The notes under the pieces were generated by a model, which was not told where the DNA came from, did not search any database, and saw only the letters and a program-made list of their open reading frames with translations. From the NCBI GenBank assembly GCA_029552125.1, contig JAKPEE010000051.1, positions 1-33,157 of the forward strand: a stretch of 33,157 nucleotides of DNA, written 5' to 3'. The position numbers were made by a program, and so were the translations under genes. Below, one piece after another: positions 1 to 33,157 of the stretch; position 1 is the stretch's first letter; each line of letters begins with the position of its first letter. Source of the stretch: Bacillota bacterium. Its GTDB lineage: Bacteria; Bacillota; Dethiobacteria; DTU022.

Positions 1-78
1 AATGCCCGGCTCCACTTTGATCGCTGCCTTGATCTCATCTATGATGGTTTCAGTGTAACGCTGACCCTGTATTAGCAT
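1..78 (-). CDS. Partial unknown ORF cut by the window edge
   Basis: Reading leftward from an ATG at 78, 26 codons stay open to the window edge. The start of the product is MLIQGQRYTETIIDEIK. An in-frame TAG lies four codons upstream, so this ATG is the first possible start in the frame. The upstream ribosome binding site is weak. I do not recognise the protein. It could be a real gene continuing outside the window, or chance. Confidence 0.25.
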   Translation of the reverse strand, partial: MLIQGQRYTETIIDEIKAAIKVEPGI

Positions 79-204
79 GCTTCTATGCTACATCAATCGA
101 CCCCCGGTGTCAAGTGTGTGCTCGGATCACCCCCTCGTGGGAGAGGGCCGGGGTGGGGGGATTTAGGCTGAAGCAGACGGCATAATCTGGGAGCCAGGGC
201 CAGT

Positions 205-240
205 AAAAAGGGGACAACAGCTTAAAACTGTGTACCCCCC
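205..240 (-). terminator. Terminator-like hairpin downstream of the leftward operon
   Basis: On the minus strand GGGG...ACAG pairs with CTGT...CCCC around a TTTTAAG loop. There is a 3x3 internal mismatch, and a run of five T follows. It lies about 70 bases beyond the stop of the last gene of the leftward block, so it is the likely end of that transcript. In the rest of the gene-poor stretch 79-307 I see only a GC-rich purine run near 130-160 and no gene. Confidence 0.45.
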
Positions 241-307
241 GCCATAAACAATGTATCCATGTATTATTGCTGCTTTTTTCTGGGTCCCCTATTCTGTCTC
301 CTGCCCT

Positions 308-850
308 CTACCGGCTGCTTTCCTCCCCTTTCCCGCTGACTTCCTGATCTTCTTCGGCCACCCCGATCACTACTTCCTCCAGGATCCGGTCTTCCTCATC
401 CAGGAAAAGCCAGCGCGATAGTTCACCGACCTTTTCCCGCTCTACGGTAACGACATGATATGCACGGGGCTGTTCAACCACCTTAACCTGCACCTGCATT
501 GCTCCATCTTCCTGAGGAAAGATCTGGATACTCTTAATTTCTCCGTACATCACGCTAACCGCGTATTCAAACAAATCGTTAAACGGGTAGTCGGGTAACC
601 CGGCATACTCCTCCCGTAATTGGGCCCATTCTTCCATGGTTTGAATAACCCGGAAAGAGGCGGGGGTATCCAGTTCACCCCGGTCAGCGGTGATAAATGT
701 AAGCAAATTATCAACCTCATCTTCAGGTACAGTTACCGGCTGTTCAACATTGCGAAAAAAATTATCATAAATCGATAAGCTGACCAGAAGGACCAGCAAA
801 AACAAAAGAGGCAGCAAGCGCCTGGCCTCTATAACAAGAAAACGATGCAT
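308..850 (-). CDS. Membrane-anchored protein of unknown function
   Basis: This 180-residue product has a short basic N-terminus (HRFLVIEARR) and one hydrophobic segment at about residues 12-28, then an acidic extracytoplasmic domain. It is therefore probably a signal-anchored protein facing outside the membrane. The soluble part is rich in Glu, Asp and Val and contains a stretch beginning YAVSVMYGEIKSIQI that looks like a beta-sheet core. I recognise no catalytic motif and cannot name a family. The ATG at 850 has a strong site (GGGGAGG, about 8 bases upstream). The gene follows mtaB by 53 bases on the same strand and is probably the last gene of the heat-shock/translation operon. Confidence 0.75.
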   Translation of the reverse strand: MHRFLVIEARRLLPLLFLLVLLVSLSIYDNFFRNVEQPVTVPEDEVDNLLTFITADRGELDTPASFRVIQTMEEWAQLREEYAGLPDYPFNDLFEYAVSVMYGEIKSIQIFPQEDGAMQVQVKVVEQPRAYHVVTVEREKVGELSRWLFLDEEDRILEEVVIGVAEEDQEVSGKGEESSR

Positions 851-903
851 CCAAGGTCCTCCCCTTCCTGTACACTTTTACTTAATAAGTATGCACAGTC
901 CGG

Positions 904-2232
904 CTATTTATGTCTCTGCCGCAGGGGGGCACCCCACATAATTTGTTCCGCTTTTTCAATTCGTTTTAGTTTTACTTTTATCAGTTTACCCCGCCAGTGG
1001 CGCCCTTTTCCTTTCAGCTCCACCCGGGCCCGCAGATATTGCGGGGTAAAACCTTCCCCGTAATTGTAGGGCACCACTTTTTCCACCAGCACATCTTGTT
1101 CCGTATCAAGATGGCGCCGCATGAAGGCGGCGGCAACCTCGTGGCCCAGGGCAATCATTTCCCGGCTGCGCTTTTCCTTTTCCGCCTGTGAAACCTGGTC
1201 AGGGTAAGCCGCTGCGGGCGTACCGGGGCGGGGCGAATATTTAAACACGTGGAGCCGGCTGAAGCCCGCTTTTTGCACCAGGCTCATGCTGCGCCGGTGA
1301 TGCGCTTCGCTTTCTCCGGGAAACCCGACAATGACATCGGCGCTGACAGCCAGGCCGGGAATTTTTTGCTGCAGCCATTTTACCAGGTAAAGATATTCTT
1401 CGGGAGTGTAAGGGCGGTTCATTCTCTTCAAGATTTCTCCGTCCCCGCTCTGCAAGGGGATGTGCAGGTGCGGGCAGATCTTTTCAGAAGCGGCGATCTG
1501 TTCCACCAGCTCCCCGGTGATATCTCCCGGCTCCAGGGAACTAAGGCGCAGGCGCAGTAATCCCGGCAGTTGCTCCATTTCCCTGAGCAGGCCGGCCAGG
1601 GTGACCGCTTCCAGGTCCACCCCGTAAAGCCCCAGGTGAATTCCGGTGAGCACAATCTCGCGGCAGCCCACCCGTAAAAGGGCGCGGGCTCGCTCCAGCG
1701 CCTCCTCGGGTTTAAGGCTGCGCAAAGGCCCCCGCACCCGGGGAACGATACAGTAAGTGCAGTGCTGGTTGCACCCCTGCTGAATATTTAAAAAACCCCG
1801 GGTGCGGCCGCGCCGCAGGACCGGGGGCAAGGCTTCAAAGGTGCTCTCTTCCGTGAAGGGCTGAACCAGGCTGACCGGACAGCCCTGCTGCAGCTCGTTC
1901 ACCGCCTGGGGAAGCCTGCTCCGCCCGGAAGTGCCCACAATCAAGTCTACCTGCCCCATCTGTTTAAGTTCTTCCGGGAATCCCTGGGCGTAACAGCCCG
2001 TAGCCACGATTATCGCATTGGGGTTGCGGCGGCGGGCCCGGCGGATCATTTTTCTGGACTTGTGGTCGCTTAAACCGGTCACCGTGCAGGTATTGATCAC
2101 ATAAACATCGGCCTCATTGTCAAAATCGGTAACCGTGTAACCCGATTTTTCAAAAAGGGCCTGCAGGGATTCTGTTTCACAAAAGTTCACTTTACAACCG
2201 AGGGTAAAAAAAGCAACCTTCTTTTTTCTCAT
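904..2232 (-). CDS. mtaB: tRNA t6A37 methylthiotransferase MtaB
   Basis: This radical-SAM enzyme adds a methylthio group to N6-threonylcarbamoyladenosine at position 37 of ANN-decoding tRNAs. The 442-residue product has the full family layout. The N-terminal UPF0004 domain carries its three cluster cysteines at residues 13 (TLGCKVN), 49 (INTCTVT) and about 80 (TGCYAQ). The radical-SAM motif CNQHCTYC lies near residue 155. A C-terminal TRAM-like domain ends the protein (VELKGKGRHWRGKLIKVKL). Its ATG overlaps the rsmE stop codon in an ATGA arrangement, implying translational coupling. The order dnaJ-rsmE-mtaB matches the Bacillus heat-shock locus, supporting MtaB over its relatives MiaB and RimO. 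Confidence 0.95.
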   Translation of the reverse strand: MRKKKVAFFTLGCKVNFCETESLQALFEKSGYTVTDFDNEADVYVINTCTVTGLSDHKSRKMIRRARRRNPNAIIVATGCYAQGFPEELKQMGQVDLIVGTSGRSRLPQAVNELQQGCPVSLVQPFTEESTFEALPPVLRRGRTRGFLNIQQGCNQHCTYCIVPRVRGPLRSLKPEEALERARALLRVGCREIVLTGIHLGLYGVDLEAVTLAGLLREMEQLPGLLRLRLSSLEPGDITGELVEQIAASEKICPHLHIPLQSGDGEILKRMNRPYTPEEYLYLVKWLQQKIPGLAVSADVIVGFPGESEAHHRRSMSLVQKAGFSRLHVFKYSPRPGTPAAAYPDQVSQAEKEKRSREMIALGHEVAAAFMRRHLDTEQDVLVEKVVPYNYGEGFTPQYLRARVELKGKGRHWRGKLIKVKLKRIEKAEQIMWGAPLRQRHK

Positions 2233-3014
2233 TTTCTGTTAGCGTCCCTCAAGTTATACCGGCTTAAGGGCCCTGTGCCCACATCTCCCCAGGCTGATTG
2301 AACCATGGTCAGGGCAGCGATGGCCGCTGTTTCCGCACGCAAGATCCGCGGACCCAAATGAACAGTTTTAGCGCCGGCAGCGCAAAGAGCTTCTATTTCG
2401 GCGCTGCTAAACCCTCCCTCGGGGCCGGTAAACAGTAGTACTTCGTTGTTTCCAGGTTTTATCTGCCACAGCAGATCGGCCAGCCCGCGCTCATGCTCGT
2501 GCTCCCAAGGGATCAGGGCCAACCGCCCGGGAATCTCTTTCAATACCTTGTCCAGGTCGCATATGGGTTCCACAGGGGGTAGAAAAGCCCGCCGGCACTG
2601 GGCGGCGGCACTGCGGGCAATTTTCTGCCAGCGCAAGAGGCGCGCCGCTTCACGGGATCCGGTTAACCGGGGGATGCTGCGCTCGGTAAGCACAGGTATA
2701 ATCCGTGATACACCCAGTTCAACCGCCTGGCGGATTACCAGGTCCATCTTTTCTCCCTTGGCCAGGGACTGCAGCAAGGTCACTTTCAGGGCCGGCTCGC
2801 TGTTTTGCGCCGGTTCAACCAGCCATACCACAACTTCCCCGGGAGTGATGGAAACAATGATGCCATGATAAGCCGCGCCCCTGCCGTCAGCCACTACCAC
2901 GGCGGCCCCTTTGCGCAGTCTCAGGACGCGGTAGGCGTGGTTAACGTCCTCCGCTTCCAGGGTAATTTCCCGCTCCGCTTCCAGAATGGCGGATTCTTTG
3001 AAAAAATAGTGCAT
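2229..3014 (-). CDS. rsmE: 16S rRNA (uracil1498-N3)-methyltransferase RsmE
   Basis: RsmE methylates U1498 of 16S rRNA using S-adenosylmethionine and belongs to the SPOUT superfamily. The 261-residue product is the usual size. It has the C-terminal SPOUT signature FTGPEGGFSSAEI followed by LGPRILRAETA, which forms the knotted cofactor site. The N-terminal PUA-like part contains HAYRVLRLRKG. The ATG at 3014 is preceded by AAGGAGAG at good spacing. It sits between dnaJ (17-base gap) and mtaB (4-base overlap). In Bacillus the ribosomal protein L11 methyltransferase gene prmA lies between dnaJ and rsmE. Here there is no room for it, so it has been lost or moved. Confidence 0.93.
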   Translation of the reverse strand: MHYFFKESAILEAEREITLEAEDVNHAYRVLRLRKGAAVVVADGRGAAYHGIIVSITPGEVVVWLVEPAQNSEPALKVTLLQSLAKGEKMDLVIRQAVELGVSRIIPVLTERSIPRLTGSREAARLLRWQKIARSAAAQCRRAFLPPVEPICDLDKVLKEIPGRLALIPWEHEHERGLADLLWQIKPGNNEVLLFTGPEGGFSSAEIEALCAAGAKTVHLGPRILRAETAAIAALTMVQSAWGDVGTGPLSRYNLRDANRK

Positions 3015-3031
3015 CGGCTCTCCTTAAGCGG

Positions 3032-4150
3032 CTATTGGCCCCCGCCGAAAGCATCTTTTACTTTATTAAAAAAACCTTTTTCCTCGCTTAGCCTGGCAAA
3101 CTGCTCCAAGAGCTGTCTCTGTTTTTGGCTGAGGCGCCGGGGCACGGTTACTTTAACTCTCACGTGCAGGTCGCCCTTTCCAGAGCCGCGCAGCCGGGGC
3201 ATGCCGCGGCCTTTGAGGCGGAAAATGGCGTCGGGTTGGGTTCCCTCGGGTATCCTTAAAGGGGCCGGACCGTCCAGGGTGGGTATTTCCACCTCCGTGC
3301 CCAGGGCTGCATCAACCATACCCAGGGTCAATTCATAGAAGAGGTTATCTTTTTCCCGGCGGAAAAGCTCATGGGGGCGGATGCTAATTACGACATAAAG
3401 ATCACCGGGCGGGCCGCCGCGCAACCCCGCTTCCCCTCCGCCGGCGATACGCAGCTTTGAACCATGCTCCACGCCCGGCGGCAATTTAACCTCAATCTTG
3501 CGCTCGCGCACAACCCGGCCCTGGGCGCGGCAGGTGGGGCAGGGTTCCCTTATGATGCGGCCTTCCCCGCCGCATTGACTGCAGGTCTGCACATTGACAA
3601 AACGGCCAAAGGCGGTATTGCGGGTATACTGCTGCTGCCCGCTGCCGCCGCAGGAGGGGCAGGTTTCCGGGCGGGTGCCGGCGCGGGCGCGGCTGCCATT
3701 ACAATCGGGGCAGGTTTCCGTGCGGGGAATCTTAATCGTTTTGGAGCCTCCCCGGTATGCTTCCTCCAGGGTAATCTCCATATCGTAACGGAGGTGGGCT
3801 CCCTGCTCGGGGCCGGGTCGCCGCCTCACCCCTCCGCCAAAGCCGCTGAAAAAGCTCTCAAATATATCGGAGAAATCACTAAACCCAAACCCGCTGTAAT
3901 CGCCCCGGCCAAAACCATTAAAACCGTCGAAAGCCTGGTGGCCAAAACGATCATACTGCTCGCGTTTTTGGGGGTCGGATAAGACCTCGTATGCTTCGTT
4001 TATTTCTTTAAATTTGGCTTCCGCATCAGGATCTTCCTTGTTAAAATCTGGGTGATACTGCCGGGCCAGGCGGCGGTAAGCTTTTTTAATCTCTTCAGGG
4101 GAGGCGCTGCGCTCCACCCCCAGTATTTCGTAATAGTCCCTTTTGGACAA
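3032..4150 (-). CDS. dnaJ: Chaperone DnaJ (Hsp40)
   Basis: DnaJ is the co-chaperone that delivers unfolded substrates to DnaK and stimulates its ATPase. All domains are present in 372 residues. The J domain carries the HPD motif (YHPDFNK, near residue 35), followed by a Gly/Phe linker ([14 protein letters not shown]). The zinc region has four CxxCxGxG-type repeats ([31 protein letters not shown]). C-terminal substrate domains follow. The start is a TTG at 4150 giving MSKRDYYE, with GGGTGAG a few bases upstream. It is transcribed with dnaK, which lies 175 bases upstream across a palindromic element, and so should respond to HrcA/CIRCE. Confidence 0.97.
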
Positions 4151-4225
4151 CTTAACTCACCCAACTAGATTAAAGTATTATCAGTACAGTACAGTGTTAG
4201 CATGTCACATCATCCATAACCCGTC

Positions 4226-4291
4226 AAGGGGTACAGTTCATTTATAACCACCGGGCGTAAACGTCCCGGCCATAATGGCACTGTACCCCTT
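4226..4291. repeat. 66-nt palindromic element between dnaK and dnaJ
   Basis: A perfect 12-bp inverted repeat (AAGGGGTACAGT at 4226-4237, ACTGTACCCCTT at 4280-4291) encloses a second stem (CCGGG...CCCGG) around 4251-4269. There is no T-run on the minus strand, so it does not look like a simple terminator. It may be an mRNA processing or attenuation structure, or a small mobile palindromic repeat. Its ends resemble those of the hairpin at 205-240. Confidence 0.7.
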
Positions 4292-4325
4292 TGCAGGTTT
4301 TACGATTACAGCTTTTTATTTATCT

Positions 4326-6176
4326 TTATTTATCTTCCTTTATGTCATAATCGGCGTCAACCACGTTGTCTCCTTCCGGGCCGGCAGCGCCCGCCCCGGC
4401 ACCGCCGGAGGCTCCGCCGCCCGGGGGCTGCCCCTGCCCGGCCTTGGCCTGCTCATACAACTTGGCCGAAAGCTCGTGCATATATCCGTTCAACTTCTCC
4501 GTGGCCTGTTTAATCTTTTCTAGATCATCGCCCTGCGCAGCGCTGCGCAGCTCTGACGCCGCTTTCCTTACTTCTTCGGCCCTGGCGGAGTCCACCTTGT
4601 CGCCCAGATCTTTGAGGGCTTTCTCCGCCTGGTAGGCCAGGGAATCGGCATGGTTCTTGGCATCGACCAGCTCACGCCGCTTCTTGTCTTCCGCGGCATA
4701 CTGCTCCGCCTCGCGGACCATCTTTTCGATCTGGCTCTGATCGAGGCCACTGGATGCGGTAATGGTAATATGCTGCTCCTTGCCCGTGGCCAGATCCTTG
4801 GCCGAAACATTGACAATACCGTTGGCGTCAATATCAAAGCTCACTTCGATCTGGGGTACACCCCGGGGCGCCGGGGGAATCCCATCGAGCATAAACCGCC
4901 CCAGGGTCATGTTATCTGCGGCCATGGGCCGTTCACCCTGCAGCACGTGAACCTCTACGCTGGTCTGGTTGTCGGCAGCGGTGGAAAAGATCTGCTTTTT
5001 GCTGGTCGGGATAGTGGTATTGCGCTCGATGATTTTGGTAAATACCCCGCCCAGTGTTTCAATGCCCAGGGAAAGGGGCGTCACATCCAAAAGAAGGACA
5101 TCTTTGGCCTCACCGGCCAGTACGGCAGCCTGGTAAGCTGCGCCCAGCGCCACAACCTCGTCGGGGTTGACGCCCTTGTGCGGCTCTTTGCCCAGCAGCT
5201 TGCGAATAGCTTCCTGCACCGCCGGGATGCGGGTTGACCCTCCTACCAGGATGATGCGGTCAATATCTTCCACCTTGAGCCCGGCATCGGCAAGGGCCCG
5301 GCGCGTCGGCTCCATGGTCTTCTCCACCAGGTCCGCGGTCAGCTCCTCAAATTTGGCCCGGGTCAGGGTCATATCCAGGTGCTTCGGGCCTTCCTGGGTG
5401 GCGGTGATAAAAGGTAGGTTTATGGTTGTGGAAGTCACCGAGGATAGCTCAATTTTGGCTTTTTCCGCCGCCTCTTGCAAGCGCTGCAGTGCCATGCGGT
5501 CCTGCCGCAGGTCGATGCCGTGATCCTTCTTAAACTCGTCGGCCACGTAATCGATGATGCGCCGGTCAAAATCGTCGCCGCCGAGGCGGTTGTTGCCGCT
5601 GGTAGCCTTAACTTCCACCACGTCGTCGCCCAGTTCCAGCACAGAAACATCAAAGGTGCCGCCGCCCAGGTCAAACACCAGGATGCGCTGCTCGCCTTTT
5701 TTGTCCAGACCGTATGCCAGGGCTGCCGCGGTCGGCTCGTTAATAATCCGCAGCACCTCCAGCCCGGCAATCTTGCCCGCATCCTTGGTGGCCTGGCGCT
5801 GGCTGTCGGTAAAATAGGCCGGAACAGTAATCACCGCCTGGGTTACCTTTTCGCCCAGGTATGCCTCGGCATCGGTTTTCAGCTTTTGCAAAATCATGGC
5901 CGAAATTTCCTGGGGTGTATATTTCTTACCGTCAATATTCACGGTATAATTCGTACCCATCTCCCGCTTGATGGAAAGAATGGTGCGATCGGGGTTGGTA
6001 ATAGCTTGCCGCTTGGCTACCTGCCCGACCAGCCGCTGTCCGTCCTTGGTAAAGGCTACCACCGAAGGGGTCAGCCTGCTTCCTTCCGCGTTGGGTATTA
6101 CCTCGGGCTCACTGCCCATTAAAACTGCAACAACCGAGTTGGTTGTGCCCAGGTCAATTCCTACTACTTTGCCCAT
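4326..6176 (-). CDS. dnaK: Chaperone DnaK (Hsp70)
   Basis: DnaK is the ATP-driven Hsp70 chaperone of the cytoplasm. The ATPase domain begins with the phosphate loop GIDLGTTNS and contains the second phosphate motif [15 protein letters not shown] and the adenosine motif [13 protein letters not shown]. The interdomain linker and start of the substrate domain read [11 protein letters not shown]. The C-terminus has the usual Gly/Pro/Ala-rich tail ending DYDIKEDK. The frame is open 11 codons further upstream, but the ATG at 6176 ([10 protein letters not shown]) is the real start because it has AAGGAGGATCT about 10 bases upstream and matches the family N-terminus, giving 616 residues. It lies between grpE and dnaJ in the HrcA-controlled operon. 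Confidence 0.98.
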
Positions 6177-6235
6177 TATTAATAGATCCTCCTTTTCCTT
6201 AATCCACAAATAAGTCTGTTCTTAAGTATTTCACT

Positions 6236-6832
6236 TTAACTCCGGCACACTTTAACCATGGCCGGTCGGAGCACTCTTTGCTTGTATAAATAGCCTTTTT
6301 GCAACTCTTCCGCCACGCAGCCCGGTTCGCCCTCTTCCACCTGCAGCACCGCATGGTGATAATTGGGGTCAAAAGGCTGCCCCAGGGAGTCCATCACGGT
6401 AACTCCCTCTTGCTCCAGCAACTGCAGCATCTGGCGGTGAATCATTTCCAGGCCTTCACGATATGAATCCGGCACCGCTTCCGACCGGGCGGAATCAATG
6501 GCCCGTTCCATGTTATCCAGCACCGGTAAAAGCTTTTCTAAAAACTTAAACAATGCGTATTCCCGGGTCTCTTCCTGCTCGGCGCGGCTGATACGGCGGA
6601 AATTATCAAAATCAGCCTGCTTGCGCAACAGGCGGGCTTTAAGCTCTTCCCTCTCTTTCTCCCACTCTGCCTTTAATATCTCAATTTCGGAGAGCTCCGG
6701 CTGCTCCGGCTCCGGTAGAGCCTGTTCGCTGCCCTCATCCACTGCACTTGATTCCCCGGCTGCGTTTTCAGCAGCCTCACTGTTTTCTATATGGTTATGA
6801 TCCTGCTTCTTGGATTCGTCTTCCCTGGCCAT
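6236..6832 (-). CDS. grpE: Nucleotide exchange factor GrpE
   Basis: GrpE is the nucleotide-exchange factor for DnaK. The N-terminal third is acidic and disordered. A long coiled coil follows (EREELKARLLRKQADFDNF), then the conserved head with LPVLDNMERAI and the signature VMDSLGQPFDPNYHHAV, and the protein ends MVKVCRS. An upstream GTG at 6844 is in frame but itself lies within the AAGGTGA ribosome binding site. The ATG at 6832 (MAREDESKK) is better placed and gives 198 residues. The gene sits between hrcA and dnaK, the classical order. Confidence 0.95.
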   Translation of the reverse strand: MAREDESKKQDHNHIENSEAAENAAGESSAVDEGSEQALPEPEQPELSEIEILKAEWEKEREELKARLLRKQADFDNFRRISRAEQEETREYALFKFLEKLLPVLDNMERAIDSARSEAVPDSYREGLEMIHRQMLQLLEQEGVTVMDSLGQPFDPNYHHAVLQVEEGEPGCVAEELQKGYLYKQRVLRPAMVKVCRS

Positions 6833-6891
6833 CACAGGGTTCACCTTCTCTCTATATTTGATCTGTTTGGCCTGCCAGGCCGGCTGGCCAG

Positions 6892-7923
6892 CTATGAATT
6901 TAAACTTTCATTTAGTTTATCCACCAGGCAACGCACTACACCGATGACGCGGGAGTAATCCATGCGTGTGGGGCCCAGGACCCCCACTGTACCCAGATTT
7001 CTATTGTTTATCTTATACGTTGCGGTAATGAGGGTGCATTCATTAATTTCCTCCACCATGTTTTCGGTGCCTATCTGCACTACTACGCCTTCTTTTCCCA
7101 GGTTTCTTTCCAGGATTTTAAACAGTAGAGATTCCTGTTCGAAAAGAGAAAGCATGCGCCTTATTTTTTCGACATCCTTAAATTCGGGCTGGTTGAGAAT
7201 ATTAGTGGTGCCGCCCAAAAACACTCGCACCTGCTCTTCTTCTTTAAGGCTTTCCTCCAGCAAAATGAAGGCCTGCTCCAGCAACTCCATGCGGCGGAAC
7301 AGATCCCGCTTCAATTCATTAATCAGCGAAGTGGTAACCTGGTCTATCGACAGCCCGAACAGCTTCTGGTTCAGGTATGAAACAACCTGCTGCAGCTCCG
7401 GCGGTGAAAGGGATTGATTTAGCTCGATAACCTTGTTTTTAATAAAACCGGTATCGGTAATCAGGACCACCAGCCCCCTCTTTTCATCCAGGGGCAAAAT
7501 ACGCATCTGGCGGAAAGTGCTTCTTTTATACTGCGGGCCCATAATTAGTGAAGTATGATTGGTAATCGATGAGAGCACCCGCGCGGCACTGATAATAATC
7601 TGCTCAATCTCACGCATCTTATCGGCGTTTAAGGAGCGGCTAATGGCCGATGTTTCTTCCTCGTCCGGCCCACCGGGGGGCATCAGGTTGTCGACATAGT
7701 AACGGTAACCTTTCTGGGAAGGAATGCGCCCGGCAGAAGTATGAGGTTGAGAGAGGTAGCCCATCTCCTCCAGGTCGGCCATTTCATTGCGAATGGTGGC
7801 GGAACTGAGTCCGATCCGGCAGGTGCGGGCGATAGTGCGGGATCCCACCGGATCAGCCGTTTCTATATAATTAGACACAACAGCCTCTAAGATCTTTTTC
7901 TTTCTTTCCGTTAAGGCAGTCAT
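6892..7923 (-). CDS. hrcA: Heat-inducible transcription repressor HrcA
   Basis: HrcA represses class I heat-shock genes by binding CIRCE and depends on GroEL for activity. The product has the N-terminal winged helix (LTERKKKILEAVVSNYIE, then DPVGSRTIAR and SSATIRNEMADLEEMGYL), a GAF-like dimerisation domain and the family ending GPTRMDYSRVIGVV. The frame stays open to 7956, but that extension begins inside CIRCE. The ATG at 7923 (MTALTERKK) has GGGGAGAG upstream and gives the normal length of 343 residues. The gene heads the grpE-dnaK-dnaJ operon and should repress itself. Confidence 0.97.
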   Translation of the reverse strand: MTALTERKKKILEAVVSNYIETADPVGSRTIARTCRIGLSSATIRNEMADLEEMGYLSQPHTSAGRIPSQKGYRYYVDNLMPPGGPDEEETSAISRSLNADKMREIEQIIISAARVLSSITNHTSLIMGPQYKRSTFRQMRILPLDEKRGLVVLITDTGFIKNKVIELNQSLSPPELQQVVSYLNQKLFGLSIDQVTTSLINELKRDLFRRMELLEQAFILLEESLKEEEQVRVFLGGTTNILNQPEFKDVEKIRRMLSLFEQESLLFKILERNLGKEGVVVQIGTENMVEEINECTLITATYKINNRNLGTVGVLGPTRMDYSRVIGVVRCLVDKLNESLNS

Positions 7924-7949
7924 GCATATTCTCTCCCCTGGGATGATTA

Positions 7950-7976
7950 TTAGCACTCTAGAACGGAGAGTGCTAA
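7950..7976 (-). promoter_or_regulatory. CIRCE operator for HrcA
   Basis: The sequence is TTAGCACTC-N9-GAGTGCTAA, an exact match to the CIRCE consensus. It lies between the promoter at 7985-8014 and the hrcA ATG at 7923, in the 5' untranslated region. HrcA bound here would block the whole hrcA-grpE-dnaK-dnaJ transcript. Confidence 0.98.
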
Positions 7977-7984
7977 CTGTACTA

Positions 7985-8014
7985 AAAATAACATCCCGGC
8001 GGGGGTTTTGTCAA
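7985..8014 (-). promoter_or_regulatory. Sigma-A promoter of the hrcA operon
   Basis: On the minus strand there is a perfect -35 TTGACA (8014-8009), an 18-base spacer and a -10-like TATTTT (7990-7985). CIRCE begins about 9 bases downstream, as expected for a class I heat-shock promoter. The -10 matches at four of six bases. Confidence 0.7.
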
Positions 8015-8032
8015 GGTCAACCTGGAAAAAAA

Positions 8033-8284
8033 TTAGAGTGAAGAATCGCTGGAAGAGAAAATGGTGCGCCAGCAGGTGAGCATCCGGATCATGTCAACGG
8101 TGATCGTATTGCCGCTAAAGGTTAGTTTGATTTTGCCGCCGCCCTGATTATGCACAGTAAAAGCCGCCCTTTCACGCTGCAGGCCCATCAGGTCGGCAAG
8201 GTTCCTCTCCGCCAGGTTGAACCCGCCGTAGAGCACGAGCAGCGCCAGGACCAGCCCGGCCGTAAAATAAATAAAACTGCGCAC
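8033..8284 (-). CDS. Small YqxA-like (DUF3679-type) membrane protein
   Basis: This 83-residue product has one hydrophobic segment at residues 4-21 (FIYFTAGLVLALLVLYGG) and a short polar tail. In Bacillus the small gene yqxA (DUF3679) directly follows spoIIP and precedes the hrcA region. Size, topology and position here all agree, though the sequence itself carries no decisive motif. The start is a GTG at 8284 with GGGGGCG upstream. It lies 53 bases after spoIIP on the same strand and is probably co-transcribed with it. A sporulation role is inference from context. lepA and hemW, which separate yqxA from hrcA in Bacillus, are absent here. Confidence 0.65.
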   Translation of the reverse strand: MRSFIYFTAGLVLALLVLYGGFNLAERNLADLMGLQRERAAFTVHNQGGGKIKLTFSGNTITVDMIRMLTCWRTIFSSSDSSL

Positions 8285-8337
8285 AGTTTCGCCCCCAGGA
8301 TCACGATCAATATTAAGATGAACGGAAGGGGCGGTTG

Positions 8338-9441
8338 TTATTCATTCTGCTCAAAAAATCGATAGTAAGCGCGGGCCAGGGCCTCGGCCAGGTACGGAAC
8401 GGCACGCTGCGCTTCCTCCAGGGTGTTTTCATGGCCGCCGATCTCAATGAGAATGGAATGGGCATGCAGATCTTGATTGTAAATTTCGTTATACTGGCGG
8501 ATTCCGCGGGAAAGGCCAGGGGCCACTGTTTCCAGCTCCCGGTTCAGGCACAGGGCCAGGGCCAGGTTGGATTCCCAACCCGGATGGCGGGTGCCGATAA
8601 CAATCAAAATTTTGCTCACATCACCTTCGGGGAAAGTAGTAGTGGTAATTTCGCGGCGCACCCCGTCCCGGTGCAGGTCAATAACCATGTCCAGCTGGGG
8701 ATTTTCAGCCATGATTTCCTTAATGACCGGCCGGATCTTTTCGTAAGCGGTATTACGGGGCAGATCATAGATGCCGCGGTGATGAATCAGCGGCAGGCCG
8801 TACTGATCCTGCAGCAGAGTAACCAACTGCTCCCCGAGGCGGGCGACCGTATGATTAAGGTTTTGCGAATAACGCAAGCCGAAAGTAGGCTCAAAAGTTT
8901 CCGTAATATGCGTATGATATATGAGAGCTACCGGTTCGCTGTAGCCGAGAAAAGGAAATTGGGGATTGAATACCGGAACCTGCTCTTCCTCTCCGGGTTC
9001 CTGAGGCAGGTCAGGGTCTGCCCCAGCTTCCCCCCCAGCCTCCGGCGGATGCAGCACGGGCAGGGCAATGCGGGTACCGGCACCCAGTTCCCGCTCTAAA
9101 ATGGAACGGGGATCCCGCGGATCCACTCCTGTCAGCGCATAAAAAGCCTCAAAAACCGCTCCCCGGATCGCAGCGTTCGCTGCGGCACCGGGCGGCTCCA
9201 TGCCGGGTATAGTATCGGCCATCATTTTATGCAGCAGCCACCCCGAAATCGCGGACGGCGCTTTAGCTTCCGGTTCCACCGGCCGGGCAGAGGGTGCCTG
9301 CCTCAGGGCGGACACCGGGAACAGCCAGGCCGCGATTAAAGCTGCTGCCGCCAGAGCCCACCAGAGAAGCTTTTTCCTTCTTAAAGTGCTGTTAAAGCGG
9401 CGCCTGCGCCTGCTCGTCCACCGTACTTTTTTCCCGGACAA
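8338..9441 (-). CDS. spoIIP: Stage II sporulation protein P (SpoIIP)
   Basis: SpoIIP is a peptidoglycan amidase/endopeptidase that works with SpoIID and SpoIIM during engulfment of the forespore. The product has a very basic N-terminus (RRRRRFNSTLRRKK), one membrane span (LLWWALAAAALIAAWLF) and an extracytoplasmic catalytic domain. The domain's family motifs are visible: LIYHTHITETF, MVIDLHRDGV, VIGTRHPGWESN and ILIEIGGHENT near the C-terminus. The frame is open back to a TTG at 9504. I prefer the TTG at 9441 because GGGGGGAG lies about 7 bases before it, giving 367 residues. Its presence marks the organism as a spore former. Confidence 0.92.
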   Translation of the reverse strand: MSGKKVRWTSRRRRRFNSTLRRKKLLWWALAAAALIAAWLFPVSALRQAPSARPVEPEAKAPSAISGWLLHKMMADTIPGMEPPGAAANAAIRGAVFEAFYALTGVDPRDPRSILERELGAGTRIALPVLHPPEAGGEAGADPDLPQEPGEEEQVPVFNPQFPFLGYSEPVALIYHTHITETFEPTFGLRYSQNLNHTVARLGEQLVTLLQDQYGLPLIHHRGIYDLPRNTAYEKIRPVIKEIMAENPQLDMVIDLHRDGVRREITTTTFPEGDVSKILIVIGTRHPGWESNLALALCLNRELETVAPGLSRGIRQYNEIYNQDLHAHSILIEIGGHENTLEEAQRAVPYLAEALARAYYRFFEQNE

Positions 9442-9506
9442 AAAAATCTCCCCCCGCGGCAGTAAACAATTAAATATATGCCGCAGGGGGATCAATTTAT
9501 GCAAGC

Positions 9507-10667
9507 CTATCTTTTCTTATAAAGCGCCGACATGTTGCGCAGCCGCTCCACAATGGGCGGCAAAATCTTCAATACATAATCCACATCCGCTTCATCATTG
9601 CCCCGGCCCAGGGTCAGGCGCAAAGAACCGTGGGCGGTTTCATGATCCAGCCCCATGGCCATGAGCACATGAGACGGATCCAGGGAACCGGAAGTGCAGG
9701 CCGAACCGCTGGAGGCGGCTACCCCCTGCAGGTCCAGGCTTAAAAGGAGCGATTCTCCTTCAATATATTTAAAACTGACATTGACATTACCGGGCAGGCG
9801 CTGTTCAGGGTGGCCGTTTAAAATAACATCTTCAATCTTTAACAGGCCCTTGATCAGGGTGTCGCGCAGATGCTTCAGGCGGCTCATTTTTTCAGGCAGC
9901 TCCTGCACCGCCAGCTCCAGCGCCCGGGCCAAACCGACGATCCCGGCCACGTTTTCCGTCCCCGGGCGCAGCTTGCGCTCCTGGCCGCCGCCCCGGTATA
10001 GCGGGGTCAAAGGGACCCCTTTGCGCACGTAAAGGGCGCCGATCCCCTTGGGGCCATTAAACTTATGGGCCGATAAAGAAAGAAAATCTACCTGCAGCTC
10101 TTTAACATTTACCGGAATCTGCCCTATCGCCTGGACGGCGTCAGTGTGAAAGAGAACTCCTTTTTCCCGGGCCAGGGCAGCCATTTCACCAATAGGCTGT
10201 ATAGTGCCCACCTCGTTGTTGGCCATCATCACCGAAACCATGGCCGTATCCGGGGTCATGGCCTCTTCCAGGACCCGCGGGTCGACCAGGGCGTTGCTGT
10301 CAACGGGCAAAAAAGTAACTCTATGGCCCTGTTCTTCCAGGTCTTTGCACACATCGAGAACGGCGTGGTGCTCGATACTGGAGGTAATAAAGTGGCTTTT
10401 GGGCTTAAGGGCCGCCGTGCCGCGCAGGGCTATATTGTTTGATTCTGTCCCGCCGGAGGTAAAAAATATTTCTCCCGGTTCCGCGCCCAGGGCTGCCGCC
10501 ACCACCTCGCGCGCAGCATCCACAGCCTGGCGCGCTTCTCTACCCTGCGCGTGAATACTTGATGGATTGCCGAATTTTTCCCGCAAAAAAGGCATCATGG
10601 CCTCTAAAACTTCTTCGCGCAACGGTGTGGTCGCACCGTGATCCATATATACTTTCCGGCTTTCCAA
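9507..10667 (-). CDS. Cysteine desulfurase, IscS/NifS type
   Basis: This PLP enzyme removes sulfur from cysteine as a protein-bound persulfide for Fe-S cluster and thio-cofactor assembly. The 386-residue product starts YMDHGATTPL and has the cofactor histidine region SSIEHHAVLD. The Schiff-base lysine is in SLSAHKFNGPKG, and the mobile-loop catalytic cysteine in SSGSACTSGSLDPSHVL is typical of the IscS group. The TTG at 10667 has AGGAGG with a 7-base spacer. It lies 17 bases after the Rrf2 regulator gene, the classic iscR-iscS arrangement. No iscU follows. A scaffold gene is found instead about 20 kb away at 30837-31340, so sulfur donor and scaffold are unlinked here. Confidence 0.95.
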   Translation of the reverse strand: MESRKVYMDHGATTPLREEVLEAMMPFLREKFGNPSSIHAQGREARQAVDAAREVVAAALGAEPGEIFFTSGGTESNNIALRGTAALKPKSHFITSSIEHHAVLDVCKDLEEQGHRVTFLPVDSNALVDPRVLEEAMTPDTAMVSVMMANNEVGTIQPIGEMAALAREKGVLFHTDAVQAIGQIPVNVKELQVDFLSLSAHKFNGPKGIGALYVRKGVPLTPLYRGGGQERKLRPGTENVAGIVGLARALELAVQELPEKMSRLKHLRDTLIKGLLKIEDVILNGHPEQRLPGNVNVSFKYIEGESLLLSLDLQGVAASSGSACTSGSLDPSHVLMAMGLDHETAHGSLRLTLGRGNDEADVDYVLKILPPIVERLRNMSALYKKR

Positions 10668-10684
10668 CTGAATACCTCCTCAAA

Positions 10685-11122
10685 TTAGTTAATTAATTGG
10701 GCCGGTTTTATGTCAATAAGGTCGGCAAGATAAACTTCGTCCAAAACTTCGTTTATGCGATCGCGCAGCTTCTCCCAGACATGGCGGGTCAGGCAGCCTG
10801 CAGAAGAACGATGGCATGAACTTCTACCGGCAGGCGGCTCCAGGAGGCAGCTTACCGGGGCGATGGGGCCTTCTACCGCCCGGACAATATCCCCCACCTT
10901 GATTTCTGAAGGCGGGCGGGCCAGCAGGTACCCGCCCCGGGCGCCGCGCACGCTTTCAATTAAACCGGCCCGGCGCAGGTCGGGGAAAATCTGCTCCAGG
11001 AACTGGTAAGAAATCCCTTCGCGGCCGGCAATTTCTTTCAAGGACAGGGCCCCTTCCGGGTAATGGAAAGCCAGCACGGCCATGGCCCTGACCCCGTATT
11101 CTACCCTGGCTGATAACTTCAC
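10685..11122 (-). CDS. Rrf2 family regulator, IscR-like
   Basis: This 145-residue Rrf2 protein has an N-terminal winged helix (MKLSARVEYGVRAMAVLAF), the wing GARGGYLLARPP and three cysteines (VSCLLEP, SSCHRS, AGCLTRH) placed as in Fe-S-binding members such as IscR. The spacing is C-X10-C-X6-C. Position directly upstream of a cysteine desulfurase suggests it senses Fe-S or cysteine status and controls this operon and itself. CymR-type regulators usually lack the cysteines, so IscR-like is preferred. The start is a GTG at 11122 with GGGGGTGA upstream. A candidate operator lies 18-36 bases before the start codon. Confidence 0.9.
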   Translation of the reverse strand: MKLSARVEYGVRAMAVLAFHYPEGALSLKEIAGREGISYQFLEQIFPDLRRAGLIESVRGARGGYLLARPPSEIKVGDIVRAVEGPIAPVSCLLEPPAGRSSCHRSSAGCLTRHVWEKLRDRINEVLDEVYLADLIDIKPAQLIN

Positions 11123-11140
11123 TCATTCACCCCCATCGAT

Positions 11141-11158
11141 TTAATTCTGACCAATTAA
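11141..11158 (-). promoter_or_regulatory. Candidate Rrf2 autoregulatory operator
   Basis: A perfect inverted repeat TTAATT-N6-AATTAA lies just downstream of a possible -10 (TAATAC on the minus strand, 11169-11164) and upstream of the Rrf2 start. The position would let the bound regulator block transcription. Assigning it to this Rrf2 protein is inference. Confidence 0.5.
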
Positions 11159-11335
11159 CTCAGGTATTATCCCGAAAAAAACATCCTTATTTTTCTTGCA
11201 ACGCCAAAAGAATACCACCGCCTTTAAATGATGTCAATAAGGAGCTGCGCTCTCTGTTGGAAAGTGTGTCTGCTTTATTATATGCGGCCTGCGGAGCAGA
11301 ATGAGAAAAAGGAATCCACAAGTGGCAATCTTCAT

Positions 11336-11364
11336 TTGACGGCTCCCCTGCGTTTTGTTATATT
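11336..11364 (+). promoter_or_regulatory. Sigma-A promoter of the aconitase gene
   Basis: TTGACG (11336-11341), a 17-base spacer and TATATT (11359-11364), located 34 bases before the aconitase ATG, which has AAAGGAGA upstream. The 275-base divergent region 11123-11397 otherwise holds the Rrf2 promoter and operator and no gene. Confidence 0.75.
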
Positions 11365-11397
11365 TAAAGCCAACCGCGCCAGGAAAGGAGAGATAAA

Positions 11398-13320
11398 ATG
11401 CCCCGCAACATTACTTATCAAATTATAAAAAAACACCTGCTGTCGGGCGAGCTGGCCCCGGGAGCTGAAATAGCCATAGCCATTGACCAGACCCTGACCC
11501 AGGATGCTACCGGAACCATGGCCTACCTGCAACTGGAAGCGCTGGGCGTGGACCGCGTCAAAACAGAACTGTCTGTCAGCTATGTCGACCACAACACTCT
11601 GCAAACCAGCTTTGAAAATGCCGACGACCACCGCTACCTGCAGTCGGTGGCCGCCCGCTACGGCGTCTACTTTTCCCGGCCCGGCAACGGTATCTGCCAC
11701 CAGGTCCACCTGGAGCGCTTCGGCGCGCCCGGGAAAACCCTGCTGGGCTCGGACAGCCACACCCCCACCGCCGGAGGGCTGGGCATGCTGGCCTTCGGAG
11801 CCGGAGGGCTGGATGTGGCCGTGGCCATGGCCGGCGGGCCTTATTATTTGAAGGTTCCGAAAGTGGTTAAAGTTAACCTGACCGGCCAACTGGCCCCCTG
11901 GGTTGGCGCTAAAGATATTATTCTGGAAGTGCTGCGCCGCCTTACGGTTAAGGGAGGCATTGGCCGGGTCATGGAATACACGGGGCCCGGTGTCAAGCAG
12001 CTTTCCGTGCCGGAGCGGGCCACCATCGCCAACATGGGGGCAGAGCTGGGCGCCACCTCATCTATTTTCCCCAGCGATGAGGTCACCCGGGAATTCTTAA
12101 GGGCGCAACAGCGGGAATCGGCCTGGATCCCCCTGGAGGCGGAGCCCGGCGCGCAATACGACGAGGAGCTAACCATTAACCTGGACCAGTTAGAGCCCCT
12201 GGCCGCCTGCCCGCACAGCCCCGACGCCGTAAGGACGATCAAAGCAATCGGGCCAATTCCGGTGGACCAGGTGGCGATCGGCAGTTGCACCAACTCTTCT
12301 TACCACGATCTGCGCCTGGTCGCGCAAATTCTCAAGGGCAAGGTGGTCCACCCCCGGGTCAGCCTGGTCGTCTCTCCCGGTTCGCGCCAGGTTTACCGGA
12401 TGCTGGCCCGGGACGGCATTCTGGAGGACCTGATCGCTGCGGGAGCGCGGATCCTGGAAGCGTCCTGCGGCCCCTGTATCGGCATGGGCCAGGCCCCGCC
12501 CAGCGGCGGCGTCTCGGTGCGCACCTTTAACCGCAATTTCCCCGGGCGCAGCGGCACCGCCGACGCCAAGGTCTACCTGGCCGGTCCTGCCGCTGCGGCC
12601 GCCACGGCCCTCACCGGGGTCCTTACCGATCCGCGGGATCTGGGCGACCCGCCGCAGGCGCAGCCACCAGTGGCCGTGATTGTCGATGATCGCATGATCA
12701 TCGCCCCCCCGGAAAACAACCAGGCGGTTGAGGTACTCCGCGGGCCCAATATCAAGCCGCTGCCCCGGCAGGTGCCGCTGCCGGAACAGCTAAAGCTGCC
12801 CGTCCTGTTAAAAGTAGCAGACAATATTACCACAGACCATATCATGCCGGCAGGGGCCAAGGTCCTGCCGCTGCGCTCCAATATTCCGGCAATCAGCGAG
12901 TATGTTTTTGCTTCCATCGATGAAAGTTTTCCCCGGCGCGCCCGGGAGAGCGGCGGCGGAGTGGTGGTGGGCGGAGAAAACTACGGCCAGGGCTCCAGCC
13001 GGGAGCACGCCGCCCTGGCGCCGATGTATCTGGGGGTTAAAGTGGTGCTGGCTAAATCCTTTGCCCGCATCCACCAGGCCAACCTGGTGAACTTTGGCAT
13101 CCTGCCGCTGACCTTTACCGACCCGGCCGATTACGACCGTCTAGAACAGGGAGATCTCCTGGTAATCGATGCGGTCCACCAGCAGCTAAAACAAAACACC
13201 CTGACCATAAGCAATGTGACCCGGGGGCGGGCCTTTACCGCGGCTCACGCTCTTACGCCCCGCCAGGTGGAGATCATCAGGGCGGGCGGGCTGCTGAACT
13301 ACACCCGCTTAAAGTCTTAG
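11398..13320 (+). CDS. Aconitate hydratase
   Basis: Aconitase isomerises citrate to isocitrate with a [4Fe-4S] cluster. The 640-residue product is the size of the compact single-chain aconitases of Clostridia, which resemble the mitochondrial and homoaconitase branch more than long AcnA. Motifs in order: IAIDQTLTQDATGT, LLGSDSHTPTAGGLGM, cluster cysteine in IGSCTNSSYHDL near residue 300, the paired cysteines CGPCIGMG, and in the swivel domain TTDHIMPAG and YGQGSSREHAALAP. It stands alone with its own promoter. Its stop overlaps the convergent acpS stop by 4 bases. In an anaerobe it probably serves an incomplete TCA route to 2-oxoglutarate and glutamate. Members of this family act on aconitate or homoaconitate, and I judge aconitate more likely. 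Confidence 0.9.
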   Translation: MPRNITYQIIKKHLLSGELAPGAEIAIAIDQTLTQDATGTMAYLQLEALGVDRVKTELSVSYVDHNTLQTSFENADDHRYLQSVAARYGVYFSRPGNGICHQVHLERFGAPGKTLLGSDSHTPTAGGLGMLAFGAGGLDVAVAMAGGPYYLKVPKVVKVNLTGQLAPWVGAKDIILEVLRRLTVKGGIGRVMEYTGPGVKQLSVPERATIANMGAELGATSSIFPSDEVTREFLRAQQRESAWIPLEAEPGAQYDEELTINLDQLEPLAACPHSPDAVRTIKAIGPIPVDQVAIGSCTNSSYHDLRLVAQILKGKVVHPRVSLVVSPGSRQVYRMLARDGILEDLIAAGARILEASCGPCIGMGQAPPSGGVSVRTFNRNFPGRSGTADAKVYLAGPAAAAATALTGVLTDPRDLGDPPQAQPPVAVIVDDRMIIAPPENNQAVEVLRGPNIKPLPRQVPLPEQLKLPVLLKVADNITTDHIMPAGAKVLPLRSNIPAISEYVFASIDESFPRRARESGGGVVVGGENYGQGSSREHAALAPMYLGVKVVLAKSFARIHQANLVNFGILPLTFTDPADYDRLEQGDLLVIDAVHQQLKQNTLTISNVTRGRAFTAAHALTPRQVEIIRAGGLLNYTRLKS

Positions 13321-13730
13321 TGTTCTTTTTCCTGCTCCAGGCCCCCGCTCTCCTGCCGCTTGTAGGCCACTGCTATGGCGGCGGCAAAGGGCGGGTCATG
13401 GGTTAGTGATACTTCAATCCCGGTAATGCCCTGCGCAGCCGCCTGCCTGGCCGCATGGCCTGAAAGGCGCACCTGTGGCTTGCGGCCGGGCGGCGCCAGG
13501 ATTTCCACTTCCCTTAAGGCCGCCGGGCCGATGCCGCAGCCGATGGCTTTCAGCACCGCCTCTTTGGCGGCAAAGCGGGCGGCGGCGGAGCGAACCGGCG
13601 CAGGCCGCGGCGCCAAAAGGGCCAGCTCTGCGCTGCTAAAAAGCCGTTTGAGAAAACGTTCAGGGTTGCGCCGGCAGGCTTTATCCACCCGTTTTATGCT
13701 GATCAAATCGACCCCTACACCAACGATCAT
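13317..13730 (-). CDS. acpS: Holo-[acyl-carrier-protein] synthase AcpS
   Basis: AcpS transfers the 4'-phosphopantetheine arm of coenzyme A to the serine of acyl carrier protein, making it active for fatty acid synthesis. The N-terminal metal motif is GVGVDLISIKRV (Asp near residue 8). The second is AARFAAKEAVLKAIG (Glu near residue 58). The C-terminal half contains VSLTHDPPFAAAIAVAY, typical of the family. At 137 residues it is slightly longer than usual because of a polar tail. The ATG at 13730 has GGGAG about 11 bases upstream. It converges on the aconitase gene with a 4-base overlap, so no shared terminator separates them. Confidence 0.94.
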   Translation of the reverse strand: MIVGVGVDLISIKRVDKACRRNPERFLKRLFSSAELALLAPRPAPVRSAAARFAAKEAVLKAIGCGIGPAALREVEILAPPGRKPQVRLSGHAARQAAAQGITGIEVSLTHDPPFAAAIAVAYKRQESGGLEQEKEH

Positions 13731-13985
13731 ATTTGTGCAACTCCCGCTTCGATTTATTTTGCCATTATTTTACCATGCCCGGCCCTATTCCCCAAATATT
13801 GGCCCTGCCGCCATCCGGCGCCGGCCAGGCCTGCTTCGCTTAATTTTGTAATGCCATTAGCGATTGGGGATTTAGGGAAAACGATTAGATTAAGTGGTGG
13901 GCGTAACATAAAACCCGCCTTCTCACCGCCGGTAAGCCTGGCAATCCCGCAGCTATCCGCCGGCGGACCGGTGCCGCGGGCCGCC

Positions 13986-15458
13986 TCACTCCAACTGGTA
14001 GATGGATTGGAAAAGCCGGTAGGCTTCCGCCCAGCGGTCAGTATCCCGGGGCTGGTAGTGGACCAAAGGGAAGGTGCGGCGGATTAACTCCTGGCCCTGT
14101 TCGATGTTTTTAAGCTGGCCCCCGGCGATCATCTGCACCAGGATATTGCCCAGGGCGGCAGCTTCGATTGGCCCGGCCATAACGGGCCTTCCACAGGCGC
14201 TGGCCATAAACTGGCAGAGCAACTGGTCCTGGGCCCCGCCGCCCACGATACTGATCACCGGCAGCGCTTTCCCGGTGAACTGCTCCAGCTTTTCCACGGC
14301 CCAGCGAGTTTTTAAAGCCAGGCTTTCGCAGACACAGCGGACCAGTTCCCCGGCGTTTTCAGGGGCCCTGCCCAGGCGCTCCCGGCACCTTTGCCGTATT
14401 TTGGCCGCCATATCTCCGGGGGCATAAAACAGTTCATCGTCCACGTCGATGATATAAGCAAAGGGAGCAGCCTGCGCCGCCATGGCCGAGAGTTCTTCAA
14501 AGCTGTAGTCACGCCCCTGCCGCCTGAAATCGGTCCTTAATTCCTGGATTAACCAGGTTCCCATCAGGTTGCGAATCAGCCTCACGCGGCCGCCGTAGCC
14601 CCCCTCGTTGGCGATATTGTGGGCAAAGCCGATCGTATTAATGACGGGCTGGTCGACCAGGGTGCCGACCAGGGACCAGGTGCCGCTGCTGATGATGGCG
14701 CCGTCGCCCTCCAGGGGGGAGGCCAGAAACGCCGAGGCGGTATCGTGCTCGCAAACGGCAATGACACTGAAGGGGCCTACTCCGTACCGCTCCCGGTAGC
14801 TTTTCAGGGTTGAACCGGCCACCGTGCCCGGCGGGACGATCTCGCCCAAAAGCTCCCTGGGGATCCGGTAAGCGGCCAAAACCTCTTCCGACCAGTCGCC
14901 GGCCAAGAAATCATAGAGCTGGCTGACCGAAGAGATGGTGAATTCGGCGATCACTTCACCGGTGATATAGTAGCTCAGCAGGTCGGGCAGAAACAGAAGT
15001 TTATAGGCGTGATCTAAAAGATAACCCTGGCCTTCTTCCCGCATGGCGGCCAGTTGCATCAGGGTGCTGAAGCGGCTGATCTGGTTTCCCGTGGCCTGGT
15101 ATACTTGGCGGGGAGACATGCGGGAAAAAATGGCCTCCCGGTGATGCAGGGTTCTATCGTCCCGGTAACAGCGCACAGGCGCTAGAAGGTCTCCCGCGCG
15201 GCTGATCAAAGAAAAATCATTGGCAAATGTATCAATGCCCAGGGAGGCCAGCCGGTTTCCCGTCAGGGCGGCGGCTTTTTGCACGCCCAGGTTCATGGCC
15301 TGAAAAATGCCGATGAAATCCCAGTAAAGTCCACCGGCCAGGGGGACGGCAGCGTTGTCGAAGCGGTGGACGGTCTCCAGGGCCAGCTTCGCCCCGTCCC
15401 AGCGCCCCAGGTACATTTTGCCACTGCTGGCGCCCAGGTCAAAAGCCAGGTAGTTCAT
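13986..15458 (-). CDS. rhaB: FGGY carbohydrate kinase, rhamnulokinase-like
   Basis: This kinase phosphorylates a ketose, most likely L-rhamnulose at C1, for aldol cleavage. The 490-residue product has the two actin-like FGGY domains. The first phosphate loop is AFDLGASSGKMYLGRWDG. The mid-protein motif CEHDTASAFLASP and the signature SSGTWSLVG are characteristic of rhamnulokinases. The C-terminal part has SIVGGGAQDQLLCQFMA and GPIEAAALGNILVQ, forming the adenosine site. RBS AAAGGCGG precedes the ATG at 15458. It is the last gene of the leftward kinase-aldolase-regulator-kinase group. The aldolase two genes upstream and the isomerase across the divergent region complete a rhamnose-type route. 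L-fuculose or another deoxyketose is also possible. Confidence 0.88.
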   Translation of the reverse strand: MNYLAFDLGASSGKMYLGRWDGAKLALETVHRFDNAAVPLAGGLYWDFIGIFQAMNLGVQKAAALTGNRLASLGIDTFANDFSLISRAGDLLAPVRCYRDDRTLHHREAIFSRMSPRQVYQATGNQISRFSTLMQLAAMREEGQGYLLDHAYKLLFLPDLLSYYITGEVIAEFTISSVSQLYDFLAGDWSEEVLAAYRIPRELLGEIVPPGTVAGSTLKSYRERYGVGPFSVIAVCEHDTASAFLASPLEGDGAIISSGTWSLVGTLVDQPVINTIGFAHNIANEGGYGGRVRLIRNLMGTWLIQELRTDFRRQGRDYSFEELSAMAAQAAPFAYIIDVDDELFYAPGDMAAKIRQRCRERLGRAPENAGELVRCVCESLALKTRWAVEKLEQFTGKALPVISIVGGGAQDQLLCQFMASACGRPVMAGPIEAAALGNILVQMIAGGQLKNIEQGQELIRRTFPLVHYQPRDTDRWAEAYRLFQSIYQLE

Positions 15459-15481
15459 TGCCAGACCGCCTTTACCGGGTA

Positions 15482-16258
15482 TTAGACCACAGAAATCCGC
15501 ACGCCCAGTGATTTTAGCGCTTCGAGCTTTTCCCCATCGGCCTTGCTGTCCGTGATAATGTTGTTGCCGGGAGAGAGGTTGGTCAGAAAGACCTGCCCCG
15601 CCGCGGAGAACTTGGTATAGTCGGCCAACAGGAAAAGCTCCCGGGAATGTTCAATCATTAAACGTTTCGTCTCAATTTCCTGCACGCTGGCATCGGTCAC
15701 CAGTCCACTGGGGGCGATCCCGGCGCAGGACATGAACGCCTTGTTGGGGTAGAATTCCGCGCAGTGTTTCACCGTGGCGCTGCCATATAAAGAGAGGTTG
15801 CTTTCCTTAAAAACCCCTCCCAGGCAGATAAACAGGATATTGGGGTTGGGGGACTTGGCCGCCACCATCAACAGCTTGATCGAATTGGTGATCAGGGTAG
15901 CATGGATAGTGCGGGGGATATACCTGGCCAGGTAGACGGTGGTGGAGCTGTTGTCAACAAAAACCGTATCGCCGTCTTGAATCAGCCCCGCCGCATACTT
16001 GCAGATGGCGTTTTTTTCATGGTAACGCTGGATGCCCCGCACCGAAACCGGGTATTCATATCCGGGCCCCCGCACCTTTTGATTGTAAACGGCGCCGCCG
16101 TGGGTCCGGGTTAAGATCCCTTCCCGCTCCAGCTCGGCCAGGTCGCGGCGGATGGTCTCCCTGGAGATTTGAAACTGCCGGGCAAGGCTGTTCACTTCCA
16201 CCTGCCCGTGCTTTTCCAGCAAGTTTATGATTTCGGCTTTTCTTTCCACGTTGTACAT
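15482..16258 (-). CDS. DeoR family transcriptional regulator
   Basis: DeoR regulators repress sugar operons and release DNA on binding a phosphorylated sugar. The 258-residue product has the N-terminal helix-turn-helix (RKAEIINLLEKHGQVEVNSL, then FQISRETIRRDLAELEREG and the wing LTRTHGGAVY). The C-terminal sensor domain is related to ribose-5-phosphate isomerase, with DTVFVDNSSTTVYLARYI and AFMSCAGIAPSGLVTDASVQE. It lies inside the cluster it should control, 23 bases before rhaB. The likely target is the divergent region 17879-18018. The inducer may be the phosphoketose made by the adjacent kinase. Confidence 0.92.
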   Translation of the reverse strand: MYNVERKAEIINLLEKHGQVEVNSLARQFQISRETIRRDLAELEREGILTRTHGGAVYNQKVRGPGYEYPVSVRGIQRYHEKNAICKYAAGLIQDGDTVFVDNSSTTVYLARYIPRTIHATLITNSIKLLMVAAKSPNPNILFICLGGVFKESNLSLYGSATVKHCAEFYPNKAFMSCAGIAPSGLVTDASVQEIETKRLMIEHSRELFLLADYTKFSAAGQVFLTNLSPGNNIITDSKADGEKLEALKSLGVRISVV

Positions 16259-16311
16259 GGCTGACCTCTTTTTTCCGCGCTTTAACTACCGCAACTGTTC
16301 TTATAAATAAA

Positions 16312-16917
16312 TCAGAGCAGCTTTTGGGCCAGGGCGCAGAAAGCGTCGCCCTCAATGCGCTCCAGCATGCTGTAGGCATGGAACAGATCCGCCCCGGTGA
16401 CCACGACACCGTGTTTGGGCAGGATAACGGCCATGGGTTTCCTTTCCGCCAGCTCCCGCCGCTGCTCAAAGTACTGGTAGACTTTTTCCGCCAGTTGTGG
16501 CGAACCGGCCCCGGTATACTCAATGCAGCCCACATTGCCCCGGCCCAGGGTGGCTTCGGTTACACTGGGAATTTCTTTTCCGTAGGCCACGAACGGCATG
16601 CAGTAAAAAGGGTGGGCATGGATGGTGGCGCCGATAAAGGAAAAGTTTCGCAGCAGCTTTATATGCATGGCGCTTTCCCGGGAGAGCTTCCCCTGCCCCT
16701 CCAGGATATTGGCGCTGTAATCGATAAGCAGCAAATCTTCGGGTTGAATGAGGCAGAAACGGCGCTCGGCCATGAGAGAGGGGGTGATCAGAATGCGGTT
16801 TTCGGCCACTTTGACGGCCAAATTGCCCCCTGCCGCATTGGTGAGGCGTCGCTCCCACATATTCCGGGCTACCACCGTCATGGTTTCCCTTACCTCGAGA
16901 TAGGACAGCTTGCTCAA
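16312..16917 (-). CDS. Class II aldolase, fuculose/rhamnulose-1-phosphate type
   Basis: Zinc-dependent class II aldolase of the FucA/AraD/RhaD fold, expected to split a ketose 1-phosphate into dihydroxyacetone phosphate and an aldehyde such as L-lactaldehyde. The 201-residue product has the phosphate-binding NAAGGNLAVKV near residue 30. The zinc histidines are HAHPFY (about residue 98) and KHGVVVTG (about residue 168). The frame opens with a TTG at 16917. An internal ATG at 16878 has a better site (AGGTAAGGG) but would trim the first helix, so I keep the longer form with reservation. It lies between the PfkB kinase (16-base gap) and deoR. Epimerases of the AraD type share the fold. The kinase next door favours an aldolase. 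Confidence 0.87.
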   Translation of the reverse strand: MSKLSYLEVRETMTVVARNMWERRLTNAAGGNLAVKVAENRILITPSLMAERRFCLIQPEDLLLIDYSANILEGQGKLSRESAMHIKLLRNFSFIGATIHAHPFYCMPFVAYGKEIPSVTEATLGRGNVGCIEYTGAGSPQLAEKVYQYFEQRRELAERKPMAVILPKHGVVVTGADLFHAYSMLERIEGDAFCALAQKLL

Positions 16918-16933
16918 GGCCGGCTCACTACTT

Positions 16934-17878
16934 TCATGCTCCTAAAATTTTTTTTGCTTTTACATGTTGCATAAGCGCCTCCGCCCGCCCGGCCTCGAAG
17001 CCTACAGAAAGGGCCGATTCGGCGGAGGCCGCGGAAACAGCCGTGGCCCATTGAAGGGCCCTTTCCAGGGGCCATGACTCCGCCAGGCCGTGCAGCAAGC
17101 CCGCCAGAAAGCTGTCGCCGCAGCCGATCGTATTTTTAACTTTAATGGCCGGGGGCGTAGCCTGGTAAATGCCCGCTTCTGTCCGGAGGACCGCCCCGGC
17201 GCTCCCCAGGGTCACGGCGATGATCTCGATCTGGTAGCGGCTAAGCTCTTGCACAGCCTCCACTACATCGTCCACGCTGCGCAGGGTCCGGCCCAGCAGC
17301 GCCGAAAGCTCGTCTAAATTGGGCTTGATCAGGTAGGGCGGCCAGGCCAGCGCCTCTCTTAAGGTTTCCCCGCCGGCATCCAGGACAACTTTCAACTCCT
17401 TTTCCCGCAGGGCCGCCAGCATGCGGTTATAGATCAGGGGATCCGGGCAGTTGGAAATGTCTCCTGACAGCACCAGGGTCTCCCCCGGCCCAATGAGCGA
17501 CTCCATCTTCTTGATCAGGGCGGCGATATCTTTTTCCGGCGGCGACTCCCCTTTCTCGGCGATCAGGGTGCACTGGCCGTCTTCTTCAACCAGCAGGTAA
17601 TTGGTGCGGCTCTCCCAACCGGGATTGTAAATAAAGTGAGGCTCTACTCCCCAGCGGGTAAGGGAGTCAATGACATAGCGGCCCCCGGCCCCTCCGGCCA
17701 GGCCGAACGCCCGGCTGGCCCGCCCCATCAGGCGCAGGTTCATGGAAACATGGGTGCCCTTTCCCCCCACCGCAGTATCCGTCCGCAGCACGCGGTTGGT
17801 GGTGTTCTTTTGCAGGGCCTCCAGGTGGAGGATCTTGTCCACCGCCGGGTTTAAAGTCAGGGTGTTAATCATCTTCAT
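16934..17878 (-). CDS. PfkB-family sugar kinase, 1-phosphofructokinase type
   Basis: The 314-residue product begins MINTLTLNPAVDKI, the hallmark N-terminus of the 1-phosphofructokinase / tagatose-6-phosphate kinase subfamily. It has the substrate motif VGGKGTHVSMNL and the C-terminal PfkB motif NTIGCGDSFLAGLLHG, with the catalytic Asp. The usual GAGD reads GCGD here. It would phosphorylate a sugar phosphate, for example fructose 1-phosphate or tagatose 6-phosphate. The ATG at 17878 has a weak ribosome binding site. It is first in the leftward group and shares a 140-base divergent region with the rightward transporter/glycosidase genes. Why the cluster needs both this and an FGGY kinase is unclear. 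It may handle a second sugar released by the glycosidase. Confidence 0.88.
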   Translation of the reverse strand: MKMINTLTLNPAVDKILHLEALQKNTTNRVLRTDTAVGGKGTHVSMNLRLMGRASRAFGLAGGAGGRYVIDSLTRWGVEPHFIYNPGWESRTNYLLVEEDGQCTLIAEKGESPPEKDIAALIKKMESLIGPGETLVLSGDISNCPDPLIYNRMLAALREKELKVVLDAGGETLREALAWPPYLIKPNLDELSALLGRTLRSVDDVVEAVQELSRYQIEIIAVTLGSAGAVLRTEAGIYQATPPAIKVKNTIGCGDSFLAGLLHGLAESWPLERALQWATAVSAASAESALSVGFEAGRAEALMQHVKAKKILGA

Positions 17879-18018
17879 GACTGAATGTTACCACATCGAG
17901 GAAAAATGCTCAATAGATAGCTTAAATCGCAAAAATTCGGTCACAATCGGAACCAAAAAGAAGGTATTACGCCCTTTATCTTGAATTTATAATCAATTCA
18001 TTTATTGGGAGGAACAAT

Positions 18019-18472
18019 ATGGAGACGAAAGTGACCGGCACCACCAAGCTGGGGTTTTTCCTGGCCGTTTTCGGCAGCTCCATTATCTACGGCATCCTCA
18101 ACACATTCCTGATCAAGTACTATACCGATATTGCCCTCATTGCGCCCATGCCTGGGCGACCTGAGCGAATATGTTACCTGCAAAAGAGGCATCCAGATCG
18201 AGGGAGTTGTCTTTGCCACCAAAACATTTTGTGTCAAACTGGCCAACGGCCTGGCCGCCCTCACCATCACTGCCTTGCTGACAGCGCTAAATTACATCCC
18301 CAATATGCCGCAAAGCCCCGGGGTGGTCAAAGGCCTGTTTCAGGCGGTCACGCTGCTGCCTGCCCTGCTGGCCTTCCTGGCTCTGCTGCCCATGCTCTTC
18401 TATCGCTTAAACGAGTTTACGCTAAAAGAAATCAGGGACCAGAAAAAAGAAGCTGCGCCGGCCCGGTCGTAG
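18019..18472 (+). pseudogene. Broken GPH-family sugar:cation symporter
   Basis: The reading frame opening at 18019 after a good GGGAGG site starts like a GPH (glycoside-pentoside-hexuronide) symporter: KLGFFLAVFGSSIIYGILNT then FLIKYYTDIAL. After about 42 residues it loses coding sense. In another frame, from about 18150 to the stop at 18472, there is a typical GPH C-terminal part (GDLSEYVTCKRGIQIEGVVF and FVKLANGLA-like FCVKLANGLAALTITALLT, then two membrane helices). Normal members are about 450 residues. Here about 300 internal residues are missing and the two ends are out of frame. The simplest reading is an internal deletion that removed the uptake function. Confidence 0.8.
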
Positions 18473-18510
18473 CGGCAGATGGTTTATGGAGACCAAAGGA
18501 GTTGAGTATT

Positions 18511-19629
18511 ATGGAATTTGGCTTTGCCCACTGCTACCACCTGCATCTTTCCCTGCTTCCCTTTGATACCGGTTCCTTTGAAACCCGCCTGGATAAAGCA
18601 TACGCCATGATGAAGAAAGCGGGAGCCACCTTTTTCCGCCCCCACATTCACTGGAACCGGGTGGAACCCTTTATCTACCGCCCCGGCTTAAGGGTGGAAG
18701 ATGTCACGGAAGAAATGATCGAGGCATACGCCGCCGGGGCATGGGAAGGTGTTTTCTGGGACGAAACAGATATGATGATCAATAAAATGTTAGAGCACGG
18801 CATCAAGCCGTTCCTCTGCCTGGGGGCCGGCTACCTGCACCAGTTGCCCATGTTCGAAAGCAAAAAGAACATTCTACCTTTTAACCCCTCCTATATCCAC
18901 CCGGAAATCTACCTGGGCCACCTCTACCTGCATGCCCGGGCCTCGGTGCGGCGCTACAAGGACCGGTGCCGCCACTGGCAACTGGAAAACGAGCTCAATG
19001 AAGCCGGGGAAACGACAGTGGTGATGAAATGGCGCCGCGGCCTGAAGTGGTTTTCCCGGCGCTTTCAACTGGCCCTGATGGAAACTCTGCACCGGGCCGT
19101 AAAAAAAGAGGATCCCGGCTCCCTTACCTCCCACAATGTCTGCGGTATGGGCTATAAAGTGATCCCCGGCCTCTACGATTGGAAACGCGATATGAAGCTA
19201 TGGGACAAATACATGGATATCGTCGGCTTCGACCCCTTCCCCAACTACCTCAGCGGCGATCCCATCACCATCGGGAAAGTCGTCAGCAAAATCATGCGCG
19301 ACTTGAAAAAGATGAACCTGGGAAAGCCGATCTATATCCTGGAAGACGGCTACCCCGTCAAGCCGGCCGGCAAGGGCTTCTCAGAAGAGAGACAGGTGCA
19401 GTATTACCGCGAACTTCTGGAAACCTGCGAGGAAACGGGCGTTGACGGCGTCTTTATCTACTGTTTTTCCTCCCAGGAGGGAGCCCCCGGAAATGAGTGG
19501 CATCGCCAGAGAAGGATTCTGGATGTTGAAGACTGGTGGGGCGTGGTCAGGGCCGACGGCAGCACCCGTCCCGCCTACGATTACCTGGTTGAACGAAACA
19601 AGAGAAAAACCCGGGAGGAGATCCGATGA
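18511..19629 (+). CDS. Clan GH-A-like glycoside hydrolase
   Basis: This 372-residue TIM-barrel protein looks like a clan GH-A retaining glycosidase. LENELNEAG (about residue 168) fits the acid/base Asn-Glu at the end of strand 4. YILEDGYPV (about residue 275) fits the nucleophile Glu on strand 7. The N-terminus has AGATFFRPHIHWNRVEP, typical of the first barrel strands. There is no signal peptide, so it acts in the cytoplasm on an imported glycoside. The frame is open further upstream through the broken transporter, but the ATG at 18511 has AAAGGAG upstream and begins the recognisable fold. Its stop overlaps the isomerase start (ATGA), implying coupling. I cannot name the GH family or substrate. 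Confidence 0.8.
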   Translation: MEFGFAHCYHLHLSLLPFDTGSFETRLDKAYAMMKKAGATFFRPHIHWNRVEPFIYRPGLRVEDVTEEMIEAYAAGAWEGVFWDETDMMINKMLEHGIKPFLCLGAGYLHQLPMFESKKNILPFNPSYIHPEIYLGHLYLHARASVRRYKDRCRHWQLENELNEAGETTVVMKWRRGLKWFSRRFQLALMETLHRAVKKEDPGSLTSHNVCGMGYKVIPGLYDWKRDMKLWDKYMDIVGFDPFPNYLSGDPITIGKVVSKIMRDLKKMNLGKPIYILEDGYPVKPAGKGFSEERQVQYYRELLETCEETGVDGVFIYCFSSQEGAPGNEWHRQRRILDVEDWWGVVRADGSTRPAYDYLVERNKRKTREEIR

Positions 19630-20612
19630 AGGTGAAAAAACTAAAGTATTCTGTTGGTACCTGGCAGTACGGCCCTTTAGGCGACCGCTTTGTGCCCGGA
19701 GGGTACCAGGAGGCCGCCGCCTTCCCGGCTCTACTGGATCATATCGCCGCCATTGAAGGGGTGACCGGGGTTGAGCTGGTTTACCCCGGGGAGGTTGCGG
19801 ATGACAACCATGCTTTCATCGTCGAGGAGTTGCAGAAAAGGAAGCTGGAAGCCGCCCATCTGTGCGTGGACCTCTACGCCCACAAAAAATGGCGCTTCGG
19901 CTCCATTACCGCCGACCGGGAGGAGACCCGCCGGGAGGCGGTGCAGACCATCCTTTTAGCTGCCGAAGCCGCCCGCCGCATCGGGTGCCGGTCACTAAAC
20001 CTCTGGTTCGGGCAGGACGGCCACGACTACCTGTTTCAGCGCCATTACCTAAGCTCCTGGAAGCGGCTGGTTGATACGCTGCAACACCTGGCCACAGAGA
20101 TTCCTGACTTAAGGCTCTGCCTGGAATACAAACTGAAAGAGCCCCGCACCCACTCTCTGGTCCCCAACACTCACGCCGCCCTTCTGGCCGTGGAAGAGGC
20201 GGGAGCGCCCAACCTGGGCGTTACCCTGGACGTGGGGCACGCCATGGCGGCCGGGGAAAATATGGCGGAAGCGGCCTCCCTGTTGATGGCCAAGGGCCGC
20301 CTCTTTCACTTGCACCTGAACGACAACTACCGCTACTGGGACGACGATATGGCCGTGGGCAGCGTCCATACCCTGGAATTTTTAGAGCTCCTCTACTGGC
20401 TTAACCGCTGCGGCTACGAGGGCTGGTTTTCTCTGGACGTTTACCCTTTCCGGGAAGACCCGGCCAGAGTGACCCGCTACAGCATCGATATGCTCAATAC
20501 CCTGCAGGCCGCGGCCGTAACCCTGCAGGAGGCGGGAATGGAGGAGCTCATCACCCAGGAGAAAGCGCTGGAGGCCCTGGAACTGGCCAGAAAAACCTTG
20601 TTTAAATCGTAG
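19626..20612 (+). CDS. Xylose-isomerase-like TIM-barrel sugar isomerase/epimerase
   Basis: This 328-residue protein belongs to the AP-endonuclease-2 / xylose-isomerase-like TIM-barrel superfamily. Metal-ligand motifs are in the expected order: CLEYKLKEP (Glu), GVTLDVGHAM (Asp and His), FHLHLNDNYRYWDDD (His and Asp) and GWFSLDVYP. Family members convert aldoses and ketoses or epimerise them. In this cluster, between a glycosidase and a ketose kinase plus aldolase, an L-rhamnose isomerase-type activity is the natural guess, but this is inference. It overlaps the glycosidase gene by 4 bases. About 145 bases without a gene follow before the cold-shock gene and hold that gene's promoter. Confidence 0.85.
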   Translation: MKVKKLKYSVGTWQYGPLGDRFVPGGYQEAAAFPALLDHIAAIEGVTGVELVYPGEVADDNHAFIVEELQKRKLEAAHLCVDLYAHKKWRFGSITADREETRREAVQTILLAAEAARRIGCRSLNLWFGQDGHDYLFQRHYLSSWKRLVDTLQHLATEIPDLRLCLEYKLKEPRTHSLVPNTHAALLAVEEAGAPNLGVTLDVGHAMAAGENMAEAASLLMAKGRLFHLHLNDNYRYWDDDMAVGSVHTLEFLELLYWLNRCGYEGWFSLDVYPFREDPARVTRYSIDMLNTLQAAAVTLQEAGMEELITQEKALEALELARKTLFKS

Positions 20613-20667
20613 AAGGCAGGTCCGACAATGATTTTTGTACTTTTCTTGCGCCAGTGCAAAAAATAGA

Positions 20668-20694
20668 TTGTTTTCCTTGCATTTCTGGTATAAA
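20668..20694 (+). promoter_or_regulatory. Extended -10 promoter of the cold-shock gene
   Basis: TGG-TATAAA (20686-20694) forms an extended -10, with a TTGTTT at 20668-20673 at a short 15-base spacing. The expected start site leaves a 5' untranslated leader of about 55-60 bases. Confidence 0.5.
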
Positions 20695-20698
20695 TGTG

Positions 20699-20733
20699 AT
20701 ATTTTCAATGAGAAATATCCCTGTTTACCAGGG
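20699..20733 (+). promoter_or_regulatory. Two consecutive hairpins in the cold-shock leader
   Basis: An AT-rich stem (ATATTT...AAATAT, about 20699-20718) is followed at once by CCCTG-TTTAC-CAGGG (20719-20733). AGGAGG follows at 20740-20745. The weak first stem could melt or rearrange with temperature, which would suit a cold-shock mRNA. The role is inferred. Confidence 0.45.
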
Positions 20734-20757
20734 AAGCCTAGGAGGTTGTTTATTTAG

Positions 20758-20955
20758 ATGCAAGGAAGGGTTAAGTGGTTCAACCCCGAGAAGGGGTACG
20801 GCTTCATTGAAGTCGAGGAAGGGAAAGACGTTTTTGTACACTACTCAGAAATTCAGGAAGAAGGCTTCAGGACCCTGGAAGAAGGCCAGTTAGTTGAATT
20901 CGATATTGTCGAAGGAAACCGCGGGCCCCAGGCCGCAAACGTGGTTAAGATTTAG
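20758..20955 (+). CDS. Cold-shock protein, CspA family
   Basis: This small single-domain OB-fold protein of 65 residues binds single-stranded nucleic acid and acts as an RNA chaperone. The RNP1-type motif KGYGFIEVE and RNP2-type motif VFVHYSEI are both present, after the family start [19 protein letters not shown] lies 12 bases before the ATG. It is monocistronic: its own promoter lies upstream and a strong terminator starts 45 bases after the stop. Confidence 0.96.
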
Positions 20956-21000
20956 CTTTAGGCCAACTTAAGTCTGGCCGGCAACACGTTTGGACATAAC

Positions 21001-21033
21001 AGCCGGGTTGTTCAACCCGGCTTTTTTATTTTT
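21001..21033. terminator. Rho-independent terminator of the cold-shock gene
   Basis: GCCGGGTTG-TT-CAACCCGGC followed by TTTTTTATTTTT. The 9-bp GC-rich stem and T-run are strong on the plus strand. The same stem would also face leftward transcripts from the ECF sigma operon. Confidence 0.92.
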
Positions 21034-21048
21034 GCTTTGGCCTATCGG

Positions 21049-21252
21049 TCACGATCCGTTCCCGCCCCGGAACAGGGGGGGAAGCCGGCGCATCACCCGG
21101 TCTACAAAACCGGGGGGAGGCCTGTCCCACTCAACAGCAGCAAGAACAGGCCCGCTGAGGGCGTATTTTTGCGGCCTTAGCCTGCCAAATTTTTTTCTGC
21201 TCTGCGCCTCCGGTCCTGATGCTTCAGGCCCGGCGTGATTCAAACTGCACAT
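21049..21252 (-). CDS. Small protein overlapping the ECF sigma gene, possible anti-sigma remnant
   Basis: This 67-residue basic ORF starts inside the end of the sigma gene (28-base overlap) at an ATG with a very strong site (GGGGAGGA, about 6 bases upstream). That argues it is translated. There is no membrane segment and no zinc motif. The stretch WDRPPPGFVDRVMRRLPPL resembles the segment that precedes the membrane helix in many anti-sigma proteins, so it may be a shortened cytoplasmic anti-sigma factor. It ends just before the terminator. I do not recognise a named family. Confidence 0.5.
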   Translation of the reverse strand: MCSLNHAGPEASGPEAQSRKKFGRLRPQKYALSGPVLAAVEWDRPPPGFVDRVMRRLPPLFRGGNGS

Positions 21253-21808
21253 ATTCTTCCTCCCCTATCCAGAGGGCACGCAGCGCCTTGCGGGCCCGGT
21301 AGAGGCGTGTTTCGATGGTCTTCAAGGGCACCCCGGCCTCGCGGGACATCTCCCGGTAAGTTAAACCGTCCAGGTAATGGCGTTTCAACACGTAACGATA
21401 ATGCCCGGGCAGGCGGGAGAGAAATCCGTGCAGCCGCTCCTGCTCTTCTTTGGCCAGGATTATTCCTTCCGGCGCTCCATCAGGCCTGGGCCCGCATTCC
21501 AACTGGCGGGCATAACCCTCCAGCCGCTTTTTTTCATCGCGGCGGCGGCGGTGAAAATCGATGGCCTTATTTACCGCAATTTTAAGCAGCCAGGTTGAAA
21601 ATCGGGCTTCGCCGCGGAAACAGCTCAGAGAGCGGTAGGCCTGCCAGAATGTTTCCTGGGCCAGATCTTCCACTTCGGGCCGGGAACCGGTAATCCGGGC
21701 TATGGCCGCAAAAACCATGCCCTGATATTTCTCCACCAGGCGGCGATAGATTTCCCTTTCGCCGGCCAGGACTGCCTTTACCATACTCCGGTCATCAATA
21801 GCAATCAT
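21224..21808 (-). CDS. ECF-type RNA polymerase sigma factor
   Basis: This 194-residue sigma-70 family protein has only regions 2 and 4, as in extracytoplasmic-function factors. Region 2 reads LVEKYQGMVFAAIARITG, DLAQETFWQAYRSL (2.2) and FSTWLLKIAVNKAIDFHRRR (2.3-2.4). Region 4 reads LPGHYRYVLKRHYLDGLTYR followed by the helix-turn-helix GVPLKTIETRLYRARKAL. The ATG at 21808 is preceded directly by a 9-base sequence (TAGACGGGG) that can pair with a copy 56 bases upstream. The small downstream ORF that overlaps its end is the natural candidate for its regulator. The promoters it recognises are not evident. Confidence 0.92.
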   Translation of the reverse strand: MIAIDDRSMVKAVLAGEREIYRRLVEKYQGMVFAAIARITGSRPEVEDLAQETFWQAYRSLSCFRGEARFSTWLLKIAVNKAIDFHRRRRDEKKRLEGYARQLECGPRPDGAPEGIILAKEEQERLHGFLSRLPGHYRYVLKRHYLDGLTYREMSREAGVPLKTIETRLYRARKALRALWIGEEEYVQFESRRA

Positions 21809-21882
21809 CCCCGTCTAGTGAGCCATAATGGTTTACAAAACCGGTGAACTTCTTCCACGATCTTCTATATACTTAGACGGGG
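21809..21882 (-). promoter_or_regulatory. Leader inverted repeat abutting the sigma factor start
   Basis: CCCCGTCTA (21809-21817) and TAGACGGGG (21874-21882) form a perfect 9-bp inverted repeat separated by 56 bases. On the minus strand the second arm ends immediately before the ATG, so if both arms are transcribed the initiation region would be paired. Further upstream lies the palindrome GTAAAGCTTTAC (21912-21923) and GAGC-AA-GCTC (21931-21940). Confidence 0.5.
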
Positions 21883-22062
21883 CCGCAAAAAAATATACCT
21901 CCAGAGCTTCCGTAAAGCTTTACCAGGCCTGAGCAAGCTCCCCAGGCCCTGCAGCCAACCCCTTGCACAAAACAAAGGGGTGCAAATTAAAGGTTTTTTT
22001 CTAAATTTGCAGAATGTGTATTGTCAAACAGTTAATTTATGGTGGAACGGACGGTGTTGCAA

Positions 22063-23394
22063 ATGTGTGATACCATGGTTGCCCTTGGCAACTCTACCCG
22101 GGATGGCTCAGTGCTTTTCGCCAAAAACAGCGACCGGCAGCCCAATGAACCGCTGCTTTTCATCCGCATTCCCCGTAAAAAGCACCAGCCGGGAGCCAGG
22201 GTGAAATGTACTTATATCGAAGTGGACCAGGTTGCCGAAACATACGAAGTGGTTCTGCTCAAACCTTCATGGATGTGGGGCGCCGAAATGGGCATTAATG
22301 AATTTGGCCTGAACATCGGCAATGAAGCGGTGTTTACCAGGGAGAGCTATGGCCGGGAGGAAAAGCTGCTGGGCATGGATATGCTCCGCCTTGCCCTGGA
22401 AAGGTGCAAAACCAGCGAGGAAGCCTTAAATCTCCTCACCAGCCTTCTGGAACGCTACGGCCAGGGAGGCAACTGCGGCTATGAAAAACCTTTTACCTAC
22501 CATAATGCCTTCCTGATCGCCGATGCCCATTCCGCCTGGGTCCTGGAAACCGCCGGCATCTACTGGGCCGCCGAAAAGGTCAAAGATATCAGAAATATCT
22601 CCAACCGCCTTTCCATAGGCGCCAATTTCGACCGCTGCCACCCCGACCTGGTTAAACATGCCGTGGATAAAAAATGGTGTAAAAGCGAGGCTGACTTCCA
22701 CTTTGCCCGCTGCTACAGCGATCCCCTGGTGACCAGGTTCAGCGGCTCCGCCGCCCGCTCTTGCGCCGCCCGTGCTGCACTGGAAAAAGAGAAAGGGCGC
22801 ATTGACATGCAAACGATGAAAAAAATTCTGCGCTCGCATGATCCCGCCGTGGAGGGCAAACAGTTTACCCGCCACTCGCTGAAAAGCGTCTGCATGCACG
22901 GCGGCTTTATCTTCGGCGACCACACCACGGGCAGCTATATCGCCTCCATTAACGACAAAAGGTGCTCCTACCTGGTCACGGCGGCATCCACCCCCTGTCT
23001 GGCCCTGTTCAAGCCTTACTGGATGGTGGAAGGAGAAAACTTTACCTTTGCCGAAGACGCTGAAGCTGCGGCGGTGGATTTCTGGAGAAAGAGAGAAAGG
23101 TTGCACCGGCTCGTCCTGGAAAATAAAATCCCCGATCTGCAGGCCTACCTTGCCGCACGGGACCGCCTCGAAACAGAACTTGAGGGCATGATGGCCGCAG
23201 CAGCAGATGCCCCGGAAAGCAGGCTGAAAGAAATCATGGACTGCGCCCTGGCCGAAGAAGAAAAGCTGCTGCAGGAAACCTTCAGCACCATCCCGGAACC
23301 GCAAAAACCGGGTAAAATCGGCGGCTCTCTTTATTATAAGCACTACTGGAAAAAGCAGAACGCTTCCCTGGAGCAGCCGCGCCGGTATAAATAA
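22063..23394 (+). CDS. C69 family peptidase, secernin-like (Ntn hydrolase)
   Basis: The sequence MCDTMVALGNSTRDGSVLFAKNSDR is the hallmark N-terminus of the C69 dipeptidase/secernin family of N-terminal nucleophile hydrolases. The Cys after the initiator Met becomes the nucleophile, and NSDR helps build the active site. Other family segments are WMWGAEMGINEFGLNIGNEA and AWVLETAGIYWAAEKV. The frame is open to an ATG at 22039, which would add an 8-residue propeptide. The ATG at 22063 exposes the Cys directly and is preferred, giving 443 residues. The ribosome binding site is weak in both cases. There is no signal peptide, so it is cytoplasmic. It probably hydrolyses dipeptides or other small amides. 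It forms no obvious operon. Confidence 0.88.
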   Translation: MCDTMVALGNSTRDGSVLFAKNSDRQPNEPLLFIRIPRKKHQPGARVKCTYIEVDQVAETYEVVLLKPSWMWGAEMGINEFGLNIGNEAVFTRESYGREEKLLGMDMLRLALERCKTSEEALNLLTSLLERYGQGGNCGYEKPFTYHNAFLIADAHSAWVLETAGIYWAAEKVKDIRNISNRLSIGANFDRCHPDLVKHAVDKKWCKSEADFHFARCYSDPLVTRFSGSAARSCAARAALEKEKGRIDMQTMKKILRSHDPAVEGKQFTRHSLKSVCMHGGFIFGDHTTGSYIASINDKRCSYLVTAASTPCLALFKPYWMVEGENFTFAEDAEAAAVDFWRKRERLHRLVLENKIPDLQAYLAARDRLETELEGMMAAAADAPESRLKEIMDCALAEEEKLLQETFSTIPEPQKPGKIGGSLYYKHYWKKQNASLEQPRRYK

Positions 23395-23461
23395 CCGGAA
23401 ATACCGGACGCTTATACTTGTGATCAGCCGCAGTCGTAGGTAATGAAAAATAATAAACAGG

Positions 23462-23490
23462 TTGACGCGAACTTATGTTCGACTTATAAT
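23462..23490 (+). promoter_or_regulatory. Strong sigma-A promoter of the coiled-coil gene
   Basis: TTGACG (23462-23467), an exact 17-base spacer and a perfect TATAAT (23485-23490), located 43 bases upstream of the start codon. The spacer is filled by the LexA-type palindrome. Confidence 0.9.
23468..23481 (+). promoter_or_regulatory. LexA/DinR-type SOS box between -35 and -10
   Basis: CGAACTTATGTTCG is a perfect 5-bp inverted repeat (CGAAC-N4-GTTCG), matching the Firmicutes LexA box core GAAC-N4-GTTC. It fills the spacer of an otherwise near-ideal promoter, so bound LexA would exclude RNA polymerase. It predicts DNA-damage induction of the gene at 23533. Confidence 0.8.
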
Positions 23491-23532
23491 ATTGACAGGC
23501 TCTTCTTTATTTTATAAGGAAGGAGGAGCAAG

Positions 23533-23856
23533 ATGATGGAAAAAATCCTGGAACAAATATTCAGCAAATTAAATTCCATGGATGAAAAAATAGGCTCATT
23601 AACAAGCGACGTCTCCACACTGAAAAGCGACGTCTCCACACTGAAAAGCGATGTATCTACACTAAAAAGCGACATGCAAAAATTTGCCAGGAAACTTGAT
23701 GCTGTATTTGAACAAACCGGGTTGCTGACTGAATTTAAAACCGAAGTGATCGAGAGACTGAACAAAATAGCCAGCGACAATCTCTCTCTCCAGCATATAA
23801 TCGGTGAACACGATGTAGCCATCCGCTCCATGCAAAGAAGCGTATTCTTTAAATAA
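23533..23856 (+). CDS. Small heptad-repeat coiled-coil protein, probably SOS-induced
   Basis: This 107-residue protein is helical throughout. The N-terminus (MMEKILEQIFSKLNSMDEKI) is followed by heptads of the type DVSTLKS, three of which are encoded by 21-base tandem repeats. A second helix contains LLTEFKTEVIERLNKIASD and a polar end HDVAIRSMQRSVF. No enzymatic or membrane segment is visible. It is probably an oligomerising cytoplasmic protein. AAGGAAGGAGG gives an excellent start at the first of two ATGs. It stands alone between the peptidase gene and the convergent metal ATPase. The function is unknown. Its promoter suggests a role after DNA damage. Confidence 0.85.
   Translation: MMEKILEQIFSKLNSMDEKIGSLTSDVSTLKSDVSTLKSDVSTLKSDMQKFARKLDAVFEQTGLLTEFKTEVIERLNKIASDNLSLQHIIGEHDVAIRSMQRSVFFK
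23608..23670 (+). repeat. Three 21-nt tandem repeats coding heptads
   Basis: Units at 23608-23628, 23629-23649 and 23650-23670. The first two are identical (GACGTCTCCACACTGAAAAGC) and the third differs at four bases. Each encodes D-V-S-T-L-K-S, so gain or loss of a unit keeps both reading frame and heptad phase. Confidence 0.95.
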
Positions 23857-23900
23857 CACCGGGTTTAGCGCCACATAAAACCGGCGGGAAACAGGTTGTA

Positions 23901-23926
23901 GGGGGCTGTCCTTTGGGGACGCCCCC
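23901..23926. terminator. GC-rich hairpin between convergent genes
   Basis: GGGGGC-T-GTCC...GGAC-GCCCCC with a short TTTGG loop lies between the stop of the coiled-coil gene and the convergent metal ATPase gene. There is no T-run on either side, so it may end transcription in both directions only weakly or protect 3' ends. Confidence 0.5.
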
Positions 23927-23941
23927 CATCATCTGTGCTAT

Positions 23942-25924
23942 TTACTGATAACGGAGTACGCGGGTTGCGTTGATGATGGCGATGAGGGCCACGCCCACGT
24001 CGGCGAAGACCGCTGCCCAGATGGAGGCCGCCCCCAGCACGCCCATGGCCGCAAACAACCCTTTGACGCCCAGGGCAAGGACGATATTCTGGATGACGAT
24101 TTTGCGAGTAAAGGCGGCAATTTCGATGGCCCGGGCCACCCGGGCGGGGTTGTCGTCCATGATCACCACGTCTGCGGCTTCAATGGCCGCGTCCGTCCCC
24201 AGCCCGCCCATGGCGATGCCCACATCAGCCCGGGTCAAGGCGGGGGCGTCATTGATCCCGTCACCAACAAAAGCCAGCTTCCCCCCCGCAGCTTGCAAAT
24301 CCTCGATTTTAGCCACTTTGTCTTCCGGAAGCAGCCCGGCCCAGTAGCGATCCACCCCGGTGCGGCCGGCGATGTCTGCGGCCGCCTCCGCCCGGTCACC
24401 GGTGAGCATTACTGTGGCCAGGCCCAGGTCCCGCAGCCTGCGCACCGCCAGGGAAGCCTCTGCTTTAAGCTGATCCCGCACCACCAGGCAACCTGCGTAC
24501 TGCCCATCCACGGCCACGTAAACGGCGCTGCCGGTACTGCTGCAAGGGAAAGCCTCTACCCCTTCCTGCCGTAAAAAGAGCAGGCTGCCGGCCAGGATGG
24601 TATGGTTTTGCACGGTGGCCTTAACGCCCAACCCCCTCTTTTCCGTATAGGCGCTGTTCTCTGGCGGAGATAACTCGCCCGGGTAGGCTTTTACCACTGC
24701 GCGGGCCAGCGGATGCTGTGAATAATACTCGGCATGGGCCGCCCAGAAAAGCAATTGATCTTCTGTCCACCCGGGCTGGGCCAGCACCTCTTCCACCTCA
24801 AAGCTGCCCCGGGTCAAGGTGCCAGTTTTATCAAACACTACTGTCTTCACCTGGTGCAGTGCCTCCAGGAAATTGCCCCCCTTGACCAGGATGCCATGCC
24901 GGGAAGCGCTGCCGATGCCGCTGAAATAACTTAATGGCACAGAGATTACCAGGGCACAGGGGCAGGAGATCACCAGAAGCACCAGCGCCCGGTAAAGCCA
25001 GCTATGGAAAGCAGCCCCGGCCAGGAGAGGAGGCAGCACGGCCACGGCGAAGGCGGAGAGCACCACCGCCGGGGTGTAATAACGGGCGAAGCGGGTAATA
25101 AACTGCTCGGTTTTTGCTTTCCGCCCGGCGGCCTCCTCTGTCAGCCGGAATATTTTAGCCAGGGAAGTCTCGCCGTATTCCCGCTCCACCCGTACCTGCA
25201 GCAGGCCGGTGCTGTTGACCGCTCCGGCCATGACCATGTCTCCCTCTTCAACCCGCTGCGGCAAAGACTCTCCGGTCAAGGCGGCATTATCCACGTATGA
25301 TTGTCCCTGCACCACCGTGCCATCCAGGGGGATTTTTTCGCCCGGGCGCACCAGGATGGTCTGCCCGGGCCGGACCGCTTCCGGGCTCACTCTGATAATA
25401 CCTTTTTCGGCACTGATCAGGTTGGCGTAGTCAGGGCGTATCTCCATTAAAGCAGCAATGGAGTGCCGCGAGCGATTAACCGCGCTCTCCTCCAGCAGTT
25501 CGCCCACGCTAAAAAATAGCATCACCGCCGCTGCTTCCGGCAGTTCGCCTATGGCTATCGCCCCTGCGCTGGCCACGGTCATTAAAAAATATTCATCCAT
25601 GAGGCGGCCCCGGAAAAGATGATCAAGGGCCTGGCGGATGACCCGGCCTCCGGCCAGAAGGTAGGCCAATAGAAATAGGGCATGGCCGGGCCAGGCTGAA
25701 GGAAAGAAAGGAAAGATCTGAAGCCGGGCCCGGAAGCCCAGCCCCAAGATAAAAAACAGGACCGCCGCACCGATAAGCGCCACTTTGCCTGCCGGTAAAG
25801 ATAAGCGCTTTAAAGGGGCGGTAGCTTTTTTCCCTTCTGCATGATGGTTAACCGGTAGCTGCTGCAGCATTTCACTGGCCGCGCTGCAAGCAGAACACTC
25901 CCCGCCACAGCTTCTGTTCCGCAT
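23942..25924 (-). CDS. cadA: Heavy-metal P1B-type ATPase, CadA/ZntA-like
   Basis: This ATP-driven efflux pump is for divalent soft metals (Zn, Cd, Pb). The 660-residue product has the membrane CPC motif (VISCPCALVISVPL), the phosphorylation site DKTGTLTRG, the HP motif in SQHPLARAVV and the hinge GDGINDAPALTRADVGIAMG. The actuator loop is AALTGESLPQ. It has no classical N-terminal HMA domain. Instead there is a short Cys-rich leader (CGGECSACSAASEM) that could bind metal. CPC plus a CadC-like regulator points to Cd/Zn/Pb rather than copper. The ATG has GGGAGG upstream. It is co-transcribed 45 bases after the ArsR-type regulator gene. Confidence 0.94.
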   Translation of the reverse strand: MRNRSCGGECSACSAASEMLQQLPVNHHAEGKKATAPLKRLSLPAGKVALIGAAVLFFILGLGFRARLQIFPFFPSAWPGHALFLLAYLLAGGRVIRQALDHLFRGRLMDEYFLMTVASAGAIAIGELPEAAAVMLFFSVGELLEESAVNRSRHSIAALMEIRPDYANLISAEKGIIRVSPEAVRPGQTILVRPGEKIPLDGTVVQGQSYVDNAALTGESLPQRVEEGDMVMAGAVNSTGLLQVRVEREYGETSLAKIFRLTEEAAGRKAKTEQFITRFARYYTPAVVLSAFAVAVLPPLLAGAAFHSWLYRALVLLVISCPCALVISVPLSYFSGIGSASRHGILVKGGNFLEALHQVKTVVFDKTGTLTRGSFEVEEVLAQPGWTEDQLLFWAAHAEYYSQHPLARAVVKAYPGELSPPENSAYTEKRGLGVKATVQNHTILAGSLLFLRQEGVEAFPCSSTGSAVYVAVDGQYAGCLVVRDQLKAEASLAVRRLRDLGLATVMLTGDRAEAAADIAGRTGVDRYWAGLLPEDKVAKIEDLQAAGGKLAFVGDGINDAPALTRADVGIAMGGLGTDAAIEAADVVIMDDNPARVARAIEIAAFTRKIVIQNIVLALGVKGLFAAMGVLGAASIWAAVFADVGVALIAIINATRVLRYQ

Positions 25925-25969
25925 CCTCTGCCTCCCTTTGCTTCGCCATAAACTACTGTAAGCTTTACT

Positions 25970-26347
25970 TCAACTGCCGCCGGGGCCGGCATGGCCCACG
26001 TGCTCCAGGCCCTGCTCAAACATTTTAACCACATGGTCATCGTCAAGGGAGTAAAAAACCATCTTGCCCTGGCGCCGGTATTTAACCAGGCTGGCGCCCC
26101 GCAATACCCTGAGCTGGTGAGAAACAGCGGAAGAAGACATCCGTAAAACGGCCGCCAGGTCACAAACACACAGTTCCTGGCCGGCCAGGGCCGATAAAAT
26201 TTTTATCCGGGTTTGGTCGCCCAGAATTTTAAAAATTTCAGCCAGCCGCTGCACCACCGCCGGCTCCGGGGCTTCCGCCAGGGCCCGGGCCACCGCTTCT
26301 CCGTTGACGCTGTGCACCTGGCATGTGTCAAAGCTGCCTCTGTCCAC
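25970..26347 (-). CDS. cadC: ArsR/SmtB metal-sensing repressor, CadC-like
   Basis: The winged helix (FKILGDQTRIKILSALAG, SSSAVSHQLRVLRGASLV, then wing YRRQGKMVFYSLDD) is typical of ArsR/SmtB repressors. Both metal sites of CadC are visible. Cys in the N-terminal DTCQVHS pairs with ELCVCDL in helix 3. The C-terminal DDHVVKMFEQGLEHVGH fits the alpha5 zinc site. The frame is open to 26371, but that start touches the operator and has no ribosome binding site. The GTG at 26347 has AGGGGTGA with 7-base spacing, giving 125 residues. It should repress its own operon with cadA and release on Cd, Pb or Zn. Confidence 0.92.
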   Translation of the reverse strand: MDRGSFDTCQVHSVNGEAVARALAEAPEPAVVQRLAEIFKILGDQTRIKILSALAGQELCVCDLAAVLRMSSSAVSHQLRVLRGASLVKYRRQGKMVFYSLDDDHVVKMFEQGLEHVGHAGPGGS

Positions 26348-26371
26348 TTTGCCGTCACCCCTGCAATACAT

Positions 26372-26395
26372 TTGAACGTTTATTCATATGTTCAA
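26372..26395 (-). promoter_or_regulatory. ArsR/CadC operator palindrome
   Basis: TTGAAC (26372-26377) and GTTCAA (26390-26395) enclose ATATGAATAAAC on the minus strand. The imperfect 24-bp palindrome has the AT-rich style of ArsR/SmtB sites. It starts right at the -10 end and covers the transcription start. Confidence 0.75.
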
Positions 26396-26422
26396 GATTA
26401 GCATAAAAATTTTTTTTGTCAA
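26395..26422 (-). promoter_or_regulatory. Sigma-A promoter of the cadC-cadA operon
   Basis: A perfect TTGACA (26422-26417), a 16-base A/T-tract spacer and TAATCT (26400-26395) on the minus strand, with the operator immediately downstream. Confidence 0.85.
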
Positions 26423-26448
26423 TAGCCAAAGGGATTAAAACGGCAGAA

Positions 26449-27369
26449 TCAATGAAAAACGGTGATCACCGCTACCCCCGCCATAACCAGCAGCGTTAAA
26501 TAAAGCAGGCGCGGCGTAATCATTTCACGGGAGCGCAGCAGCAGGACACTGCCGGCCATGGTAAACAACGGTTCCGACGCCTTAATGGAATTGACTATGG
26601 AAACGGGGGAGAAAAGGAGGGCGCTATAGGTGGCGTAAAGGGCCAGGCTGGTCAGCACCCCGGCCCAGAGGTAGCCTCCGCTGTAAAGTTGCGGCAGCTC
26701 CTGTAGCACTTCGCCTAGGCGGCCCCGCCGGGTCAGAATTATCAGCAGGTAAAGCAAAGCGGTAAAAGAGCTGATCGAAACGCCTACCAGGGGTGAAGCA
26801 TAATAAGATACGCCCATTTTACGAAAAACACTGCCCGTACCCAGGGCTGCTCCGGCCAGCAGCGCCGCCACAATGCCTTTGCGATAGGTTTTTGGATCCG
26901 CAGGCTGGTCTGCCGGTCCGGATACAGCCCCCCAGGACAATTGCTCCAGGCTGATCAGATAGGTGGCTGTAAGAATTAAGGCAATGCCCAGCAAGGCCGG
27001 AGCGCTGATTCTTTCACGCAAAACCAGCACGCCTAATATTACGGTGAATACGGGCGCCGTAATTTTTAAGGCTACCGCCCGGGAAGGGCCGAGTAAGCGG
27101 ATGCTTTTAAATAAAAACTCTCTTCCCAGAAAAGAGGTGAGCAATCCTGCTCCGGCAAAGAAACCTACGGCCGGCCAATTTAAGGGCGGAAAAGTAATGC
27201 CGCACAGGATAAAGAGCCCCAACACTAAAAAGTTCAGGCCATTATTAACGATAACCCCGATAAGGATGCCGGTAAACTGATCCGTATTTTTCTGAAGCTG
27301 CCCTTGCCTGATGGTAATATTGCTCAACCCAAAAAATAATCCCGCTGCCACGGCCAGTATTTCGCCCAT
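26449..27369 (-). CDS. DMT-superfamily transporter with two EamA domains
   Basis: A hydrophobic protein of about 306 residues with around ten membrane helices in two EamA-type halves (N-terminal from GEILAVAAGLFFGLSNITIR, second from GIVAALLAGAALGTGSVFRK). Members export amino acids or other small metabolites. The substrate cannot be read from the sequence. The frame is open to 27414, but AGGGGG sits just before a double ATG at 27372/27369, and the second has the better spacing. Upstream lies a highly structured untranslated stretch with a terminator, so expression may be controlled by attenuation. Confidence 0.85.
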   Translation of the reverse strand: MGEILAVAAGLFFGLSNITIRQGQLQKNTDQFTGILIGVIVNNGLNFLVLGLFILCGITFPPLNWPAVGFFAGAGLLTSFLGREFLFKSIRLLGPSRAVALKITAPVFTVILGVLVLRERISAPALLGIALILTATYLISLEQLSWGAVSGPADQPADPKTYRKGIVAALLAGAALGTGSVFRKMGVSYYASPLVGVSISSFTALLYLLIILTRRGRLGEVLQELPQLYSGGYLWAGVLTSLALYATYSALLFSPVSIVNSIKASEPLFTMAGSVLLLRSREMITPRLLYLTLLVMAGVAVITVFH

Positions 27370-27515
27370 CATGACCCCCTGCTGATATGGATAACTATCT
27401 ATATCTTTTCCCATTCTTCTATTCTTGAGTTTGCCTCAAGCCAGCCTCCCTCCATGTTTCCGGCTGGACGGAACGAAAACTTAGTGGCTAAGGGATTAAC
27501 CGGTGTGCAAAGCGT

Positions 27516-27557
27516 AAAAAAAATAGAGCGGGTACGGCAGCGCCGTACCTGCTCTAT
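27516..27557 (-). terminator. Strong rho-independent terminator upstream of the DMT gene
   Basis: On the minus strand ATAGAGC-A-GGTACGGC pairs with GCCGTACC-C-GCTCTAT (27557-27523), a 16-pair stem with one interruption and a 3-base loop, followed by a run of seven or more T. It ends leftward transcripts coming from the hydrolase gene or from the structured RNA at 27577-27712. Confidence 0.93.
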
Positions 27558-27576
27558 GGCCACCACAACAACTCAA

Positions 27577-27712
27577 CCGGCCAGTATTTTTAAAATCCAC
27601 CGGCCGGCGAGAGGGCTTTTCCGCCCTTGCACGGGCGCGGCACACCGCGCCCCCATGGCTTCTAGAGCCCTGTTTAATCTTTTCTTATTGGCTCCTGTAT
27701 CCCTCTCTCTAG
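27577..27712 (-). ncRNA. Candidate structured RNA or leader of the DMT transporter gene
   Basis: This non-coding stretch carries four consecutive stems on the minus strand: CTAGAG/CTCTAG with inner GAGCC/GGCTC (27712-27663), GGGCGCGG/CCGCGCCC with a 4-base loop (27652-27633), AGGGC/GCCCT (27627-27612) and CCGGCC/GGCCGG with an A/T-rich inner stem (27607-27577). The strong terminator follows. It matches no riboswitch class that I can recognise. It may be a free small RNA, a 3' end of the hydrolase mRNA, or a regulatory leader. Confidence 0.4.
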
Positions 27713-27715
27713 CCC

Positions 27716-28387
27716 CTACAGTTCATACTTCTCGCCCGGCTTTAAAATCACGCATTTCGCCCCGGTCTTCTGCTCCACCTTGGTTTTGAACTCGCCGGGA
27801 TCCGCCTCGATCAGCGGCCAGGTATTATAATGATAAGGAATTACTACCGGCGCCTTGAGAAATGAGGCGGCCACCACGGCATCGTCAATCCCCATGGTGA
27901 AATTGTCGCCAATGGGCAGCAGGGCCAGATCCGGTTTTTCCAGCTCGCCGATTAGTTTCATGTCTCCGAACAGCCCGGTATCTCCGGCAAAATAAATCTT
28001 CTTGCCGTAATATTCTACCAGGAATCCACAGGCATGGCCTCCGGGGATACCGGCGCCGTGCAGTGCCGGGGTCAGCTTAACCGAGCCGAAAGGATAGCGG
28101 TACCGCCCCCCGATGTGCTGGGCATGGGCGCTTACTTTCTGCTCCTCCGCCGCGGCGGCCACTTCCGCCGTGGCAACGATCGTAGCCCCGTTGGCCCGGG
28201 CGATATTATACGCGTCACCCAGGTGGTCAAAATGAGCGTGTGATACCAGGATATATGTGGCCTTGATTTCTTCCGGCTTAACTGGCGCCTGCGGATTGCC
28301 GCTGATGAAGGGATCAAACAGCAGTTTTTCCTGCTCCCCTCCCTCGACCAGGAAACAGGCATGACCTAAATAAGTAATGACAGACAT
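27716..28387 (-). CDS. UPF0173 metal-dependent hydrolase (metallo-beta-lactamase fold)
   Basis: The 223-residue product has the metallo-beta-lactamase metal motif SHAHFDH near residue 50, a further metal residue in FAGDTGLFG and the UPF0173 signature LLPIGDNFTMGIDDAV, ending with PYHYNTWPLIEAD. The length is typical. It is cytoplasmic and the biochemical substrate is unknown in the family. The ATG at 28387 has AGAAGGAGG upstream. It has its own promoter (28446-28474) and ends in a structured region and terminator. Confidence 0.93.
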   Translation of the reverse strand: MSVITYLGHACFLVEGGEQEKLLFDPFISGNPQAPVKPEEIKATYILVSHAHFDHLGDAYNIARANGATIVATAEVAAAAEEQKVSAHAQHIGGRYRYPFGSVKLTPALHGAGIPGGHACGFLVEYYGKKIYFAGDTGLFGDMKLIGELEKPDLALLPIGDNFTMGIDDAVVAASFLKAPVVIPYHYNTWPLIEADPGEFKTKVEQKTGAKCVILKPGEKYEL

Positions 28388-28547
28388 GGCAAAAACCTCC
28401 TTCTGACACTTGGTCTACTCCCGCAAACATACAACCTCTTCTATAAGTATATCTACTGGTATAGTATTCCACAAGGGCCAGCCCTAAAAACCCGCCGGAA
28501 AAAGCTGCAGCTAAGAGTAATCTTTCCCATTGATCGTCTTTTTCCAC
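28314..28547 (-). CDS. Doubtful small membrane ORF overlapping the hydrolase start
   Basis: A GTG at 28547 has AGGAGG 9 bases upstream. It begins a 77-residue frame with one hydrophobic segment (LLLAAAFSGGFLGLALVEYY). It overlaps the hydrolase gene by 74 bases out of frame and contains that gene's promoter. The ribosome binding site argues for it and the overlap argues against. I recognise no family. Confidence 0.3.
   Translation of the reverse strand: MEKDDQWERLLLAAAFSGGFLGLALVEYYTSRYTYRRGCMFAGVDQVSEGGFCHVCHYLFRSCLFPGRGRGAGKTAV
28446..28474 (-). promoter_or_regulatory. Probable sigma-A promoter of the UPF0173 gene
   Basis: TTGTGG (28474-28469), a 17-base spacer and TATACT (28451-28446) on the minus strand, about 58 bases upstream of the ATG. 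Confidence 0.55.
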
Positions 28548-28575
28548 GGGAGCGTGCCTCCTGACCTTATAAGAA

Positions 28576-28600
28576 GGGGGCTGCCCCTGCGGCAGCCCCC
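28576..28600. terminator. Terminator downstream of hcp
   Basis: GGGGGCTGCC-CCTGC-GGCAGCCCCC, a perfect 10-bp stem, 20 bases beyond the hcp stop. On the minus strand it is followed by TTCTTAT, a modest T-rich tail. Confidence 0.75.
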
Positions 28601-28619
28601 TTTCATAAATCGCTCCCGG

Positions 28620-29330
28620 CTAACCGAGAATAGCCTGCAAATCTTCTTCCGGCGTACTGATGGGCTTTATGGCAAAGGCTTTCACCAGGGTTTCCAGGAC
28701 CCGGGGGGAGATAAATGCGGGCAAACTGGGGCCGAGGCGGATATTCTTTATGCCCAGATGCAGCAGGGTCAGCAGAATGGCCACAGCTTTCTGCTCATAC
28801 CAGGACAGGATCAGCGAGAGGGGCAATTCGTTAACGCTGCACTGGAATGCTTCAGCCAGGGCTACAGCCACCTGGATGGCTGAATAAGCATCGTTGCATT
28901 GCCCCACATCCAGCAGGCGGGGAATACCGCCGATTTCTCCCAGGTCGTGGTCGAAAAAGCGGTATTTACCGCAGGCCAGGGTCAGCACCAGGCTGTCCGC
29001 AGGAGCAGCGTCGACAAAATCGGTATAATAACTGCGGCTTGATTTGGCGCCGTCACAACCTCCGACCAGGAAAATATGGCTGATGGCGCCGTTTTTAATG
29101 CCCTCGATAACCTTCCCGGCTACGCCCATAATGGTATTGCGGGCAAAGCCCACATTGACACTGCCCTTGTCTTCGTCGTCGCTAAAGCCGTCCATGGCCA
29201 GCGCTTTTTCAATTACCGGCGCGAACTTCCCGTTTTCCACGTGGCGTGCCCCCGGCCAGCCCACGGTGCCGGTGGTAAAGATGTTGTCCAGGTAAGACTG
29301 CTGCGGCTCCTGGATACAGTTGGTGGTCAT
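28620..29330 (-). CDS. hcp: Hybrid-cluster protein, C-terminal fragment
   Basis: This part carries the remaining hybrid-cluster ligands, all intact: Cys in MTTNC, the persulfide Cys in VGGCDGAKSSRSYY, Cys in LACGKYRFFDHDLG, Cys in VGQCNDAYSA and Glu in SWYEQKAV. The 236-residue frame starts at an ATG that overlaps the stop of the first fragment (TGATG), so some reinitiation is conceivable, but alone it would lack the N-terminal cluster. Hcp reduces hydroxylamine in vitro and acts as a nitric oxide reductase or nitrosative-stress enzyme in vivo. Confidence 0.85.
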   Translation of the reverse strand: MTTNCIQEPQQSYLDNIFTTGTVGWPGARHVENGKFAPVIEKALAMDGFSDDEDKGSVNVGFARNTIMGVAGKVIEGIKNGAISHIFLVGGCDGAKSSRSYYTDFVDAAPADSLVLTLACGKYRFFDHDLGEIGGIPRLLDVGQCNDAYSAIQVAVALAEAFQCSVNELPLSLILSWYEQKAVAILLTLLHLGIKNIRLGPSLPAFISPRVLETLVKAFAIKPISTPEEDLQAILG

Positions 29331-30247
29331 CAGGATGGCCCCGGGGAATTGGGGAAATTCCTTCTTCTGGTTCTGCCAGGCGGTCCCGAAATGGCCGTAA
29401 AGGTGCGGATATTTTTCAGGCCGGGATAACCGTGGGCCGGCAGCATTTCGCCGTGGGTATAGATCGAAATCCCCAGGCCCTCTGTCTGGATCAGCAGTTC
29501 TTCCAGATCTTTAAGATCATGGCCTGAAACAAGGATACATTTGCCCTTCCTGTGGCCCAGGGGCACCCTTGTGGGGACCGGATGGCCGTAGCGGCCGGTA
29601 TTGGCGGCATCTAAAAGTTCCATGGCCCGCAGGTTGACCTCACCGCAGCGCAGCGCCATCTTGATCCAGCCCTCGAAGCCGGGGCTGCAGTCATACAGGG
29701 AAGATAAGGCCTCGTGGATAAAGGCATAGACCGCGTCATCTTCCCGGCCGAGAACAGAGGCGTGATGCGTATACGCCGCAATCCCTTTTAAACCGTATAA
29801 TACAGTTTTCTGCAGCGACTGGATATCTTCGCCCGCTTTGGGGTTCAGGGCCAGCCCTACTTCTTCACCCTGCTTGATTAAAGCTTCCAGGCTGTCCGCG
29901 GGCTGAAAGGAGAGGGCCGGGTCATCCGCCTTCACCACTACACCGGCGGCTTCCACTTTTTGTTTCAGGCCGGAGGCCAGGTCGGCGCAGCGGTGAATCA
30001 GCTCTTTAAAACGGCCGGGATCGAAATTGACGTTGGTCAGGGTGGTGAAGAGTGCGGCTGCGGTAAAGCGGTTTACCGCCTCGTCCACTAGACCGGCCTC
30101 CCGCCCCGCGCGGGCATAGTGGGATAGGGCCCTCAGCCCGTAAATTAACAGGTCCTGCAAAGCCGCCACTTCAGGTTTTTTCCCGCAAACCCCCGAAACT
30201 GTACAACCGGTTCCTCTGGCCGTCTGTTCACACTGTTGGCAAAACAA
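29330..30247 (-). CDS. hcp: Hybrid-cluster protein, N-terminal fragment
   Basis: This fragment contains the N-terminal cluster motif CQQC-X8-C-X5-C (residues 3-20), followed by the helical domain and the first ligands of the hybrid Fe-S-O cluster, His in LVSGHDLKDL and Glu in THGEMLPAHGYP. The last about 20 residues (after KNIRTF) are out of frame and meaningless. The frame is open to 30274, but a TTG at 30247 has AAAGGAG 8 bases upstream and gives the canonical start MFCQQCEQT. It follows the Rrf2/NsrR-like regulator gene by 38 bases on the same strand. Confidence 0.85.
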   Translation of the reverse strand: MFCQQCEQTARGTGCTVSGVCGKKPEVAALQDLLIYGLRALSHYARAGREAGLVDEAVNRFTAAALFTTLTNVNFDPGRFKELIHRCADLASGLKQKVEAAGVVVKADDPALSFQPADSLEALIKQGEEVGLALNPKAGEDIQSLQKTVLYGLKGIAAYTHHASVLGREDDAVYAFIHEALSSLYDCSPGFEGWIKMALRCGEVNLRAMELLDAANTGRYGHPVPTRVPLGHRKGKCILVSGHDLKDLEELLIQTEGLGISIYTHGEMLPAHGYPGLKNIRTFTAISGPPGRTRRRNFPNSPGPS

Positions 30248-30285
30248 TTTATCTTCTCCTTTCCTGTGGCGCATTCTGGCCGAAT

Positions 30286-30702
30286 TCAGTTTTCATCTTT
30301 TTCCCGTGACACAATAGCAGCAAGGCTTTCCCGTCTCATCTCTTCCATAAATGCCTGCTGGCCGCGCCTGATGGCACTGCGAATGCGGCAAGAAGGGGCG
30401 TTGGGACAGTTTTCTCCTCCGCCCAGGCAGGGATTAAAAGCAATATTTCCCTCTGTGGCCGTAATGGCATCGGCCAGGGTGATCTGGCCGGCAGGCTTGA
30501 GCAGGCGAATTCCGCCTCCGGCGCCCCGCTTCGTTTCTACCAGGCCGGCCCGGGCCAGGGCCTGGATTGTTTTCTTGAGGAAAACCTTGGGGATATCCTG
30601 GCGCCGGGCGATCACCGCGGTTTCCATCACCTCTCCCGCGGGGACCCTGGCCAGTTCCAGCAGGGCGCGCATGGCATACTCCGCCTGCCTGGTTAAACGC
30701 AA
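30286..30702 (-). CDS. Rrf2 family regulator, NsrR-like
   Basis: The winged helix is RLTRQAEYAMRALLELARV with the wing KRGAGGGIRLLKPAG. Three cysteines follow in NPCLGGGENCPNAPSC (C-X6-C-X5-C), close to the Fe-S pattern of NsrR. Position directly ahead of hcp supports nitric-oxide sensing, because hcp is a common NsrR target. The frame is open to an ATG at 30708, but AAGGAGG lies only one base before it. A TTG at 30702 has 7-base spacing and gives the usual M-x-L-T-R start, so it is preferred (138 residues). It is probably co-transcribed with hcp and controls it. Confidence 0.88.
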   Translation of the reverse strand: MRLTRQAEYAMRALLELARVPAGEVMETAVIARRQDIPKVFLKKTIQALARAGLVETKRGAGGGIRLLKPAGQITLADAITATEGNIAFNPCLGGGENCPNAPSCRIRSAIRRGQQAFMEEMRRESLAAIVSREKDEN

Positions 30703-30725
30703 ATTCATCCCTCCTTAACTGGACT

Positions 30726-30736
30726 AAACATATCTT
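30726..30736 (-). promoter_or_regulatory. Possible NsrR half-site ahead of the NsrR-like gene
   Basis: On the minus strand AAGATATGTTT matches the NsrR half-site AAGATGYWTTT at nine of eleven positions. It lies about 25 bases upstream of the start codon. Only one arm is seen, so support is weak. Confidence 0.25.
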
Positions 30737-30776
30737 ATTTATTCTCTTTTGATCATTCCATTCCTGCTTTGGACAT

Positions 30777-30804
30777 AAAAAAACCGCCTCAAATTTTAAG
30801 GCGG
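30777..30804 (-). terminator. Rho-independent terminator of the iscU-like gene
   Basis: On the minus strand CCGCCT...AGGCGG (30804-30784) with an AT-rich loop, followed by seven T. It lies 33 bases after the scaffold gene stop and separates that gene from the NsrR-hcp pair. Confidence 0.92.
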
Positions 30805-30836
30805 CATTATTTTGAGTAAAAGTATAAAGTTCCAGG

Positions 30837-31340
30837 TTAACAGCTCCGGTCCGCACCGCAACGGCTTTCGCCGCCCCTGACCACTTCAGGGCATTCAGTT
30901 TGATCGCAGTAGGGGCATTCGTCCGGGTGCTCCGCCCGGGATTCCTGGGCAGCAGCAGGGGCGCCGGCCGGCTGTTTTTGCAGGTAATCCTGTATGGCTT
31001 TATGCAGGGCATCGGCACCCAGGTTGGAACAGTGCAGCTTGTTCTTGGGCAGCCCATCCAGCCCGGCGGCCACATCTTTATTGGTTATTTTCAGCGCCTC
31101 ATCCAGAGTCTTCCCTTTGGCCATCTCTGAGACCATACTGGATACGGCAATGGCGGCACCGCAGCCGAAAGTGCGAAACTTAATATCTTCTAGGCGGTTG
31201 TCTTTAACCTTGATTGTAAATTTCATGATATCCCCGCAAACCGGGTTGCCCACTTCACCCACGCCGTCAGGATCCTCGATTTCCCCCACATTGCGGGGGT
31301 TGGCAAAATGATCCATCACCTTATCGCTATATATGGTCAT
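30837..31340 (-). CDS. iscU: IscU/NifU-like Fe-S scaffold with Cys-rich tail
   Basis: The first about 125 residues are a standard IscU scaffold: start YSDKVMDHFANPRNVG, then the three cluster cysteines in GNPVCGDIM, RTFGCGAAIA and KLHCSNLG. After an Ala/Gln/Pro linker there is an unusual tail with five cysteines at 142, 145, 150, 161 and 167 (CPYCDQTECPE then ESRCGADRSC), which could hold a metal. Usual scaffolds of this type end earlier. The start at 31340 is an ATG with GGAGGG upstream. The gene stands alone with its own promoter. Its expected partner, the cysteine desulfurase, is at 9507-10667. Confidence 0.93.
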   Translation of the reverse strand: MTIYSDKVMDHFANPRNVGEIEDPDGVGEVGNPVCGDIMKFTIKVKDNRLEDIKFRTFGCGAAIAVSSMVSEMAKGKTLDEALKITNKDVAAGLDGLPKNKLHCSNLGADALHKAIQDYLQKQPAGAPAAAQESRAEHPDECPYCDQTECPEVVRGGESRCGADRSC

Positions 31341-31391
31341 CTCTAGCCCTCCTCGACCGGATCATTAAAGCAAAGCGGCCCTATTAAATAC

Positions 31392-31406
31392 AATCCATAT
31401 CGGATT
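31392..31406 (-). promoter_or_regulatory. Palindrome at the iscU start site
   Basis: AATCC-ATATC-GGATT on the plus strand, an inverted repeat beginning about 10 bases downstream of the iscU -10, where a repressor would act. The likely ligand is one of the two Rrf2 proteins, but this is inference. Confidence 0.4.
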
Positions 31407-31415
31407 ACTTAGCTA

Positions 31416-31444
31416 ATAATAACGTATTTTCCCCTTTTTTACAA
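31416..31444 (-). promoter_or_regulatory. Sigma-A promoter of the iscU-like gene
   Basis: TTGTAA (31444-31439), a 17-base spacer and TATTAT (31421-31416) on the minus strand, about 75 bases upstream of the ATG. Confidence 0.65.
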
Positions 31445-31461
31445 GTCCAAAGCGCCGGCCC

Positions 31462-32682
31462 TTAAGACACTGCCGCCCCCTGTATAAAATAGTCCATCAA
31501 GGTATGGCCTTCCTGGAATACCAGGCCCGTTTTTCCCGCATTGGCCTCGTCATAGGCCTGGCCGGCTAGCCCATGCCCATCGCCCGGGTAAATCAGGAAG
31601 GGCACCGCGTCCGCGGTATGGGTGCGCAGAGAGAGGGGGGTATAGTGGTCCGGCATAATCAGTATTTTATATGGTTCCCCGGCCTGCTCCAGGCCGCTGC
31701 GCAGCTTTTGGACAACCAGGCGGTCAATCAGTTCAATGGATTTAACCTTCTTTTCAATTTCATACTGGTGCGAACACTCATCCGGGGCCTCAATGTGAAC
31801 ATAGACAAAATCCAACCCCCGGCGCAGCGCTTCCAGGGCCGCCTCCGCCTTGCCGGTATAGTTGGTGTTAAAGTTGCCGGTGGCCCCTTCCGCGGTGATG
31901 ATTTCCAGCCCGGCATAGAGGCCGATGCCCCTGATCAAGTCCACTGCGCTGATGACGCCCCCCTTTAAACCATACTTGTCTTTAAAGAGGGGCAACTGCG
32001 GCCGCGTTCCTTCTCCCCAGATCCAGATGGAATTGGCCGGCCTCCGGCCCTGGGCCTGGCGGGCCCGGTTAACCGGATGTTCTGGTAAAAGGGAGTAGCT
32101 TTGCTCCATTATCTCCCTGATAACCTGGCTATGCGGCCCCTGCGGCAAATAGGAGGAGATGGTTTGGCCGATAATATCATGAGGCGGGGTAAAGCGCCAT
32201 TCGTCCGGCCCGCCCGGCCAGATCATGAGATGGCGATAGCTGGTGCCCGGATAGAACCGGAAGGGAGCGGCGCTAAAGCGTTCATTGATGGCCTCGATTA
32301 AAGGCCGTGCCTCTTCGGTAGTGATCTCTCCCGCGGCATAATCGAGCATCGTTTTCTGAGCATAAGGTTCGTCGGAAGAAAGGGTAACCAGGTTGCAGCG
32401 AAATGAAATTTCCCCCGGCTCTAACGCCACGCCCAGGCCGGCGGCCTCGAAGGGAGAGCGGCCGCTATGATAGCGCCGGGGGTCGTAGCCCATAACCGCC
32501 AGGTTGGCCGTATCGCTGCCCGCGGGCATGCCTTCTGGTATAGTCCTGGCCAGGCCCATGATGCCCCGGCCGGCCAGCTCGTCCATGGCCGGTTTGACCG
32601 CAGCCTGTAAAGGTGTTTTCCCGCCCAGTTGCGGGAGAGGATAGTCAGCCATGCCGTCTCCAATGACCACGATATACTTCAT
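31462..32682 (-). CDS. apgM: 2,3-bisphosphoglycerate-independent phosphoglycerate mutase, archaeal type
   Basis: This alkaline-phosphatase-fold enzyme interconverts 3- and 2-phosphoglycerate in glycolysis. The start KYIVVIGDGMADYPL supplies the first metal residue, and AGSDTANLAVMGYDP carries the phosphorylated Ser. Metal ligands toward the C-terminus are seen in VHIEAPDECSHQ, ILIMPDHYTPLSLRTHTADAVPF and FQEGHTLMDYFI. The length of 406 residues is typical of ApgM and shorter than GpmI. The frame is open to 32715, but the ATG at 32682 has GAGAGGT upstream and matches the family start. It has no clear operon partner. Confidence 0.93.
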   Translation of the reverse strand: MKYIVVIGDGMADYPLPQLGGKTPLQAAVKPAMDELAGRGIMGLARTIPEGMPAGSDTANLAVMGYDPRRYHSGRSPFEAAGLGVALEPGEISFRCNLVTLSSDEPYAQKTMLDYAAGEITTEEARPLIEAINERFSAAPFRFYPGTSYRHLMIWPGGPDEWRFTPPHDIIGQTISSYLPQGPHSQVIREIMEQSYSLLPEHPVNRARQAQGRRPANSIWIWGEGTRPQLPLFKDKYGLKGGVISAVDLIRGIGLYAGLEIITAEGATGNFNTNYTGKAEAALEALRRGLDFVYVHIEAPDECSHQYEIEKKVKSIELIDRLVVQKLRSGLEQAGEPYKILIMPDHYTPLSLRTHTADAVPFLIYPGDGHGLAGQAYDEANAGKTGLVFQEGHTLMDYFIQGAAVS

Positions 32683-32715
32683 CTGGCACCTCTCTTTCTG
32701 CGTACCCTGCATCAA

Positions 32716-33038
32716 AAGCAGGCAGCTAATTTATCTAAGTACTTTTTACCGTAAAAAACCATTTTTGTCCTGTTAAAAAATATTATTCGTGATGCTGCCG
32801 CCCGGACCCTGCCTGGCCGAAGGGCCGGGGAGATGGCCTGCCGCCTCCGGCGCTGCCGCGAGGAAATCTTGAAAACAGCGCCAATACTCCCGCCTGCTTA
32901 ACCCCAGACCTTGAATGCACCCCCGCAGTATGATGCCCTTGATAATGACGTGCCGGTTTCTTTTATATTCTAGAAGGTTACCAAAAGGATCTGCTCCAGG
33001 CAAGTCGAAATTGATTAAATGTGATCGGTCTGTGATAT
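32716..33038. other. Gene-poor stretch between apgM and the insertion sequence
   Basis: I see no convincing gene here. A minus-strand frame spans 32773-33150, but it runs into the insertion-sequence end and has no family likeness. The GC-rich part (32800-32870) and an AT-rich part (32960-33030) differ in composition. It may be the remains of a gene damaged by the insertion. Confidence 0.4.
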
Positions 33039-33157
33039 TGTCACCCCGTAAGCGGTCTGAGAAAATGTCACCATGATGAGAGGAGACATTTTCTTGAACC
33101 AGAAAGAAGCAAGAAGGGTGTATGTAATGGAACAGGTAGTGCAAGGACAATTAACCG
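33039..33157 (+). mobile_element. Left end of an insertion sequence, cut by the window
   Basis: TGTCACC occurs at 33039-33045 and again at 33066-33072, in the style of terminal repeats of an insertion sequence. A perfect 10-bp inverted repeat, AGAAAATGTC (33060-33069) and GACATTTTCT (33085-33094), follows, and then a transposase start. The right end lies outside the window, so the exact boundary and target duplication cannot be set. Confidence 0.6.
33094..33157 (+). CDS. Transposase N-terminus, probably ISNCY family (partial)
   Basis: A TTG at 33094 with GAGAGGAG upstream opens 21 codons to the window end. The product begins MNQKEARRVYVMEQVVQGQL, which resembles the N-terminal helix-turn-helix of ISNCY (IS1202-like) transposases. 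These typically start M-N/T-Q-K-E and continue with a recognition helix. The ribosome binding site lies in the loop of a 10-bp hairpin that reaches the start codon, which could keep expression low. Only the start is visible, so the family call is tentative. Confidence 0.65.
   Translation, partial: MNQKEARRVYVMEQVVQGQLT

Follow-up and report, generated by a model that had tools for sequence, protein, structure and literature searches.

The described system closest to the locus analysed here is the Bacillota LexA regulon of the B. subtilis and Clostridia type. GAAC-N4-GTTC is quoted for B. subtilis LexA in the main-text passages of one study (PMC4234289), and those of a study on C. thermocellum report a LexA motif matching that of B. 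subtilis, as well as a YneA-like gene adjoining lexA (PMC8457756). SOS division inhibitors are typically encoded by a single, small SOS-controlled gene, as is the case for YneA (PMC13396833) and SosA (PMC6851548). Both are membrane proteins, YneA carrying a LysM domain. Beyond its repair core, the SOS regulon of Gram-positive bacteria is poorly known outside a few models. The LexA-regulon literature retrieved by term searches covered C. difficile, C. thermocellum and gut metagenomes, in main-text passages, and the passages from three of these papers (PMC4234289, PMC8457756, PMC3998124) make no mention of a protein family like the one described below.

The window, i.e., the whole stretch of 33,157 nucleotides that was analysed, comes from a Bacillota bacterium of the class Dethiobacteria. 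It contains a short gene preceded by a palindrome of the LexA type, with the following features:

23462-23467, + strand: -35 hexamer TTGACG (direct reading, promoter scan)
23468-23481, + strand: putative LexA (SOS) box CGAACTTATGTTCG in the promoter spacer (direct reading; same motif and register at homologues)
23485-23490, + strand: -10 hexamer TATAAT (direct reading, promoter scan)
23520-23526, + strand: ribosome-binding site AAGGAGG, 6 bases before the ATG (direct reading)
23533-23856, + strand: 107-codon gene for a heptad-repeat coiled-coil protein, ATG at 23533 (open reading frame, predicted single helix, heptads)
23604-23673, + strand: 21-bp tandem repeat, 3.3 copies, encoding heptads DVSTLKS (repeat analysis)
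23704-23739, + strand: core signature VFEQTGLLTEFK, EQTAxLxEF in the family (family alignment)
23803-23838, + strand: C-terminal segment GEHDVAIRSMQR, GEHExxIRxLxRR in the family (family alignment)

The original prediction had placed the palindrome between TTGACG and TATAAT, inside a 17-base promoter spacer, and all these elements are present: the promoter scan gives an 11/12 match with a 17-nt spacer, of which the palindrome fills 14 bases, ACT separating it from the -10. As in the Bacillota LexA regulon, a GAAC-N4-GTTC operator thus overlaps a promoter, 64 bp before the 107-codon gene. This gene stands alone and is monocistronic. It follows a C69/C45-type hydrolase gene on the same strand (22039-23394) and precedes, in convergent orientation, genes for a heavy-metal P-type ATPase (23942-25924) and an ArsR-type regulator (25970-26371). 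The window copy sits among chromosomal metabolic genes. An ECF-type sigma factor gene is also found in the window (21224-21808, - strand).

Counted alone, the box is unremarkable. When the window is shuffled 100 times, 41 of the shuffles contain a match with one mismatch allowed. Pattern searches of the draft genome (2.56 Mb, 87% complete) find the perfect CGAAC-N4-GTTCG once, against four occurrences of the reversed control pattern, and a single box in a genome of this size is no more than chance could give. The search for further GAAC-N4-GTTC boxes proposed by the original prediction yields 13 occurrences genome-wide, against 28 for the control. The box gains its significance from elsewhere, namely from its position in a promoter, from the SOS genes that share its motif and from its recurrence upstream of homologues.

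The genome has the regulator expected to read such a site. It encodes a lexA (L076:3952-4566) with both the DNA-binding and the S24 peptidase domains (PF01726 and PF00717), whose own promoter carries CGAACACTTGTTTT upstream of a TATAAT-type -10. In most relatives, the lexA promoter likewise contains a C(G/A)AAC-N4-GTTTG-type box, about 55 to 103 bp upstream. Promoter sites with GAAC-N4-GTTC include those of ruvC (GAACATTTGTTC), a Y-family (translesion) polymerase, a DEAD-box helicase, a DNA-methylase-like gene and the window gene, whose box differs from the consensus at one inner base, with T where A is usual. The genome thus resembles the described regulon in having lexA together with a boxed ruvC and a boxed Y-family polymerase, and the assignment of the palindrome to the LexA type is borne out in this respect. 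That the box might instead belong to another palindromic repressor was considered but discarded, since the remaining boxed genes are part of the classic SOS set. The search proposed by the original prediction was to include lexA and recA; a box is found at lexA, whereas recA of the same genome (L194) has only a degenerate site, GAACACCTGTGA, that of the sibling species G001 (L197) being GAACACCTGTGC. Unlike lexA, the recA promoters of close relatives mostly contain no box within one mismatch, and lexA, ruvC and the polymerase were therefore used as the yardstick instead of recA.

Some of these boxed loci have further features. The Y-family polymerase gene (L077:3500-5175, G000:C143) has two LexA boxes, AGAACAGTTGTTCT and TGAACATATGTTCG, flanking its -10, and a frame overlapping its 3' side has a YolD domain. 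The DEAD-box helicase, which has an HRQ1-type winged-helix match, is preceded at 110 bp by a LexA-type box (L226:1500-3011, G000:C22) and is likely, judging from these features, an SOS-controlled repair helicase. A near-perfect box, CGAACATTTGTTCA, lies 111 bp before the large DNA-methylase-like gene (L225:1-1683, G000:C19), which is at a contig end and could possibly belong to a restriction or defence locus.

The recurrence of the box was assessed across the phylum. A search of 150 relatives gave matches in 24 genomes, and a profile built from 12 sequences (A1) detected family members in 51 of the 399 genomes drawn evenly from across the phylum, as well as in named records such as Thermincola ferriacetica, Dethiobacter, Acetivibrio alkalicellulosi, Halanaerobium and Sporosarcina. 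Merging of these results left 93 distinct homologues across Bacillota (E <= 1e-8, at least 100 bp of upstream sequence), some of which may not be true homologues, as coiled-coil profiles can draw in unrelated coils. Between -150 and +70 of the first start codon, a perfect GAAC-N4-GTTC is present at 11 of the 93 (mean of 0.2 and maximum of 2 in 200 shuffles), and a match within one mismatch at 25 (shuffles: mean 5.0, maximum 13). Among all 256 half-site palindromes, GAAC-N4-GTTC ranks first at the homologues; permuted half-sites or other spacings give nothing comparable there, the other spacings being found 0 times. RAAC-N4-GTTY occurs at the promoter of 23 of the 93 homologues (shuffles: mean 1.27, maximum 5) but at only 3 of 254 non-family open reading frames of the same loci (Fisher p = 1e-11). 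The box carriers fall into 21 of 79 sequence clusters and at least 10 families, with a median C-terminal identity of 17.5%.

Positions that were not selected in the search agree with this. The spacer begins or ends with A/T in 41 of 46 half-sites, and C/G is preferred in the outer flanks; these positions count for SOS control because they match the LexA consensus. In three homologues (L133, L164, L145), the -35/box/-10 register is nearly identical to that of the window. The original prediction had named homologues without the box as one of the observations that would speak against it. No box is found at 70 of the 93, including one from the same family (L056), yet about a quarter of all homologues are boxed, and carriage reaches 37% (18/49) in those with the EQTAxLxEF core, versus 5/44 in those without it (p = 0.004); both proportions greatly exceed those of all controls. 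As far as sequence can tell, SOS control of this orphan coiled-coil gene is thus supported. Two genomes, G081 (L067, L117) and G096 (L050, L126), each encode two divergent paralogues, all of them with their own LexA-type box. The homologues have no shared or conserved neighbour and no repair-gene neighbours.

The gene is not fixed in its place. In the sibling species G001, of the same genus, the flanking genes are about 90% identical and the block ACAGGTTGACGCGAACTTATGTTCG is unchanged, while the whole reading frame is missing, the -10 is altered to TGTAAT and the spacer is one base longer; the LexA box is thus retained there without its gene. At the former place of the gene (L242:631-710, G001:C10 about 22430-22510), a GC-rich inverted repeat is followed by Ts. 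In another genome, G002, the syntenic site differs, holding by our reading of the translation an MFS-type transporter, and a boxed homologue is located elsewhere. From this loss and this relocation, the gene is accessory and changes place, yet where present it is often accompanied by a LexA box of its own. Three IMG/VR contigs hold real relatives, one beside a serine-recombinase-like open reading frame and two with phage integrases; none of the three viral copies has a box close upstream. In 50,697 phage records, the family is absent apart from partial coil matches.

The 107-residue product had been described as a helical protein with heptads, and the predicted structure agrees. AlphaFold2, run with 18 family members, predicts one helix from residue 2 to residue 106 (mean pLDDT 96.4), and the heptad register continues without a break from residue 9 to the C-terminus, I/L/M/V/F occupying 24 of 28 a/d positions versus 8 of 68 elsewhere. 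Six residues (E60, Q61, T62, L65, E67 and F68) are invariant in the 18 sequences, and in many homologues the C-terminus is a basic IRxLRRR tail. By our reading, T62 of EQT and H93 of GEHD occupy an a and a d position, respectively, which would place polar layers in the core. Length varies between members mostly in the repeated coil, that is by a variable number of heptads; in the window protein, the middle heptads arise from the 21-bp DNA repeat. With a pI of 6.1, the protein is close to neutral throughout, and it has no cysteines. Its sequence contains no membrane segment, hydrophobic stretch, N-terminal signal or lipobox, and matches no enzymatic, DNA-binding or membrane family or domain.

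The protein had also been said to belong to no known family, which holds for the curated collections: Pfam and NCBIfam give only coils below cut-off, and PADLOC only weak coil matches. It does not hold for phage clusters, as phrog_5553 is matched over its full length (residues 2-103 to positions 12-113 of 114, E 4e-11). This is a phage family without assigned function, whereas most of the copies in the present analysis come from bacterial genomes. PDB gives only coil look-alikes. The trimeric coiled coils of Lpp type and of fibritin have a similar heptad pattern, by weak matches, but these span the repetitive coil only, and the window protein has neither a lipoprotein signal nor fibre domains. 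LPP (PF04728; 26.7 bits versus a cut-off of 29.1) was rejected, there being no lipoprotein signal, and so was YabA (PF06156; 22.3 bits versus 30), whose C-terminal zinc motif is absent. Bacillus phage minor head proteins were rejected as homologues, their matches being confined to the repeat region. The YneA-type LysM family is not found in the protein by the Pfam and NCBIfam scans, the amphipathic heptad helix running throughout.

Taken together, our results suggest that the window gene is a single-gene SOS transcription unit producing a coiled-coil rod under LexA control, a reading to which we give a probability of about 0.8. LexA bound to CGAACTTATGTTCG would cover the -35/-10 spacer and block RNA polymerase; upon DNA damage, RecA filaments would trigger LexA self-cleavage and the gene would be expressed. 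Its product would be a soluble, homo-oligomeric rod made of a constant N-terminal zipper, a variable number of heptads acting as a spacer, and a constant segment with EQTAxLxEF and GEHExxIRxL. It would probably act by binding, because it has no catalytic domain, and its most likely role would be that of a damage-induced scaffold or inhibitor, which would use the conserved belt to dock on a protein of the cell cycle or of DNA repair. From LexA binding and induction to the oligomer, its partner and the outcome, these steps are what we infer, and any partner or phenotype of the rod is conjecture.

What the rod would do can be read in more than one way; the original prediction had named division arrest, toxicity and nucleoid protection as candidate roles. 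It could arrest the cell cycle, as an SOS inhibitor of division or replication replacing YneA, SosA or SulA. Such inhibitors are, like the window gene, small and driven alone by SOS, and searches gave no LysM open frame under 296 codons in the genome and no YneA-like frame in the open reading frame list around lexA. However, the genome is only 87% complete, there is no overlap with known inhibitors, and YneA and SosA are membrane proteins, in contrast to the predicted soluble heptad rod, so that this version of our explanation is held tentatively, well below even odds. The rod could instead be an accessory to repair or to RecA nucleoprotein, bridging DNA or modulating complexes of the RecA or RecN type. 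This other version would fit a motif common to ruvC, the translesion polymerase and the DEAD-box helicase, and the basic tail of many homologues; it is nevertheless held slightly less probable than the first, considering a near-neutral protein with no DNA-binding domain and a gene with no repair-gene neighbours.

The two remaining explanations concern the gene itself. As the cargo of a mobile element, it would be a prophage-type gene serving the element and using the host SOS signal. The full-length phrog_5553 match, the relatives on IMG/VR contigs, a location that varies between genera and the absence from a sibling species all point in this direction, but the near absence from phage records, the viral copies without a close box and the chromosomal metabolic surroundings of the window copy make it improbable. 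Finally, the palindrome could be due to chance and the gene could encode an ordinary, constitutive coiled-coil protein. The count of one perfect box per genome would allow this; the enrichment at homologues, the unselected positions fitting the LexA consensus and the shared -35/box/-10 register make it very improbable. Over repair accessory, mobile-element cargo and chance, we favour the cell-cycle scaffold or inhibitor, because the rod has neither a catalytic nor a membrane part.

The predicted SOS link recurs across the phylum Bacillota, which goes beyond what a single window could show. The link of this family to DNA damage is probably under selection, because a LexA operator is kept at a median C-terminal identity of 17.5%, over ten or more families and without any conserved gene neighbour. 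The LexA regulon is of a known kind, while the effector family is absent from the passages of the term-searched papers and, within these passages, looks like an undescribed but conserved SOS part. At close to even odds, it could be a widespread, undescribed class of Bacillota SOS effectors: coiled-coil rods of adjustable length, with neither enzymatic nor membrane parts, that dock on a conserved partner through EQTAxLxEF and thereby stop the cell cycle or organise repair. The family thus offers a testable entry to a step of the SOS response and a functional label for proteins so far called hypothetical.
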